Origin: Lachnospiraceae bacterium
Lineage (GTDB): Bacteria > Bacillota > Clostridia > Lachnospirales > Lachnospiraceae
NCBI GenBank assembly: GCA_014239155.1
Contig: JAAZZQ010000076.1
Coordinates: forward strand, 1 to 64,000
Direction of reading: 5' to 3'
DNA: 64,000 nt
Each line of letters starts with the position of its first letter. Position 1 is the first letter of the stretch. The position numbers were made by a program, and so were the translations under genes. The notes below the pieces were generated by a model. It worked only from the letters and a program-made list of their open reading frames with translations. It was not told where the DNA came from and made no database searches. Below are positions 1-64,000 of the stretch, in pieces.

Positions 1-60
1 ATTATGCCCTCTTGCCGTTAACGCAGAAACCCTACGATTGATTTTGCTGGATAAAAATGC

Positions 61-122
61 AATAATCCCAGATATCTTTTTGCTTAAACAGCATAAAAAG
101 ATGTCCGGGATTATTATTTTTC
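61..122 (+). terminator. Rho-independent terminator of an upstream gene
   Basis: A long hairpin is visible: AATAATCCC-GATATCTTTTT pairs with AAAAAGAT-GTCCGGGATTATT around a loop of about 14 bases, and it is followed by ATTTTT on the + strand. It probably ends a rightward gene that lies before the window. Confidence 0.75.
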
Positions 123-203
123 CTTAAGTTAATGACATTGTGAAAATACAACTTTTTTGATTTAAAGGGTGCAAATTTTGCTATAGGATACAATATTTGA
201 TAC

Positions 204-354
204 TCCAAAAAGTTAAAATTTGAGTCCAAAATATTATTTATCACTTTGGGATTAGACCTCAAAATCCTGAAAAATTAGCAAGCTCCATTAAGACTCCTTA
301 ATTCAAAGGATCTTAAACAATCAAATCACTAAAAAGTTGTAAACTGCTGTATTT
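204..354 (+). mobile_element. 3' end of an IS982-family element (remnant)
   Basis: This 151-base stretch aligns without any indel to 44504-44654, at about 85% identity by eye. Read from 204 it encodes a short tail, KKLKF then SKILFITLGL, ending at TAG 276-278. The 44.5 kb copy shows the equivalent tail (KKLKFKSKILFITLGLNLE, stop 44576-44578) at the end of a recognisable IS982 transposase pseudogene. The shared sequence stops at GTATTT (354 and 44654), which probably marks the element end. The rest of the transposase is absent here, so this is a dead fragment. Confidence 0.7.
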
Positions 355-764
355 TAATAAAAATCATTGATTTTTTAGATGAGGGATTCTTTCATTATGA
401 CATGATTAATCATCTCTATCCTTTGTCATGTTCCTATGCTGCCATTTTGCTTGAGCAGGAAGGCAAAATGGATTTGTTGATTTCTACATAGAAAAAGGGT
501 TGATGTTTTTTGAAAAACATTATTCTATGACTTTAAACTTTTTATATGCATTGCAGTGTCACAAATAGTTTAAAAATCTGCGTTAATAATATTCTCTATT
601 TATAAAAAAGTTGTAAAGTAGTGTTAATATATGCAATAAGAAGTAATAGTTTTGATTGATTTTACTTGCAAAATATTATTGTTAGAGTTCGTTTCGCAAA
701 TTTTACAAAACAAATTGAATCCAATGGATATCAATGTTATAATCAAAAAATAAGGTAAAAATAG
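355..764. other. Non-coding stretch between the IS remnant and the structured repeat
   Basis: No ORF with a ribosome-binding site is visible. The stretch is very AT-rich. It contains a loose inverted repeat, GCCATTTTGC / GGCAAAATGG, near 440-471. At about 606-623 the sequence AAAAGTTGTAAAGTAGTGT resembles the IS982 terminus seen at 332-350, so it may be another relic end, but the match is short. Confidence 0.4.
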
Positions 765-911
765 GTTACAGTTCAGCTTAGGACTTTGCATTTACTGCAA
801 ATTATGGCTTTATAAGCCATGTAAAATTGTGTAGTGGCACAAGTGCATCAAGTCATCGCGAAGCGATTATGTATGACTTGATGATGTGGAAGTCAAAGGC
901 TGGACTGTTAC
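765..911 (+). repeat. Structured MITE-like repeat, copy 1
   Basis: The ends form imperfect terminal inverted repeats (GTTACAGTTCAG at 765-776, CTGGACTGTTAC at 900-911). Inside are three hairpins: TTTGCA/TGCAAA, ATGGCTT/AAGCCAT, and CATCAAGTCAT/ATGACTTGATG (846-883). The left half reappears almost exactly, inverted, at 9456-9624, and a more distant relative lies at 41053-41352. No coding capacity is seen. Its distance from the next gene (935) would place it in a leader or promoter region. Confidence 0.7.
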
Positions 912-934
912 AAAAATAGAAGAGGAGGGGAAGA

Positions 935-1414
935 ATGCCTCACAAAGCAATAGAAGATTTTTTGAGTGAAATGCATTCTATAAATTGGTTTGAGCACAGC
1001 GGGTGCCCCAATGAAAATTATTATATGGTTTTTTCTCTTTATGAGGCGTGTGACAAATGGGGAGAGCAATCTTTTGCGGTTTGGGAGTCTCAGATTTGTG
1101 CACTGGAAGATATCGCCATAGAAAAAATGGGTGATGATGTTATTGATGAAGTGTTTGACACTGTTTCGGCAGCAATTGGCGATATTGTTTGGGAAAAATT
1201 TGGTGCGTATATAGATAGACAACATTTAGAGGAAGAATCAGCAGTTAGTTTTGAACTTTTTGATGATATTAAACGGGATATAGCATGGGGATGCATTGAA
1301 AAAATATTGGATATCTCTGGTTTTTTTACGATGCTGATAGAAATTTATAAGAAGGGATATTTTCCGTGTTCATGGGTAGGAATATATCCTTCTGGTCAGG
1401 TAGTTGTATTATAA
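935..1414 (+). CDS. Conserved-looking small cytoplasmic protein of unknown function
   Basis: This 159-residue acidic protein has no signal peptide and no membrane segment. A strong ribosome-binding site (GAGGAGGGG at about 921-929) sits in front of the ATG, which supports a real gene. The N-terminal half has many Asp and Glu residues and reads as helical. The end is more hydrophobic and finishes in a strand-like GIYPSGQVVVL. I do not recognise the family. The size, acidity and lack of obvious catalytic motifs would suit an immunity-type or SMI1-like protein, but that is speculation. It lies 36 bases before the GH31 gene, so the two may be co-transcribed. Confidence 0.7.
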   Translation: MPHKAIEDFLSEMHSINWFEHSGCPNENYYMVFSLYEACDKWGEQSFAVWESQICALEDIAIEKMGDDVIDEVFDTVSAAIGDIVWEKFGAYIDRQHLEEESAVSFELFDDIKRDIAWGCIEKILDISGFFTMLIEIYKKGYFPCSWVGIYPSGQVVVL

Positions 1415-1450
1415 TAGTCTTTGGTTAGGAGAAAGGTATGGTTATTTAAT

Positions 1451-3490
1451 ATGGTATTCAAAAAAGAAAATGGGGCATTGGTTTGCTATAACAATGGAGA
1501 GATTCTTCGGATAGAAAGTTGGGGGAAGGATTCTCTTAGAGTTAGAAGTACAATGTTAGGGCAATTTACAGGGAATGATTGGGCGTTAACGGAGGTTCCA
1601 GCTAAAACGGATGCATGTGTAGAAGTCAAGTCAGTCAAACATTGGGTTGGTGATGGGACACTTGATAAGCGAGAAATAGCAACTATAGTAAATGGACGAA
1701 TAAAAGCAGTTGTTAATTTTGTTGGTATTATTTCTTTTTACAAAGATGATAAATTAATTCTTCGTGAGTATTATCGTATGTATGATGGGACCATTTCAAA
1801 GAGCAGCCGTTGTTTGAAAATTGTGAATCGTGAGTGGAAAGGAATTATTGGAGGCAATGAGTACTCTTTAAATGTTAAGTTTGATCCAAATCCGGATGAA
1901 AAGATATTCGGTATGGGGCAATATCAGGATAATTGTTTGGATTTAAAAGGCTGTGTACTTGAACTTGCCCAGAGGAACTCTCAAATTTCTGTACCGTTTG
2001 CTGTCTCTTCGCTTGGATATGGTTTTTTATGGAATAATCCGGCAGTAGGCCGTGTCACCTTTGGCAATAATTATACAGAATGGATTGCCAGATCTACAAA
2101 AGAGTTGGATTATTATATTACAGTGGCAGATACACCAAAAGGTATTATTGATAATTATACAAAAGCCACGGGACATGCGGATATATTTCCCGAAGATTTG
2201 ATGGGATTATGGCAGTGTAAATTGCGATATCGAACGCAGGAGGAGGTTTTAACCGTCGCTCGTCAATATCAAAAAGAAGGAATTAAAATTGATTTGATTA
2301 TCATTGATTTTTTCCATTGGACACTGCAAGGTGACTGGAAGTTTGACAAAACGTATTGGCCAGATCCAAAAGCGATGGTCGATGAACTTCATCGTATGGG
2401 GATTAAGGTTATTGTCTCAGTATGGCCATCTGTTGACAGGAAAAGTGAAAACTTTGGTCCAATGATGGAAAGAGGATTGCTAATCAGAACAGAGCGTGGT
2501 GCTGCGCAGACTTACGATTATCAAGGCGATTGTGTTGAGATTGATGTATTTAATCCTGAAACGCGCAAGTATGTATGGGAAGTGTGTAAACAAAATTATT
2601 ATGATTTGGGAATAGATGGCTTCTGGCTTGACAATTCAGAACCTGATTATGGGGTATATGATTTTGAAAACTATAGATATTCTAGTGGTCCAGCGCTTGA
2701 AGTAAGCAATCAGTATCCACAGTGGTATAGCCGTGTATTTTATGATGAAATGAGCAAAGGTAAAAGCACAGTTGTTAATTTGTTAAGATGTGCATGGGCG
2801 GGGTCTCAAAAATATGGCAATGTTGTTTGGTCAGGTGATGTGCCTTCGTCTTTTGAAGCTTTTGAAGACCAGCTTCAATGTGGTCTTAATATGGGGCTTG
2901 CAGGTATTCCGTGGTGGACTACAGACATTGGTGGATTTATGACAGATGATGTCAATGATCCTGATTTTAGGCAATTGTTAATTAGATGGTATCAATTCGC
3001 TGTATATACAGCAGTTATGCGTATGCATGGCGATAGAGGTCCTTATAATATTCCTGCCTTGGATACGCGTGATTGGGGCGGCGGCTATCTCCATACTGGG
3101 CAGCCTAACGAATTGTGGAGTTATGGAGAAGAGAATTACTTAATTATGAAGAAATATTATAACCTTCGTATAAGTATGCATAATTATATTAAGAAATTAT
3201 ATGAAGAGGCACACACAAATGGTTCACCACTTATGCGCACAATGTTCTATGAGTTTCCAAACGATCAGAAATGTTGGGAATTGAAAGATCAATATATGTT
3301 TGGTGATAAATATTTGGTAGCACCTATTTTACAGTTAAATCAGTTTGAGAGAACTGTTTATCTTCCAGCGGGAACATGGACATTGACATCGACTGGAGAA
3401 AAATTTGTTGGTAAGCAATCTGTTTGCGTAGATGCACCTATAGAATATATGCCTGTATTTGAGAAAGCAAGTACAATGAATAATAATTAA
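1451..3490 (+). CDS. Glycoside hydrolase family 31 (alpha-xylosidase/alpha-glucosidase-like)
   Basis: The protein hydrolyses an alpha-linked glycoside by the retaining mechanism of family 31. An N-terminal beta-sandwich leads into a TIM barrel. The nucleophile motif is GFWLDNSEP (Asp about 394) and the acid/base motif is WSGDVPSSF (Asp about 463). The following WWTTDIGGF and MRMHGDRGP also fit the family. There is no signal peptide, so it probably acts in the cytoplasm on imported oligosaccharides. I chose ATG 1451; an in-frame TTG exists at 1421, and an AGGAGAAAGG site lies at 1427-1436, a rather long 14 bases from the ATG. Length (679 aa) is normal for bacterial GH31. Alpha-xylosidase versus alpha-glucosidase cannot be decided here, although a xylulokinase lies elsewhere in the window. 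Confidence 0.9.
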   Translation: MVFKKENGALVCYNNGEILRIESWGKDSLRVRSTMLGQFTGNDWALTEVPAKTDACVEVKSVKHWVGDGTLDKREIATIVNGRIKAVVNFVGIISFYKDDKLILREYYRMYDGTISKSSRCLKIVNREWKGIIGGNEYSLNVKFDPNPDEKIFGMGQYQDNCLDLKGCVLELAQRNSQISVPFAVSSLGYGFLWNNPAVGRVTFGNNYTEWIARSTKELDYYITVADTPKGIIDNYTKATGHADIFPEDLMGLWQCKLRYRTQEEVLTVARQYQKEGIKIDLIIIDFFHWTLQGDWKFDKTYWPDPKAMVDELHRMGIKVIVSVWPSVDRKSENFGPMMERGLLIRTERGAAQTYDYQGDCVEIDVFNPETRKYVWEVCKQNYYDLGIDGFWLDNSEPDYGVYDFENYRYSSGPALEVSNQYPQWYSRVFYDEMSKGKSTVVNLLRCAWAGSQKYGNVVWSGDVPSSFEAFEDQLQCGLNMGLAGIPWWTTDIGGFMTDDVNDPDFRQLLIRWYQFAVYTAVMRMHGDRGPYNIPALDTRDWGGGYLHTGQPNELWSYGEENYLIMKKYYNLRISMHNYIKKLYEEAHTNGSPLMRTMFYEFPNDQKCWELKDQYMFGDKYLVAPILQLNQFERTVYLPAGTWTLTSTGEKFVGKQSVCVDAPIEYMPVFEKASTMNNN

Positions 3491-3807
3491 CGGATACCTT
3501 GACTTGTTTGCTTGCTCATCTGCCAAGGACTAGAGTCCTTTGTTGTCGTCAATCGCCGTAGCCATCGCTACGGCTTATTCCTCCGCATTCCATAGGGGTA
3601 ACAATACTTTGTCAATGTATTAGAGATTTATTATTCGTTATACGAACTGGGAAGGATAGTGCACTGCTGTATCAAATAGAATTTCCGAACAGTGTGGTAC
3701 AATGCCCAAATTTAGAATTGTATGTTTAGCAGATGGAAACAGTTTAGCCATGCCCATTTTGTATGGCTGAACGATTCCAGCAAAAAGGAAAATCTTTTAA
3801 AAACCAC
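3491..3807. other. Intergenic region with two hairpins
   Basis: No gene is seen. AAGGACT-AG-AGTCCTT (3525-3540) followed by TGTTGT is a weak terminator candidate for the GH31 gene. GCCGTAGC-CATC-GCTACGGC (3555-3574) is a second perfect 8-bp hairpin without a T-run. The remainder, up to the PBP promoters, shows nothing I can name. Confidence 0.45.
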
Positions 3808-3836
3808 TTGACATATAAATCTTACTAATGTAATAT
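3808..3836 (+). promoter_or_regulatory. Promoter P1 with BlaI-type operator for the PBP gene
   Basis: TTGACA (3808-3813), 17 bases, then TAATAT (3831-3836) form a near-consensus sigma-A promoter. The dyad TTACTAATGTAA (3822-3833) overlaps the spacer and -10. It has the TTAC...TGTAA form of known BlaI/MecI operators and resembles the site in front of blaI in this window. Confidence 0.8.
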
Positions 3837-3905
3837 TTATATCAGTATTTTAGATTGTCTTTTATTGTGCTGTTGGATTCTTTAAAGAAATTATTTGCAA
3901 ATTTT

Positions 3906-3934
3906 TTTACACATAAGTCTTACAATTGTAATAT
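3906..3934 (+). promoter_or_regulatory. Promoter P2 with a second BlaI-type operator
   Basis: TTTACA (3906-3911), 17 bases, then TAATAT (3929-3934). The perfect palindrome TTACAATTGTAA (3920-3931) occupies the same position relative to the -10 as in P1. About 30 bases around each operator align with each other, so the promoter/operator unit looks duplicated about 98 bases apart. Confidence 0.75.
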
Positions 3935-4042
3935 TTAGGTATAGAAATGCTTTGATATGTCTTATCAAAGAATCGTTTGTACAACTGGCATCAGCTAGTT
4001 TTCTCTAATTTTTTATGCATTTTAGAAAGGACAAAGAAGAAA

Positions 4043-6877
4043 ATGACAGGTAGGTTTCACAATACAAATCAGGAGGCGCTGGGCGGTATAAAAAAACAAA
4101 GTCTAAGATGTTTTATACTGTTTCTTATATTTGTAGTTCTTTTCTCAATCTTACTTTATCGTTTATTTGTGTTACAGATTGTAAATGGGCAAAGCTATGT
4201 AGAAGATTTTGAACTTAAGGTTACAAGGACTGTCAGAGATTCTAATACAAGAGGAATAATATATGATTGTAATGGAGATGTTTTGGCATACAATAAATTG
4301 GTTTATACAGTTACAATGGTGGATGAAGGTTCTTATTTATCAGAACGGGAGCGTCAATTAACGATAAATAGCGTGATTTATAATGTGGTAACAAAACTAA
4401 ATGAAAATAAGGAACAGATAAATAATGAATTAAAAATAAAGATAGGTGAAGATGGTAATTATGTGTTTACGGTGACGGGGGAATCATTAACACGGTTTAA
4501 AGCGGATATCTTTGGAAAGGCAGATTCCAATACTATGACATCAAAACAAATAAATATGAGTGCAAATGATATTATTGAATTTCTGTCAGGAAATAGCAAG
4601 TTTGCACTTTATGGAGTAGGAAAAAGTGTTTATTCCAAGGAAGAATTACAGAAATATGGATTGCCAAAACAGTACACACAAGAGGAAGTTTTAACAATTG
4701 TGGGGATAAGATATATGCTATCAGTAAATGCATATAAAAAGTATGTGCCTATTGTTTTGGCAAGAAATGTCTCGGAAAAAACAGTTGCCTATATATTGGA
4801 AAATACGCAATCCTTAGCGGGAATAGAGATTGGGCAGGATTGGGATAGGGTTTATGCTGGAGGAGAAGCATTTTCTCATATTCTTGGTTATATAGGAAAA
4901 ATTTCATCAGAAGAAATAGAAAAGTATGCCAATTCTGATAAAAATTATACGTCTGATTCTATTGTTGGAAAAGCAGGAATTGAACAGTATTTGGAGGATA
5001 AATTACAGGGAATTGACGGAGAGAGACAAATAACAGTAAACAATATGGGAAAAATAGTTGGAGAAGAGAAAATAATAAGCGAATCTACAAGTGGAAAAGA
5101 TGTATATCTTTCTATTGATAAAGAGTTGCAGATAACAATTTATAATATCTTAGAACAAAATTTAGCAAGAATTATAGCAGACAATTTAATCAATGAGAAA
5201 ACATTTGATAAAACACATCTTTCCGATACATCAAATATTCGGATTCCCATCTATGATGTCTATATAGCGTTGGTTGATAATTCGGTTATTCAATTGAGTG
5301 ATTTTTATAGTGCTGATGCAACAGAATTAGAACAGTATATTGCAGAGCTGTTAGAGGAAAAAAATAGACAAGTGTCAGAGTCTTTAAGGAAAGAATTATT
5401 GGAGAACAATACAGACTATAATCTTTTATCAAAGGAAATGCAGGAATATATATTGTACATTACAAGTCAAATGGAACTTTTGAATGATGCTTCTATTGAT
5501 AAAGAGGATGAAATATATAAAAAGTGGAAAGACAAGAACAAAATTAGCGCAAAAGAATTTTTGACTTATGCAATAGAGAAAGGCTGGATTACACCCAAAA
5601 CAATTGATTCAAAACAGGGGTATTATACAATAGAGGAAATGTATGTCTTATTGGTAGAAAATATAGAGAAGAAAATAACAAATAGCAGCGAATTTAAAAA
5701 GGTATTATTTAAGTGGTTGCTCCTTGAGGATCGTATCCGTGGAAAGGATATTTGCCAGCTTTTATATGACCAGCAGATTTTATCCTTTATTGATAAAGAC
5801 TATGAAAAATTAATTTCAGGGTCAATAGATGCATTTTCATTTATAAAAAAGAAAATTCAGCAAGTAGAAATAACACCAGCACAATTAGCTTTAGACCCCT
5901 GTTCTGCATCGGCAGTTGTCATACAACAGGAAACGGGAAAGGTACTGGCTTTAGTATCCTATCCGGGATACGACAACAATCGTCTGGCAAATCAAATGGA
6001 TTCTGCATATTATAATAAGCTTTTAAATGACAAGTCGCTGCCATTATACAATAGGGCGACACAGCAATTGACAGCTCCGGGATCCACATTAAAGCCAATC
6101 ACAATTATTGCAGGTTTACAGGAGGGCGTTATTTCTCCCGATAGTTCTGTACTATGTGATGGGGTTTTTGATAAGGTAATCCCCAACTTAAAATGTTGGA
6201 AGCATACAGGGCATGGTAATGTTATAAATGCACCAACAGCACTACAGTATTCTTGTAATGACTATCTATGTGAGATAGCATATCGTTTGGGAGCTGTAGA
6301 TGGAACAAAATACACAGATAATATTGCGTTAGAACGTTTGCAGAAATATGCAAAACTCTTTTGCTTGGATAAAAAATCGGGAATTGAGATAACAGAATCA
6401 CAGCCTCATGTAACAGATGCGCATAGTATTCCATCGGCAATTGGACAGGGGACGCATAATTATACAACAATACAATTGGCAAGATATGTGAATACAATTG
6501 CTTCTGAAGGAAATATTTTTCAGCTTTCTTTAATAAAAGGAATAACAGATACAAATGGAGCGTTAATAGAGACGGATGTGGTGTTAGAAAACAAGGTGGA
6601 ATTGCAAGATACCATATGGGACACGGTACATTTGGGAATGGAGCAGTTTGCACAAAACAATTCTGCCTTGCGTGATATGGAGATTAAGATTGCAGGAAAG
6701 ACTGGAACAGCGCAGGAATCAGAAAATAGACCAGACCATGCATTGTTTGTGGGATATGCACCTGCAAAAGCACCACAGATAACCATAGCAGTACGAATTG
6801 CAAATGGGTATGGTTCATCTAACTCAATTGCTGTGGGAAAAAGTATCTTTAATTATTATTTTGGTTTGCAAAATTAA
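4043..6877 (+). CDS. Inducible class B penicillin-binding protein (PBP2/MecA-type transpeptidase)
   Basis: This membrane-anchored D,D-transpeptidase cross-links peptidoglycan. One transmembrane segment (about residues 20-45) precedes a PBP dimerisation-like region (TRGIIYDCNGDVLAYN). A very long middle section of roughly 250 residues follows, and then the transpeptidase domain. The catalytic motifs are STLK (Ser about 681), SCN (737-739) and KTGT (886-889). The start ATG at 4043 has AGAAAGGA upstream; a longer TTG reading from 3977 lacks a site and begins within the leader. Two BlaI-type operators precede it, and blaI-blaR1 follow in the opposite direction. The arrangement therefore looks like mecA: a beta-lactam-induced, possibly low-affinity PBP. 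At 944 residues it is longer than MecA. Low affinity cannot be shown from sequence. Confidence 0.88.
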   Translation: MTGRFHNTNQEALGGIKKQSLRCFILFLIFVVLFSILLYRLFVLQIVNGQSYVEDFELKVTRTVRDSNTRGIIYDCNGDVLAYNKLVYTVTMVDEGSYLSERERQLTINSVIYNVVTKLNENKEQINNELKIKIGEDGNYVFTVTGESLTRFKADIFGKADSNTMTSKQINMSANDIIEFLSGNSKFALYGVGKSVYSKEELQKYGLPKQYTQEEVLTIVGIRYMLSVNAYKKYVPIVLARNVSEKTVAYILENTQSLAGIEIGQDWDRVYAGGEAFSHILGYIGKISSEEIEKYANSDKNYTSDSIVGKAGIEQYLEDKLQGIDGERQITVNNMGKIVGEEKIISESTSGKDVYLSIDKELQITIYNILEQNLARIIADNLINEKTFDKTHLSDTSNIRIPIYDVYIALVDNSVIQLSDFYSADATELEQYIAELLEEKNRQVSESLRKELLENNTDYNLLSKEMQEYILYITSQMELLNDASIDKEDEIYKKWKDKNKISAKEFLTYAIEKGWITPKTIDSKQGYYTIEEMYVLLVENIEKKITNSSEFKKVLFKWLLLEDRIRGKDICQLLYDQQILSFIDKDYEKLISGSIDAFSFIKKKIQQVEITPAQLALDPCSASAVVIQQETGKVLALVSYPGYDNNRLANQMDSAYYNKLLNDKSLPLYNRATQQLTAPGSTLKPITIIAGLQEGVISPDSSVLCDGVFDKVIPNLKCWKHTGHGNVINAPTALQYSCNDYLCEIAYRLGAVDGTKYTDNIALERLQKYAKLFCLDKKSGIEITESQPHVTDAHSIPSAIGQGTHNYTTIQLARYVNTIASEGNIFQLSLIKGITDTNGALIETDVVLENKVELQDTIWDTVHLGMEQFAQNNSALRDMEIKIAGKTGTAQESENRPDHALFVGYAPAKAPQITIAVRIANGYGSSNSIAVGKSIFNYYFGLQN

Positions 6878-6933
6878 GAGAAAGAACTGTAACAGGATTG
6901 TCAGAAAAGCTGACAGATATCTGACTAGAAGTT

Positions 6934-6953
6934 GGGGAAGAGAAATCTTCCCC
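6934..6953. terminator. Probable terminator between convergent pbp and blaR1
   Basis: GGGGAAG-A-GAAAT-CTTCCCC forms a clean 7-bp stem between the two convergent stop codons. The downstream T-run is poor (ATTTGATTT), so termination is inferred mainly from position. Confidence 0.45.
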
Positions 6954-6981
6954 ATTTGATTTGGTATCCCATATTGTCAAA

Positions 6982-8823
6982 TTAGAAATCCGAGTGGTAA
7001 TAGGCTTGGTCCTGTTCAGCGTATTTGATATCCCATAGTATTAAATCAGAAAGGATAGAAAATGTAAGTTTTGTGGCAAGAGGACCAGAAGCAAGTGTTT
7101 CATTTTGAATATTTGTGGCAAAGAAGTAGGTGTGATCGTTCTGCTCTATATATCCAATAAACCAGCCAGAAGTATTATAGCCATTTATTTCTTCTGTGCC
7201 TGTCTTTCCAGAAAGTGTGCCACTATCTGTAGAATAAAGGCGGATGGAATCTTTTACAGCTTTGATATTTTCTGGTGAAAATCCAAAATCATTGTAGTAC
7301 AATTTCTTTAGCAGTTCAACCTGTTCAATAGGCGATATCTTTAGTGATGAATTAATCCAATAAGAAGACAAATCGCCTTCAATCAGTTGGTTGCCGTAGC
7401 CTATTTCCTGAACATATTTCTTTATGGATGAAAGGCTAGATTGTCGGTCAAGTGCCTGAAAATACCAGGTGACAGAATTTTGCATAGCAGACTTTAAGGT
7501 CTGATTTGTGTTCCATAGGTCATATATATAAGTTTGCCCGTTCCAAGGAATTAAGGATTGCTCAGGGGTTATTATTCCGGATTCTAGACCCAATAAAGCA
7601 CTGTATATTTTAAAAGTAGAAGCTGGGCAGATACGCGTCGTGGCATATTCTTTATTGTAAATTAGCCAGGAATCTTTTGTTGCATCATATAACACAAAAC
7701 TTCCATGATATTCTTTAAACGCATCGCTCAAATCAATATATGTGATATCACGATTCTTTTCATTAAAGTAGTAATGATTCTTTTCCGCTGCCTGTATGGA
7801 TAGAAACGGAGTCGCACCCAATAAAAAAGTGGCAATCATAAGATATGCAAGTATACTATGTATTTTTTTTCTAAAGGAATCAGGATGATAATTTGCAATG
7901 TTTATCACACGTTTTTTCATTTGTTTCATACTTCCGCTGATGCCAGTAGCAAAAGGAAATGGTGTAAGTGATATCTTTTCTGCAAAATGAATCAAAGTCT
8001 TACCATAGTCTTGATAGGCATTTTCGTTTAACAGTTTTAACACAGCAGTGTCACAGGCAACTTCCCTGTCAGTTTTCATTTCTTTTAGGGAATACCACAC
8101 AAGGGGATTAAACCAATATAACACGCCAAATATATTCATCAAATAATTAGCCAATGCATCTTTGTATTTATAATGCCCTAGCTCATGGAGCAACATGTAT
8201 CGAATATCGTTTGCATTATAATCAGAAATTAAATGAATCGGCAAGTATATACATGGCTTAAATAATCCAGTAATAATGGGAGATCTCAAAAAAGCGGTAC
8301 TATAAATTGGAATAGGCTTTGTTATATGCATTTCATCTAAACAACTACAATACAGTCTGTGTACAGCAGCATTTTGTAATGGCAGTGCAGATTTTTTAAT
8401 TTTGTTTAGGCGCAATATTGAATTTATAATCAGCATAATCATAATAAAAACACCAATTCCCCACAAGATACTTAGGGCAAAGCCAATTGTTGAGGGAGTG
8501 TTTCTACTGACGGATATACTAAAATCATTCATCCAATTTGCGGAGCTTAATTCATTTTGGGCAGCAGTTTGTTCTGTAATTGTTTCACTAGGAGACCCAG
8601 ATATATTTTTAAAGTTTTTAAACCAAGCTAAAATCTGCAAAAAATAGATTGGTTGAATGGGAATAAACGGAACCGCTAACAATGCAAGTAACAAAAACCA
8701 TAAATTATAATGCATTCGACGAGTTAAATTATTTTGAAGCAAATGCTTTAAAAGCAAGAGTATTGCAATAATAATACTAATAAAAATATTGCATATTAGA
8801 AATCGAATGATAAATTCTGGCAC
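6982..8823 (-). CDS. blaR1: BlaR1/MecR1-type beta-lactam sensor-transducer with M56 metalloprotease
   Basis: This membrane protein binds beta-lactam outside the cell and activates an inner-face zinc protease that leads to loss of BlaI. Four hydrophobic segments occupy roughly residues 5-28, 38-66, 112-138 and 322-342. The M56 motif HELGH is at 213-217, with EMKTDREVACD (248-258) supplying the third zinc ligand. The extracellular class D-like sensor domain has STFK (402-405, acylated Ser), SVTWYF (450-455) and KTGT (540-543). Length (613 aa) matches BlaR1. The GTG start at 8823 has GGAGG 8 bases upstream. It lies 18 bases after blaI, so the two share a transcript. Confidence 0.93.
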   Translation of the reverse strand: MPEFIIRFLICNIFISIIIAILLLLKHLLQNNLTRRMHYNLWFLLLALLAVPFIPIQPIYFLQILAWFKNFKNISGSPSETITEQTAAQNELSSANWMNDFSISVSRNTPSTIGFALSILWGIGVFIMIMLIINSILRLNKIKKSALPLQNAAVHRLYCSCLDEMHITKPIPIYSTAFLRSPIITGLFKPCIYLPIHLISDYNANDIRYMLLHELGHYKYKDALANYLMNIFGVLYWFNPLVWYSLKEMKTDREVACDTAVLKLLNENAYQDYGKTLIHFAEKISLTPFPFATGISGSMKQMKKRVINIANYHPDSFRKKIHSILAYLMIATFLLGATPFLSIQAAEKNHYYFNEKNRDITYIDLSDAFKEYHGSFVLYDATKDSWLIYNKEYATTRICPASTFKIYSALLGLESGIITPEQSLIPWNGQTYIYDLWNTNQTLKSAMQNSVTWYFQALDRQSSLSSIKKYVQEIGYGNQLIEGDLSSYWINSSLKISPIEQVELLKKLYYNDFGFSPENIKAVKDSIRLYSTDSGTLSGKTGTEEINGYNTSGWFIGYIEQNDHTYFFATNIQNETLASGPLATKLTFSILSDLILWDIKYAEQDQAYYHSDF

Positions 8824-8841
8824 ATCAATCGCCTCCTTTTT

Positions 8842-9210
8842 CTAATTTTTGGAAAGAAGGGAGCGAAGCTCATCAATTTGAGATTCTGATAGTCTGTCAT
8901 TGTCAATATAGGCAGACAGCATAGACGTAATGTTTCCGTCATAAAAACGATTGAGAAAGGTGTTGCTTTCCTGTCCGATATACTCACGTTCATCTATCAA
9001 TGGCGTATAGACAAACACACGGCTTTGTTTTTCGTAAGAAAGGACTTTTTTTGTCACTAGACGTTTAATCAATGTCTGTATTGTTTTAGGGCTCCAAGTT
9101 GTTGTCTTTACCAAATGGTCTGTTATTTCATTTGTGCTAATGGGAGCATATTTCCATATAATTTTCATAACTTCAAATTCAGCTTCTGAAATTTGGGGCA
9201 GTGATTTCAC
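8842..9210 (-). CDS. blaI: BlaI/MecI-family penicillinase repressor
   Basis: This 122-residue winged-helix repressor belongs to the Penicillinase_R family. It opens with the typical ISEAEFEVMKIIW and has the recognition region TTTWSPKTIQTLIKRLV. The C-terminal half is the dimerisation domain, which in BlaI/MecI carries the site cleaved after BlaR1 activation. The GTG start at 9210 follows GGAGG with normal spacing. Its own promoter region carries the dyad TTACATTTGTAG (9231-9242), and two further sites sit in front of the PBP gene. Autoregulation plus control of the PBP is therefore the simplest reading. Confidence 0.93.
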   Translation of the reverse strand: MKSLPQISEAEFEVMKIIWKYAPISTNEITDHLVKTTTWSPKTIQTLIKRLVTKKVLSYEKQSRVFVYTPLIDEREYIGQESNTFLNRFYDGNITSMLSAYIDNDRLSESQIDELRSLLSKN

Positions 9211-9230
9211 AAAATCTTCCTCCTTAAATC

Positions 9231-9242
9231 TTACATTTGTAG
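9231..9242 (-). promoter_or_regulatory. BlaI-type operator in front of blaI
   Basis: TTACATTTGTAG matches the two PBP operators (TTACTAATGTAA and TTACAATTGTAA) in 9-10 of 12 positions. It lies just downstream of a possible -10 (TATACT on the minus strand, 9250-9255) and just ahead of the ribosome-binding site, a position suited to repression. Confidence 0.75.
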
Positions 9243-9260
9243 CAAAAATAGTATAGGACC

Positions 9261-9397
9261 ATAAATGAGCAAATCTAAAAACTATACAAAAAATATTGTA
9301 TTTTGTCTTCTGCGCGCGGACAGTTTAAGTATAAAACTTTAATTTTGTCTTTGTATAGAGGACAGTTTTGTGCAAAATTTGAAATTTGCTCATTTAT
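9261..9397 (-). repeat. Inverted-repeat leader element upstream of blaI
   Basis: ATAAATGAGCAAAT (9261-9274) and its exact complement ATTTGCTCATTTAT (9384-9397) bound the element. A second pair, CTATACAAA and TTTGTATAG, is nested inside. Within it, a 28-base direct repeat ending GGACAGTTT occurs twice (9300-9327 and 9342-9369). It could be a small mobile element or a structured leader of the blaI transcript. Confidence 0.6.
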
Positions 9398-9426
9398 AAT
9401 ATAAGATATATTGACAATATTGTCAA
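9398..9426 (-). promoter_or_regulatory. Candidate sigma-A promoter for blaI-blaR1
   Basis: On the minus strand TTGACA (9426-9421), 17 bases, then TATATT (9403-9398). The -35 lies inside the perfect 16-bp palindrome TTGACAATATTGTCAA (9411-9426). Transcription from here would give a leader of about 180 bases containing the inverted-repeat element. Confidence 0.55.
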
Positions 9427-9455
9427 TGCGAAGAGTCAACGGTTACGTTTTTCTT

Positions 9456-9624
9456 GTAATAGTTCAGCTCTTGGCTTCCTGTTACAAGCATCAAGTCATG
9501 CAAAAGCGATTCGTAGTGTCAAAGCACGTCCCGTGGCTTGATGCATTTCTGTCACTACACAGTTTTACATGACTTGTAAAGCCATAATTTGCAGTAAATG
9601 CAAAGTCCTAGACTGAACTGCAAC
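9456..9624 (-). repeat. Structured MITE-like repeat, copy 2 (inverted)
   Basis: Its ends are GTAATAGTTCAG (9456-9467) and CTGAACTGCAAC (9613-9624). The reverse complement of its right half matches copy 1 (765-911) nearly base for base over about 85 positions, including the TTTGCA/TGCAAA hairpin. Its core hairpin is CATCAAGTCATG paired with CGTGGCTTGATG. It overlaps the last codons of the short-chain dehydrogenase gene. Confidence 0.72.
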
Positions 9625-10333
9625 TTTTTCTCTTAATACGATGGAATTGTGGTTTTAGTGTAATGTCTGTGACAATAACCCCCTCTCGCTGTCCAAGAAT
9701 CCATTCTACTGTCATTGCGACTTCCTCTGGAAGAAGGTATGATTCTATCTCATCTCCCTCCCGGAAATCTGCGTTGCGATAGAGATTTGTCTGTGTCATA
9801 TCTGGAAAAATAGTCACTACTTTTACCCCATATTTTCGCGCTTCATCAAATAAACTGTGCGAAAAGCTTGTGAGCCCTGCCTTTGTAGCGCCATAGGCAC
9901 ATCCATGAGGATTGGATTGTGATGCTGTCACAGAGGAAACATTGATGACATAACCTGCATTTTTCTTTAAATGCCGCAAAAGCTGCTGCGTCAAAATCAT
10001 TGGTGCTTCCAGATTTGTTCGCACTAATTTTTTAAGTTTATCCGGACTTAGTTCCTCGTGAGGCCCGTAATATCCAATGCCTGCATTGTTCACTAGGATA
10101 TACACTTGATGCTGTGCCATAATCTGTTTGAGAGATGCACATAATTTATTGGTGTCCAGCACATCACAGACAATTGGATGAACACAATCTTCCGCCTGCC
10201 ATTTTGTCTGTTCAAAATTCCTGCCAATGCCAAACACTTCATATCCAAGCGCGCTTAATTTTTTGCTGATTGCATATCCAATACCAGAGGATGCACCGGT
10301 TACAATTGCTGCTTGTTTTTTTATAATTTCCAT
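9608..10333 (-). CDS. Short-chain dehydrogenase/reductase (SDR)
   Basis: This NAD(P)-dependent oxidoreductase has a classical Rossmann fold. TGASSGIG (12-19) is the cofactor loop, followed by NNAGIGYYG, INVSSVTASQ and the catalytic YGATK. Length (241 aa) is typical. It overlaps the spore photoproduct lyase-like gene upstream by 13 bases, so it is translated as the third gene of that operon. The substrate is unknown. The last residues (about KSCSSV) and the stop codon lie inside repeat copy 2, so the original C-terminus was probably replaced by the insertion. Confidence 0.88.
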   Translation of the reverse strand: MEIIKKQAAIVTGASSGIGYAISKKLSALGYEVFGIGRNFEQTKWQAEDCVHPIVCDVLDTNKLCASLKQIMAQHQVYILVNNAGIGYYGPHEELSPDKLKKLVRTNLEAPMILTQQLLRHLKKNAGYVINVSSVTASQSNPHGCAYGATKAGLTSFSHSLFDEARKYGVKVVTIFPDMTQTNLYRNADFREGDEIESYLLPEEVAMTVEWILGQREGVIVTDITLKPQFHRIKRKSCSSV

Positions 10334-11340
10334 CGAAAAATCTTCTCCTTACAAATTGTTTCCTCTAATTTTTCTGTTAAAAAGCATTCCATCTGCTCCA
10401 TTAAGTTCCTTGGATAATGGCAGTAACCATTATCTTTTTCAAATGGAAACCAGATAACGGCTGACTCTGGATTTTGCTTTCTCATATTTTTTAAATAATC
10501 CTGTGAAATGCGAAACGTTCCAATACTTACATCCATAATTTTTTGCATATCAATTGTGGCAAAAACTTGTTCCAGCATTTCTGCATAATGCAATTGCCAG
10601 TCGGGTATATAAATCATTGGATCAAAGCAGAGCCGGATAGGGCAACCTATGTGTATCAGTTCTGCTGCGCAGGACAGTCTTTCTGACAAAGAAGGAGTAG
10701 AATGTTCATAGGCTTCTATAACTGCTTGCGGAGATAACGTAAAGGCATAGATTACTTCAGGAATTGGGGTAATGTTTTGAATAAAAGATTTATTGGCACT
10801 CTTTGTTCGTATTTCAATCTTTAAATGTTTATGATTTGCTGCAAAAGAATACCATTCTTGCACATAACCTGTGATAGATTCCATAGCCAGTAAATCTGTA
10901 TCATAAGAAATACATAGATATAATGGATGACTTTGCAATATTCGCTCAACTTCCGTAAAAATATCTTCTATGTTTACAAATACAACAATGTTGGCAGAAG
11001 GATACATTCCCTTTAAATAACAATAGGAACAGTCAAAGATACAATTCATGACACAAGAGGCATAGTAAAAATACTGATTGCCAAAACTTTGACAAACGGG
11101 TGCTCCTTCATAGAGTAACGTTCCTTGTTTGGCAGCCAGTATTAGTTTCTGCGCGTTGTGTTGAAGTTGATTGTTCTGTTTGCTTCTACAGAAGACATCT
11201 TTGTAGTGGTTTATTTCAATAATTGTTGCAGAAGGAAATTTTGCCAGAATTTTCTGTGTGCGCGCATGATTTTTAATTGATTTTTGAACATAGATATGTG
11301 AGAAAAATGGGTTAAAATAATCTTCTTTTAAATTCTTCAA
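10321..11340 (-). CDS. splB: Spore photoproduct lyase-like radical SAM protein
   Basis: A radical SAM enzyme of the spore photoproduct lyase type, which repairs the thymine dimer formed in UV-irradiated spores. The cluster motif is CIFDCSYC, the CX3CX2C spacing typical of SPL rather than the usual CX3CX2C with an aromatic-poor context, and it is followed by YLKGMYPSANIVVFVN. Length (339 aa) fits SplB. It sits in an operon, overlapping the nucleosidase-like gene by 29 bases and the SDR gene by 13 bases. The symbol is assigned by motif and length; a paralogue acting on another DNA lesion cannot be excluded. Confidence 0.8.
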   Translation of the reverse strand: MKNLKEDYFNPFFSHIYVQKSIKNHARTQKILAKFPSATIIEINHYKDVFCRSKQNNQLQHNAQKLILAAKQGTLLYEGAPVCQSFGNQYFYYASCVMNCIFDCSYCYLKGMYPSANIVVFVNIEDIFTEVERILQSHPLYLCISYDTDLLAMESITGYVQEWYSFAANHKHLKIEIRTKSANKSFIQNITPIPEVIYAFTLSPQAVIEAYEHSTPSLSERLSCAAELIHIGCPIRLCFDPMIYIPDWQLHYAEMLEQVFATIDMQKIMDVSIGTFRISQDYLKNMRKQNPESAVIWFPFEKDNGYCHYPRNLMEQMECFLTEKLEETICKEKIFRWKL

Positions 11341-12169
11341 AACGCTGTTTGCCCTCTCTTTTATCTTTACAGGGAATCAGATTTTTCTCATACATATCAT
11401 GTATTACAGAAATATAATTGATTCCTGTCAATGTCAAATATTGAACATATTGTTTCATAGAATCTCTCATTGTCTTAGACAAATGCAAATCCGCACAAAA
11501 TGTTTCCAGAAGTTGTTTTTCCTCCTGACACAAATCACTGTTGTGGCTTTTTAATTTTTGTATTATGGTACAAATCCGCAGGACATAATCAATGATACAA
11601 TCCTGATATTGTTCCATTAAAAGTGTTGCGCGCTCCTTAGAAACTTCATCAATAGTGCCTCTGTCAGATACTATTTTTAGAAATATCATCTGATGCGGAC
11701 CAAAGAAATGAACCCCTGCCTGATAGACTGCCGCTGCCTCCATATCATATAAATTTCCAGCAGGAACTGTTGTCGTCTCAAGAGGCTCATTATTAATGTT
11801 CCACGGAAGCATTCCCGTCACAATAGTTCCTTCATAAAAATTGTGGCGGTACAACATATCTGGATAAAAGGTTCTTCCAGTTGCTTTTTCTTTTATTTTA
11901 TTGCACAGGAAGATTCCACTATTTTTTGTGGTGTGTGCGCAGATTCCCACGTTGAGAAGCAAGTCATCTTGTGTCGGTTTGTATACAGAACATACACTGC
12001 CAATTGCGGTTGCAACAGCGATTTCACCCACTCCAGTAATTGTAAGCCGAATACCACATATCTCATTATAAAATTCCTGAAAGCAGGTAGTTTCTTGATT
12101 TTTTATCAGATTGAACTGCTTGATAAAAATATGTGCCTCACAGTAGAGTGCAGTGAAAATATATAGCAT
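11312..12169 (-). CDS. MTA/SAH nucleosidase-like protein with extra C-terminal region
   Basis: The first about 190 residues follow the purine nucleosidase/phosphorylase fold. An opening MLYIFTALYCEA leads to TGVGEIAVATAIGSV, LLNVGICA, and the acidic YDMEAAAVYQAG typical of MTA/SAH nucleosidase-like proteins. A SDRG motif follows. About 80 further residues are mostly helical. As the first gene of the operon it may clear 5'-deoxyadenosine or related nucleosides released by the radical SAM partner, but that is inference. The ATG at 12169 follows AAAGGAA. Confidence 0.75.
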   Translation of the reverse strand: MLYIFTALYCEAHIFIKQFNLIKNQETTCFQEFYNEICGIRLTITGVGEIAVATAIGSVCSVYKPTQDDLLLNVGICAHTTKNSGIFLCNKIKEKATGRTFYPDMLYRHNFYEGTIVTGMLPWNINNEPLETTTVPAGNLYDMEAAAVYQAGVHFFGPHQMIFLKIVSDRGTIDEVSKERATLLMEQYQDCIIDYVLRICTIIQKLKSHNSDLCQEEKQLLETFCADLHLSKTMRDSMKQYVQYLTLTGINYISVIHDMYEKNLIPCKDKREGKQRFEEFKRRLF

Positions 12170-12255
12170 GTATTGTTCCTTTCAGATCGTTTTTTGTCCT
12201 GTAAAAATGATATATTTTCGGTATAGTACTCTTTTAGTCCAATTCTATCGTATAC

Positions 12256-12640
12256 TTATATGGATAATAATTTTGTAACTCGTCTATATCTGTTTTTTCC
12301 TGAATATGTTTTAAGCCAATTTTCATAGTTTGGGTTTTCCCAGACTATGCCATCTTCAAAAACAATTTGTTTGATACAAAGCAATGTGTATACCACTTGA
12401 CTCGGTCCGCCAGTTTCATCTTTTGGAAGGTTCTTCTCTATTTCACCATTATATAGGAACCAGCCGCCGCGATAATTCTCCGTCTCATTGGGTAAAAGGT
12501 TTGCCTTTCGTTGAACAATATTTTCATAACTGATTTTTGCGCTGCTATCAAGGAAATTCCAATATAACTTTAACGGCAAACCATTTTCATTGTAAGCCAA
12601 CATACAATACTGTGCCTCGGCGTGTTCTTTGTTATTCTTA
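12256..12640 (-). pseudogene. C-terminal fragment of a secreted DUF5780-like protein
   Basis: The frame is open from a TAA near 12645 and reads through VKNNKEHAEAQYCMLAY before any strong start; the first Met (12603) has no ribosome-binding site. The body (LPLKLYWNFLDSSAKISYE, then ETGGPSQVVYTLLCIK and WENPNYENWL) resembles the C-terminal domain of small secreted proteins with a DUF5780-type domain. The N-terminal half, with a signal segment and ending TNKTIIEQ, lies at 13448-13771 on the same strand. I infer one gene split by about 0.8 kb. Confidence 0.55.
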
Positions 12641-13054
12641 ACTGTATTTATTTAAGTTTTTATGCAAATACACACCCTTTTTTACTTCTATTACATCATT
12701 TATTATGGCTTGCTGATTTTCTGTTGCCAAAAGGTTGCCACGCATTTATTATAGCAAATCCCAACAAATTAGCAACCGGTTTTTGAAATGTTACGCAACA
12801 AAAGTCCCATTTGAGGATAAAAGGCATAAAATATCGTCAGCACCATTTACATATCTGAAACGCCTTGCAAAATAAGGCATTCGAAAGAGCTAAAACGTAA
12901 CAAATTATAAGCTAAATACCGATTTTCTCTAAAGAACATTAACAAGGAAAAAGCAGACATTTCTTTATACATAGTTTTTTTCTTTGCAAATCCCGATTTT
13001 CTACTTTTCTACAAATAGCAATTAGCAACAAAGAAAGTTGATTTTTAAATCCAT
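12641..13054. other. Non-coding part of the segment splitting the secreted-protein gene
   Basis: No ORF with a ribosome-binding site is seen and no clear terminal inverted repeats were found. The segment is AT-rich. Its boundary with the C-terminal fragment lies near 12610-12645. Confidence 0.35.
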
Positions 13055-13420
13055 TTAATAGTCAAAATTCTTCAACTCAATTCCTCCAATAACATCTGGC
13101 AATGTAACATTATGTATTTCTTTCAAATATTTTTCAAAATACCTAATAAAAAAATCAAAAGCTACATCATCCTGATTACCGTTTATATATAGAATATGAT
13201 TCCACCATATCACATAACCATTTCGAATATCTACTTTTTGCTTTTTCATATACCAATCATCAAAACCGTTAAAATATGAAAATGTATCATGGTTATAATT
13301 CAATGCGTATGATATGCCCTTAATAAAAATATCCAAGCGAACAATAGACCTTTGCCCAAGATACAATTCAGGTCTTTTTTTTATTTTTGCCCAAAATCTT
13401 AATTCATTAAACTCATTCAT
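13055..13420 (-). CDS. Orphan hypothetical protein
   Basis: This 121-residue protein has no signal sequence or membrane segment and is rich in aromatic residues (FWAKIKKRPELYLG; DDWYMKKQ; YVIWWNHILYING). GAGGAG stands 8 bases before ATG 13420, so the gene looks expressed. I do not recognise the family. The size and aromatic content resemble some contact-toxin immunity proteins, which is only a guess. It lies between the two halves of a broken secreted-protein gene, so it arrived with, or as, the inserted DNA. Confidence 0.65.
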   Translation of the reverse strand: MNEFNELRFWAKIKKRPELYLGQRSIVRLDIFIKGISYALNYNHDTFSYFNGFDDWYMKKQKVDIRNGYVIWWNHILYINGNQDDVAFDFFIRYFEKYLKEIHNVTLPDVIGGIELKNFDY

Positions 13421-13447
13421 CAAATTTTCTCCTCATTAAATTCAGAT

Positions 13448-13771
13448 TTATTGCTCTATAATGGTCTTATTGGTATTGTTTGTAAGGATATCGTGGATAT
13501 AAGGTACACCATCTTTATAATGGAGAATATCTGCGCTTTCATGAATAACTATCAGCACTTTTTTATCTGTAGCAAGATTATTTGTGTCTGTATCCAGATT
13601 ACTGATCGCAAGTGTATTGTTGATCATGCTATCTGCTAAATGGTAACTAGAGTCTGACGAGGAGTTATTATCAATTGAAGCGATTGCAGATGGAGCGGAT
13701 GCGTAAATGACAATAAAAATGATAAGGCAGGCAGACAAAAGAGTAAGTATGGCTGTTCGCTTAGGATTCAT
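13448..13771 (-). pseudogene. N-terminal fragment of a secreted/anchored protein
   Basis: The 107-residue product starts with an uncleaved-looking hydrophobic segment (TAILTLLSACLIIFIVIYA, residues 6-24). A Ser/Asn/Asp-rich linker and LIVIHESADILHYKDGVPYI follow before it stops at TNKTIIEQ. AAAGGAA precedes ATG 13771. In related secreted proteins the sequence after NNTNK runs on into the domain found at 12256-12640. I therefore read it as the front half of an interrupted gene rather than a complete short protein. Confidence 0.55.
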
Positions 13772-14098
13772 AATTGCACTATTCCTTTCTTTAAAATTGT
13801 GATATTATAAATAGTAGGAATGATTTTACAACCATTAATAAAATTATTAATTTTTCTACAATTCTTTATTGATATTGGTGCATGAATAAATTATAACAAA
13901 ATATTTATATTGTGACAACTGTTAGTTTTGTGGGATTAAATTAGGATTGGATTTTTTCGAGGTCAGGTAGTTGTTTTTTCATAGAAAAGTAGATGCATAC
14001 TAATTTGATGTCGGCAGCAGCAAACTAAAGGGACTTATCACACTTGATATTGTTCCCTATTGAAAGAAAATTTTTTCAAAATGAGAGGACAATTAAAT
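13772..14098. other. Intergenic region before the broken MFS gene
   Basis: No gene is visible. A GAGAGGA ribosome-binding site at about 14082-14088 belongs to the pseudogene that starts at 14099. The rest is AT-rich and holds no structure I could name. Confidence 0.4.
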
Positions 14099-14578
14099 AT
14101 GAAAAAAATACAGAAATGGAAATTACAGTTTGTCACTGTTGCATTAAGTCAGGCAATTTCAATATTGGGTAACTACAGTGTTCAGCTTGCACTGATTTGA
14201 TGGCTTACAGAGAAAACATCTTCGCCTTTGATGTTTGGGATATCACGGCTTGCTGCTTAGCTCTTAATGTCTTTATTTAGTCCGTTGGCAGGAATTGTGG
14301 CAGACTGTTATAACCGAAAGTTTATCTCTATTTTTTCGGATATGGCAATGAGGATGGTTGCATTGATTTATGCGGTGTTGTTGTTCTTTTTTGACCTGCC
14401 AGTATGGACAGTATTTATTATGCTCTGTGTGAGGTATTGGCAGCACCTTTCAACAGCCAGTCATATAGTCTATTATTCCGCAGATTGTATCAAAAGATCA
14501 ATTGGTGAAAACAAAAGGGTGGGTGTAAATGTATGGTTCTTCATTTCCGGGATTTGTATAATTATGCTTATTACATGA
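14099..14578 (+). pseudogene. Broken MFS efflux transporter
   Basis: From ATG 14099 (GAGAGGA upstream) the frame reads KWKLQFVTVALSQAISILG, then NYSVQLALI, a TGA, WLTEKTSSPLMFGISRLAA, a TAG, and LLMSLFSPLAGIVADCYNRK. This is the N-terminal half of a major facilitator drug exporter of the MefA/enterobactin-exporter type, with the GxxADxxxRK-like loop. The TGA stands where TGG (Trp) is expected. After about 160 codons the homology ends and a third stop follows at 14576. Only about a third of a normal 400-residue transporter remains. Confidence 0.75.
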
Positions 14579-14686
14579 GCAGGCGATTGCCTTTTATTTC
14601 AGGGAGGGATTTTCTATATTGTCAGGGAACTTGAGGAGACTACGAGGGAAAACGAATACACAATGGTTTGGGAGGAAAGTTATAAA

Positions 14687-15115
14687 ATGAATGTGCTAAT
14701 TTATGATACCCTGCCGAGTGAGGCTACGGAAATTAGACGAGCAGTGTTTTTGGAGGAACAGGGATTTCAGGATGAGTTTGATGAGATAGATCAACGTGCA
14801 AGGCATATTGTTTTGTATGACAATAACATTGCCGCTGCAACATGTCGCTTTTTTGAAGATAAGACTGCTGGAAACTATATAATTGGACGAATTGCGGTAA
14901 TGAGACAATATCGTGGGAAAAATCTTGGCTCCTTTATATTAAAATGTGCTGAGACAGAAATTGAGAAAAGCGGCGGCAAATGTATTTTGCTGCATGCGCA
15001 GGCTGGGGCTGTAAAATTCTATGAAAAGAATGGTTATAAACAGTGCAGTGAAATGGATTTTGAGCAATCCTGCCCGCATTTTTGGATGCATAAGATACTC
15101 AGAGACTGTCAGTAA
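14687..15115 (+). CDS. GNAT-family N-acetyltransferase
   Basis: An acetyl-CoA-dependent transferase of about 142 residues, resembling the ElaA/YjcF type. The CoA-binding loop is seen as RIAVMRQYRGKNLGSFILK, and the C-terminal FYEKNGYKQ is typical. It opens with FLEEQGFQDEFDEID. I chose ATG 14687 because GGAGG lies 11 bases upstream; the earlier ATG 14663 has none. The acceptor is unknown. A hairpin terminator follows the stop codon. Confidence 0.85.
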   Translation: MNVLIYDTLPSEATEIRRAVFLEEQGFQDEFDEIDQRARHIVLYDNNIAAATCRFFEDKTAGNYIIGRIAVMRQYRGKNLGSFILKCAETEIEKSGGKCILLHAQAGAVKFYEKNGYKQCSEMDFEQSCPHFWMHKILRDCQ

Positions 15116-15124
15116 ATAAAAGAG

Positions 15125-15168
15125 AATGGCGGTTTTATATTTACATAAATCTGCCATTTTTGAATTTT
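15125..15168 (+). terminator. Terminator after the GNAT gene
   Basis: AATGGCGG (15125-15132) pairs with CTGCCATT (15151-15158) and is followed by TTTTGAATTTTTG, a usable T-run. Confidence 0.6.
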
Positions 15169-15503
15169 TGTAATGCACATTAGAACCATTCTTGCATAAT
15201 ACCATTAACACTATATCATACCTGCGATGACGTGCGTAGTTTGCGCAAGTTTGTTATTTTTCTATTGAAATCTGGTCACTGTATCTCTATTTGTCTATGC
15301 TGCTTATTGATACGATTCAGTAACAGGCTAATTCTTTATAAGTGTTATTTTCTAATGGTTTTTCAAAATCAAGGCGGTCAATTAGGACAATTGTCAATAT
15401 CTTCCAAAAGAAAGGTGGTCATAAGGAATAGAATAGTAGCTTTCTATAATATTGAGATAGTAAATATAAATTTAAGTATCAGTGCTGTGCCAAACTTTGA
15501 CGC
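15169..15503. other. Intergenic region before the DUF5722-like gene
   Basis: A 93-codon open frame exists here but has no ribosome-binding site and an unnatural composition, so I do not call it a gene. No repeats or strong hairpins were seen. Confidence 0.4.
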
Positions 15504-15532
15504 TTGCAAATAAATAGGTGAAATGCTATAAT
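15504..15532 (+). promoter_or_regulatory. Promoter of the secreted DUF5722-like gene
   Basis: TTGCAA (15504-15509), 17 bases, then TATAAT (15527-15532), with an extended -10 (TGC before TATAAT). The start codon is 50 bases downstream. Confidence 0.65.
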
Positions 15533-15581
15533 CTTTGTATTTAGAAACAAGTTCATATTATTTTTTATGTGGAGGTATCGA

Positions 15582-17189
15582 ATGAAGAGAAAAATTACTT
15601 TCTGGGCAGCACTCTGCATGGTCTTTGTATGTTTTATGTCTCTGACCGCAGCCGCTGCTGGAACAGCAACGATTAACCAATGTATTATCAGTGGCGATAA
15701 CCAGATAACGGTCGTTGCCACAGTGTCTGGCGTGACAAGTGATGACGGAAATCTGTATCTTTTTGAGATGAAACAATACCAAAATGATATTAAAGGAAGA
15801 ACTGATTTCTGTGCGACTGCAGCCAATGCGCCTGTGGTTACATTTGTGACAACACTTGATCATGGAACAATCAATTCCAAACTTTGTTCAAAATTTATTG
15901 TGGCAGCACCACAAGGTGGAACATTTGTACCTGTTAGCCAACAATTTTATATCACAAACCCAGAAGCCATTGCGAAACACACAGCACCAAACCCTGTAAC
16001 TACGTCTATTAAAGGAATTACAGCGGATAACAATGCAATGAGTGCAATTACCGATCTTGGCATACAGCATGTAAGTTATGAGCTGGCAATTGACAGATTT
16101 TTCCAACCTGGTCCTGCGCTTCCTTATACTTACAATGGAAAAGACTATGTTTTTAACCAGACGATTGTGGCAGAATATGATCTGATTATGGGTATCTTTG
16201 CCACGCAAAATGTTGAAGTCACAATGAACATTGTCAACTATTTTCATCCGGAAACAGCATTTACTGTCAAGCCATCTGGACGTGTTGGTGGATATAGACA
16301 CTATGCATTTAACACGGATGAGCAGCAGGGGGCAGAGTACATTCAAGCACTGATGTCTTTCCTCGCATCGCGTTACAGCAACCCAGCAACTGGAATTATT
16401 TCTAACTGGGCAATCGGTAATGAAGTCAACAACAATAATCCTTGGTATTTTGCTGGAAATTACAATGTAACAAATTTTACGCATGAGTATGAGAAGGCTT
16501 TCCGTTTGTGCTATAACACAATTAAGAGTGAGAATGCAAATGCCAGAGTGCTTACTTGCGTAGACCAGAGATGGAACTGGGAAGACGGAACGAAAAACCA
16601 GTATGGCGCAAGAAAATTTATGGATGCATTTAATACAGATATTGTTTCCCACGGAAATATTGATTGGGGCGTGGCATGGCATCCACATCCAGTTCCACTT
16701 ACTGCGGCAAAATTCTGGAATATGCCAACCAACTATAAACGGCTGAATTTAATTGACCACACACCAAATACAAAGATGATTAATCCACAGAACTTGGAAG
16801 TGTTTACCTCCTATTTAAGTCAGCCATCTTTCCTTGCACCAAATGGTCAAGTACGATACATTATTATCTCAGAGATTTTATTTAACTCTATGACCTCCGA
16901 CGAGGCAACACAGGCGGCATCTTTTGCCTATGCATACAAACTTGCAGAAAAGAATCCACTTATCAAAGGATTTATAGTACATAGGGCAGTGGATAATGTA
17001 TATGAGAAAAACTCGGACAAGATTGCCTGCGGCCTATTTAACTGTGATGAAAATGGACAGGTTACAACACAGAAGATGATTTACAATGTCGTGAAATTTA
17101 TTGATACCCCTGAATCGGCGGCTTACACACAATTTGCGCTTCCTATAATTGGCGCTTCAAGTTGGCAAGCGCTTGGTGTCAATCCATAA
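15582..17189 (+). CDS. Secreted GH-A-like TIM-barrel protein (DUF5722 type)
   Basis: A signal peptide (about residues 1-27, ending near TAAAA) marks this 535-residue protein as exported. After a short beta-rich domain, the body has features of clan A glycoside hydrolases. ISNWAIGNEVNNNNPW carries an Asn-Glu pair like the acid/base motif, and YIIISEILFN ends a strand with a Glu in the nucleophile position. WGVAWHPHPVP lies between them. It matches my memory of the DUF5722 family, whose substrate is not established. GGAGG stands 6 bases before ATG 15582. It is transcribed alone, from the promoter at 15504 to a strong terminator. Confidence 0.8.
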   Translation: MKRKITFWAALCMVFVCFMSLTAAAAGTATINQCIISGDNQITVVATVSGVTSDDGNLYLFEMKQYQNDIKGRTDFCATAANAPVVTFVTTLDHGTINSKLCSKFIVAAPQGGTFVPVSQQFYITNPEAIAKHTAPNPVTTSIKGITADNNAMSAITDLGIQHVSYELAIDRFFQPGPALPYTYNGKDYVFNQTIVAEYDLIMGIFATQNVEVTMNIVNYFHPETAFTVKPSGRVGGYRHYAFNTDEQQGAEYIQALMSFLASRYSNPATGIISNWAIGNEVNNNNPWYFAGNYNVTNFTHEYEKAFRLCYNTIKSENANARVLTCVDQRWNWEDGTKNQYGARKFMDAFNTDIVSHGNIDWGVAWHPHPVPLTAAKFWNMPTNYKRLNLIDHTPNTKMINPQNLEVFTSYLSQPSFLAPNGQVRYIIISEILFNSMTSDEATQAASFAYAYKLAEKNPLIKGFIVHRAVDNVYEKNSDKIACGLFNCDENGQVTTQKMIYNVVKFIDTPESAAYTQFALPIIGASSWQALGVNP

Positions 17190-17193
17190 AAGA

Positions 17194-17245
17194 TAAAAAG
17201 AAAATCGAGCAGAGAGGATTTTCCCTACTCGATTTTCTTTTTATT
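17194..17245. terminator. Strong bidirectional terminator
   Basis: AAAAAGAAAATCGAG pairs with CTCGATTTTCTTTTT, with T-runs in both directions. It separates the convergent DUF5722-like and LRR genes; the LRR stop codon (17241) lies at its edge. A degenerate copy occurs at 20190-20245 behind the LRR pseudogene. Confidence 0.85.
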
Positions 17246-19046
17246 TTTCAGTATAAATATATTTGATATTGTTTCGTCGACAGTACTTTTCCGCATAGCT
17301 TTTTGGGATTACCATTGCTGTTACCTCCACAGTCCCCTCAAAAATGGTCTGTGGCTCTTGTCCTTTGTGTGTATAGTTTTTAATTTTGCGAATAGATTGA
17401 GGCAGCACAACCGATTTTAAATGAGTACACTCTTTAAAAGCAAGTGTTCCAACCTCAACAACGCCTTCAGAAATTACCACAGTTTCCAATACAGAACAGT
17501 TAGAAAACACATACTTGGAAATAACTGTAACATTTTCAGGAATTGTCACGCTTTGCAAAGAATGACAGCTACTGAATGTATATGGATTGATCTCTGTAAT
17601 TCCTTTGGGAAGATGAATCGAACATAAATTCTTGCATCTTGAAAACGCACCTGCTCCAATTTGGATTACTTGGTCAGGAATATTGATTTGTGTCAATGCT
17701 TGACAACCATGAAATGCGCTTTCACCAATCACTTTTGTTGTTTCGGGCAGCGATATTTGTGTCAATGCCTGACAACCATAAAATGCACTTTCACCAATCA
17801 CTTCAATTGTTTCAGGTAGCAATATGCGAGTGATTGCCTTGCGCAAATAAATTTGTTCTTCTCTTAGGCGTGATGCCGTAGTGGAAAAAGCTCTAGCGCC
17901 TATCTCCACCACAGTACTATTACCTATTTTTTCAGGAACAACAATATCGGTGTTCTTACCCCTATAACGCGTAATGATAATTGTGTTGTCGTCGCGTTTT
18001 TCATAACCCCAAATTTTCTTTAATTCGGTCACAGAATTAGGATTGGCATTCAGCTCCCGCATCATCTTTTTTTCGGCTTTTTCGCGCTCTAAAGCAAAAT
18101 TGGCAGTGCGATTTTTAAAGTCTAATAACCACGCAGAAGCTTCTGTTCTGTCGTGTTCAGAGGCGTATTTTATCATTTCATCGCGTTTTCTTGGCATATC
18201 AAGCCAACTATTTTCTGCACAGATTTCAAGGCATACCACATTATTCTGATCAATTGCACCTTTCATAATCTTTGCTTTATTCATTTTCTTTTGATTGAAG
18301 TGTGTGAGAATAAACCGAAAAAATTCAGGATTGTACAACCGAAATTGTTTGTGGTTACAATTTGCCCAATAAATTGAGTCTGTATAATGAAGAGTCTTTC
18401 CACCCATCTCCTTCACAACATTTCCAACAATCTCAATATATTTTTTATCATTTAGATTCCTTATCATGTAAGAAAACTCCATCCACTCAAAACTACGTCC
18501 ATTTTCTGCAAGCATTGTTATCCGTTGTTTCGAAAATTTTACACCGTACTCTTTCAGAACTTTTATAATTTGTTTACTGTCGCTTATAATCGCATAGTAA
18601 AGCAATTCTTCAACGTCAAGACAGACTTTTTCGCGATATTTATACAGATATTTTACAATTTCAGCACGCTGTTCCATCGGCAATACATGGATGTTTTTCT
18701 TATTAATAGTCACTATGTTTGTAAAACAAGAATCCCTTCTATCAATAAAATATGCACTCCGAAGTGTTTCATTCAATTCCAATAGTAGTAGCCAATAATA
18801 TATTAAAGATAAAAAATAGCCTTCTTCATCTTTAGGTTTTTCATATGTAAAATTTGCACCACCCTCGACAAGAACCTTAACATGTTCCAATCCACCAAAA
18901 CGGCAAGCAATCCCTAACGCCCGCGCCGTATTTTTAACCTGTCCAAGCTGCATGTACAATGCAGCAACTTCCTCTGGAGATTGTGTGAGGATAGCTTCTT
19001 CTAAAATTTCCCTTTTTTGTTTCTGTGAAAAAATATTGTAATTCAT
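17241..19046 (-). CDS. Cytoplasmic ankyrin-like / BspA-type leucine-rich repeat protein
   Basis: This 601-residue protein has no signal peptide. The N-terminal about 330 residues are helical and ankyrin-like (ARALGIACRFGGLEHVKVLV; YYAIISDSKQIIKVLKEYGV). A link region with YEKRDDNTIIITRYRGKNTDIVVPEKI follows. About seven 23-residue LRR_5 repeats then run over residues 375-560, for example ALTQISLPETTKVIGESAF. Such repeats bind proteins; no enzyme motif is seen. AGAGGT precedes ATG 19046. A fragment of an inverted, decayed copy lies at 19853-20189. Confidence 0.85.
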   Translation of the reverse strand: MNYNIFSQKQKREILEEAILTQSPEEVAALYMQLGQVKNTARALGIACRFGGLEHVKVLVEGGANFTYEKPKDEEGYFLSLIYYWLLLLELNETLRSAYFIDRRDSCFTNIVTINKKNIHVLPMEQRAEIVKYLYKYREKVCLDVEELLYYAIISDSKQIIKVLKEYGVKFSKQRITMLAENGRSFEWMEFSYMIRNLNDKKYIEIVGNVVKEMGGKTLHYTDSIYWANCNHKQFRLYNPEFFRFILTHFNQKKMNKAKIMKGAIDQNNVVCLEICAENSWLDMPRKRDEMIKYASEHDRTEASAWLLDFKNRTANFALEREKAEKKMMRELNANPNSVTELKKIWGYEKRDDNTIIITRYRGKNTDIVVPEKIGNSTVVEIGARAFSTTASRLREEQIYLRKAITRILLPETIEVIGESAFYGCQALTQISLPETTKVIGESAFHGCQALTQINIPDQVIQIGAGAFSRCKNLCSIHLPKGITEINPYTFSSCHSLQSVTIPENVTVISKYVFSNCSVLETVVISEGVVEVGTLAFKECTHLKSVVLPQSIRKIKNYTHKGQEPQTIFEGTVEVTAMVIPKSYAEKYCRRNNIKYIYTEK

Positions 19047-19169
19047 AAGTACCTCTTATCAAATTATAATTGTTTTATTCCATTGCTATAATGCAATACA
19101 ACTCATTACTTGGCATAATTGTCAGTCAATGATAATTCGCGTTTGATACTGCATAATACCATATTTTCT

Positions 19170-19700
19170 TTAGCGTTTATGGTATATTAACTCCATGATT
19201 CCATTGTTATTTTGAGCAGAGACAAGACGCAGCTTAATCTCTTGTTCCACAGTATTAAAAAGCCGTTTACCACTCCCTAAAATCGTTGGAATAATTGAGA
19301 TATAGTAAGTGTCAATAAGATTTTGTCGCATTAGTTGACAGATAATATCAGATCCTCCACAAATCCAAATATCTTTGCCTTCTTTCCTCTTTAACTCATT
19401 TACAAGTAAACAAGGGTCGACTGATATAAAGGTAATATTGCTGGTGGACGCACACTCTTTGTGTGTGATTATATAGCTTTGCAGATTTTCATATATCCAC
19501 TGTTTGGGAGATAATTTTGTAATGATTTGATGATAGGTTGTCCATCCCATAACAACAGTATCTACTTTCTTTTCAAAATCTGCATAGCTATTAACTGTTT
19601 CTACAGCATTGTTCTGCCCTGTGAGCCAATCCACATTGCCAGCATCATCAGCAATATATCCATCAAGGCTCATGGCAATAAATAAAATAATTTTACGCAT
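19170..19700 (-). CDS. Dihydrofolate reductase-like (RibD C-terminal family) protein
   Basis: This 176-residue protein opens with RKIILFIAMSLDGYIADDAG, the hallmark of the YyaP/YwjB-like reductase family, and ends with the NGIMELIYHKR strand. VVMGWTTYHQI and IWICGGSDIICQLM supply the cofactor-binding positions. It probably uses NADPH, but its substrate in bacteria of this kind is unknown, so I give no gene symbol. GGAG precedes ATG 19700. Confidence 0.85.
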   Translation of the reverse strand: MRKIILFIAMSLDGYIADDAGNVDWLTGQNNAVETVNSYADFEKKVDTVVMGWTTYHQIITKLSPKQWIYENLQSYIITHKECASTSNITFISVDPCLLVNELKRKEGKDIWICGGSDIICQLMRQNLIDTYYISIIPTILGSGKRLFNTVEQEIKLRLVSAQNNNGIMELIYHKR

Positions 19701-19852
19701 TTCCGATCTCCTTCTGATCTATATATCTTAACATCTTATATTTTATCATTGCATATTCGATTTTTCCATCTAATTTTACTGCTTGCTACAGAATTTGCTG
19801 AGGAAAGTAATTCAAGCGTAATCTTTGTCTATAACCCAATTGGTTTTCAGAT

Positions 19853-20189
19853 TATGGTTGTTGCCGGAAAGTCTCGGGAGTGAGTTTTCTTACATGATAG
19901 GGAACCTAAACGATAAAGAATACATTGAGATTGTTGGAAATGTTGTTAAGGAGATAGAGGGGAAAACACTTCACTATACGAACTCAATTTATTAGGCAAA
20001 TAATTGTTTTAACAAACAATTTGGGTGATGTAATCCTGAATTTTTCGGTTTATTCTTACGCATTTTAATCCAAAGGAGCAGAACTACAGACTATTTTTCA
20101 AGGAACTGTGGATGTAACAGCAATAGTAATGCCAAAAAACTATGAGGAAAAGTATTAGCCACGAAACAATATCCAGTATACTTATAATG
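19853..20189 (+). pseudogene. Decayed, internally deleted copy of the ankyrin/LRR gene
   Basis: On the + strand the sequence reads FSYMIGNLNDKEYIEIVGN and KTLHYTNSIY, then a stop codon. This matches residues about 190-225 of the intact gene at 17241-19046. A jump follows to LQTIFQGTVDVTAIVMPK and NNIQYTYNEK, which matches the intact C-terminus. Everything between, including the LRR repeats, is gone, and several stops interrupt the frame. The copy is inverted relative to the intact gene and carries its own version of the downstream terminator. Confidence 0.8.
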
Positions 20190-20245
20190 AAAAAGAAAAT
20201 CGAGCCGGGAAAATCTTCTCTGCCCAATTTTCTTTTTCCTTTTTA
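20190..20245. terminator. Degenerate copy of the 17194-17245 terminator
   Basis: AAAAAGAAAATCGAGCC pairs imperfectly with GCCCAATTTTCTTTTT. It was duplicated together with the LRR pseudogene and may now serve the 838-residue gene that ends at 20284 on the minus strand. Confidence 0.6.
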
Positions 20246-20283
20246 TAGATTGACATCAAACACCTGCCGGTTTGAAGTGTCGT

Positions 20284-22800
20284 CTATTTCTTCCGAAAAT
20301 ATGTCACAAATGCATTTCCATTTTGTCGGAATAGATTGGTCGCGTCATTCATTCCTATTTTATAGACAGTTCCTGTCTCTGGATTCATGACAACAACATT
20401 TAATTCATTAAAGCCAATAACAAGCATTGCGCGGTCATCTTCAAGAGATACTAGGACAGGAATATCTTGATTTATATAATACAGGATTGCATCGAGGCTC
20501 ACTCCTGTTAAATCAAGTGCTGTGACATCACTTAAGTTCTCTTCAAGAATTTGTTTGACTGTTTTTCCATTGTCAAGCATGGGTTGCACATTTTTAATGC
20601 TGCCGCAAAATTCAAGGATTGTCTCAAGACAGACTGCCAAATCAGTACTTCCCTCTGTCTTTTGTTTTCCAGTGATTGCCATAATCTGATTTCTAACGCT
20701 TCTTGTTGTACGCTTCCAGATATAATCTCCATTCTGATTGACAACAGTTCCGCTAATATTGTAAGCCAGATTAATTGCTTCCGACTCATGTGTATAAGTT
20801 CCGTCAATTCCATATCGACCATAGACATAATATCGGCTGATTGGTTTTTCTACAGTTACGGCAAGCTCGCGGGAGCCTTCAAACAATACTTGAAGCGGAT
20901 TGGTAACTTTAAGCTTTTTTGCCTCTATCGCGTTTTTAAGCACTAACTGTACTATTTTCTGATAAGTCTGCGTGACAACAACTTCGGAGGAATTGTATCC
21001 ACTCTCATCTACCAGATTGTTTACAATCTGGTCACTCGATATATTGTTGTAGCTTCCATCTTCGTTTTTTGCCACGCGCGTAAGAGTGATTAAATTGTTC
21101 TCAATCGACGCATCAGTGACATAGATGCCTTCCCGCTGATAGGTTTTTAAAATTTTTCCCTGTTCATCTTGAATATAAACAGTGTTCATTGGAAAGGTTA
21201 CAGAACCTGAGAAGTCTATGCTGATATCCTCATATTGTGCCACACCATAAATTAAATCTTCACCAATAAATCCAAGTGGCAGCATTCGATTGTCCCCTGA
21301 AGTACGAATTTCTTGTCTTTCACCTGTGTTAAGATTCATTAGAATAAGTTTTGTGCAATTGTAAGCATCCGCAGAATTTTGCCATACAAGCATTTTGTTC
21401 GTGTTTGACACTTGGAAGCTTCCTTGCTGGAGGTTCCAAGCAATTTCTTCGCAGCTTAGATTTAGCAAATTGATTGCAAGAATAGAGCCATCTAAATAGA
21501 TATAAAAAACACCGTTTCTGTTGATAAAAGAAAGTTGTTCCATATCTGTTTTTAGTGTTGCGTACGCTTTGTTATATGGAATGAAGATTAGCTCTTCCAC
21601 TGTGTTGAGCATTCCATTATACTCACAGACCTGCACGCCAATACTACCCTCATGTTTTCCGCGATTCATATAACCATAGACCATAAAGCGCACATTTTCG
21701 GTTTCGTCTACATTTAATATCTTAATATCATGATTGTCATAATTGCTTCTAGGATCATTTCCATCATAGAAACTGAAAAGGTACGCAATTTTTTTGTCTG
21801 CCGCATGGTAACAAAACAGTTGGTTTTCATTCACAAAGGCAAGATTTGAGCCGCCGTCACTTTCCATCATTTGAACATTGGTATCCCGAATACCAAGCAT
21901 AATTTTGCTGCCTCCATACACATCTGCTTCCGGATCAAAGAGCTGGTTCATGCTGCGCTCGTAATCCAATAGATATGTCCTGTCTGGTGTGTATCGTAAC
22001 CGATAAAATTCAACAATATTATAATAATATTTTTTTCTGTTCTCAATTGTCTGTACGCGGTAATTCATGCGGATAGAAGCTGTTTGTTCCTCAATCTCAC
22101 TGATAGTAATCTGTGGTTTTGTAATTTGACTGATATTTAAATCTGCCCAAGTAATCTGCTTTAAACTACAGTGAATGTCCACACGGCTTAAAGTTGTGTT
22201 GTCCCCCTTTGCATTTGATTCAAGGTATGTTACAAGATCTTTTGCTTGTTCTCTGTCAAAAGTCTTATCGTGAAAGTCTTTTACAAACATTAATTTGCCA
22301 TAGGTGTTGTATTCGCCATCAATAATACGTGTATAGTATCGCAAAGTTTCATTTTCTACTTTGAGCATTAGAATCCAGTTATATTCCACATGGGGATCGA
22401 TTAAGTCCTTGATTGTGACAGTGGCTTGTATTTGGTCTTCTCTTTCTGTATAGTTGCTTACCTCTGTTCGCTCTACAAGACGTGTTCCATCAATGCTTCT
22501 AACCTCAAAAGAAATTTCTTGAATCTTATTTTTATATTTGTCAATGACGAAGGTTAATGCACGACCAGTTCCAAGCGGCGTGATTGTATCTCGAAAAAAG
22601 CTTCCATCCATCTCCTGCTTTAATCCATGCAGATAGTTGTAAGGGATACCATTTGTCATAATATGGACCAATGGAAGGGAGGCTTGTGCCATATTGGTAG
22701 TCAGTTCTTTATTTCCCTGATTGTAAATACTGCTGCTCACAAAGAGTGTGATAACAAAGACCACTATACAGACAGTCAGCTTACCAATGAACTTTTTCAT
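20284..22800 (-). CDS. Large membrane-anchored exported protein with a C39-like C-terminal domain
   Basis: The 838-residue protein begins with one hydrophobic anchor (TVCIVVFVITLFVSSSIYN, residues 9-27); the rest should lie outside the membrane. The middle (about 280-600) looks like a beta-propeller or strand-rich region with phrases such as VFYIYLDGSILAINLL. The last about 100 residues resemble a papain-like C39 fold: DLAVCLETILEFCG, DAILYYINQDIPVLVSL, then AMLVIGFNELNVVVMNPETG. Where C39 proteases carry the catalytic His before the VxxGY strand, this protein has Ala or Arg, so the domain looks inactive. I do not know its role. A GGAG site lies upstream of ATG 22800. Confidence 0.75.
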   Translation of the reverse strand: MKKFIGKLTVCIVVFVITLFVSSSIYNQGNKELTTNMAQASLPLVHIMTNGIPYNYLHGLKQEMDGSFFRDTITPLGTGRALTFVIDKYKNKIQEISFEVRSIDGTRLVERTEVSNYTEREDQIQATVTIKDLIDPHVEYNWILMLKVENETLRYYTRIIDGEYNTYGKLMFVKDFHDKTFDREQAKDLVTYLESNAKGDNTTLSRVDIHCSLKQITWADLNISQITKPQITISEIEEQTASIRMNYRVQTIENRKKYYYNIVEFYRLRYTPDRTYLLDYERSMNQLFDPEADVYGGSKIMLGIRDTNVQMMESDGGSNLAFVNENQLFCYHAADKKIAYLFSFYDGNDPRSNYDNHDIKILNVDETENVRFMVYGYMNRGKHEGSIGVQVCEYNGMLNTVEELIFIPYNKAYATLKTDMEQLSFINRNGVFYIYLDGSILAINLLNLSCEEIAWNLQQGSFQVSNTNKMLVWQNSADAYNCTKLILMNLNTGERQEIRTSGDNRMLPLGFIGEDLIYGVAQYEDISIDFSGSVTFPMNTVYIQDEQGKILKTYQREGIYVTDASIENNLITLTRVAKNEDGSYNNISSDQIVNNLVDESGYNSSEVVVTQTYQKIVQLVLKNAIEAKKLKVTNPLQVLFEGSRELAVTVEKPISRYYVYGRYGIDGTYTHESEAINLAYNISGTVVNQNGDYIWKRTTRSVRNQIMAITGKQKTEGSTDLAVCLETILEFCGSIKNVQPMLDNGKTVKQILEENLSDVTALDLTGVSLDAILYYINQDIPVLVSLEDDRAMLVIGFNELNVVVMNPETGTVYKIGMNDATNLFRQNGNAFVTYFRKK

Positions 22801-22854
22801 AAATAATAAAACTCCATATTTTTACTTCTTAGGGCATGTTTGAAAAATCATTTC

Positions 22855-24039
22855 TTATTGCTTTTCCAAGAGTGTTTGAAGTGTAGGGCTAATCTGTAAA
22901 AACGCTTCCAGCGCATTGAGCGATTGCTGCGTTTTTGACCCTGCATGGTATTTTATATGGTCCTTTTTCACTGCCCGTATTAAAATATTTTTGGGGGTAT
23001 GTTCCATATCAATAAATTCAAGAATCTGTGTATCATAACCATACGATTCTAGCAATTCTGCACGAACTGCATCTGTGATTAACGCAGCCATGCGTTCTTT
23101 TATCAGACCATATTTCAAAAGTGGTCTAAGCGCATCGCAGGAGAGTTGTCTGTTTAGTTCATGCTGACAACATGGCACAGATAAAATAACCCGCGCATTC
23201 CATTTTACTGCTTTGGCAAGCGCATAGTCTGTTGCTGTGTCGCAGGCATGTAGTGTCACAACCATATCCACATTTTCTGTATTTTCATAGGAACCAATCT
23301 CTCCTACTTGAAATTTTAACCCATCATATCCCAAATTATCCGCAAGCGCCTGACAGCGTGCAATGACGTCCTCTTTTAAATCAAGTCCAACAATGCAGAT
23401 ATTATATTGGTACATTACTTTTAGATAATAATACAATGCAAAAGTTAGATAAGATTTTCCGCAGCCAAAGTCAATGATTTTTAGTGGCTGTTCTTCCTTT
23501 TGGGGCAGATAGGACAAAATATCCTGCACAAATTCAAGATATCTGTTAATCTGGCGAAATTTATCATATTTTGCTTTTGTTATCGTTCCTTCTGGCGTCT
23601 GTACACCGAGCGCTATCAGAAAAGGCACTGGTTGATTTTGGGGGAGAATATATTGTTTTTGTTTGTTGTGTGAAAAATCTTTTTGCTGATTCTTTGCCTG
23701 TTCCTCTAACGTTTTTTGTCGTTCCTTTATCGTTTGTTTCCCTTTTTTGCTCACAAGAACTGTTAATTTGTGGCGCTCTGTCTCGACTTCAAGCTGTTTG
23801 AAATCTTTATCTAATGACATTATAAGCAGGTCTGGAATTGCATCAGGGTGTAGATTCTGGTGATAAGCTTTTGTCCCTATAAGTCGCTCCGACTGGTATA
23901 AAAGCTCCTCCTTTTTGAGCACCGGCCGTATGCGAAGTCTCTGTATTTTCTCTCGATTGCGGGGATTGCTAACTGTCGCGCACAGTATCACTTCTTTATT
24001 ATTAATATAATCTGTTAGTAGTTGTCTCAATTTATCCAT
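22855..24039 (-). CDS. Class I SAM-dependent methyltransferase (Methyltransf_32 type)
   Basis: A cytoplasmic 394-residue protein. The first about 170 residues are basic and may bind nucleic acid (SKKGKQTIKERQ; DFSHNKQKQYILP). The methyltransferase domain follows, with motif I IIDFGCGKSYLTFALYYYL, an acidic LDLKEDV strand, MVTLHACDTATDYAL and ILSVPCCQHELNRQL. The CCQHE segment is characteristic of this poorly studied group, which includes eukaryotic GSTCD/METTL25-like proteins. The substrate is unknown. The next gene downstream on this strand is the anchored 838-residue protein, 54 bases away. Confidence 0.8.
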   Translation of the reverse strand: MDKLRQLLTDYINNKEVILCATVSNPRNREKIQRLRIRPVLKKEELLYQSERLIGTKAYHQNLHPDAIPDLLIMSLDKDFKQLEVETERHKLTVLVSKKGKQTIKERQKTLEEQAKNQQKDFSHNKQKQYILPQNQPVPFLIALGVQTPEGTITKAKYDKFRQINRYLEFVQDILSYLPQKEEQPLKIIDFGCGKSYLTFALYYYLKVMYQYNICIVGLDLKEDVIARCQALADNLGYDGLKFQVGEIGSYENTENVDMVVTLHACDTATDYALAKAVKWNARVILSVPCCQHELNRQLSCDALRPLLKYGLIKERMAALITDAVRAELLESYGYDTQILEFIDMEHTPKNILIRAVKKDHIKYHAGSKTQQSLNALEAFLQISPTLQTLLEKQ

Positions 24040-24108
24040 AAACGATATTGTAACATGAAATATAGTGCATTGAAAGCCTTTTAATTATAAAATATTTTAG
24101 AATAAAGA

Positions 24109-24164
24109 TTGACATTTCTTTCTAAATGTATTATTGTATTAGTGTATTAATTAATTGGTACATA
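24109..24164 (+). promoter_or_regulatory. Promoter and YtrA-type operator of the GntR-ABC operon
   Basis: TTGACA (24109-24114), 17 bases, TATTGT (24132-24137). Immediately downstream, AGTGTATTAATTAATTGGTAC (about 24141-24161) is an imperfect dyad, close to the AGTGTA...TACACT form I remember for YtrA operators. This places repressor binding at the transcription start and implies autoregulation. Confidence 0.7.
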
Positions 24165-24237
24165 TGGAATTTAACATAATTTTTTAATGCCTTCAAATTT
24201 ATTTAGGAAGGTTATTAATCAAAAAAGGAGGTAAATT

Positions 24238-24600
24238 ATGGCATGGCAAATGAGTTCTGACCGCCCCATATATACACAATTGTATGACAAGATATTAATT
24301 CGTATTGTGTGTGGTATTTACAAAGCTGGCAATCGCCTGCCAAGTGTTAGAGAGTTGGCTGCGGAGGCAAATGTTAATCCCAATACAATGCAGCGGGCTT
24401 TTATGGAGTTAGAACAAAGCGGGTTGGTTGTGACACAGCGAAACAGTGGTCGTATTGTAACAGAAGACCGATTCAAAATAGAGGATGCTCGACATCAGTT
24501 AGCACTGACACAGATTAATACTTTTTTTGCAAATATGCGCGAGTTAGGATACAATGATCAGGAGATTATGGCGCTGATTGAAAGTATTGTTAAGAAATAA
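24238..24600 (+). CDS. GntR-family transcriptional regulator (YtrA subfamily)
   Basis: This 120-residue protein has an N-terminal winged helix (PIYTQLYDKILIRIVCGIYK; LPSVRELAAEANVNPNTMQR) and only a short helical tail. That is the architecture of YtrA-type GntR regulators, which control adjacent ABC transporters. An ideal AAAGGAGGT site precedes the ATG. The first gene of a three-gene operon, it is likely to repress from the dyad upstream. YtrA-like systems often respond to cell-wall-active compounds; that link here is by analogy. Confidence 0.92.
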   Translation: MAWQMSSDRPIYTQLYDKILIRIVCGIYKAGNRLPSVRELAAEANVNPNTMQRAFMELEQSGLVVTQRNSGRIVTEDRFKIEDARHQLALTQINTFFANMRELGYNDQEIMALIESIVKK

Positions 24601-24632
24601 AAATAAGAATCAAAACGAGGGAGGGAACAAAC

Positions 24633-25619
24633 GTGAACGAAAATAACAGTATTGCATATACACAGGCAGATGGTGCACAGAACGAAAACACACAGAATAC
24701 TTCTGTGTATACATCGGATAATCTGGTACCTGTACAGGAAATTCAGACACAAAATAATTTGTTGCATAGCGATGAGAACACATCGAATATCCCAGTTAAT
24801 TTGCAGAAAGATTTTACGCAGAATAATGGAAGTACATCCAATATGACAGAATCTTCACAGACACATGAAATACAGAGGGACTCTGTATATGTTCAAAGTA
24901 CATACGCAGCCAACACGCCACTTTTACAGTTAAATGACTTATGCAAGCGCTATCCTGGCATGGGGAATTATATGTCTGTCTTTCATATGAATCTAACGAT
25001 TCTAAGAGGAAGAATTATTGGGCTTTTAGGGCCGAATGGTTGTGGAAAGACGACTTTGATTAAGATGATTAACGGACTTTTGGCGCCGACGAGCGGAACT
25101 GTTTTAATTAATGGTATGGAGCCATGTCCTGCGACCAAAAAAGTTATCTCTTATTTGCCAGAACGTACTTATCTAGATAACGGTATGAAAGTTTCCCAGA
25201 TGGTAGAATACTTTTCTGATTTTTATGAAGATTTCTCAACGGAAAAGGCATACAATATGCTCAGTGCGCTTGGCATTAGTTCCAGTGCGCGGCTAAAGAC
25301 GCTCTCTAAGGGTACAAAGGAGAAGGTACAATTAATTCTTGTTATGAGTAGACAGGCAGATTTGTATATTCTTGATGAGCCAATTGCGGGTGTTGACCCT
25401 GCTGCAAGGGATTATATTTTGCGCACAATTATTACAAATTACAATCCTGGTTCCACGATTATTTTATCAACACATTTGATTTCTGACATAGAAAATGTTC
25501 TAGATGATGTGATTTTTATGAAAAATGGTTCGCTTATGCTGTATACATCTGTCGATTCTATTAGAGATCAGATGGGGAAATCGGTAGATACTTACTTTAG
25601 GGAGGTGTACGCATGTTAG
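24633..25619 (+). CDS. ABC transporter ATPase with a long polar N-terminal extension
   Basis: The ATPase domain starts near residue 90. Its Walker A is GLLGPNGCGKTT, the signature is TLSKGTKEK, and Walker B is LYILDEPIAGVDP, followed by the switch His in LSTHLISD. Before it lie about 85 residues rich in Asn, Gln, Thr and Ser (SIAYTQADGAQNENTQNT and similar) with no predicted fold, which is unusual for this family. The extension is likely to be translated because GGGAGGGA stands directly before the GTG start at 24633. It overlaps the permease gene by 7 bases. Confidence 0.9.
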   Translation: MNENNSIAYTQADGAQNENTQNTSVYTSDNLVPVQEIQTQNNLLHSDENTSNIPVNLQKDFTQNNGSTSNMTESSQTHEIQRDSVYVQSTYAANTPLLQLNDLCKRYPGMGNYMSVFHMNLTILRGRIIGLLGPNGCGKTTLIKMINGLLAPTSGTVLINGMEPCPATKKVISYLPERTYLDNGMKVSQMVEYFSDFYEDFSTEKAYNMLSALGISSSARLKTLSKGTKEKVQLILVMSRQADLYILDEPIAGVDPAARDYILRTIITNYNPGSTIILSTHLISDIENVLDDVIFMKNGSLMLYTSVDSIRDQMGKSVDTYFREVYAC

Positions 25620-26479
25620 GGAAACTATTAAAATATGAATGGAAAGGACTTCAACTTCCATTTTTAATTATGTTGGTTGTTTTGGCAGGAACAACAATTT
25701 TAACTTGTGGGGTTATTTTAACCATCAATCCCAAATTTGACGAGACCATTGTGGGTTATTCTGTAATAGCATTAATATTTTCTATCTTTTTATATTATTT
25801 TGGGCTTATTGGTTGCTCTCTTGGAACAACGCTAATTGTTGTGATTCGTTTTTACAAAACCTGTTACACGGATCAAGGATATTTGACCCATACGCTTCCT
25901 GTATCTGCAAAACAGTTGTTAAATACAAAAATTCTTGCAGCGGTTGTTACGAATCTATTAATGGTTGTGGCAATTGTCACCAGTATTTTTATTATTATAC
26001 AGGTGGGATTACATCATGTTTTTTCTTTTGTGCCAGATTATATGGAATATACTTATGCGCAATTTTACCGAGAATTTATTGAGGTATTTATCGGTGCATT
26101 TCGTGAGTTTGAGGATGAGTTTGGCATAAGTTTTGGTTTATATTTTGTATATTTAATAGCCTATGGTCTTATCTCACTTATTGCCAATATTATCACAGTG
26201 TTTGGCTGTGTATCTTTGGGTCAGCTCTTTACAAAGCATCGAATTGTGGGAGCAATTGCGGCATATTTTATAGTACAGTTTATCCTTCAAATTTTAGGAA
26301 GCTTTACTGCAATACCAATGTATGGTCGAATGCTAAGGGGAGCATATCAAGATGATATTACAGTGTTTGGTGTTATGTCGCCGACCATGAATATGACGCT
26401 GCTTATAGTGGTTATTACAGCAGTTCTTATGTACTTTATCAATCTTCATATGATGACAAAAAAATTAAATTTAGAATAA
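25613..26479 (+). CDS. ABC-2 type permease partner
   Basis: This 288-residue membrane protein has about six hydrophobic segments (for example LQLPFLIMLVVLAGTTILT, IFSIFLYYFGLIGCSL and NMTLLIVVITAVLMYFINL). After the second segment come YTDQGYLTHTLPVSAKQLL features, common in permeases paired with YtrA-type regulators. It is translationally coupled to the ATPase. Together they form an efflux or lipid-translocating transporter of unknown substrate. Confidence 0.85.
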   Translation: MLGKLLKYEWKGLQLPFLIMLVVLAGTTILTCGVILTINPKFDETIVGYSVIALIFSIFLYYFGLIGCSLGTTLIVVIRFYKTCYTDQGYLTHTLPVSAKQLLNTKILAAVVTNLLMVVAIVTSIFIIIQVGLHHVFSFVPDYMEYTYAQFYREFIEVFIGAFREFEDEFGISFGLYFVYLIAYGLISLIANIITVFGCVSLGQLFTKHRIVGAIAAYFIVQFILQILGSFTAIPMYGRMLRGAYQDDITVFGVMSPTMNMTLLIVVITAVLMYFINLHMMTKKLNLE

Positions 26480-26490
26480 AAGATAATATC

Positions 26491-26534
26491 AAATATAGAC
26501 AGCAGATGCTATACGCATTTGTTGTCTATATTTT
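26491..26534. terminator. Bidirectional terminator between the ABC operon and murI
   Basis: AAATATAGACAGCA pairs with TGTTGTCTATATTT and is followed by TTTCGC; the minus strand has a T-run as well. The murI stop (26526) lies inside the stem. Confidence 0.75.
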
Positions 26535-27359
26535 TCGCATTAATTCAAGCCGTTCGTGCAGATGTTGAATAGTCTTGAGCTGCAGAGGGTCTGTAATCAA
26601 ATGTCCGGAGGTATAATATCTGACACAGATGTCATTTTTTAGCGTTTCCCAATTATTGTTTTCCTTTTGGTCTGTTTCTGTCTGGGATAAGGTCAGTAAT
26701 CCCTTAGAACTAAGCACACGCATAAGTTGACGCACAGTACCAAGACTCCCGTCAATAATATGGACGTATGGTGGCATTAATGTCTGAAAGGTATCTTTAA
26801 AATAATTAAAATGAGTGCAGCCAAGTACCAACTCCCCATACTGTTCTAATGTGTAGCTGCTGAACTGTTCTTGCAGGTACCTGGTTACCTGATCGGACAC
26901 AAATTCTCCACACTCAGCAAACTCTACAAGTCTGGGCAGTTCCACCAAATCAACAAGGTGCGCATCATCCACACGCTCCACAAGTTTTTTCAGTTTTTTT
27001 TCGTGGACTGTCAGCGGAGTTGCAACTACCATCACACGTTTTCCAGCGCTTTCTTCCACGGCTGGTTTGACGGCTGGCTCTATCCCTATAATTGGAAGGA
27101 AGGTGTAGCGCTCTCGCATCAACTCTGCTGCCACTGCGGTTGCTGTATTGCATGCAATTACTACTGCTTTGCAGTCGTGGGATATCATAAATTGTATCAC
27201 GTCGTCCACATAAGAGATAACCTGTTCTCTGCTCTTTGTTCCATATGGAACATGGTCCGTGTCAGCATAAAATAAAAAATTCTCCTGAGGCATCAATATC
27301 ATCGCCTGATGGAGAAGCGTTAAGCCTCCTATGCCCGAATCAAAAATACCAACTTTCAT
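26526..27359 (-). CDS. murI: Glutamate racemase
   Basis: MurI converts L-glutamate to D-glutamate for peptidoglycan. The start KVGIFDSGIGGLTLL contains the conserved Asp7. The catalytic cysteines are in VIACNTATAV (Cys70) and LVLGCTHFNYF, and YADTDHVPYG is also diagnostic. Length (277 aa) is normal. GGGGGA precedes ATG 27359. It is monocistronic in this window, facing the ABC operon. Confidence 0.95.
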   Translation of the reverse strand: MKVGIFDSGIGGLTLLHQAMILMPQENFLFYADTDHVPYGTKSREQVISYVDDVIQFMISHDCKAVVIACNTATAVAAELMRERYTFLPIIGIEPAVKPAVEESAGKRVMVVATPLTVHEKKLKKLVERVDDAHLVDLVELPRLVEFAECGEFVSDQVTRYLQEQFSSYTLEQYGELVLGCTHFNYFKDTFQTLMPPYVHIIDGSLGTVRQLMRVLSSKGLLTLSQTETDQKENNNWETLKNDICVRYYTSGHLITDPLQLKTIQHLHERLELMRKI

Positions 27360-27431
27360 ATAAAATCCCCCTGCTATTTGTCACGCTCTTTCATATATTT
27401 TCTGATACAAATATGTAATAATGCATAGAAA

Positions 27432-27460
27432 GACCCGCAAATCCTTGTAGATCTGCGGGC
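27432..27460. other. Hairpin upstream of murI
   Basis: GACCCGCA (27432-27439) pairs with TGCGGG (27454-27459). It has no strong T-run on either strand. A smaller hairpin, GCGAGT-CAA-ACTCGC, follows at about 27479-27493. They may belong to the murI leader, but the function is not clear. Confidence 0.35.
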
Positions 27461-27551
27461 GTTATTGAGAGAGCGAATAGCGAGTCAAACTCGCATACGA
27501 TGTAAGCAAATTTATTTTAAGTATAATCTTTTTTGTAACGATATACGTACA

Positions 27552-27614
27552 TAAAAAATTTTCTAAAAATAAAAGCTTATAATTGCGGTAATTTCTTGCA
27601 ATTACAGGCTTTTA
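27552..27614 (-). terminator. Terminator of tRNA-Gly(GCC)
   Basis: On the minus strand AAAAGCCTGTAATTGC pairs with GCAATTATAAGCTTTT, followed by ATTTTTAGAAAATTTTTT. It begins a few bases after the tRNA 3' end, as expected for a tRNA transcript. Confidence 0.75.
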
Positions 27615-27618
27615 TAAG

Positions 27619-27691
27619 AGCGATAGACGGGGCTCGAACCCGCGGTCTCGACCTTGGCAAGGTCGCGCGTTACCAACTACGCCACTATCGC
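27619..27691 (-). tRNA. tRNA-Gly (anticodon GCC)
   Basis: A 73-base cloverleaf on the minus strand has acceptor GCGATAG/CTATCGC, D-arm TAGTTGGTA, anticodon stem CGACC/GGTCG with loop TTGCCAA, and T-arm GGGTTCGAGCCCC. Discriminator T; no encoded CCA. Confidence 0.95.
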
Positions 27692-27814
27692 GAATATAGT
27701 CATCTTCCGTATCAGACCTTTTATATATTACATCAAGTAAAATGTTTTGTCAAGAGTTTTTTTAAATTTAAAAATTATTCTTTTATTTTCCTATTTCGTG
27801 CTACATTTGCCTAA

Positions 27815-28730
27815 TGGTTCGTGTGATTCCTAACTACCTTACAATGTGCGCATTTCAGATAGTAATACGCAATATCGCCTACCTTTTTCCATTTTGGTTT
27901 AACTTATTGATTATCCTGTGGCACTTATCGCATTTTATTATTGACTTGCCTTTTTCCTTATTCCTAACATAAATTATCCTCGCTTTCCTTGTATGGGATG
28001 CTATCGCACCCCATACAGTTATTCAGTAATCAGTTTGCGGCTTACCTCATAAAAAGCGGAGCAAAAGCCAATACTATCGTTGACGAAGGAGCGGAGGTTA
28101 GACAAGCTAAGAGCGGATGCATCCGAAGAGGACTTCTTGTAAATCAATCTTTAAATCAGCTATTCTTGTGCCGTCATAATCTGCTGTGTAATCCGTGACT
28201 ATTGCCCTGTCTGTTATTATGGTTTCCCGGTCTTAACCTTTACCCTTACCAGTCCCTTTTTCGTCTTTATCTGCTGCCATACCTTGCTATCCTCTGCCCC
28301 CCTGTTAACGCTGTGTCATTGTTCGGGATATGCTCTATTACACCATCTAACAGGCGTAATCCCGCCAACCATTCCCATACATTGCCGTTAAGGTCTGATA
28401 CGCCGTATATTGTGTTGTCGTGATTCTATGTTGTCGGTCCGCTTCCTGTTTTGGAGCGTCTGTATCCGCAACCGTTACAATCTGCCTTTTCCTGTAATTC
28501 TCCAGCTGTAAAATCCATGCCTACACCGTCCTTTGTGTCACGTCTACCCGGTAGGGTATGCATCTACGCTTAACTCATTGTATATAGTTGATCTGTGGAA
28601 TCCGATTGTATCAGCAATCACAACTACCCTTGCTCCCTGTTCTGCCTTTTTTCAATTTTCTTGCGGTCCTCATAGTTCAACCGTCTATTGCCTTTTCTCA
28701 TGTTCTTTACCTATCATACCGTTCAAAAAT
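27815..28730 (-). pseudogene. Prophage/mobile-element remnant between tRNA genes
   Basis: Three decayed genes can be read on the minus strand. Near 28705-28560, MRKGNRRLNYEDRKKIEKRQ followed after a frameshift by VVVIADTIGFHRSTIYNEL is an IS30-like or phage helix-turn-helix. Near 28530-28090, ELQEKADCNGCGYRRSKTG, then a stop, then TIYGVSDLNGNVWEWLAGLR is a phage protein of the formylglycine/C-type-lectin fold. Near 27945-27815, KCDKCHRIINKLNQNGK then VGDIAYYYLKCAHCKVVR is a small Com-like zinc-ribbon protein. Each has stops or frameshifts. The position between tRNA-Gly genes fits integration at a tRNA. Confidence 0.65.
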
Positions 28731-28776
28731 AAAAAGGGAATGTGCCAAAAGTCCGCAAACTTTTGACACATTCCCT
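28725..28776 (-). terminator. Terminator of the tRNA-Phe/tRNA-Gly(TCC) transcript
   Basis: On the minus strand AAGGGAATGTG-TCAAAAGT pairs with ACTTTTG-GCACATTCCCTT, followed directly by TTTTATTTTTGAA. It is one of the strongest hairpins in the window and lies about 100 bases after the last tRNA. Confidence 0.8.
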
Positions 28777-28873
28777 TACAAAATTGTATAAAAAAAGAAA
28801 TGCGATAAAATTTTAATAACTCTTGTCGTATTTCATATTACAATGTAGCAATTTAAAAATTATTCTCATATAG

Positions 28874-28944
28874 AGCGGGTGATGGGAATCGAACCCACGT
28901 ATCCAGCTTGGAAGGCTGGTGTTCTACCATTGAACTACACCCGC
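28874..28944 (-). tRNA. tRNA-Gly (anticodon TCC)
   Basis: A minus-strand cloverleaf of 71 bases has acceptor GCGGGTG/CACCCGC, anticodon stem CCAGC/GCTGG with loop CTTCCAA, and T-arm GTGGGTTCGATTCCCAT. It lies 4 bases from tRNA-Phe, so the two are cotranscribed. Confidence 0.95.
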
Positions 28945-28948
28945 ACAA

Positions 28949-29021
<73 letters not shown>

Positions 29022-29253
29022 ATTTAACGAATTTTAGTATACACTACCGACATATGGTTGTCAATATATTTTTTAAATTTCCAGTAGTACAAAAAAAGAT
29101 AGGTGACTGTTTGTATCTCTGCAAAAAGAGTGAACGTCATGTACTAAAATGTTTGTTTTTAATTTTTTGTGTGTAAAATAGTTGTTGTTTACGTCAACAA
29201 TATCTAAATTTTTGCGAAAAACAAATAAGCGTGAAAAGTAATAAAAGATACGC

Positions 29254-29282
29254 TGGAAAATTCAAATAATCCATGCTATAAT
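29254..29282 (+). promoter_or_regulatory. Promoter of the AraC-type regulator with structured leader
   Basis: TGGAAA (29254-29259), 17 bases, TATAAT (29277-29282) with an extended -10 (TGC). The leader of about 100 bases contains TACAATGC and its complement GCATTGTA separated by about 33 bases, just before the GAGGA ribosome-binding site. Confidence 0.6.
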
Positions 29283-29388
29283 AGCAAAAATAACAAATTA
29301 ATATGATGCAGCACCGAGATAATTGCGGGCTACAATGCTGTTTTACGGTGAGAGTAAAAGCACTTGCATTGTAACTGAGGATTGAGAT

Positions 29389-30300
29389 ATGTACAACCTG
29401 TTTGAACCGGGAGATCTGTTAAATTCTCCCTATGAGGCACTCCTTTTTGATACGGAAAAACATTGTTTTCCAGTGCGCTCACACTGGCATCATTATATGG
29501 AGATTATTCTGATGTTGGAAGGAACTGCAGTCGTTGAAAGCGATGAGAAAAAGTATCTTTTACATCCGGGTGATATGGCTGCCCTGCCGCCTAAAAGCAT
29601 CCATGCAATTTGTCATGAAGCGGGAAGGGAAGAACATTTAATTTACTATGTAATTAAATTTGATTTAAATCGTTTTCGGGAAAATATTGGGTATGTGCCG
29701 CAGCTTAAAAGTGCAGTGTTGCAGGCGATGGAAGATCCAGAAGTCTCTTTCTTTTTTTCCGCAAAAGAGCTTGTAGGATTTCCGGTTATGGAGTTTATTA
29801 GTGGTTGTGTGAAAGAAGCACAATCCATGCATTATGGTTATTATATGATTATGTATTCTTACCTCAACTGCATCCTTGTCAATATGCTCCGTATCTGGCG
29901 CAGGCGTGGATTTACGCCCTCATATAAGGTTTCGGCTCCTTCCGGCAGCTCTATAGAGACAATTACAGAATATATTGACGCACATTCCGATCAGCCGCTA
30001 AAGGTAGAACAGCTTGCTATTCGTTGTAATATGAGCTACTCCTTTTTTGCCAAACAATTCCGTCAAATTTATGGTCGTTCTTGTAAGGAATACATTGAAT
30101 ATATTCGTGTTATCAAGACAGAGGATATGTTGCTTTATACAGATTATGACATGACGTATATCAGTCAGGCCGCGGGGTTTGCTGACTGTAGTCATATGAT
30201 TAAGACTTTTCGGAAATACAAGAATATTACGCCAAAGCAGTTTCGGATACAAAATACAAAAAATTACCGCAGACCACAGCATATTGATAAAGTAATTTAG
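29389..30300 (+). CDS. AraC-family regulator with N-terminal cupin domain
   Basis: This 303-residue transcription factor senses a ligand through an N-terminal cupin (PVRSHWHHYMEIILMLEGTA; LLHPGDMAALPPKSIH). It binds DNA through the C-terminal double helix-turn-helix (LAIRCNMSYSFFAKQFRQIY; ISQAAGFADCSHMIKTFRKY, then ITPKQFR). The domain order is that of sugar-responsive AraC activators such as RhaS. It converges on the xylulokinase gene, so a role in pentose metabolism is plausible but unproven. GAGGA precedes ATG 29389. Confidence 0.9.
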   Translation: MYNLFEPGDLLNSPYEALLFDTEKHCFPVRSHWHHYMEIILMLEGTAVVESDEKKYLLHPGDMAALPPKSIHAICHEAGREEHLIYYVIKFDLNRFRENIGYVPQLKSAVLQAMEDPEVSFFFSAKELVGFPVMEFISGCVKEAQSMHYGYYMIMYSYLNCILVNMLRIWRRRGFTPSYKVSAPSGSSIETITEYIDAHSDQPLKVEQLAIRCNMSYSFFAKQFRQIYGRSCKEYIEYIRVIKTEDMLLYTDYDMTYISQAAGFADCSHMIKTFRKYKNITPKQFRIQNTKNYRRPQHIDKVI

Positions 30301-30402
30301 TTGTTTCTTTCTTATTTGAGTTCACAAGTCTATATAAAGACTTCTGCGGGCAATGAGCCAAGCGACTGCGAAGCAGATAGGAGAATGCCGCAAGGGTCTA
30401 AT

Positions 30403-30425
30403 CCCCCGCAGCAAAGCTGCGGGGG
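30403..30425. terminator. GC-rich hairpin between araC-type gene and xylB
   Basis: A perfect 10-bp stem, CCCCCGCAGC-AAA-GCTGCGGGGG, lies between convergent genes. Neither strand has a real T-run. By position it could serve as a shared terminator or a block to read-through. Confidence 0.5.
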
Positions 30426-30432
30426 GTGTTGA

Positions 30433-31908
30433 CTATGATATCTTGGGAAAGAGTTCTTTCACAGTGGGATAAATTTGAGCAAATTTGTGGTAGCGTTCTT
30501 CATAGCGCCCGGCAAGTTCTTGGTCAGGTTCCACGCTGTCAACCACTTTGACAAGTTTTGCGGCGGCATCCTCCACAGAAGCGTATTCACCACATCCAAC
30601 TGCTGCGAGGATTGCACCGCCATAGCCGGGACCTTCTTCGCTTTCAATAAGGTCAAGGCGAATATTTAACACATTTGCAAAAATCTTTTTCCAAAGTGGA
30701 CTCTTGGCACCGCCACCGCAGATTTTGGAAGCCTCAATGTGAATGCCAAGACTTTTCGCCACCTCAAAAGAGTCACGAATAGCAAATGCTACACCTTCAA
30801 GCACTGCCTGATACAAGTCTGCGCGCGTGGTATCCATTGTCATGCCAATAAAAGTGCCGCGGGCATTAGCATCATTGTGTGGGGAGCGCTCTCCCATTAG
30901 ATAAGGCAGAAAATAAACATGATTGTTTCCAAGTTTGTCGTCTGTAATGGCAGCCTGTTCCTCTGCAAATTTAGTGGTCTGTAAAATATCTTCCATCCAC
31001 CATTTATTGCAGGAAGCGGCGCTGAGCATACAGCCCATCAAATGATATTTTCCATCTGCATGTGCAAAGGAATGAAGGGCATTGTTTCGATCAACGCCAA
31101 AATTTTTGCTGGAGATAAAAATTGTTCCGCTTGTGCCAAGTGAAATATTACACATGCCATCTCCCACTGTGCCCGTTCCAACTGCTGCTGCCGCATTGTC
31201 TCCGGCGCCTGCTGCCACTTTCACTTGTTCAGAAAGCTCTAATTCCGCCGCAACCTCTGGCTTTAAGGTGCCTACAATTTCATAGCTCTCATAGATTTTT
31301 GCAAGCTGGGAGGCATGTACGCCACAGATGCCCATCATTTCTTGTGACCAGCACTTGTGTTCAACATCAAACAGTAACATACCGGACGCATCAGAGACAT
31401 CTGTGCAGAAGCTTCCTGTAAGTTTGTAGGCTATGTAATCTTTAGGAAGCATAATTTTGTTAATTCTGGCAAAATTTTCAGGTTCTTTGTTTTTTACCCA
31501 AAGGATTTTGGGGGCAGTAAAACCTGTAAAGGCAATATTTGCCGTATATTTTGACAAATTTTCTTTTCCAATTTCTTGATTTAGATAATCTGTCTCCTCC
31601 TGTGTTCTGCCGTCATTCCATAGAATTGCCGGACGAATCACATTGTCATCTGCGTCCAAAATAACAAGACCATGCATCTGCCCTCCAAAACTGATGCCTG
31701 CAACCTGTGATTTATCACAGTCCTTTGTCAGTTCTTTTAGCCCTTCTTTTACTGCACTCCACCAATCCTCTGGCTTCTGTTCACTCCACCCCGGATTTGG
31801 GAAATACAAAGGGTATTCCTTTGATACAATATTTGTAATTTGTCCAGTCCCTTCCATCAATAGAAGCTTTACTGCCGAGGTTCCAAGGTCAATACCAACA
31901 TAATACAT
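30433..31908 (-). CDS. xylB: Xylulokinase
   Basis: This FGGY-family kinase phosphorylates D-xylulose to xylulose 5-phosphate for the pentose phosphate pathway. The N-terminal phosphate-binding YYVGIDLGTSAVKLLLME is followed by ISFGGQMHGLVIL, PAILWNDGRTQEE and the C-terminal ATP-site KICGGGAKSPLWKKI. Length (491 aa) is typical. I chose ATG 31908 because AAAGGCGG stands upstream; the frame extends further to 31962 without a site. A palindromic GTGCCCGAGCAC lies just upstream (about 31952-31963) and could be a repressor or CcpA-like site. Confidence 0.92.
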   Translation of the reverse strand: MYYVGIDLGTSAVKLLLMEGTGQITNIVSKEYPLYFPNPGWSEQKPEDWWSAVKEGLKELTKDCDKSQVAGISFGGQMHGLVILDADDNVIRPAILWNDGRTQEETDYLNQEIGKENLSKYTANIAFTGFTAPKILWVKNKEPENFARINKIMLPKDYIAYKLTGSFCTDVSDASGMLLFDVEHKCWSQEMMGICGVHASQLAKIYESYEIVGTLKPEVAAELELSEQVKVAAGAGDNAAAAVGTGTVGDGMCNISLGTSGTIFISSKNFGVDRNNALHSFAHADGKYHLMGCMLSAASCNKWWMEDILQTTKFAEEQAAITDDKLGNNHVYFLPYLMGERSPHNDANARGTFIGMTMDTTRADLYQAVLEGVAFAIRDSFEVAKSLGIHIEASKICGGGAKSPLWKKIFANVLNIRLDLIESEEGPGYGGAILAAVGCGEYASVEDAAAKLVKVVDSVEPDQELAGRYEERYHKFAQIYPTVKELFPKIS

Positions 31909-32054
31909 AATAATCGCCGCCTTTCTTTTGCGTATACAATTGTTTCTAGCGTGCCCGAGCACACTAAAGGTTATGAGTTAAGTATATCGTTTTTTTTGCC
32001 ATTTTACAAGTAACAAAACAAGATATATTTTTAAAAGATTAATTTTTTATGAGG

Positions 32055-32083
32055 TTACATTTTTCTAACAAATAGTGTACAAT
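32055..32083 (+). promoter_or_regulatory. Promoter of the dacF-like gene
   Basis: TTACAT (32055-32060), 17 bases, TACAAT (32078-32083). The chosen start codon is 43 bases downstream. Confidence 0.6.
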
Positions 32084-32125
32084 CTAATATAGAAATATGC
32101 AACTGATATTGTGAAGGGAATGTTC

Positions 32126-33727
32126 ATGAAAAGAATAAGACAGTTTTTATATAGATTGGCAATAAACACAATGCTTGTTGTGACGCTTTTTTCTAGTGTT
32201 GCGTTTACAGATAGTATACTTCCGGGGTCTGTAGTGTCATATGCGGAAGTGGATTATATGGAGGAGATGGAACAGCGCAAGTCGCTTCCCATTCAGTCAA
32301 ACACAATTGAAAACTGGCCTAAGGGACCAGCTATCGGTGCACAGTCTGCTATCTTGATGGAGATGAATACACATACAATTCTCTATGCTAAAAATATCCA
32401 TGAGAAGGGATATCCAGCCAGTACAACCAAAATTTTGACATGTCTTATTGCTATGCAAAACTGCACAATGGATGAGACAGTTACTTTTTCTCATGATGCT
32501 ATCTATGATGTTCCACTTGATGGGTCTCGGCTTGGCGGCGTGGACACAGGTGATACTATCACTATGGAGCAGGCACTTTACTGCGTGCTTGTCCAGTCAG
32601 CAAATGAAGTTGCGAGCGCTGTTGGAGAACATGTCGCAGAGAAACTTGGAAAAGAAAAAAGTGTGCAGGCATTCAGCAAAATCATGAATGAAAAGGTGAA
32701 AGCGCTCGGTGGTGTGGACAGCAATTTTGTAAATTGCAATGGGCTTTTTGATGAGAATCATTATACGAGTGCCTATGACCTTGCGCTGATTGGATGTGAG
32801 TTTTTTTCAAATGACTTGCTGTGCAAGATGTCTTCCACACCAAGTTATCATTTTCAGTTAAAGCCAGAAGATGAGGAAGATGTGTGGATTTCCTCTAAGA
32901 ATCAACTTTATAAGGGAAAACCGTATGCGTATCAGTATCTGCTAGGAAGTAAGACTGGATTTGTATCACAGTCGCGCCAGACTTTGGTATCTGCTGCAGA
33001 AAAGAATGGCATGAAGCTTGTATGTGTCATCTTTACGGAGGAAACTCCGTATCAATTTGAGGATACAGTGACGCTTTTCCAGTATGGATTTGAGAATTTT
33101 AAGCGGGTATCTATTCGGGATAATGAGACGAAATATAATATTGATACTATGGATTTCTTTGACACAGAAGAAGATCTTTTTGGGGACTCTACACCATTAA
33201 TTTCGATAGAGAATGACGCATATATCATACTTCCAAACACTGCGGAGTTTTCAGAGGCAGTACCCACACTGACCTATACAGAACAATCACCAGATTCAAA
33301 TGTCATCGCGTCGATTCATTACACTTATTCGGATATTCCTGTCGGCGACTGTAATCTAGTATTTTATAAATCTAGTGTTCCTACCTTTCATTTTAGTTCC
33401 GACAGCCCAGTCCATGAACCTGTACTGGAACCGGAAACTTTGGAAGGAGAGATGCTAGAATCTGTAAAAGCGTCTGATAAACCGCGAGAGACAACAAATA
33501 TTATTTATATTGATGTCAAAAAAGTTATCTTTGGAATTATTATTATAGCTGGATTAATTCTATTGATATTGTTTGTTATATCAATTTTAAAAAGTTATAG
33601 CTTTTCCCCGCGGGGACAAAGCAGCAGACGACTGCGCAGCCGCAGGCGGGAGGCGCGCGCAGCAAGGCGAGAAGCACGGAGAAATGCACGCTGGTACAGG
33701 CGTGTCAACAAAAAAGGAAGGCGTTAA
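32126..33727 (+). CDS. Secreted D-alanyl-D-alanine carboxypeptidase (DacF/PBP5-like) with basic tail
   Basis: This S11-family serine peptidase trims the terminal D-Ala of peptidoglycan stem peptides. A signal sequence (about residues 9-40) leads to the motifs STTK (99-102), SAN (158-160) and, near residue 280, SKTG. About 120 residues later a membrane helix (VIFGIIIIAGLILLILFVIS) is followed by a very basic end, RRLRSRRREARAARREAR. Most DacF-type proteins end in an amphipathic helix instead. ATG 32126 has AAGGGA upstream; GTG 32111 would start five codons earlier. The last codons form one arm of a terminator. Confidence 0.88.
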   Translation: MKRIRQFLYRLAINTMLVVTLFSSVAFTDSILPGSVVSYAEVDYMEEMEQRKSLPIQSNTIENWPKGPAIGAQSAILMEMNTHTILYAKNIHEKGYPASTTKILTCLIAMQNCTMDETVTFSHDAIYDVPLDGSRLGGVDTGDTITMEQALYCVLVQSANEVASAVGEHVAEKLGKEKSVQAFSKIMNEKVKALGGVDSNFVNCNGLFDENHYTSAYDLALIGCEFFSNDLLCKMSSTPSYHFQLKPEDEEDVWISSKNQLYKGKPYAYQYLLGSKTGFVSQSRQTLVSAAEKNGMKLVCVIFTEETPYQFEDTVTLFQYGFENFKRVSIRDNETKYNIDTMDFFDTEEDLFGDSTPLISIENDAYIILPNTAEFSEAVPTLTYTEQSPDSNVIASIHYTYSDIPVGDCNLVFYKSSVPTFHFSSDSPVHEPVLEPETLEGEMLESVKASDKPRETTNIIYIDVKKVIFGIIIIAGLILLILFVISILKSYSFSPRGQSSRRLRSRRREARAARREARRNARWYRRVNKKGRR

Positions 33728-33745
33728 AGTAGGTCTTCCTTTTTG
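33710..33745. terminator. Terminator formed from the overlapping 3' ends of two genes
   Basis: AAAAAAGGAAG pairs with CTTCCTTTTT, with a loop that holds both stop codons (33724-33727). The dacF-like and exonuclease genes overlap by 4 bases here, so both arms are coding sequence, and the T-run works in both directions. Confidence 0.7.
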
Positions 33746-34689
33746 CTGTGCCGTCGTTCTTTTCTGTTGCTGCGTACCTGATTTTTCTTGTCAAGAATAT
33801 CTTGCACGATTTCAGGTCCTGCCTGTTTCATGGTTTTTACCACATAAATCTGATTGTTCTCTGACTTGCGCAGGCGAATTTTTTCTTTAATCGTGCCGTG
33901 GCGGGCACAACTGACAATCGTGTAGTAATGTTTTCCATTGTTGGTGAACCAAGGAATTTTTTTCTTGGTCTTTGCGCCGCAGAGAAAGCACTTGGTTGAG
34001 AGCACTTTCCGGTCTGCCATAGCAGTAGGTTTGTCTGGAAATTCTCTTGAGATATACTTTGCGTAGTCCTCAAAACAAATCCAGATCTCTTCCGATTTGC
34101 TTTGGGGCAGACGATATGTGTCAAAGGAATAGTTGTCAAAGACCTTTTGGTTTTTGATTTCCCGCATAATTTTTGCTGTGTAATAGGCGTCTGTATCCGC
34201 CCTGTGAAATGCAACGTCTTTATCCATTCCAAGAAAGTCAACAGCATATTGCAATGTGCGCCTTGATTTTTTATCTTCAAATGCAATGCTAAAAAGCTTC
34301 TGAACATCATAGTACTTTAACGGTTTATAGGATATGGGTGCCATGTGGTAATAATCCATATTTCTCTGTAATTCTGGGAGGTCAAGATTTCCCCATGTAC
34401 AAAAAATACAATTGCTGCCGCACCATTGAATAAAATCCGCAGCGACTTCTGGAAAAGAGCGGCAGTTTGCAAGTTGTTTCATATTTAGATGAATGAGTTC
34501 TCCTGTCACCTGATTCATAGTGTGGAATACCTGAGGGCGAATTAACTCATGAAACGTTGCAATCTGCTCCCGCCTTTCATTTAATTTTACTGCGCCAATT
34601 TCAATAATTTCAAAAAGCAGGCTGTTTTCCTGTCTTGTTTGTATATCCGCAGCCTGATTCCACTCCAAATCAAATACAATATAGTTCAC
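33724..34689 (-). CDS. DnaQ-like DEDDh 3'-5' exonuclease
   Basis: The nuclease domain fills about residues 1-190. YIVFDLEWNQ gives the first Asp and Glu, CTWGNLDLPELQRN the second Asp, and AFHRADTDAYYTAKI the final His and Asp. The remaining about 130 residues include a CFLCGAKTKKK zinc-like pair and a basic tail. Such proteins resemble KapD/ERI1-type exonucleases on RNA or DNA ends. The GTG start (34689) follows GGGAG. It is the last gene of the dus-LRR-reductase group, with an 86-base gap, so co-transcription is likely but not certain. Confidence 0.85.
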   Translation of the reverse strand: MNYIVFDLEWNQAADIQTRQENSLLFEIIEIGAVKLNERREQIATFHELIRPQVFHTMNQVTGELIHLNMKQLANCRSFPEVAADFIQWCGSNCIFCTWGNLDLPELQRNMDYYHMAPISYKPLKYYDVQKLFSIAFEDKKSRRTLQYAVDFLGMDKDVAFHRADTDAYYTAKIMREIKNQKVFDNYSFDTYRLPQSKSEEIWICFEDYAKYISREFPDKPTAMADRKVLSTKCFLCGAKTKKKIPWFTNNGKHYYTIVSCARHGTIKEKIRLRKSENNQIYVVKTMKQAGPEIVQDILDKKNQVRSNRKERRHSKKEDLL

Positions 34690-34775
34690 TTGTTTTTGCT
34701 CCCTGTTTTGAATCTTTTGCTAACAGTTCAGACAAGCTGACCTGTTCCATCTTTTGAGACAATTGTATGCAATTT

Positions 34776-35837
34776 CTATTGGTCTGTCAACTGTTCTACT
34801 TCTTGCATTTTTTGGGGAATACGAATCCTTTGCGGACATGCGTCTATGCAAGGCATCTCAATGCACTCTCGGCAATGCTTTGCACTTTCCGTAATTCCAA
34901 TTGCCAGTTTTTTTAATGCCCAGTGGTCTTTTCCCAAATAAAAATAGTGATATTGGCGAAAAAGTGTATGAATTTCTGTTCCATAAGGGCAAACGCACCG
35001 CTGACATCTGTCACAGGGAATTGGCGTGTATTCTTTTTCTAGCACGGACAATACTTCTGCAAAAGAAGGACTACGAAAATTTTGTGAATCAATGGTTCTG
35101 CCCATAGCAGCGTCAATTTGTTCTCTTGTGCCAAGTCCAATCAGTGCGCTAGAAATGGGATAGGTCAACACAAAGTCAATCAGTGTCTGCACAGAAAATT
35201 TTGCTGGAAGCAGTCCAGCCGCATATACTTTGTTGACAAGAAAGCCTTTTTTCTGAAAAAGCGGTTCTTGGCGAAGACGGTCTAACATACCGCGCTCCAA
35301 CAAATTTCCACTTCCCTGTAGAACATCCACACGGTCATCTTGCGCGCCTCGCAACAGAATGTCATAGTAGTGTGTTGCAATTCCTGCAAAGCGGATTTTT
35401 CCCTCCGCTTTTAATTCTGCAAGTGCGTCAAGCGCTCCGCCTTTTCCAAACACTTCATTCTCATGGTCTGCATCTACTTGATGAACAAAATATAAATCTG
35501 GGATTGTACCAAGATTCTTGCAGGAAGTTTCCACTGCCTGATACATTTCACCGCCGCTAAAAAAGCGTGCTTTGTCTGAGATAACAATGTGTTCTCTGCC
35601 AATCGCGGCAGCAAATTTACCAAGCTTGAGCTCTGCGTCTCCATATTCTGGCACAATTGCGGTATCATACAGATTGCAGCCCAATTGATATGCATATTCC
35701 ATCACTGCAAGGGCTTTTTTTTCACTCAAATTAAAGTAATTTGGCAAAACAGGAATATTTCCCTGCAAAATTGGAATTGTGCCAAAGCCAATCTCTGATA
35801 CAGAAAGTCCTGTGTTGCCTAACATTCGATAATTCAT
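34776..35837 (-). CDS. Aldo/keto reductase with C-terminal ferredoxin-like cluster region
   Basis: An NAD(P)H-dependent reductase of the aldo/keto type, with the opening NYRMLGNTGLSVSEIGFGT and YFVHQVDADHE. The C-terminal about 90 residues add cysteines CDRCQRCVCP and HCRECIEMPCIDACP, which should bind one or two iron-sulfur clusters; this subgroup is common in anaerobes. Its substrate is not known. ATG 35837 has AGGAGA upstream; the open frame runs to 35939 inside the LRR gene but without a site. The gap to the LRR stop codon is 29 bases. Confidence 0.87.
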   Translation of the reverse strand: MNYRMLGNTGLSVSEIGFGTIPILQGNIPVLPNYFNLSEKKALAVMEYAYQLGCNLYDTAIVPEYGDAELKLGKFAAAIGREHIVISDKARFFSGGEMYQAVETSCKNLGTIPDLYFVHQVDADHENEVFGKGGALDALAELKAEGKIRFAGIATHYYDILLRGAQDDRVDVLQGSGNLLERGMLDRLRQEPLFQKKGFLVNKVYAAGLLPAKFSVQTLIDFVLTYPISSALIGLGTREQIDAAMGRTIDSQNFRSPSFAEVLSVLEKEYTPIPCDRCQRCVCPYGTEIHTLFRQYHYFYLGKDHWALKKLAIGITESAKHCRECIEMPCIDACPQRIRIPQKMQEVEQLTDQ

Positions 35838-35866
35838 TTCATTTCTCCTATTTTTGGAGATAGGGT

Positions 35867-38800
35867 TTAGCAGTTGCGAAAAGCATCTTGCGCGACCTCT
35901 ATTCCTTCTGGCATCTGAATAATAAGGGACTTTCCGCAAAAGGCAAACGCTTCTTTGCCAATCTTTTTTAGCGTAGAGGGAAGCTGTATATTCTGCAAGC
36001 TATGACAGCGATAAAATGCGCGCTCTGGAATTTCTTCCACGCCCTCTGGAATGTGTATTTCTGTGAGGGAAGTACAGTTTTCAAAGGCTCTTGCGCCAAT
36101 TTGTCTTAGAGCATTTGAAAATTCTACAAAGCGCAGCATTCCACATCCAGAGAATGCATGTGCCTCAATACAGGCTACGCTAGATGCCTGTCGCACTTCG
36201 CGCAGCCACTTACAGCCTGCAAAAGCCCGTTTTCCAATCTTTTTCACTGTTTTAGAAAAGGTGACTTCTGTCAATAAATTTGCGTCTTGAAATGTATCCT
36301 CTCCAATTTCTGTTATGCCGTTTGCGAGCTGCAAACAAGAAATATTTCCTGTGCATTCTATTAAAACATTTTCCTTGTTTGTCTTAAAACAATTAAGACT
36401 GTCAAGCACAGCCTGTTTTGCAAGAGGCGGTAACTCTTTTTCACGGTCGGCTAAACCAGTAAAAGCAACAACAGTTTTATCTGGCAGAATCATTTGTTGT
36501 AGATAAATACAGTTGCGAAAGGCATATTCTTCAACCCGCACCCGTTCTGACAAAAATTGAATGCTTTTTATTTCCAGACCATTTGCAAAAGCCCAGCCAC
36601 ACACTAGGCGAATTTCTGGCGGGATAATCACATCTCCAACACAGCAAGAGCCATCTAACAACATATCACGCACTGTCACCAAAGGAGATACTTTGCGCTG
36701 TTCTATAATCCAAGTTGTGCCGTGAAAGGCTCTTGCGCCAATGTATTCCACGCTCTCTGGAATGTCTACCTCACAAAGCTGCATTGCATCTCGAAACACT
36801 TCCGCTTCAATTCGCTTTATTCCTGCTGGAATGCATACCAGCGTCGCGCTGCCGCGATATTTGGTCAAAGTTTCTTCATTTTCCACGGAAAAACAGCTTA
36901 AAGCACTGTAATACAATAACTTTACAGGTTCTGGAATTTCGTCGGACAAAAGATCTGCGTAACCGTGAAATACCCAATTTTTTGCCTGATAGATTACTTC
37001 ATGAAGTGAAGTACAACCGGATAATGCATACTCTTTTAAAGAAATGAATCCAAGCGGTCCAGACAGACAAACTTTTGTTAGTCGGCTGCAATCTTCCAGC
37101 GCATGTGCGTCGAGGCAGATGTTATCTTGAAATGTTACAGACAGTAAACTTTCGCAATTTGCAAAGGCACAGCTACCCACATAGGATAAAGATGCAAAAT
37201 TATATTCTTTTAATTTGATACAATTACTAAAACAAAAGGATTGGATTTCCTCTGCGTTTTCACACAAACAAGTTTCCAAGTTGATACAACCTGTAAAAAG
37301 TCGTTTTTCAAGGCGTTTTATCAAAGGAAGATGTGCCCTAATCAGTGCAGCGCATCCAGCAAAAGCTGCTTCTCCAATCTGATAGGCAGCACATTGTATT
37401 TCCTTGAGCGCGCAACACTTTTCAAAGGCGTGTGCTTCAATTGTATGTAAGTGTTCTGGAAGATGTGGTTGCAAACTGCTGCATCCAAAAAATGCTCCCT
37501 CTCCAATCCACTGAAGACTTTCTGGAAAGAGAACGTTGTTCACAGCGCGATTTCCAGAAAACGCGTAGGGTGAGATTCCTTTGATTCCATCTGGAATTAC
37601 AAGATCACCAACACAGTCTGCGCCAGAAACAATCAAGTTTCCTACAACAAAAAGCCCATTTTCCAAATGCGCGGCCAACATTGTGTTTGCAAAAGCACAT
37701 TCCCCTGCCCACAGCGCAGGATTTACCACAGTATTTTGCAGCGCAACACATCCGTAGAGCGCTTCTTTTTCGATAGTTACTGTCTGTGCAAGCTGGATTT
37801 GTTGCAGGTTTCCACACTGATAAAAGGCGCGCTCGCCAATAAACTGCCATTCTGGAAAGTGGCATTTGTCCAAGGAATCTGCCACAAAAACTTCTTCTAA
37901 AGCACTGCATCCAGAAAAGACTTCTGGTTCTAAATGTGTGATTTTAGAAGGCAAAACAACTCTTTGTAGTGCCGTACAACCTTTAAATGCCGCAGCGCCA
38001 ATGGACTGCACTTGCTCAGAAAGATAGATTGCTGTAATTTTTGTGTTGCCATAAAAAGCACCGCCCGCGATCATTGTCACTGTATCTGGAATATATACTT
38101 CGCCTTCAAGATGTTGTCCATTCCAAAGAATTGTATTCTCTGTTTCTGTTATATGCTGCTTCCACTGTTCCAAAAAGCGACTGCCCTCAACGGCATGTCT
38201 TCCTACAGAGTTAAGCGTTTTTGGCAAAATAAGTCGCGTTAGTGCAGTACAGCCATATGCAAATTTATCTGGAATATGACAAACCCCTTCTTCAAGAATC
38301 AATGTCTTTAATCGTGTGCAGTCTCCAAAAATATCAATGCCATAGTGATGTCCTGTTTTATATCCGCCCGCAATCTGTACCTTTTGCAAGTTACTTTTTG
38401 CAAATGCCAGATTTTCTATAAATTCTGTTGCGGCAGGAATCCGAATTTCGCGCAGCCCACAGCGATAAAATGCCATTTTTTCAATGCGGGTAAGACTTTC
38501 TGGCAATGTTATTTTTTTCAGGCTTTGGCAACCATAAAAAGCGCGCTCTCCAATCTGTGTGAGTCCTTCTGGCAAGCAGACTTCTTGTAATGCTTTACAG
38601 TGCCGAAAAATTCGGTCTGGCAAGGTATGAATTTGATCTGGAATCTCAATGCGCAGCAGTTTTACACAGTCTGTAAACGCGCCTGTATCAATGCTGTGAA
38701 GTCCTTTTGGCAGTGTGATTGTCTGCAGCAACAGACACCCCCGAAACGCTTCTGCACCAATTTCGCGCAGGCTTTCTGGAAGAATCACCTTATCAATTGT

Positions 38801-39907
38801 CTCAATGCCTGCAAAGGCTTCCTCTGCAATTCTTGTGATTCCTTCTGGAATAATCACTCTGGATTCTGCACCCAAATATTGTAGCAGAATTGTTCCGCTA
38901 ATTCTAAAATTTCCCAGAACTTGCCGGTGAATTACACGCACAGACTCTGGAATTTCAGAAAGAGGAACAAGTACTGGTTGTGTTGTACCGGGCTTTATTC
39001 TGTCAATATCGGACAGTCCGCGGAACACGTACACAGAACCATCACTGGTCTGAACAGAGCGCAGCGCTGTGCAGTTGCGAAAGGCATCTTTTTCAATTAA
39101 GACAGTATCATTCTGTAAAATTACTTGCGTTAGACCAATACAGTTGCGGAAAGCACGGCTTTCTATTAGATGTAACGATTGCGGTAATTTTATATCTACA
39201 ATTCCGCGCAAATCATAAAAACTGCTTTTGGCAAGAATTTCAATTCCTTCTGGCACTTCTACATGTTTAATATTAATCCGAAACCGAATTAATGTTCGAT
39301 ATTCAAGCTCCATCATACGCAGAACAATATCTTGCACCACCAATTTCATAAGAGGTGGCAGAAAAAAAGTTTCTGATGCTGCCTCCACCACATTTGGCAA
39401 AAAATAGTGCTCCCCGTCTGCAAAAGCGATTTCTTTGACCCGTGCGCAGCCGGTAAAAATATCACAGATGCAATCTGTTTCTATTGCGCGAGAGATTACA
39501 AGCTTTTCAAGAGACATGCCATTTGCAAGCGCCGCCATTCCAAATCGTCTAACGCCCGGTACTTGTGCTTCTTGTAGACTGTCGCAATATAAAAAAGCAC
39601 ACTCTCCTAGCTCCTGTACAGAGAGTGGTAAGAGGATTCGTTTTAGTGCATGGCAGCGATGAAATGCATATCGCCCAATTGCGGTTACGCCTTCTGGAAT
39701 CACAACTTCTTCTAGTCTGCGACATCCCTTAAAAGCATCGGGCGAGATGTACTTTAATCCTTGTGGCAAAAGGACTTTCTTTAAAGATACACAGCCTTTT
39801 AAGGCACCCTCTCCAATGGTATGGATTCCTTCTGGAATTTCTATCATTTCATCTCGTCCTGTATAGCGTTTTAATATTCCATTTTCAATCTGATAATATT
39901 CTGTCAT
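35867..39907 (-). CDS. Giant cytoplasmic BspA-type leucine-rich repeat protein
   Basis: This 1346-residue protein is built almost entirely of TpLRR/LRR_5 repeats of about 23 residues, typified by LKKVLLPQGLKYISPDAFKG and LQNIQLPSTLKKIGKEAF. About 40 can be counted roughly, in blocks separated by short non-repeat linkers such as YLPNVVEA- or DREKELPPL-type stretches. There is no signal peptide, anchor or sorting motif, although most BspA-like proteins are exported. GAGGAAG precedes ATG 39907. It begins 7 bases after dus and ends 29 bases before the reductase gene, so it sits inside a housekeeping operon. Its binding partner is unknown. Confidence 0.88.
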   Translation of the reverse strand: MTEYYQIENGILKRYTGRDEMIEIPEGIHTIGEGALKGCVSLKKVLLPQGLKYISPDAFKGCRRLEEVVIPEGVTAIGRYAFHRCHALKRILLPLSVQELGECAFLYCDSLQEAQVPGVRRFGMAALANGMSLEKLVISRAIETDCICDIFTGCARVKEIAFADGEHYFLPNVVEAASETFFLPPLMKLVVQDIVLRMMELEYRTLIRFRINIKHVEVPEGIEILAKSSFYDLRGIVDIKLPQSLHLIESRAFRNCIGLTQVILQNDTVLIEKDAFRNCTALRSVQTSDGSVYVFRGLSDIDRIKPGTTQPVLVPLSEIPESVRVIHRQVLGNFRISGTILLQYLGAESRVIIPEGITRIAEEAFAGIETIDKVILPESLREIGAEAFRGCLLLQTITLPKGLHSIDTGAFTDCVKLLRIEIPDQIHTLPDRIFRHCKALQEVCLPEGLTQIGERAFYGCQSLKKITLPESLTRIEKMAFYRCGLREIRIPAATEFIENLAFAKSNLQKVQIAGGYKTGHHYGIDIFGDCTRLKTLILEEGVCHIPDKFAYGCTALTRLILPKTLNSVGRHAVEGSRFLEQWKQHITETENTILWNGQHLEGEVYIPDTVTMIAGGAFYGNTKITAIYLSEQVQSIGAAAFKGCTALQRVVLPSKITHLEPEVFSGCSALEEVFVADSLDKCHFPEWQFIGERAFYQCGNLQQIQLAQTVTIEKEALYGCVALQNTVVNPALWAGECAFANTMLAAHLENGLFVVGNLIVSGADCVGDLVIPDGIKGISPYAFSGNRAVNNVLFPESLQWIGEGAFFGCSSLQPHLPEHLHTIEAHAFEKCCALKEIQCAAYQIGEAAFAGCAALIRAHLPLIKRLEKRLFTGCINLETCLCENAEEIQSFCFSNCIKLKEYNFASLSYVGSCAFANCESLLSVTFQDNICLDAHALEDCSRLTKVCLSGPLGFISLKEYALSGCTSLHEVIYQAKNWVFHGYADLLSDEIPEPVKLLYYSALSCFSVENEETLTKYRGSATLVCIPAGIKRIEAEVFRDAMQLCEVDIPESVEYIGARAFHGTTWIIEQRKVSPLVTVRDMLLDGSCCVGDVIIPPEIRLVCGWAFANGLEIKSIQFLSERVRVEEYAFRNCIYLQQMILPDKTVVAFTGLADREKELPPLAKQAVLDSLNCFKTNKENVLIECTGNISCLQLANGITEIGEDTFQDANLLTEVTFSKTVKKIGKRAFAGCKWLREVRQASSVACIEAHAFSGCGMLRFVEFSNALRQIGARAFENCTSLTEIHIPEGVEEIPERAFYRCHSLQNIQLPSTLKKIGKEAFAFCGKSLIIQMPEGIEVAQDAFRNC

Positions 39908-39914
39908 TGCTTCC

Positions 39915-40886
39915 TCATTGTGGATGGTCTGCGAAGATAAGTGTAATTATTTTATGCAGCTCTTCCAGACTTCCACTTCTATATAAACTTTCCTTATACC
40001 GTTTTGTCCCTTTTCGCTTCTTCATCATATAAGAAGCAATTTTTTTCATATAACTTAATGTAAATGTTTCATCGTAGTATTGTTCAGTCAATTCTAGCTG
40101 CTCTAACAAAATCTGTAAGGGTGTTTTTTGACAAGGCGTTCCTGTCAGTTCACAAAAAATAAATGGATGTTCCAAGCCATATCGCGCTATCATAATACCA
40201 TCTGCGCCAGTGCTTGCAAGCATTTTTGCAGCGTCTTCCACAGAAAAAATACCACCGTTTGCAATCACTGGAATAGAGACAGCCGCTTTTGCCTGCTCGA
40301 TTTCTTTTTGGTGCGGTGCTCCGTCATACATCATGCTTCGCGTTCGCCCGTGAATTGTAATCATATCTGCGCCAGCGTCTTCACACACGCGGGCAAACTC
40401 CGCGGCAAACAGTTCATCTTCGCGGATTCCTACACGACATTTTATCGTGACAATTTTACCACTTTTCTTACACCCTCGAATAATTGCCGCGGCGCGTTTG
40501 GGGTCTTGCATCAGTGCACTTCCCTCGCCGCTTTTAAACACATTGGGCACAGGGCATCCCATATTAATATCAATAATATCGAAGTCTTCCAAGAGAGAGC
40601 TTTTTGCCATTTGCTCCATCACAGCCGGATTTCCGCCAAGAAGCTGCACGGCTTTTATCGGCTCATTTTTTGTTGTCATCAAAAGACGGTTTGTCGCTCT
40701 GTCTTGGTATTTTAGCGCATTGGCACTGCACATTTCTGTAAAACATAATCCTGCGCCAAGCTCATATGCCAACATTCGGAATGGATAACAAGTATATCCC
40801 GCCAGAGGTGCCATTAATACATTGGACGGCAAAAGTAGACCCCCTACGCGGAGTGGTCTGATATCACCAACCGGTATTGTGCTCAT
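39915..40886 (-). CDS. dusB: tRNA-dihydrouridine synthase (DusB-like)
   Basis: This FMN enzyme reduces uridine to dihydrouridine in tRNA D-loops. The start VLMAPLAGYTCYPFRMLA, then KAVQLLGG, INMGCPVPNVFKSGEGSAL (catalytic Cys), TIKCRVGI, ITIHGRTR and VIANGGI are all standard. Length (323 aa) is normal. ATG 40886 has GGAGG nine bases upstream; the frame extends to 40910 without a site. In Firmicutes this family is usually labelled dusB, and I follow that on motif grounds. It leads the leftward operon. Confidence 0.92.
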   Translation of the reverse strand: MSTIPVGDIRPLRVGGLLLPSNVLMAPLAGYTCYPFRMLAYELGAGLCFTEMCSANALKYQDRATNRLLMTTKNEPIKAVQLLGGNPAVMEQMAKSSLLEDFDIIDINMGCPVPNVFKSGEGSALMQDPKRAAAIIRGCKKSGKIVTIKCRVGIREDELFAAEFARVCEDAGADMITIHGRTRSMMYDGAPHQKEIEQAKAAVSIPVIANGGIFSVEDAAKMLASTGADGIMIARYGLEHPFIFCELTGTPCQKTPLQILLEQLELTEQYYDETFTLSYMKKIASYMMKKRKGTKRYKESLYRSGSLEELHKIITLIFADHPQ

Positions 40887-41052
40887 ATCGAAGTTCCTCC
40901 ATTGTACCACAACAATATCATGTTTTTAAGCAATTCTTTAGTTTCTTAATTTCTGTAAGTTTGTTGATTGTGTTTATTGTAGCAAAACCAACAATTATAG
41001 TCAACTGTTGGTATGTGCCAAACACTGAATGCGGAATTGTAACTATTTGTTT

Positions 41053-41352
41053 GTAATAGTTCAACCTATGGCTTTATGTTATATGCATCAAGCCATGCAT
41101 AACCATTTTGTGGTGGCTTGATGCATCTGCGCTACTATGTTTTCTTGCAGACTTTGCAGCATAGCGTAAAGTTTTAGTGCCTCATTCGGCTAGAAATTAG
41201 ATTTGCAAACTACCAGTTTGGCACCATTGCATCGTTGAGATTTCTAGACAATGCCACCGCATTGCCGTTAAAAAATCGCCTAGTAATGGCACGAACCATG
41301 CAGCCCACAAGTCTAACTTCTGACTGGATGGAGCACTAGGCTAAGTTGTAAC
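41053..41352 (+). repeat. Structured MITE-like repeat, copy 3 (larger, diverged)
   Basis: Ends are GTAATAGTTCAACCT (41053-41067) and AGGCTAAGTTGTAAC (41338-41352). The core hairpin GCATCAAGCCA / TGGCTTGATGC (41085-41124) corresponds to CATCAAGTCAT / ATGACTTGATG in copy 1, with both arms changed so that pairing is kept. About 160 extra bases follow the shared part. The repeat fills most of the dus-FIST intergenic space, in which no ORF is seen. Confidence 0.65.
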
Positions 41353-41510
41353 GATTTGCTTTCTCTAATTTGAAAAAAATGTAGGAAAAGAGAGCATTCT
41401 ATGTTATGATAATAATAATTTACGAATTAGAGATATATAATGACAAAATTTTGTTGACACTCAAGATAAAAAATATTTATACAGAGTGTTTGGCAACTTG
41501 GAGGGTTAAT

Positions 41511-42584
41511 ATGAAATTAACATTTGGCAGTAGCAAAAAAGGTGATATTGCGGAAGCCCTAAGAAATATTTCGTGTCCTGCAGCGCTGTTTTTTTCTGTT
41601 GCGGACGAGAGCTTGCTCGAGCGTACTGCAATAGAAGTGGAAAAGATTTTTCCTAGTATACCATCTATTGGGGGAGTCGGTCAGGCATATTTGGACAAAC
41701 AGTTTTTTGATGCGGGCGTCACTGTGATTGCAATGAAAGATGATATAAAGGTGGTAGCAGACGTTCTTGAACAGGCTTCTGTCATGCCTATGAAATATAT
41801 TCGACGTCTGGAAAATGCTGTAAAAGCAGTGGGTGGCGAGCGAGGAAAAACAGCGTGCTTTGATATTTGCTCAGCGGGTGCGGATGTGCGCGCTGTCACA
41901 ACACTGTCAAATTATCTGTGTCGCGCGGGATATGACCTTGCGGGCGGTACAAGCAATTCGTCAGTGGTTGCGTGCAATGGAAAGATTTATCAGGATGCAT
42001 GTGCTTTTTTCCTCTTTAAAAATCTACGAGGAAAAATCAAATCTTACAAGGAAAATATCTATGTCCATCCTCAGGAAAATGCAAAGCAGTTTATGGTGAC
42101 GGATGCAGATCCAAAAGCATATAAAATTCGCACTTTAGAGAATATTTCAGCAGAGAAAGTGTATACGTCTGAATTGGGAATTCGCAGAGATAAGATTACA
42201 ACACAGACGTTTAAAAATCCGTTTGGGCATGTCTGCAATTCCGATACATACATTGTTTCTATAAAGGGAGTGGAGCCAGACGGCAGTATCACAACATTTC
42301 GGCCAGCAAACAAAATGGATTTTTTAACCATATTAAATACAGGGGATTACAAGTCTGTTGTGCAGGATACCATTGCGCGGATTCGGCAGGATTTGGGGAA
42401 TGCATCGGCAGTGCTTTCTGTCAACTGCCTATTTCGCTATATTATGTTCAATGATGACCACTATTGGGACAACTATCTTGCGGATATGTGCCGCAGCTTT
42501 TCGCATGCTGGCATGGTGGGAGTTGGTGAGCACTACAATACACAATTTGTGAATCAGACAATGTGTTGTCTGGCATTTGAGTAG
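41511..42584 (+). CDS. FIST-domain sensor protein
   Basis: FIST_N and FIST_C domains cover the 357 residues ([41 protein letters not shown]; then the C-terminal [16 protein letters not shown] and [20 protein letters not shown]). FIST proteins are predicted small-ligand sensors often placed beside signalling outputs. No membrane segment is seen, so it acts in the cytoplasm. GGAGGG stands before ATG 41511. The next gene, a soluble chemotaxis-type transducer, starts within 13 bases of its stop, so the two form a sensor-output pair. Confidence 0.9.
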
Positions 42585-42597
42585 GAGGGAATGCACA

Positions 42598-43545
42598 TTG
42601 AGATTATTTAAAAGTAAAAAAGCGATAGGAATGGCAGCCAGTGTACAGGACGAATGGGCAGGATTTGACAAATATCCGTTGGATTACGCGCTAAAAAGTG
42701 CTTGTCAAGTAGTGGATGAATTGGCGAGTGATGTATTTCAGACAACACAGAAAATGCGCTATGCAAGAGAGCAGCTTGCAGGATTGCAAAAGGATATTAT
42801 AGGACTGCGCGATGACATTAATGACATGGATGATGGGTTTCAGGAAATCACAACTGCAGCGAATCGTTTTAATGATGTGGAGACAGAAGTTAATCAGTCC
42901 GTGGCAAATGCACAATGTCAGATGGAACGTCTGCGTCAGGATGCTAGTTCTGTGAAGGAAAACTTTCGGAATATGTCAGACACGTTTGGTCTGTTACAGC
43001 AAGCACTCGATAAGATTAGAAATAGCCTGATTGGCATTAGTGAGGTTGCTGACCAGACAGACCTTCTCGCCTTAAATGCAAGCATTGAAGCAGCGCGTGC
43101 TGGAGAGCAGGGAAAAGGATTTGCAGTAGTTGCGGAGGAAGTTGGAAAGTTGGCAAAGATGAGTCAGGATATGGTTGATGGTATCCATGCATGTGTTGCG
43201 GAAGTGGAGCAGAAGAGCAAGGAGCTAAATCAATATATACAGGCATCAGATGAGGCAGTGCTTGGCAGCATTCAGAGTATGGAGGAAACTGGGAGGTATT
43301 TTGATGAGATAAAGGAGCGCGCCTCCGGTACAGCGATGGTCCGCACAGCGATTGACCATGCTGTAGAACAGAACCGTGCATATGTGAGGACGGTTCAGGA
43401 TTCGCTTATGTCCACAGCAGGTATCTACAATGACATTATAGACAAAATGGACATTGATAACAGTAAAAAGGGGGTTTTGATGGAGGCATTTCAACATACA
43501 ATAGAACAGGCTATTGCTATGGTGGGAGAACTGCCGCAGACGTAA
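42598..43545 (+). CDS. Soluble methyl-accepting chemotaxis-type transducer
   Basis: The 315-residue protein lacks transmembrane segments and a periplasmic domain. Residues about 30-140 form a coiled-coil, and the CheA/CheW-interacting tip reads [19 protein letters not shown], then [15 protein letters not shown]. Another coiled coil follows. I chose TTG 42598 because AGGAGGG lies 8 bases upstream; the open frame extends to TTG 42577, which overlaps the FIST stop. The signal is presumably supplied by the FIST protein. No chemotaxis kinase gene lies in this window. Confidence 0.9.
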
Positions 43546-43554
43546 GGGAGGAAG

Positions 43555-43677
43555 ATGCTGGATAAAAATAAGCTAGGTATGGTTTTTCAGAATTTTCAAA
43601 AAGTGTGTACGGAGTATAAGATTACAAAGATAATTGTTGATTTAGAAAAAATTATGTACCTGCAGAAAATCTGTTAA
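43555..43677 (+). CDS. Possible 40-residue ORF after the transducer gene
   Basis: ATG 43555 follows GGGAGGAAG directly and opens a frame (MLDKNKLGMVFQNFQKVC ... KIMYLQKIC) that ends at TAA 43677. It may be a small protein or the truncated start of a third gene of the FIST operon, cut off by the IS982 relic that follows. I recognise no family. Confidence 0.4.
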   Translation: MLDKNKLGMVFQNFQKVCTEYKITKIIVDLEKIMYLQKIC

Positions 43678-43779
43678 TTTGACTCGTTATGCTAGATAAA
43701 ATTAAATTAAAGAGACTTCAACAAAATATGCTATCCTATTTGTAAGGAATACAAAATTGAAAGAAGGCATTATTATGTT

Positions 43780-44654
43780 GAAGTTCCAAATAATACCACT
43801 GTTATAGCAACTTTTGAAGACTTTATTTTAATCGTTTATGTTATCATTGATGACTTGTATCATCAGTTTGCTCCACCAGAAGTCATAAACAGGCGGCATG
43901 TGTTAGATGCTAAACGGTCCGACTCTGAAATCATTACTATCAGCATTTGTGGCGAGCTTGTAGGCATTGATTTGGAAAATGCATAGTTTTCCTTTTAAGA
44001 TGAAACTACCACCATCTCTTCCCAAAATTTTGCAGCCAGAGCCGTTTTAACAGAACAAGATGTGCACTTCTGCAAACGACAGAACTACTGCGGCAAAAAA
44101 TTATTTCTGTTTTTAATGTGCTTTTTAGTCAATATTTTGTGATAGACAGTTTCCCTCTTGCTGTCTGCAAATTTGGAAGAGCGCGGTATTGTCGTTCATT
44201 TTGGGGATATGGTGCAGATTACGGAAAATGTCCTTCTAAAAAAGAAACTTATTTTGGCTATAAAGCGCATGCCCTGATTACTTTGGAAGGATATATTACT
44301 GCCTTTGAAGTAACGCTAGCTTTCACCGATGACAGGGAAGGTTTGCGTGATATTGTTGAAGCACAATCAAACTTTGTAATTCTTGCGATAAAGGTTATGT
44401 CTAAAAAAGATTTTCACAAGAGATTTCAGAAAAAGAAATCTGTCTTATGGCTTTGAAGCGATCTAACAGCAAAATGGACTGGTCGAAACTAGTACGCCAA
44501 TTCCTCAAAAAGTTAAAATTTAAGTCCAAAATATTATTTATCACTTTGGGATTAAACCTCGAAACCCAGAAAAATTAGTAAGCCCTATTAAGGTTCCTTA
44601 ATTCAGAGAGCCTTGAACAATCAAATTATCAAAAAGTTGTAAACTAGTGTATTT
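43780..44654 (+). pseudogene. IS982-family transposase pseudogene and element 3' end
   Basis: Stepping between frames gives TFEDFILIVYVIIDDLYHQF, then SDSEIITISICGELVGID, a TAG where Trp is expected, a degraded middle, then IDSFPLAVCKFGRARYCRSF and KKETYFGYKAHALITLEGYI. These match IS982 transposases, including the second catalytic Asp region. A stop at 44454 and a tail KKLKFKSKILFITLGLNLE close it. The last 151 bases recur at 204-354. I could not identify the 5' inverted repeat. The element is not functional. Confidence 0.85.
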
Positions 44655-45342
44655 GGTGATAGGATTTGGATGAAATTACTTTACAAGGTTCATAAAAAAG
44701 GATACAATGGGATATCATATTTGAGTAGGAAAAATTGTATGAGCTATAATAAGACATATAAATAATGGAAATATATGAGGTTTTTTATCAGGTGATTCTA
44801 ATGCATATTTTAATGTAAATAATGGCAGATATCAGTCTAAAAATATTTTTGAGGTATTGATCACAGGGACTTTGTCTTTGGTGGATTTTTTACGATTATA
44901 GGCAACAGTCTATGTTCCAAGTGAGTGATAATAGATATTATATTGTGATAGTGGGATAGGGAAGATTCGTTAGGAGGCAATTTTATGTTTTCTGATCTTG
45001 AAAGAGAATCTTAATAACCGTAAAAGTGATATCCGAATAAGAAAAGGAAAAGATCAAATATGGATGGAAAAATAGTAAATGTATACAACAACAGTTTGCT
45101 TAGGGGATTGAGAAAGATAAGTTCTACATTGATAATGGTGTTATGTCAAGGAAAAGTACAATTTAAAGATGAGTTTTTTCTCGGGATAACACCAAGGATT
45201 TATTGATCATTTATGCTATATAAAAAAGAGTTGATTATATGTTCTTTTGCATTAATTTTTTAAGGTGTAAAGTGCTAGCAATTAAAAAAAAACTGTGGTA
45301 CAATGTCTTTATAAGAATGGAAGGGTGATTGAAGGAATTGTT
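44655..45342. other. Non-coding stretch before the surface-polymer locus
   Basis: No gene longer than a few codons with a ribosome-binding site is found. One AGGAGG-preceded frame (ATG 44985) has only eight codons. The stretch is AT-rich and probably holds worn-out coding sequence and the promoter of the polymer locus, which I could not place with confidence. Confidence 0.4.
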
Positions 45343-46230
45343 ATGATACAGGTCAGGTATGCAATTGTGATTGTAACATATAATAGGGAGCAGTTATTAC
45401 GAGAATGTATTAATAGAGCAGTAGACCAGACTGTGCGGGCAGCAAGCATTATTGTTGTAAATAATGCATCAACAGATGGAACAAATGCATATCTTCAAGA
45501 ATTAAAGAAAGAAAGCGAAGTCTATGACATTGTAAATTTACAACAGAATATTGGCGGAGCAGGAGGTTTCGCGAAGGGGATTGAATGTGCCGTAAAGAAA
45601 AATATGGAATGTGTGTTATTGATAGATGATGATGCGATACTTGCCAATAACTATATGGAATTACTATTGTGTGCAAGACGGACTCAAACAACATATCAAG
45701 CATTTGCTGGATGTGTGAAAACAAATAATATAATTGATATATTTCATAGGAGAATGGTATCAAAGGTAGGAATACGATTCCGAAATTGCCCAGAACAAGA
45801 GTACCAGAAGTCATTTTTTTTGTGTGAAGTGGCTTCTTTTTGTGGAATGTTATTGGATAGTAGTCTTATTAAACAAATTGGTTTACCGCATTCAGAGTAT
45901 TTTATCTGGCATGACGATGCCGAGTACTCGCTGCGGGTAAGAAAGTATAGTAAATTTGTAGTTGTTACAAATGCTATATTAGATCATAAGACGAAGCAGA
46001 ATGTCACATTATATCCAAGACGGTATGATTGGAAGGATTATTATGCTGTTAGGAACCGGATATGGATGTTAAAAGAACATGGTACCATAGTGGATAGAAT
46101 TGTGAATTGGATGGACTTATTTGTAAATGTGATATTTCGGAATTGGTGGTTTGGATTGGTAAGACGGGATGGTTATGACTGGAAAAACGAGAGGGATATA
46201 GTCAAAAAGGCAATGAGAGATGCTCGCTAA
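45343..46230 (+). CDS. GT2 glycosyltransferase (rhamnosyl/galactofuranosyl type)
   Basis: A GT-A fold transferase of 295 residues: YAIVIVTYNREQLLRECI at the start, VVNNASTDGT, LQQNIGGAGGFAKGI, and LLIDDDAILANNYM with the metal-binding Asp cluster. The later YFIWHDDAEYSLRVRK is the acceptor-site motif seen in GlfT- and WbbL-like enzymes. It has no membrane anchor. I use ATG 45343 (GAAGGAA upstream). As the first gene of the polymer locus it may add a priming or linking sugar on a lipid carrier. Confidence 0.87.
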   Translation: MIQVRYAIVIVTYNREQLLRECINRAVDQTVRAASIIVVNNASTDGTNAYLQELKKESEVYDIVNLQQNIGGAGGFAKGIECAVKKNMECVLLIDDDAILANNYMELLLCARRTQTTYQAFAGCVKTNNIIDIFHRRMVSKVGIRFRNCPEQEYQKSFFLCEVASFCGMLLDSSLIKQIGLPHSEYFIWHDDAEYSLRVRKYSKFVVVTNAILDHKTKQNVTLYPRRYDWKDYYAVRNRIWMLKEHGTIVDRIVNWMDLFVNVIFRNWWFGLVRRDGYDWKNERDIVKKAMRDAR

Positions 46231-46690
46231 TAAAATAATTCTTATAAAGATGGTTTTTTCTGAAGCTTGGGTATAATGGGAGAGTAAGCTGGTATTGATG
46301 AAAAAATACCAGCTTACTCATATAGCGAGACCGATGTTAAATTTGATTATGCAAGTACAACTATAGCATTTAACACTAAGTACAACAAACTAAAAGTTGG
46401 TATCAGTAGTGGTACAAATAAAGGAAGTGCCCTAGCAAAGTTTTTAGTTTACAAATAGAAACTAGATGGGGCGAATTGGTGGATGAGGCTGCATATTTAA
46501 TGAAAATTCAAATGTTAAATGTAAACGGAAGTTATTATCACAAAATAAAAACATTAGAATAAATTCGTGGTAACAATTGGATACAGAAAAATGCGATTAT
46601 TTTAATAAAATAATCGCATTTATATGAAAATTATGTTAGAATGCTTGGGAGCAGTCAATAATCTAGATGAAACAGGAAAGGAGTCAACGA
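46231..46690. other. Spacer with two strong hairpins and a gene relic
   Basis: GAGTAAGCTGGTATT / AATACCAGCTTACTC (46282-46319) is a near-perfect hairpin. AAATGCGATTATTTT / AAAATAATCGCATTT (46588-46621) is another and looks like a terminator. Between them, the frame from 46321 reads SETDVKFDYASTTIAFNTKY through to VYK-stop (46459), apparently the end of a lost exported protein. Confidence 0.5.
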
Positions 46691-47785
46691 ATGTATATTA
46701 TAAATAGTGCTATTATATTAGTACCTACATTATTTGCTTTATTTGTACATAATTACATTTGTCATGGGAAGATCACGTTTCTTAAGAAACTCTCCTTTTT
46801 CTTTATCTATGGTGTAATCGTAGGTGGATTAATGTATACTATAGCATGGACAAAAGGTATAAAGGGGATAGGCATTGTGTATATGACAGTATCACACAAA
46901 ATAGAGTTTACACTATTTGGATGCGTTATGTCATTTTGTATAGCATTTGCAATATGCCTAGCAGTCGAAAAAGATATAACAAGTCAAAAATTAAAAATGT
47001 ATTTGTTTCGTTTTCAAAGTGATATACGAAAATATTTTCATTATGCAGTATGTTCAGCAAAGGCCGAATTGCGTTCGGAAGTGGCAAATGCTTATTTGGA
47101 CTGGTTATGGTGGCTGATTGAGCCATTTTGCATGATGCTGATATATACATTAATTTTTGGTGTGGTATTTAAGGCATCAGAACAGTTCTTTCCAGTGTTT
47201 ATTTTTTCGGGACTGGCTATGTGGACATTTTTTTCAAGAGGGATAAATGTCAGTGTCAATATTGTAAGAGTTAATAAGGGCATTATTTCTAAAATATACT
47301 TGCCCAAATTTATATTGTATTTTGCGCGAATGTTGGTGAATGGTTTTAAAATGCTTGTATCGTTTGCAATTGTCGTAATTATGATGTTCATATTCCATGT
47401 CCCATTATCGGTGAATGTATTGTATATTATTCCGATTATGATTGTATTTTTCTTATTTACATTTGGATTAGGTACTATTTTGATGCACTTTGGTGTATAT
47501 ATCAATGACTTATCCTATATTGTGGGAATTGTGCTTAGTATGTTAATGTACTTTACAGGAACGTTTTATTCAGTAGGAAACCGGATTCCAGCGCCATTTG
47601 GGGAACTTTTGGAGCAGTTTAACCCTATTGCTTACTGTATTGCGTCTATGAGAAATGCAATATTGTATTGCAAAGCACCACAAATGGATTTGTTGATTAT
47701 GTGGGCAATAGTATCAATCGTATTAGCGGCATTGGGAGTATATACGATTTATCGGAATGAAAACGCTTATGTGAAGGTGATTTAA
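46691..47785 (+). CDS. Polysaccharide/teichoic acid export ABC permease (TagG/Wzm-like)
   Basis: The C-terminal about 260 residues form the ABC2 membrane domain of cell-surface polymer exporters (AYLDWLWWLIEPFCMMLIYT; FSGLAMWTFFSRGINVSVNI; FNPIAYCIASMRNAILY). In front of it are about 100 extra residues with three hydrophobic segments (INSAIILVPTLFALFVHNYI and others), which is not standard for TagG. ATG 46691 follows AGGAAAGGAG; the frame opens at 46667 without a site. Its stop overlaps the ATPase start by one base. It should move the undecaprenyl-linked polymer across the membrane. Confidence 0.9.
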   Translation: MYIINSAIILVPTLFALFVHNYICHGKITFLKKLSFFFIYGVIVGGLMYTIAWTKGIKGIGIVYMTVSHKIEFTLFGCVMSFCIAFAICLAVEKDITSQKLKMYLFRFQSDIRKYFHYAVCSAKAELRSEVANAYLDWLWWLIEPFCMMLIYTLIFGVVFKASEQFFPVFIFSGLAMWTFFSRGINVSVNIVRVNKGIISKIYLPKFILYFARMLVNGFKMLVSFAIVVIMMFIFHVPLSVNVLYIIPIMIVFFLFTFGLGTILMHFGVYINDLSYIVGIVLSMLMYFTGTFYSVGNRIPAPFGELLEQFNPIAYCIASMRNAILYCKAPQMDLLIMWAIVSIVLAALGVYTIYRNENAYVKVI

Positions 47786-48516
47786 TGGAAGATAAAGAAA
47801 TTGTAGTAGAAGCAAAAAATGTATGTATTCATTATAGAATTATGAAAAATATCACAGTTCGTCACAATCTATTTCAAAAACATGCACACCAAGAAGTGTT
47901 TGAGGCAGTAAAAGATGTGTCATTTACGGTAGAAAAAGGCGGGATACTCGGTATCATAGGAAGAAACGGCAGTGGGAAATCCACATTACTGCGCGCAATT
48001 GCAGGTGTATTTTCTCCTAATAGTGGTGCTATTGATTTAAAAGGACATACAGTTTCCTTAATGGCGCTGGGAGTCGGATTTAAGGATAATCTTACAGGAC
48101 GGGACAATATTTCCTTGTCGGGGATGTTGTTAGGATTTAGCGAAAAACAGATACAAAACAAAATGGAAGAAATCATTGATTTTGCAGAGATTGGTGATTT
48201 TATTGACAGACCTGTAAGAACCTATTCCAGTGGCATGCATTCCAAACTGGCATTTGCAATAACGGCTATGCTGGAAACAGATATTATGCTGGTGGATGAG
48301 GTATTGAGCGTTGGAGATGAACGATTTAAAAAGAAAAGTTTGAACAAAATGCAAGAATTGATCAATGATAAAAATAGGACTGTGATTATTGTGTCACATA
48401 GTATTGATACTCTAAAGAATTTTTGTAATAGGGTTATGTGGATTCATGATGGTGAAATGAAGGAGATTGGGGAACCAAAAGAAGTATTGGACCATTATGT
48501 GAAGTTTATGAATTAG
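47785..48516 (+). CDS. Polymer-export ABC ATPase (TagH/Wzt-like)
   Basis: This 243-residue nucleotide-binding subunit partners with the TagG-like permease. It has Walker A GIIGRNGSGKSTLLRAIAG, signature YSSGMHSKLAFAI, and Walker B IMLVDEVLSVGDERF. The opening IRHYR-like stretch and the VSLMALGVGF motif after Walker A are typical of polysaccharide exporters. It lacks the C-terminal carbohydrate-binding extension of Wzt or TagH, so export should not depend on recognising a terminal cap. It is translationally coupled to the permease. Confidence 0.93.
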   Translation: MEDKEIVVEAKNVCIHYRIMKNITVRHNLFQKHAHQEVFEAVKDVSFTVEKGGILGIIGRNGSGKSTLLRAIAGVFSPNSGAIDLKGHTVSLMALGVGFKDNLTGRDNISLSGMLLGFSEKQIQNKMEEIIDFAEIGDFIDRPVRTYSSGMHSKLAFAITAMLETDIMLVDEVLSVGDERFKKKSLNKMQELINDKNRTVIIVSHSIDTLKNFCNRVMWIHDGEMKEIGEPKEVLDHYVKFMN

Positions 48517-48531
48517 TGATAGGATTATTAT

Positions 48532-49731
48532 ATGGGTAATAGAAGACTATGCAAAGTATCGGTGATTGTGCCAGTATATCGTGTGGAACAGTATATAGAT
48601 AGATGTATCAAAAGCTTGTTAAAACAGACACTAGCAGATATTGAAATCCTATGCATTTGTGAAAAAGAGGATAGTTCATATCGAAAATTACTTGATTATG
48701 AAAAAAAAGACAGCAGAGTAACAGTGATAGAAAAGAAAAACACAGGAGTATCGGCAGCTCGAAACGTGGGCATTCAAGCAGCAAGGGGAAGATATATCGC
48801 GTTTGTGGATGCGGATGACTGGATAGAACGATATGCATTGAAACAATTATATTTTACAGCAGAACGATACCAAGCACAGATAGTAGTATATGGGATATGG
48901 CCAACAGTAGAACCAAGTAGTGATAAGAGGGGGATTTTTGATTGTACACCAACACGAAATGTAATATATCAGGGCAATGGAATGAAGGCGTTGTTTTATG
49001 AACATGGGAGTAAGCCATATGTAATAAATAAGTTTTATCAAACCAAATTTTTGCATAATAACAACATATTGTTTGATGAGTCTATAGATATTGGTGAAGA
49101 TCAGTTACTACAATTTCAGACATTTGCTAAGGCAGAGTGTATTTGTTTTGTCAAAGACAAGCTTTATCATTATGAAATTAGTAGAAAAGAGTCTGCAATG
49201 AATATGAGTCAGAAAAAGCGGATTCTGTCAGAAAAGAATTTTCAGCTATTACAAATTATAATGAAGCAAAAAAAAGAAAAGTATGCTGAAAAATATAATA
49301 AGGAATATTTAGCATGGATACTTCAAGATTATGGATGGATAGTAAATCAAAAAGCGTCATTTATTACAAAAAGTACAAATCAAAAGATAATTGAAATACA
49401 AAGTTATTTGCAGAATATGTCTGTTGATAAATACATTGGCGCATTACCAAAGGAGTACCAAGTGCTATGTGAACGTTTTTTGAATTACCAAGGTTCCCTC
49501 AATGCAGATAAATATATTAGATTGCCTTATAAAGAATATAATGTATACTTAGCTAAACAAACGATAGGGATATATCACAAGATACCTGCTTTGAAAAAGC
49601 ATTTTTCTTTATTGTGGCGGATTTACGAAATTTTTGTATTTCATGAAATCCGGCATTGGATAATCACTATACCGATTCGAATGGTACAAAGATATAAGAT
49701 ACGCAAAGCAAGAAGAACTTATTCATGCTAA
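48532..49731 (+). CDS. GT2 glycosyltransferase
   Basis: A 399-residue cytoplasmic transferase with a GT-A domain over the first about 230 residues (KVSVIVPVYRVEQYIDRCI; GVSAARNVGIQAARGRYIA; VDADDWIER with the metal site; later DIGEDQLLQ). The C-terminal about 170 residues are helical and basic, without a known domain. It follows the exporter by 15 bases. It most likely adds a sugar to the polymer repeat or linkage unit. The donor cannot be read from sequence. Confidence 0.88.
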   Translation: MGNRRLCKVSVIVPVYRVEQYIDRCIKSLLKQTLADIEILCICEKEDSSYRKLLDYEKKDSRVTVIEKKNTGVSAARNVGIQAARGRYIAFVDADDWIERYALKQLYFTAERYQAQIVVYGIWPTVEPSSDKRGIFDCTPTRNVIYQGNGMKALFYEHGSKPYVINKFYQTKFLHNNNILFDESIDIGEDQLLQFQTFAKAECICFVKDKLYHYEISRKESAMNMSQKKRILSEKNFQLLQIIMKQKKEKYAEKYNKEYLAWILQDYGWIVNQKASFITKSTNQKIIEIQSYLQNMSVDKYIGALPKEYQVLCERFLNYQGSLNADKYIRLPYKEYNVYLAKQTIGIYHKIPALKKHFSLLWRIYEIFVFHEIRHWIITIPIRMVQRYKIRKARRTYSC

Positions 49732-49753
49732 TATTGCTAGCAAGAGGATTGTT

Positions 49754-52381
49754 ATGAAAGATTTAAGACAATATAAAGTATCTGTTGTCACAGCAGTATA
49801 CAATGTGGCAGAATATTTAGAAGAAATGATACAAAGTATTCTTAAGCAGACCATTGGAATGAAAAATATACAACTTATATTGATAGATGATGGTTCGCAG
49901 GATAGTTCGGGAGAAATTTGTGATAAATATGTTGCACAGTATCCAGAGAATATAAAAGTAATTCACAAGGGTAATGGAGGGGTTTCTTCAGCGAGAAATG
50001 AAGGGTTAAAATATGTTAAGGGGAAATATATTAACTTTACAGATGCAGATGATATGCTAGAAAAGAATGCATTGGAAGAAATGTATCAATATCTGGAAAA
50101 GAATAGGAATAAAATAGATATTGTTGCGATACCAATGAAATATTATGGCAGTAATGGGACACATCCCTTGAACTATAAATTTAAACAGACAAGAATTGTT
50201 GATTTGGAAAAACAGTATGATTATATACAACTATCATTAAGTGCTACATTAATAAAAAGTGAATGTTTTAAAAATCGGCATTTTGACATAAAATTATCTT
50301 ACGCGGAAGATGCGCAGCTTGTAATAGATATATTGTTGGATAAGATGCGATATGGAATTGTATGTGAAACAAGTTATTTATATAGAAAGCGTGATACAGA
50401 AGATTCGGCGGTTGATTTGGGAAGAAGTAAATTTAATTACTACCTTCCGTATATTAAAAATTTTATACTACAATCTATTCTAAATTCAAATAACAAAAAA
50501 AAATGCATTCCGCAGTTTGTCCAATATACATGCATGTATGACTTACAATGGCGTTTCAACAATTGTCCAATTGTTGAAAAAGGTGTATTAAACAACAAAG
50601 AAGAACAGCAATATAAAAGGTTAATTATAAAAGCACTGCATTACATAAATAATAAGATAATTTGGCAACAAAGATATATTGATAACCGATGTAAATTGGA
50701 AATTTTGTCATTGAAAAACGGATATCATGATTCAAATATGAGATTATTTTGTGAATTTATAGAATTTACACCACGATATATTATTATAGAAGGAACGATA
50801 AAATCTGATATTGAAATAGCAGAATCAGAGATTGTATTAAAAGCTGTGGGATTAAATACATCCATTGTTGAATATGAGGCTGAATTGAAGAATCAAGAAA
50901 TAGAAGGATATTTGGAAGATGAAAAAGTAGTAAACTTTCGATTCCATATAAAGCGTAGTGAATTACCTAATAAAATAAAATTTCAGTTTTTCCGTTATAG
51001 CCAAGAAGGTGAAATTGCAATCAAATATATTTGGTTTGGAAAATTTTTCCCATTAACCAATCAGTTAAAAAGTAGTTACCTATATGAAGATGGAATGCTA
51101 TTGACATATTCCCAAAATATGTTGTGCTTATCAAGGGTAATTGATAAGAATATTATAAAAAAATATGAAAGAAGATTTCAAAGAGAAATGCTGTCCCAAA
51201 AGGATAGGAAAGTGTATCGTGGTTGGATTGCACGAAAGATATATATGATGTTAAAACCATTGAAACGAAAAGAGTTATGGCTAATTAGTGATAGGTTGAC
51301 AAAAGCAGATGACAATGGCGAAGCGTTTTTTACGTATATGAATACAATTGAAAACAATTCCAATATCGATACGTATTTTGTGTTAGAGAAAAATTCAAAG
51401 GATTATAGGCGGTTAAGTAAAATTGGCAAAGTAGTGCCATATCATTCTACGAAACATAAAGTATTATCACTTTTATGTGATAAAAAAATATCATCACAAG
51501 CAGACGAGTATGTATATAATCGTTTCTTTGATTTATCATATTTGTTCGGGGACATACAACACCAACAGAAGTTTGTGTTTTTGCAGCATGGAATAACAAA
51601 AGATGATTCCAGCAAATGGCTAAAAAAAACAGATGCCAATATTAGTTTGTTTATAACAGCAACCAATATGGAATACCAGTCAATTTTTCAGTATCCATAT
51701 GGCTATACGGAAAAACAGGTAAAATGCACAGGATTTCCACGTTATGATTATCTATATCAAAATAAAAAAGAAAAGAATATCATTACTTTTATGCCAACAT
51801 GGCGGCTTTATCTAACATGTGATTTTAATGATCATACAGATTCGCGAACATTGGTCAAAGGATTTGAAAATAGTTCTTATTGTGAAATGTACCGTCAGGT
51901 GCTGTCAGACAATAAATTGTTTCAGGCAGCAAAAAAGTTTGGTTGTCAAATAAAACTGATGCTGCATCCGGCTATGCCAAGAGAATGTATACAATATTTT
52001 CATTGTAATAAGCAACTAGAAATATTGGACAAGAACACACGATATAGAGATTTATATGCAGATTCAAAATTGATTATTACCGATTATTCATCGGCTGTTT
52101 TTGACTTTGCATATCTAAAAAAACCGGTGATTTATTTTCAACAGGATGCAGAGGAGTTTTTTTCAGGTAATCATGTGTATTGTAAAGGATATTTTGATTA
52201 TGAAAAAGATGGTTTTGGAGAAGTAGAGTATACAGCAGAAACATTAGTGAATCGTATTATTGAATATATGGAAAATAGATGTCAGTTAAAAGATGTTTAT
52301 CGAAAACGGATTGAAAAAACATTTCCTTATTGTGACAAAGGAAACTGTAGGAGAGTGTATGAGGAAATTAGAAAGTTATGA
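49754..52381 (+). CDS. GT2 - TagF-like fusion (glycosyltransferase plus alditol-phosphate transferase)
   Basis: Residues about 1-240 form a GT2 domain (KVSVVTAVYNVAEYLEEMI; GVSSARNEGLKYVKGKYINF; TDADDMLEK; SYAEDAQLV). A middle part of about 250 residues includes a strand-rich stretch. Residues about 510-870 form a CDP-glycerol/ribitol phosphotransferase domain with VFLQHGITKDDSSKWL, ITFMPTWR, and LIITDYSSAVFDFAYLKKPV. It also has the YFDYEKDGFGEVEY loop. One polypeptide could thus alternate sugar and alditol-phosphate addition, as in some capsule and teichoic acid polymerases. AGAGGA precedes ATG 49754. Confidence 0.87.
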   Translation: MKDLRQYKVSVVTAVYNVAEYLEEMIQSILKQTIGMKNIQLILIDDGSQDSSGEICDKYVAQYPENIKVIHKGNGGVSSARNEGLKYVKGKYINFTDADDMLEKNALEEMYQYLEKNRNKIDIVAIPMKYYGSNGTHPLNYKFKQTRIVDLEKQYDYIQLSLSATLIKSECFKNRHFDIKLSYAEDAQLVIDILLDKMRYGIVCETSYLYRKRDTEDSAVDLGRSKFNYYLPYIKNFILQSILNSNNKKKCIPQFVQYTCMYDLQWRFNNCPIVEKGVLNNKEEQQYKRLIIKALHYINNKIIWQQRYIDNRCKLEILSLKNGYHDSNMRLFCEFIEFTPRYIIIEGTIKSDIEIAESEIVLKAVGLNTSIVEYEAELKNQEIEGYLEDEKVVNFRFHIKRSELPNKIKFQFFRYSQEGEIAIKYIWFGKFFPLTNQLKSSYLYEDGMLLTYSQNMLCLSRVIDKNIIKKYERRFQREMLSQKDRKVYRGWIARKIYMMLKPLKRKELWLISDRLTKADDNGEAFFTYMNTIENNSNIDTYFVLEKNSKDYRRLSKIGKVVPYHSTKHKVLSLLCDKKISSQADEYVYNRFFDLSYLFGDIQHQQKFVFLQHGITKDDSSKWLKKTDANISLFITATNMEYQSIFQYPYGYTEKQVKCTGFPRYDYLYQNKKEKNIITFMPTWRLYLTCDFNDHTDSRTLVKGFENSSYCEMYRQVLSDNKLFQAAKKFGCQIKLMLHPAMPRECIQYFHCNKQLEILDKNTRYRDLYADSKLIITDYSSAVFDFAYLKKPVIYFQQDAEEFFSGNHVYCKGYFDYEKDGFGEVEYTAETLVNRIIEYMENRCQLKDVYRKRIEKTFPYCDKGNCRRVYEEIRKL

Positions 52382-52568
52382 TGTTTTTAGGATCGGGAAG
52401 ACAGAAATTGTATCACTTTAACTCGGAGATATAGAGTATGTGTGTGGTGTCATTTAATGTTCCAGAGGAATATTGTTAGAATTTCTTGAGAAAAAAGACG
52501 ATTTTGCAAAATATGTGAAAAAGTTGACGGCTACAGATTTGTATAAGAATAGGAAGGTGTTATTATAG

Positions 52569-53420
52569 AAAGCACACTACGAGAGAATCAGCAGTTGATT
52601 TGGGTAGAACTAGATCAAGTTATTATATTCCAGTTATGGAAAGGTTTATATTATATTCTTTAAAGAATGCAAAAGCTAACAAAGGTTATATTCCTAAGTT
52701 TGTACAATACTCATGAATGTACGAATTGCAATGGCGTTTAGGTGTAAATATATCAGTAGAGGATGGGGTTTTAAGAAAAGATGAAATACTAAAATATAAA
52801 GAATTAATTATGAAGGCATTACAATCAATAGATAATAAAATAATTATTGAACAGAAAAACCTTTTAAGTAATTATAAAACAGCAATTTTATTGTTAAAGC
52901 AAGAAAATATAGGAAAAAAGAAAATAGTATTTTATCCAGATGATGTAAGAATTATAATAGGCGACTATTACAATTCGGCTGATACAAGTGCATATGAAAG
53001 TAAATATGAGCTGATTTCCATTTTGGCAAATGAAATAATAAGTGAAGGATATGTTAGATACTTTTCAGAGTTTGATAATATAGAGGTTATTTTAAGGTCA
53101 CAAGAAGATAATACAATTATAGAATTTCGTGCAGAAATTTTTTGTATGAAAGAACATTATTCGTTTTGTATGGATGAAGTAATTACAAAGGCGAAAAGTT
53201 TTCGTTTTTATATAAATAGAGTTGAGTTATATGATGGAATTAGATTACAATTGAGTTGAGAAGATATAAAATATTGACTCTTTTATGTGACAAAATAATA
53301 TCATCACAAGAAGATGAGATTATTTTTGATTGTTTCCAGACAAGTCATATTTGTATAAGGATATATTATATCGGCAAAGAAGGTGTTTTTTGTCAACAGA
53401 TATTGTTCAAGGCGATATAA
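52569..53420 (+). pseudogene. Decayed paralogue of the GT2-TagF fusion gene
   Basis: Translated pieces align with the gene just upstream: ESAVDLGRTRSSYYIPVMER, YIPKFVQYS, a TGA, then MYELQWRLGVNISVEDGVLR continuing to 53257. After another stop, LLCDKIISSQEDEIIFDCF and LYKDILYRQRR match the start of the TagF-like domain. The GT2 front and most of the TagF domain have been lost. The 180-codon open frame from 52717 is a part of this relic and not an intact gene. Confidence 0.82.
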
Positions 53421-53514
53421 ACGAATGGTATGGGTATATTAAAAAGCTATAGGATTTTGATATTCCCAAAAAGAAGTACCTTTTTATTTGGGTAAAATGA
53501 GGGAGAAGGAGAAT

Positions 53515-56337
53515 ATGGGAGTACACGATATAAAAGTTTCAATTATTCTACCAGTATACAATGTAGAAAAATATTTAGTTCAAACGCTAGAATCATTTAA
53601 AACACAAACTTTGGATGAATTTGAGGTAATAATGATTGATGATGGAAGTATAGATTCATCAGCCGAAATAATGGCAAAATATGCAGCAGAAGACGAGCGG
53701 TTTAAATGTTTTTTTCAAGAAAATAAAGGGGTGTCAGAAACAAGAAATCGAGGAATAAAACTTGCCAAAGGTGAGTATATAGCATTCTATGATTCTGATG
53801 ATTGGATTCGACCAACGGTTTTGGAGAAAATGTTTGGTGTGGCTAAAATGCAAAAAGCTGATATTGTTGTTGGAAGAATGCGTGAGTTTAGTGTAGCTGG
53901 TGAAAGCATTTATAGACAAACCAAAACATTAGCAAAAAAGAAGGAAATATCAAAATTTGATTATGATTTAATTTGGAGTATTATGTTGGGTAATAAACTA
54001 TTTAGAAAACAGTTTGTTATCGATAGTGAGGTTTGGTTTGAAAAAATCGCATATTCTGAAGATGGATTGTTTGTGATGCAGTGTGTTTCTAAGGCACAGA
54101 AAATAGTAGGATGCACTATTGTGGCATATGAATACAGAAAACGTTCCTTATGGGCGGGCAAGAGTGTTACACAACAAACTAACGAGAAATTATTTAATGA
54201 TTTTATTTATGCCCATGAAAGTATAATCAAAGTAATGGATAAATGTTTTGATAATGAAATGGAGCAATATGCAGATAATGGTGCTTCGGAAGCATCAATA
54301 AATGAATTAAGAATATTAAAGATAAAGTATATGGCAGAACTGTATTATAAGCTTGAAACAAGCATAATAAATGCTTTCTACAGGCAACTATGGCAGACAG
54401 ATGAGGATACAGAAAAGAGTATTATTGAGAAGTTTGAAGAGTATAAAGGTAAAGTATTTGATAACAAGTTGAATAATCTAATTAAGAATAATAAAGATTT
54501 GACAATAAAGGAAGGTTTATTGTCAAAAGAACAGATCACAGAGTTTCCTGCTGTTACGATTGCAGTAACAAATAATGTGTCAATAGAGTATATTAATAAT
54601 GTCTTATATTCGGTTTATAATCAGACTTTTGTTTCGTTTGAGGTTTTGGTGCAAAAGGATTTAGAACAATATGTAGATGAGTCCTATAAGAATAAGCCTA
54701 ATTTTAGATTTATTGATGCACATTCAATAGCAGAGTATAAGAATATAGTTTTGAAGTATGCAAGAAGTAATTTGATCAATATAATTGATGAGAACATATT
54801 ACTTCGGGAAAATACATTAAAAAATATGTATTTTTCTTGTAGTGGTACGAATTGCGGATTTGTAACAGTACCAATACGAGAAGTGAATGATGAGTATGCA
54901 TCATTTATGGAGTGTAATACTGTATTATACACTGGAAAGTATATAAATAAAAAACTTCCATTTAATATAAGTATGCTTGATAATATACTCGGAAATAAAA
55001 TGTTAATAATTTCTCAATTAAACGAAAAGGGATTTTATTTTACAGATAATGTCGTTTCGGATATAAAATGGTTATATGACAATTTGGTATGCAGAAAAAG
55101 AGCAGACTTATGTGTGTTTTCATATTTTAATGAGAAGTTTTTGTTGGAACGTGTAGGGAAGACACTTCCGCGGATATCGTACAAATTTGTCAAAAAGTTT
55201 GAGCTGTTACGGAACAAAAATAATAGAAAAAGATATAAACAGATTGGAAAACTCAAAGCTTCGCAAATAGGCAGAAAGTTGAGGGATGTGATACAAACAC
55301 ATTGTATTATAAAAAACAGAGTATTGTTTTATACACAGAGAAGTAATAAGATCCTATTGGAAAACAGCAAAGTTGTTTATGATGCCTTGGATTGCAAGAA
55401 GGTGGTGTTTGCGAGAATGGGAAGACTTAAAAAACTGGAGCAGTGGAGGCTAAAGTATTATTTATTTACGAGTAAGGTCGTTGTAACGGACGATTATTGT
55501 GATTATCTTCAAAGAGTAGAATTAAAACCAGAACAGAAGCTTATTCAAATATGGCATGCGTGTGGGGCATTTAAAAAATTCGGACTGGATTATCTTTTTA
55601 ATGACAGGCAGAAAGAAAAAGCTATACATAGGCAATATGATGTGGTTTGTGTAAGCTCTGAAAATATTCGCTCGGATTATGCAGGGGCGTTTGGAATTGG
55701 AATAGATAAAATACGAGCATTAGGTGTACCAAGGACAGATATGTTTTATGATAATAGTGTTATAGAGGAAACAAAAAAACGTTTTTTTGCAGAGCATCCT
55801 GAATATCAAAATAAGAAAATTGTGTTATATTGTCCGACTTTTAGGGAGAAAAATGGGAAGAAAATTGCAAATGATCCAAAGATTGACTGGGAGATATTTT
55901 CAGAAACATTACCACAGGGGGTGGTAATGCTTATTAAGAATCATCCTAGAGTGACAAAGGATTTGCTTGGTGGAAAGGAATACCCAAATATTTCGAATAT
56001 ATCTGAGAGTACAAATGCTCTCATATTAGTGACGGATATAATGATAACAGATTATTCATCAGTAATATTTGAATGTTGTATTATAAATAAACCAATCATA
56101 TTTTATTGTCCTGATTATGATGAGTATGAAAGGGACTTTTATCTTGAATTCCCAGAAGATACATATGGAGATTTTACTGTCAATCAAGAAGAACTTTGTG
56201 AGTCTATTTTAAGAAATCTTAAGGAACCAAATTTTGAAAAGCTGGCAGAATTTAAAGAAAAATACATGGGAGCGTGTGATGGGCATTCTACGGAACGTAT
56301 TGTAGATGTAATAAAAGAGTTTGTAAATGAAAGGTAG
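53515..56337 (+). CDS. Tandem GT2 - degenerate GT2 - TagF-like protein
   Basis: A 940-residue protein. Residues about 1-240 form a GT2 domain (KVSIILPVYNVEKYLVQTL; GVSETRNRGIKLAKGEYIAF; YDSDDWIRP; AYSEDGLFV). Residues about 340-500 look like a second, worn GT-A fold (AVTIAVTNNVSIEYINNVL; IDENILLRENTLKNM) without a clear metal motif. Residues about 590-935 form the TagF-like domain with LIQIWHACGAFKKFGLDY, VLYCPTFREKNGKK, VVMLIKNHPRV and DIMITDYSSVIFECCIINKP. The TagF part differs from that of the neighbouring 875-residue protein. I use ATG 53515; upstream in-frame codons lack a site. Confidence 0.87.
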   Translation: MGVHDIKVSIILPVYNVEKYLVQTLESFKTQTLDEFEVIMIDDGSIDSSAEIMAKYAAEDERFKCFFQENKGVSETRNRGIKLAKGEYIAFYDSDDWIRPTVLEKMFGVAKMQKADIVVGRMREFSVAGESIYRQTKTLAKKKEISKFDYDLIWSIMLGNKLFRKQFVIDSEVWFEKIAYSEDGLFVMQCVSKAQKIVGCTIVAYEYRKRSLWAGKSVTQQTNEKLFNDFIYAHESIIKVMDKCFDNEMEQYADNGASEASINELRILKIKYMAELYYKLETSIINAFYRQLWQTDEDTEKSIIEKFEEYKGKVFDNKLNNLIKNNKDLTIKEGLLSKEQITEFPAVTIAVTNNVSIEYINNVLYSVYNQTFVSFEVLVQKDLEQYVDESYKNKPNFRFIDAHSIAEYKNIVLKYARSNLINIIDENILLRENTLKNMYFSCSGTNCGFVTVPIREVNDEYASFMECNTVLYTGKYINKKLPFNISMLDNILGNKMLIISQLNEKGFYFTDNVVSDIKWLYDNLVCRKRADLCVFSYFNEKFLLERVGKTLPRISYKFVKKFELLRNKNNRKRYKQIGKLKASQIGRKLRDVIQTHCIIKNRVLFYTQRSNKILLENSKVVYDALDCKKVVFARMGRLKKLEQWRLKYYLFTSKVVVTDDYCDYLQRVELKPEQKLIQIWHACGAFKKFGLDYLFNDRQKEKAIHRQYDVVCVSSENIRSDYAGAFGIGIDKIRALGVPRTDMFYDNSVIEETKKRFFAEHPEYQNKKIVLYCPTFREKNGKKIANDPKIDWEIFSETLPQGVVMLIKNHPRVTKDLLGGKEYPNISNISESTNALILVTDIMITDYSSVIFECCIINKPIIFYCPDYDEYERDFYLEFPEDTYGDFTVNQEELCESILRNLKEPNFEKLAEFKEKYMGACDGHSTERIVDVIKEFVNER

Positions 56338-56347
56338 GTAAAGTAAA

Positions 56348-57073
56348 GTGATATATGCAGTAATATTAGCTGGCGGAAGTGGCGAAAGGATGGGAAATGT
56401 AGATAAACCTAAACAATATTTGTTGTTGAATGGGAAACCTATTATCATCCATACAATAGAAAAGTTCTATATTAACCCTCGATTTGAAAGAATCATTGTG
56501 CTTTGTCCTAAGAATTGGATTATACACACAAAAAATCTTATAATGAAATATTTACCTGATTATGACAGGGTTGATGTTATTGAGGGGGGAAGCACAAGAA
56601 ATGAAACTATTATGAATGCAATCAATTATATAGAAGATATATATGTACTTGACGAAGATACAATAATAGTTACACATGATTCTGTAAGACCATTTGTAAC
56701 TTATAGAATCATAGAAGAAAACATAGATAGTGCCATAAAATATGGGGCATGTGACACAGTTATTACGGCATCGGATACTATTGTTGAAAGTGCAGATGGT
56801 AATGTCATTAGTAGTATACCTGATCGAAAGAAGATGTATCAGGGTCAGACGCCACAATCCTTTAAGGCTATGAAACTGCGAAAAGCTTTTAATAGTTTGA
56901 CATTCGAAGAAAAGGAAGTATTGACAGATGCAGCTAAAATACTTGTGACAAAAGGTGAATCGGTTCATTTAGTCAATGGGGAAGTATTTAATACAAAAAT
57001 AACATATTCATATGATTTAGAGGTTGCTGAGGCTTTGATTAGGAGAGAAAATAATGCTGAACGTAGTATATAG
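56348..57073 (+). CDS. tarI: D-ribitol-5-phosphate cytidylyltransferase (TarI/IspD-like)
   Basis: This 241-residue nucleotidyltransferase has the loop VILAGGSGERMGNVDKPKQ and the family motifs TIIVTHDSVRPFVTYR and GQTPQSF. Sequence alone cannot always separate IspD from TarI, but the 20-base overlap with a TarJ-like gene and the polymer context favour TarI, which makes CDP-ribitol. A GTG start (56348) is used. It would feed the TagF-like transferases on either side. Confidence 0.87.
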   Translation: MIYAVILAGGSGERMGNVDKPKQYLLLNGKPIIIHTIEKFYINPRFERIIVLCPKNWIIHTKNLIMKYLPDYDRVDVIEGGSTRNETIMNAINYIEDIYVLDEDTIIVTHDSVRPFVTYRIIEENIDSAIKYGACDTVITASDTIVESADGNVISSIPDRKKMYQGQTPQSFKAMKLRKAFNSLTFEEKEVLTDAAKILVTKGESVHLVNGEVFNTKITYSYDLEVAEALIRRENNAERSI

Positions 57074-58079
57074 ATTAATTTCACCAAAGAGAATTGAGGC
57101 AAATTTTTCAGATATACAATTAGATAAATGTAGCATAATTGTTAGACCAACATATTTATCCATATGTCATGCAGATCAGAGATACTTTCAAGGTGAAAGA
57201 GAAGCAAGTGTTTTAATGCGAAAGCTTCCAATGGCGTTAATTCATGAAGCTATTGGCAGAGTTATTTTTGATCCAAAAGGAGAATTTCAGTCAGGTGACA
57301 GGGTTATAATGATACCTAATATTCCCTATGAGAAAGACGAAATAGTGGCTGAAAATTATTTGAGAAGTAGTAAGTTTAGAGCAAGTACTTGTGATGGATT
57401 TATGCAAGAATATGTCGAAATGGATGGGGAGCGATTAGTTAAAATTCCTTGTGAGATATCAGATGAAATGGGGGCATTTACGGAAATTGTTTCTGTTTGT
57501 ATTCATACAATTATGAGATTTGAAAAATTTTCCCATAAAAGAAGAAAAACAATTGGTATATGGGGAGATGGAAACCTAGGATATATTGTTGCTGCGATAT
57601 TTAGTGAGCTATACCCTAATTGTGAAGTATATATAATGGGTTTGCATGAAGAAAAATTAGCAACATTTACATTCGCAGCTCAGGTTTTTAATGTGAATAA
57701 TATTCCGGAGAAATTAAAAATAGATCATGCGTTTGAGTGTGTTGGAGGAAGTGCTGTACAAAATGTTTTAGAGCAAATTATAGATCATATTAATCCTGAA
57801 GGTTCCATAGCATTAATGGGAGTATCAGAAAATGCAGTACCCATTAATACGAGAATGGTTTTAGAAAAGGGGTTGCGTGTGTTTGGAAGTAGCAGGAGTG
57901 GAAAGAAGGACTTTGAAAGGGTCATAGAGTTGTATAATGAATATCCAAAGTTGAAAGAGTACTTATTAAATTTAGTGAATAATGTAATAAAAGTGAGATC
58001 TATAAATGATATGTTGGGTGCATTTGAGTATGACATAAATTGTTCTTTTGGAAAGACAATTATGCAATGGGAGGTATAA
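57054..58079 (+). CDS. tarJ: Ribulose-5-phosphate reductase (TarJ-like, MDR family)
   Basis: This zinc-alcohol-dehydrogenase-type protein of 341 residues reduces ribulose 5-phosphate to ribitol 5-phosphate, the substrate of TarI. The zinc-site region is SICHADQRYFQGER, with MALIHEAIGRV following and GIWGDGNLGYIVAAIFSE as the nucleotide-binding loop. FECVGGSAVQNVLEQI is also typical. It overlaps tarI, so the two are translated together and very probably make CDP-ribitol for the polymer. Confidence 0.87.
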   Translation: MLNVVYRLISPKRIEANFSDIQLDKCSIIVRPTYLSICHADQRYFQGEREASVLMRKLPMALIHEAIGRVIFDPKGEFQSGDRVIMIPNIPYEKDEIVAENYLRSSKFRASTCDGFMQEYVEMDGERLVKIPCEISDEMGAFTEIVSVCIHTIMRFEKFSHKRRKTIGIWGDGNLGYIVAAIFSELYPNCEVYIMGLHEEKLATFTFAAQVFNVNNIPEKLKIDHAFECVGGSAVQNVLEQIIDHINPEGSIALMGVSENAVPINTRMVLEKGLRVFGSSRSGKKDFERVIELYNEYPKLKEYLLNLVNNVIKVRSINDMLGAFEYDINCSFGKTIMQWEV

Positions 58080-58520
58080 AATAGGGATTTTGGATGCAAT
58101 GTGGTTATTGTTAAAGTGAGAACTGCATATGTAAATGATTTTGTGATTAATCATTATTTTACAAGAATTCCATCATTGATAGAAGTTGGATTATTGAGTG
58201 CAAGGAAAGTGGCTGTCAAATGAACTTTTTTCACAATAGGGTTGTGAGGTATTAGCTTTTGAGGGAATAAAAGGCTTTTATAGGGGAAAGAATAGAAAAT
58301 ATATTTTTGTGCTACGATAAAGACAATTGTGAGATAGTATATGACTATAAATGAGAAAATACAAAATACTGTATAATGAAGTACATAAAATATAGACAAT
58401 ATAACAAAAATATAGAGAAGAGTTTTGGTTACAAACAGTAGAGTGGACGAGCTCTTTAACAACATGTTAACAGTCTACCCTTTGGCAGCACCTAAAATAT
58501 ATGTAAATGTGTATGTATGA
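58080..58520. other. Non-coding relic region after tarJ
   Basis: No gene is seen. The stretch is AT-rich and ends in a group II intron fragment, so part of it may be decayed intron or decayed TagF-like sequence, but I could not recognise specific motifs. Confidence 0.35.
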
Positions 58521-58595
58521 GAACTGTTGAATAGTTAGCTTTGCAAGGAGCCGAGCGCGGAAAATCCGCACGCTTGGTTCTGTGAGGGGTGGGCG
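58521..58595 (+). mobile_element. 3' end of a group II intron (domain V region)
   Basis: TTAGCTTTGCAAGGAGCCG leads into a hairpin, GAGCCGAGCGCGG-AAAA-TCCGCACGCTTGGTTC (58548-58580), with the AGC triad and the shape of group II intron domain V. TGTGAGGGGTGGGCG follows, like the start of domain VI. No reverse transcriptase ORF or upstream domains are present. The exon-like sequence that follows is a TagF-type C-terminus, so the intron once sat in or beside such a gene. Confidence 0.7.
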
Positions 58596-58785
58596 TGAAT
58601 TGGATATACCACTTGAAGATGGATTCGGGGAAATGACTATTGAGCCAGATGAGCTAATTGATTCTCAGGAAAAGTTACTGAAAAATGATTGCCAGATACC
58701 AGAGCAATATAAAAAGAAAACGGAAGAATTTTTTACTTGTTATAATAATCATGCAGAAAGGACCTATAGGACATTAAGAGAATAG
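58596..58785 (+). pseudogene. C-terminal relic of a TagF-like transferase gene
   Basis: About 62 codons read ELDIPLEDGFGEMTIEPDEL, then ending NHAERTYRTLRE. They match the end of TagF-type proteins: compare DYEKDGFGEVEYTAETLV and the closing CRRVYEEIRK of the 875-residue protein at 49754-52381. No start signal or upstream domain remains. It is distinct from the relic at 52569-53420, so at least four TagF-like genes once stood here. Confidence 0.72.
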
Positions 58786-58862
58786 GTAAAGAAGAATAAA
58801 ATATAGAATTTCGTAGGAGATAAGACATAACGATAAAATATTAATGCTAGGGAGGAATTTGA

Positions 58863-61676
58863 ATGAGCGAAGATAAGGACACCTTGCCAATGTCAAAGCA
58901 GAAAGTGTGGATATGGTATTCTATTTTATTTGCTGGTGTAGGAATTTTAATTTTTTTGCCATTTGCTATGTATGGAAAAACGCTTCTTTGGAATTCAGAT
59001 GGTTATTTACAATATTATCCTATCTTAGTTAAGGTAAAACAGATTATAACTGATTTAATACAAGGAAAAGGTATTTCCTTTTGGAGCTGGGATACAGGGC
59101 TTGGAGCAGATACGATTGGTAATTATGCATTAGTCTTATGTGATCCATTTTGTTGGTTGGCGGCATTTTTTCCAAATCAATACTTGGATATTGCATATTC
59201 TATTATAATTATACTGAAATTGTATTCGGCGGGATTGGTAATGTTTGGCTTTTTAAAATATCACAACAAAAAAGATTTCGTTGCATTACTTTCTGCTGTT
59301 GGATATGCATTTTGTACATGGGGATTGATTGTTTTTCGGCATGAGTTTTTTTTAAATCAGTTAATACTATTTCCATTAATTATATGGGGAGTCGATCGTG
59401 TGGACAATAAAAAATCTCCTACGCTTCTTATACTAAGTGTTATGATGTCTGTTATGACAAGCTTATATTTTTCATACATGTCAGCTCTAACCGTGTTTCT
59501 TTACATTATACTAAAGTATTTTATAGAAGAGAGACGTAAGACAATAAAAGATTTCACGATAAGAATGATAAAATTCATAGTATACGCATTCATAGGAGGA
59601 GGATTGGCAATGCCCATTTTGCTCCCTGCACTTTACTCGCTGCTTCAGGCAAGTACAGGAAGTGGAGTAGATATACGTTTGTTGCCTACATTTAAACAAT
59701 TGGTACGATTTATTCCTGCATTTGTAGGGGTAATAGATAATAGTATTAGTTATGGATTTCAGAGTATGAATATGCTAGTTGTTTTGATGATTCCAGCAAT
59801 AATAAAGACTTCCAAAAAATGTATTTCTAGATATATGTTTTTTGTCTGTGCTTTTATTGCAATATGTCCACCAATACAAAGTATACTAAATGGTTTTAGT
59901 TATTCCTCTGGCAGATGGAGTTATATATTTGCTTTTTTCTTTGTATATGCAGCAGCAGATATACAAGACTATGGAATAGATGATATTCCACATTATAAGA
60001 AAAGTGCAAAACTTTGGCTTGGAATTATATTTGGTTTAACCTTATTTGGTACGATTATTGTAAAAGCATTGTCTGTGACAGATTTTTTGATTATAAGTAT
60101 AAACCTATTTATTGGAGTGATAATGCTTAATTTGTTTACTAATAGGGCAGAAGGTAACAGAATATTGTATTCTAAGAGGTTATTTTTAATAACATTAGTC
60201 AATATTGTTGTGACACCAGTTGTTTATTATAGTCCTAATCTGGGGAATGGTATGAGCATATATATGTCTCATGGGAATGCTTATGATATATATGAGTCAA
60301 CAGCAATGAGAGCAGTTGAGTCTATCTGTGATTCTGATTTTTATCGTGTAGATACAGTGGATCATCCTAATAATAGCGGAAATACAGTGCGAGAAATTCA
60401 TGTGCCTGCACTTATTAGTATCTATTGGAAGGCATCCTCAATATCTGAATATTTGTCTACATTAGACAAGAAATGGCTGGAGTTTAATGATTTAATGAAA
60501 AATAGCGCAGGAACGTATCGCCGTGTGTGTATCTTTTCCAATGACAATCGTGCTCGTATGGATTTTTTATTAGGGGTAAAATATTTTTTGAGTGATAATG
60601 CATCGCAGTCAGGTTATGCAGGGTATGGATTTACGAAAAAAGATACTATTGATGGCGTAGACATTATGCAATCCGAATACCCCGCAGGGCTTGGATATAT
60701 TTATGATACTGTTATGGCAGAGAGTGATTTTCTACAATATGAACCACTAGAACGTGAACAGTTATTAATGCAATGTGTAGAACTTTCAGATAAGGACTTG
60801 GATAATATTTCTATTTCAAAGGCAAAAATAGGAGAATTGAAAACAGATATACTGCAAATACCAAGTACTTTATGTGATACAAAGGGAAATGAAATTACAG
60901 GGAATACATTTAAAATTACATCAGCTCAAAAAAATATGACAATTACTCCACAACAGGAGATAAAGGAAAGCGAAGTATATGTACTTTTTCGCAACTTAAG
61001 AAAAGAACCTGTGACAGCTCAAACGGCATGGGAACTAAATAACATGAAGGATGATATGTATACAAGACGTACATTTTTTTCTAACTATTTATCGCATACA
61101 CCATATGAAAACTTTTCAATTTATATTAATACAAAACAAAAAAACATTAAAAAACGTTTGGTTAATGCAGCAGGAGAGCCTCAAGGGATTCGGGGAAATG
61201 AAGATTATATGGTAAATCTTGGGTATTATGAATCTTTTAATGAACAAATAGCCTTAAATTTTAGTGATATAGGAAACTATACATTTGATAGTGTTGAGGT
61301 GCTTGCAGTTCCTATTAACAGTTACCGAGAACATGCATCAAAATTGTCACAAAACCGTTTTATAGTAACAAATAAAACTGGAAATAATCACATATGGGGG
61401 GAAATAAATTCAGAAAAGGGAGGAATGCTTTATCTTAGTATTCCTTACATTCCAGGTTGGAAAATTTATATAGATGGTGTGGAGGCAGATGATATATATC
61501 ATGTAAATACAGCTTTTATGGGGGTAGAGGTTCCTGCGGGAAAACATGACATTAAGCTTGTATATAAACCTCTTGGATATCCGTATACATTGATTTCTTT
61601 TGGAATTTGTGTAATCGTGACAATAATATTAGAGGGGTACTTCAGGAGAAAGAAACAGGGAGAAAATGTACAATGA
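58863..61676 (+). CDS. yfhO: YfhO-family membrane glycosyltransferase
   Basis: This 937-residue GT-C type membrane protein has about twelve N-terminal helices (YSILFAGVGILIFLPFAMYG at the start). The acidic loop WNSDGYLQYYPIL and WSWDTGLGADTIGNYAL is characteristic. A large extracellular region (about 470-890) and a final helix (TLISFGICVIVTIILEGYF) follow. In Bacillus and Listeria, YfhO moves sugar from a lipid carrier onto teichoic acid. GGAGG precedes ATG 58863. Its stop overlaps the start of the CsbB-like gene (ATGA), which fits the known partnership. Confidence 0.88.
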   Translation: MSEDKDTLPMSKQKVWIWYSILFAGVGILIFLPFAMYGKTLLWNSDGYLQYYPILVKVKQIITDLIQGKGISFWSWDTGLGADTIGNYALVLCDPFCWLAAFFPNQYLDIAYSIIIILKLYSAGLVMFGFLKYHNKKDFVALLSAVGYAFCTWGLIVFRHEFFLNQLILFPLIIWGVDRVDNKKSPTLLILSVMMSVMTSLYFSYMSALTVFLYIILKYFIEERRKTIKDFTIRMIKFIVYAFIGGGLAMPILLPALYSLLQASTGSGVDIRLLPTFKQLVRFIPAFVGVIDNSISYGFQSMNMLVVLMIPAIIKTSKKCISRYMFFVCAFIAICPPIQSILNGFSYSSGRWSYIFAFFFVYAAADIQDYGIDDIPHYKKSAKLWLGIIFGLTLFGTIIVKALSVTDFLIISINLFIGVIMLNLFTNRAEGNRILYSKRLFLITLVNIVVTPVVYYSPNLGNGMSIYMSHGNAYDIYESTAMRAVESICDSDFYRVDTVDHPNNSGNTVREIHVPALISIYWKASSISEYLSTLDKKWLEFNDLMKNSAGTYRRVCIFSNDNRARMDFLLGVKYFLSDNASQSGYAGYGFTKKDTIDGVDIMQSEYPAGLGYIYDTVMAESDFLQYEPLEREQLLMQCVELSDKDLDNISISKAKIGELKTDILQIPSTLCDTKGNEITGNTFKITSAQKNMTITPQQEIKESEVYVLFRNLRKEPVTAQTAWELNNMKDDMYTRRTFFSNYLSHTPYENFSIYINTKQKNIKKRLVNAAGEPQGIRGNEDYMVNLGYYESFNEQIALNFSDIGNYTFDSVEVLAVPINSYREHASKLSQNRFIVTNKTGNNHIWGEINSEKGGMLYLSIPYIPGWKIYIDGVEADDIYHVNTAFMGVEVPAGKHDIKLVYKPLGYPYTLISFGICVIVTIILEGYFRRKKQGENVQ

Positions 61677-62650
61677 AAGAGGTTTCCATTGTAATAGGCT
61701 TATACAATTCGGAGAAAACAATTCAAAATGTTATAGATGAAATTACTTTTGTTTTTTCTAAACAGAAACAATATACATATGAGATTATTTTGGTTGACGA
61801 CTATAGTCCTGATGGCGTGTATGAATTGGTTAAAAAGATTGCAAGGGAAGATCAAAGAATTAAAGTGCTTCATCTATCTAAAAATGTGGGACAGACAAAT
61901 GCAGTAATGGAAGGCTATCGATATGCTCAGGGTGATTATATAGTTGAAATGGATGATGATATGCAGATGCCGGCAGCAGCCATTTTGGACATGCTTCATA
62001 TGCTAGAAGAAGGGAACTATGATGTTGTATTTGCTAGATATCCAGAACAAAAGGAAAGTGCTTTTCGTAGATTTGGCAGCAAGGTAAATAATAAAATGAC
62101 AGAGATTATGCTGGGAAAACCACGAGATATACGGATTAACAGTTTTTTTGTGATGAGACAGTTTGTTGCACAGGAAATGGTTAAGTATGCCAATAATTTT
62201 CCGTATGTATATGGAATTATATTTGCAATAACCAAAAATGTAGCGAATTTGGATGTGGATCACCGAGAAAGAACAAATGGGAAATCGAATTATACATTTC
62301 GAAAGTTATTTGGATTATGGTTAAATGGTTTTTTAAATTTTTCAGTACAACCTCTTCGCTTTGCTGTACGACTTGGGGCTACAATTACTATTGTTAGTTT
62401 TATAATAGCAGTGATATTAATTATTCAGAGATTGTTTGGTGATACTCAAGCAATTGGATGGACCTCAACCATAGTGGTAATCATCTTCTTTTCTGGTGTT
62501 CAGTTGCTTGGTATTGGACTATTAGGAGAATATCTTGGGAGATTGTATTTGTCTGCGAGTAAATTGCCAAGAGCTACAGTTAGAGAGACAGTAAATTGTG
62601 ATTATAAACAAATACAAAGGGAAAACCATAAGGAGAACTGTGATGGATAA
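61673..62650 (+). CDS. Undecaprenyl-phosphate glycosyltransferase (DPM1/CsbB/GtrB-like)
   Basis: The 325-residue protein has a GT2 domain (VSIVIGLYNSEKTIQNVI; ILVDDYSPDGVYELV; VGQTNAVMEGYRYAQGDYIV; MDDDMQMP) and two C-terminal membrane helices (AVRLGATITIVSFIIAVILI; VVIIFFSGVQLLGIGLLG) ending in LGEYLGRLYL. This is the GtrB/CsbB arrangement, which makes the lipid-linked sugar used by a GT-C enzyme. Start ATG 61673 overlaps the yfhO stop; the frame extends to 61607 within yfhO. It probably supplies YfhO. Confidence 0.92.
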   Translation: MKEVSIVIGLYNSEKTIQNVIDEITFVFSKQKQYTYEIILVDDYSPDGVYELVKKIAREDQRIKVLHLSKNVGQTNAVMEGYRYAQGDYIVEMDDDMQMPAAAILDMLHMLEEGNYDVVFARYPEQKESAFRRFGSKVNNKMTEIMLGKPRDIRINSFFVMRQFVAQEMVKYANNFPYVYGIIFAITKNVANLDVDHRERTNGKSNYTFRKLFGLWLNGFLNFSVQPLRFAVRLGATITIVSFIIAVILIIQRLFGDTQAIGWTSTIVVIIFFSGVQLLGIGLLGEYLGRLYLSASKLPRATVRETVNCDYKQIQRENHKENCDG

Positions 62651-63767
62651 AATTTTAGTGACACGTGCTTCAATGCCTCCAATGGAGGAGTATATCGAGG
62701 AGATAAAAGATATATGGGATAGCCATTGGCTTACAAATATGGGATGCAAACATGAAGAGTTGACTTCTCAATTGAAAGAATATTTAAAAGTAGATTACAT
62801 ATCTTTGTTTTCTAATGGACATATGGCGCTGGAATTGGGGCTTCAGGCGTTGAATTTAAGTGGAGGTGAGGTGATCACAACGCCGTTTACTTTTGCTTCC
62901 ACAACGCATGCAATTGTAAGAAATAAGCTAAAACCTGTATTTTGTGATATCCGAGAAGATGATTACACACTTGATGCCAACAAAATAGAGGAGTTAGTAA
63001 CTGATCGTACAGTTGCTATTCTACCTGTTCATGTCTATGGAAATATCTGCCAAGTAGAAGAAATAGATAGGATTGCTAAAAAGTATGGGCTAAAGGTGGT
63101 TTATGATGCAGCACATGCTTTTGGAGAGACCTATAAAGGAAGAGGAGTAGGCACTCTGGGCGATGTCTCTATGTTTAGTTTTCATGCAACGAAGGTGTAC
63201 AATACGATAGAGGGAGGAGGTATTTGTTATAGCGATGAGGATTACGGTAAGAAATTATTCCGATTGAAGAATTTTGGCATTCGTGATGAAGAGTCAGTTG
63301 ATGGAGTAGGCGCAAATGCAAAGATGAATGAATTTTCAGCTGCAATGGGAATTTGTAATTTAAGGCATGTTAATGAAGAAATAGATCATCGTAAGAAAGT
63401 AGTGGAGCGTTATCGTCATAATTTGTCAGGTGTTGAGGGTATCCGATTAAATGTAATACAGTCGGAGGTTGTTTCTAATTATGCATATTTTCCAGTGTTT
63501 ATTGATGAACAGAAGTTTGGTGCTACCAGAAATGAAGTTAGTGAGTATTTGAAACGAAGAAATATTTTTCCTAGAAAGTATTTTTATCCATTGACAAATA
63601 CATTTGAGTGTTATAATGGAAAGTTTGATGTTAACACTACGCCAGTAGCATTAAGGGTTTCTAAGAGGATTTTAACCCTGCCCTTATATGCAGATTTAGA
63701 CTTAAATATGGTAGATCAGATTTGCGATATTATTACTCATATAAGAAAAGGAGAACATAATTTATGA
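62643..63767 (+). CDS. DegT/DnrJ/EryC1/StrS-family sugar aminotransferase
   Basis: A PLP enzyme of 374 residues that transaminates a nucleotide-linked keto-sugar. The family pattern is clear: SHWLTNMGCKHEELTSQLKE, FSNGHMALELGLQAL, VVYDAAHAFGETYKG, and SFHATKVYNTIEGG with the PLP lysine. ATG 62643 has AAGGAG upstream and overlaps the previous stop; the next gene overlaps in turn (ATGA at 63764). Together with the acyltransferase that follows, it should make an N-acylated amino sugar for the polymer. Which sugar cannot be told. Confidence 0.92.
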   Translation: MDKILVTRASMPPMEEYIEEIKDIWDSHWLTNMGCKHEELTSQLKEYLKVDYISLFSNGHMALELGLQALNLSGGEVITTPFTFASTTHAIVRNKLKPVFCDIREDDYTLDANKIEELVTDRTVAILPVHVYGNICQVEEIDRIAKKYGLKVVYDAAHAFGETYKGRGVGTLGDVSMFSFHATKVYNTIEGGGICYSDEDYGKKLFRLKNFGIRDEESVDGVGANAKMNEFSAAMGICNLRHVNEEIDHRKKVVERYRHNLSGVEGIRLNVIQSEVVSNYAYFPVFIDEQKFGATRNEVSEYLKRRNIFPRKYFYPLTNTFECYNGKFDVNTTPVALRVSKRILTLPLYADLDLNMVDQICDIITHIRKGEHNL

Positions 63768-64000
63768 CAACGTATTATTCTGAAGAAGAATTGAGGAGAT
63801 TGGGATTGAGAGAATATGGAAAGGAAGTATATATAAGCAGAAATTGTAGTATATATAATCCTGATAAAATTAAACTAGGAAGTCATATTAGAATAGATGA
63901 TTTTACGATTCTAAGTGGTAATATTGAGTTTTACGATTATATACACATTGCTGTTTATACTTCACTATTCGCAGGTAACTCCAAGATAATTCTTGATTCT
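63764..64000 (+). CDS. Hexapeptide-repeat acyltransferase, partial (runs off the window)
   Basis: Seventy-nine codons are present from ATG 63764. After a helical start (TTYYSEEELRRLGLREYG), the sequence turns into left-handed beta-helix repeats: VYISRNCSIYNPDKIKLG, HIRIDDFTILSG. These identify a LbH acyltransferase of the WbbJ/PglD group. It begins at the stop codon of the aminotransferase, so it probably acylates the amino sugar made there. Confidence 0.85.
   Translation, partial: MTTYYSEEELRRLGLREYGKEVYISRNCSIYNPDKIKLGSHIRIDDFTILSGNIEFYDYIHIAVYTSLFAGNSKIILDS

Follow-up and report, generated by a model that had tools for sequence, protein, structure and literature searches.

The first 64,000 nucleotides of a Lachnospiraceae contig, analysed here at full length and referred to as the window, carry a dispersed, hairpin-bearing repeat of which an earlier note had described three copies. 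The locus raises the question of what this repeat is, what moves it, and in which form its fold has been kept. We found that the repeat is a MITE, with no gene of its own, inserted with an 8-bp target duplication, and we regard this assignment as practically certain. The reading that best accounts for the results as a whole, which we favour with moderate confidence, is a MITE mobilised by IS66 whose three hairpins are needed as single-stranded DNA. All three copies and the quoted stems were present in the window sequence (Table 1). Copy 1 is forward and copy 2 inverted, as had been stated, whereas copy 3, given earlier as forward, is actually minus relative to copy 1. The core stem reads CATCAAGTCAT/ATGACTTGATG in copy 1 and GCATCAAGCCA/TGGCTTGATGC in copy 3, with the described changes on both arms, and in copy 2 it reads GCATCAAGCCA/TGACTTGATGC, with one C.A mismatch on the plus strand of the MITE (G.T on the other strand).

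The element is mostly 133-175 bp long (109 of 123 extracted elements), and no ORF of at least 80 aa was found within any of the three window copies. Its ends follow the pattern GTWAC[A/T]GTTCA[G/C]. The layout comprises the 5' end GTWACAGTTCAG, hairpin SL1 with arms GGACTTTGCA / TGCAAAGTCC, a variable spacer, hairpin SL2, in which an outer stem of ∼11 bp is combined with an inner hairpin and with a bulge on one side, and hairpin SL3, the 3' arm of which is the 3' end of the MITE. Two subtypes were distinguished, one with a second inner hairpin in SL2 and one with an extra hairpin after SL1. The latter is the second stem of the earlier note, with its G-U pair in copy 2; it is real, but confined to this one subtype (18 of the 75 aligned copies in alignment A1, and window copies 1 and 2). 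The terminal inverted repeats pair in 91.3% of terminal cells and are imperfect, as had been noticed: in 46 of 75 copies the 3' end does not pair with base 3 of the 5' end. In copy 3, ∼170 bp of additional sequence separates the 5' end from SL1, and a match between the octamers requires a 1-bp shift and one mismatch. The last codons and the stop codon of a short-chain dehydrogenase ORF (9608-10333, minus strand) are supplied by the 5' end of copy 2, and the insertion therefore probably altered the C-terminus of the protein.

Table 1. Positions in the window of the MITE copies and their parts.
Feature	Position	Strand	Remarks
MITE copy 1, extra-hairpin subtype	765..911	+	full-length model match 1-138, 101.6 bits; identical 8-bp flanks
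Left target duplication of copy 1, AAAAATAG	757..764		
Right target duplication of copy 1, AAAAATAG	912..919		
5' terminal repeat of copy 1, GTTACAGTTCAG	765..776	+	
Hairpin SL1 of copy 1, TTTGCA/TGCAAA	785..801	+	
Extra subtype hairpin of copy 1, ATGGCTT/AAGCCAT	804..820	+	
Hairpin SL2 of copy 1	846..883	+	outer stem 846-856/873-883
SL2 inner stem, copy 1	855-859/863-867	+	GAA triloop 860-862; 855-856 common to both pairings
3' terminal repeat of copy 1, CTGGACTGTTAC	900..911	+	internal SL3 arm degraded in copy 1
MITE copy 2, longer SL2	9456..9624	-	flanking octamers differ at one position
MITE copy 3	41053..41352	-	model core 41053-41181
SL2 of copy 3	41083..41126	-	13-bp arms 41083-41095 / 41114-41126

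With the ends set by the covariance model alone, exact 8-bp duplications were observed at 27 of the 75 copies of the genome from which the window comes (the own genome) and at 28 of the 61 copies in relatives (55 of 136). Exact duplications at other lengths, from 5 to 11 bp, amounted to one of 5 bp and two of 9 bp, all in own copies. Allowing up to one mismatch, 8-bp flanks matched in 42 of 75 own copies and 41 of 61 copies in relatives, compared with 0.4% and 0.16% for mispaired flanks. These counts were obtained from 82 (own) and 67 (relatives) model matches, which were reduced to 81 and 67 distinct matches and, by length, to 75 and 61; a tally in which the ends were chosen partly by the repeat itself gave 34 of 65. 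The joined flanks of own copies, from ten sites of which one was included only in part, were then compared with 38 genomes of the genus. Among the matches listed, the insertion was absent in a relative at no fewer than six of the ten sites (L004, L007, L008, L282, L286 and L297). The L297 junction in genome G022 is an ungapped 260-base match at 87%, and the L004 junction in G034 a 74% match with 5 gap positions in 265; in both, the octamer region is present once. At L007, L008, L282 and L286 the insertion is absent and the junction too diverged for an exact reading. For window copies 1 and 2, L003 and L023, the matches listed include none in relatives that spans the junction. The 8-bp duplications and the empty sites demonstrate that the window repeat is transposable.

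Many more copies than the three in the window exist in the own genome, and the covariance-model search proposed by the earlier note found further copies both there and in relatives. In the own genome (a draft of 4,569,710 bp in 89 contigs) the copy numbers are lower bounds, set by the number of candidates scored: at least 86 matches to covariance model R1, where all 86 scored candidates out of 1681 first-look candidates matched, and at least 50 blastn match pieces from 40 scored of 117 candidates. A fuzzy 26-base pattern of the 5' end matched 66 times, and its reversed control did not match at all. Model R1 matched 33 of the 38 genus genomes, own included, at E<=0.001. In the wider family, at E<=1e-5, under stricter filters and with 16 candidates scored per genome, it matched at least 22 of 200 genomes, namely the own genome and 21 other genera of the 199 sampled, several of them with a single match. 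The 5' pattern was found in 20 of 60 genomes, own included and all of the same genus, and additionally in 60 stretches from records of Lachnospiraceae bacterium, uncultured Eubacterium, Mediterraneibacter agrestimuris (a cultured relative, DSM 111629) and, once, Clostridia bacterium. One stretch with the MITE (L332) was identified among viral contigs, and plasmid and phage records gave no MITE match. The earlier note had been unable to name a family, and indeed the repeat has no Rfam match at the gathering score: the Rfam scan of the window returned only three tRNAs, and that of L172, L209, L327, L330 and L338 returned nothing.

Several individual arrangements were also observed among these copies. 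A 314-bp copy with the same octamers is common to L028 (own) and L136 (CASJPF01), and some insertions are therefore probably older than the divergence of the two species. At L021:1501-1783, L209:1087-1510 and L269:1357-1636, two or three MITEs are arranged head to tail, with a single copy of an identical or almost identical octamer between the units. The two units of L021 belong to different variants, which looks as though the second element had reused the target octamer of the first. At L306:1897-2169, two MITEs of different subfamilies abut without a spacer. In L338, L339 and L348, from two other genera (G163 and G197), an unrelated hairpin, CCCGCGAGGTG / CCCGAGACATACAAG, replaces the 5' domain with SL1, and SL2 and SL3 are retained.

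Compensatory change is the substitution of both partners of a base pair such that pairing is retained. The analysis of such changes showed that the MITE interior keeps three local hairpins, SL1, SL2 and SL3, while the letters of the stems turn over. The earlier note had raised covariation beyond chance as one of two deciding points, and in each of five alignments the covariation was higher than in any of the 500 shuffles or any slid control, with scores of 0.196-0.574 against at most 0.097 in the slid controls; the shuffles do not preserve the relatedness of the rows. In A1, 75 rows aligned by MAFFT, 93.2% of cells were paired and 24 of 36 pairs had changed on both sides, giving 141 double-changed cells against 35.3 when shuffled (score 0.196; slid 0.013-0.032). 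These rows were chosen by hand from 91 elements, which derived from 94 of 123 by a length of 129-175 bp and at most three TSD mismatches; the 16 omitted were decayed, oddly built or near-duplicate, and the pairing in A1 may be raised as a result of this choice. The remaining four alignments were made by the covariance model and lean towards its structure. A2, with 33 distinct rows from divergent subfamilies of the genus and the window copies, gave 29 of 36 pairs and 215 cells against 64.2 (score 0.514, slid <=0.097), and A6, with 29 rows from 20 other genera, gave 31 of 36 pairs and 219 cells against 56.9 (score 0.574, slid <=0.083). A3 and A4 keep every model match, no row being removed by hand, and agree with A1: the 81 rows of A3, from own-genome loci, gave 32 of 36 pairs and 182 cells against 45.3 (score 0.237, slid <=0.040), and the 65 rows of A4, from loci of named records, gave 31 of 36 pairs and 245 cells against 55.0 (score 0.308, slid <=0.052).

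SL3 is formed by pairing of the 3' terminal repeat with an arm inside the element, not with the 5' end. In A1, the SL3 column pair 154:180 is paired in 70 of 75 rows with 13 double changes, and the terminal pair 3:180 is the one that fails at base 3. A terminal helix of the 5' end with the 3' end was considered as the main structure and rejected in favour of the local SL3, given its covariation of only 0.075 and the failure of base 3. DNA folding of six MITE copies gave z-scores of -6.2 to -11.4. The longest perfect interior hairpin closes on a triloop in 112 of the 137 rows of A1, A2 and A6 (window copies counted twice; the other 25 rows have a longer loop or no such hairpin), and the triloop is of the GNA type in 100 of these 112 (A1 50/57, A2 26/30, A6 24/25), compared with 23 of 401 triloops in letter-shuffled sequences. 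GNA triloops are described, in the parts of the source available, as extraordinarily stable DNA mini-hairpins (PMC4686876). That the three-hairpin shape is kept despite such great change of letters suggests that it matters for the spread of the MITE or for its tolerance by the host.

The earlier note had proposed selection on RNA or cruciform structure. The strong covariation upholds the structural half of this proposal; as to the form, the strand tests conflict, and we lean slightly towards single-stranded DNA rather than RNA as the form in which the fold is selected. On the side of DNA are the GNA loops, although this argument rests on in-vitro hairpin work with sequences other than the MITE, and the location of the terminal repeat within SL3. 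An ISBst12-group IS66 transposase would move the MITE in trans, and the fold would be needed while the element is single-stranded DNA. During copy-out transposition it might display the 3' end to the transposase or a replication factor; alternatively, it may protect the single-stranded intermediate. A more detailed model, doubtful as it stands, is a derivative of a DDE transposon whose transposition would depend on folded single-stranded DNA, much as integron attC sites and the ends of IS200/IS605 elements are read as folded strands. The 3' end would be recognised as hairpin SL3, SL1 and the GNA-loop SL2 would serve as landmarks, and compensatory change would have kept this arrangement in no fewer than 22 genera of Lachnospiraceae.

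The same MITE could instead have its fold selected as RNA: copies lying just 3' of genes would be transcribed, their hairpins would stabilise, insulate or terminate the transcripts, and insertions tolerated in this way would seed later copies. We judge this reading to be unlikely, though it retains real weight. In spaces between genes of the same direction 63 of 97 copies lie in gene sense (63:34; own 36:19, p=0.03; relatives 27:15, p=0.09). In these counts a simple ORF rule defined the genes, and some orthologous insertions occur in both the own and the relative set. The median distance after the upstream stop is 24 bp (own) and 76 bp (relatives), compared with 144 and 114 bp to the next start, and for 77 of 105 copies the plus strand gives the better RNA MFE of the whole element. 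The conserved stems alone, however, are equally stable on the minus strand, with plus better in 25 of 75. Spaces between convergent genes hold few copies (4 of 134 placed), such spaces being few themselves (13 of 182 and 37 of 258).

The single-sided mismatches, G.T against A.C, point in both directions. On the Infernal alignments, which favour G.U, the ratio is 197:107, an excess expected of RNA; it divides into 152:77 in copies without an exact TSD and 45:30 (p=0.1) in exact-TSD copies. On the MAFFT alignment A1, in contrast, the two are nearly equal (78:71), with 27:18 on the model-made A2 and 9:0 in a small control of eight tRNAs. A C-to-T bias on the non-template strand could also yield an excess of G.T. 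Most single-sided changes have probably arisen by decay of inserted copies, so that the mismatch test loses force in both directions and was not treated as decisive.

Folded single-stranded DNA and RNA alike presuppose that the fold is under selection rather than the product of mutational bias, which we consider quite probable. Pairing could also be kept by mutation, where template switching between the arms of a palindrome copies changes across and no selection is involved. Double changes found in a single copy do occur, as 8 states in 67 main-type copies, and the C-G to T-A change noted earlier in copy 1 is among them. Single changes found in one copy are commoner, however, at 42 states, and in the same copies the stems are more conserved (92% identity) than the unpaired columns (84%) or the spacer (80%). 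Moreover, in copies from 20 other genera, whose stem letters mostly differ, SL2 is retained together with its GNA loop and bulge, as is SL3; SL1 is lacking in three of these 29 copies. Template switching as the source of the pairing is therefore improbable, and we retain selection on the fold.

Identification of a parent element can provide insight into how a MITE without a gene is moved. From the match of ends and duplication length, the mobiliser is very probably an ISBst12-group IS66 transposase acting in trans: single-large-ORF IS66 elements of the same genus and family have the same type of ends and the same 8-bp duplication as the MITE. The L212 locus carries an intact element of this kind, 2251 bp long, with ends GTTACTGTTCAC and TSD GCTGCTTT; those at L205 (2323 bp) and L206 (2304 bp) have ends GTTACTTTTCAC and 8-bp TSDs, and a 2358-bp element at L234, from another genus, also has an 8-bp TSD. 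Pfam confirmed DDE_Tnp_IS66 in the two elements tested, L212 and L206. Three MITEs from other genera (L327, L333 and L347, one genus each) share the terminal 12 nt of the IS at L212 without a difference. The earlier note had suggested looking for a parent transposase with matching ends, and such a parent was present in the same genus and family but not in the own draft genome: PF03050 (IS66) matched 18 of 38 genus genomes and gave no match in the 89 own contigs, where a 525-aa ISBst12-type query gave a single match of 15.9 bits.

Deletion derivatives of these elements were also observed. L211 is a 441-bp element with exact GTAACAGTTCAG at both ends that encodes the C-terminal remnant of an IS66 transposase; it is a deletion derivative without the MITE interior, and the octamers on its two sides do not match. 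In a search across the family for an intact homologue of this remnant, 8 of 250 genomes gave matches, at 29-48%. Internally deleted ISBst12-type copies occur at L241, and a 983-bp stretch in the near relative G016 (L319:808-1790) has GTTACTTTTCAC ends, an IS66 remnant inside and unmatched octamers. Descent of the MITE interior from an IS66 interior was considered and rejected, as nothing shared with six IS66 elements was seen by eye or by folding. By eye, the IS66 elements L212, L205, L206, L234, L204 and L233 have 459-606 bp before the main ORF, with a small reading frame visible there in several of them, and a hairpin-rich tail after it.

Several DDE families make 8-bp duplications, and another of these could in principle have mobilised the MITE. 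IS256-type genes are present in 16 of the 38 genus genomes; none of the 20 IS256-type loci examined, of 42 matches listed, had paired MITE-type ends with a TSD, whereas the IS66 elements have both. IS256 was ruled out as parent on these 20 loci, and mobilisation by a different DDE family is very improbable overall. A REP/REPIN-like or IS200/IS605-type element moved by a hairpin-recognising Y1 transposase would share with the repeat its hairpins, high copy number and mostly intergenic location (4 of 138 copies inside an ORF), but this reading can practically be set aside because the MITE has paired terminal inverted repeats and 8-bp target duplications, the latter not known from REPs. Of the two classes that the earlier note had named, "REP-like" is thus unsupported, and "MITE-like" is made precise by the 8-bp duplication and the ISBst12/IS66-type ends.

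MITEs are commonly regarded as decayed IS ends whose interior is unimportant. The elements described here form a real and widespread superfamily of this known class, in which the interior has retained its shape throughout a bacterial family as its letters were replaced. If this reflects selection on a mobile element, it would point to an unrecognised structural step, either in IS66-type transposition or in the way hosts tolerate the insertions. The results also supply a covariance model with which such elements can be found in gut genomes, and they caution that RNA-motif pipelines may report DNA elements of this kind as RNA candidates. The three-hairpin architecture, the depth of its conservation and the link to IS66 were not found in the open-licence literature, within the viewed part of broad result lists. 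The available parts of the text of PMC8040213 make no mention of transposition, Lachnospiraceae, single-stranded DNA or mobile.

Among known systems, the ends and the 8-bp duplication of the MITE resemble those of ISDge4, a member of the ISBst12 group of the IS66 family, for which the available excerpts give ends GTGACTACTCAGCA / GTAACTGCTCAGCA and an 8-bp direct repeat (PMC12898284). Unlike the ISBst12 group, the MITE has no transposase, and its three-hairpin interior was not seen in the six IS66 elements compared. QMITE2 of Coxiella and MITECca01 of Cardinium are, according to the parts of the sources available, likewise short and non-coding with terminal repeats and thought to be mobilised by an IS, and QMITE2 also shares with the Lachnospiraceae MITE direct repeats and a stable predicted fold (PMC10969869, PMC9769881). 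Covariation across a bacterial family, a hairpin at the 3' end and GNA loops go unmentioned for either in these parts, and the parent of MITECca01 is of the IS982 family (PMC10969869, PMC9769881), unlike the probable parent of the MITE here.

As far as the descriptions available extend, BOX, SPRITE and RUP of Streptococcus pneumoniae are similar to the MITE in being small structured repeats of a Gram-positive genome. They have a multi-hairpin build, and RUP uses a TA target. By description, their other ends and hosts set them apart from the MITE. STAXI is, in the accessible portion of its report, a structured motif whose authors consider RNA and folded single-stranded DNA as alternatives, as is done here (PMC2864571). 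STAXI, however, consists of a repeated pseudoknot, and its UUCG loops favour RNA (PMC2864571, same portion), whereas the GNA loops of the MITE argue for the opposite.
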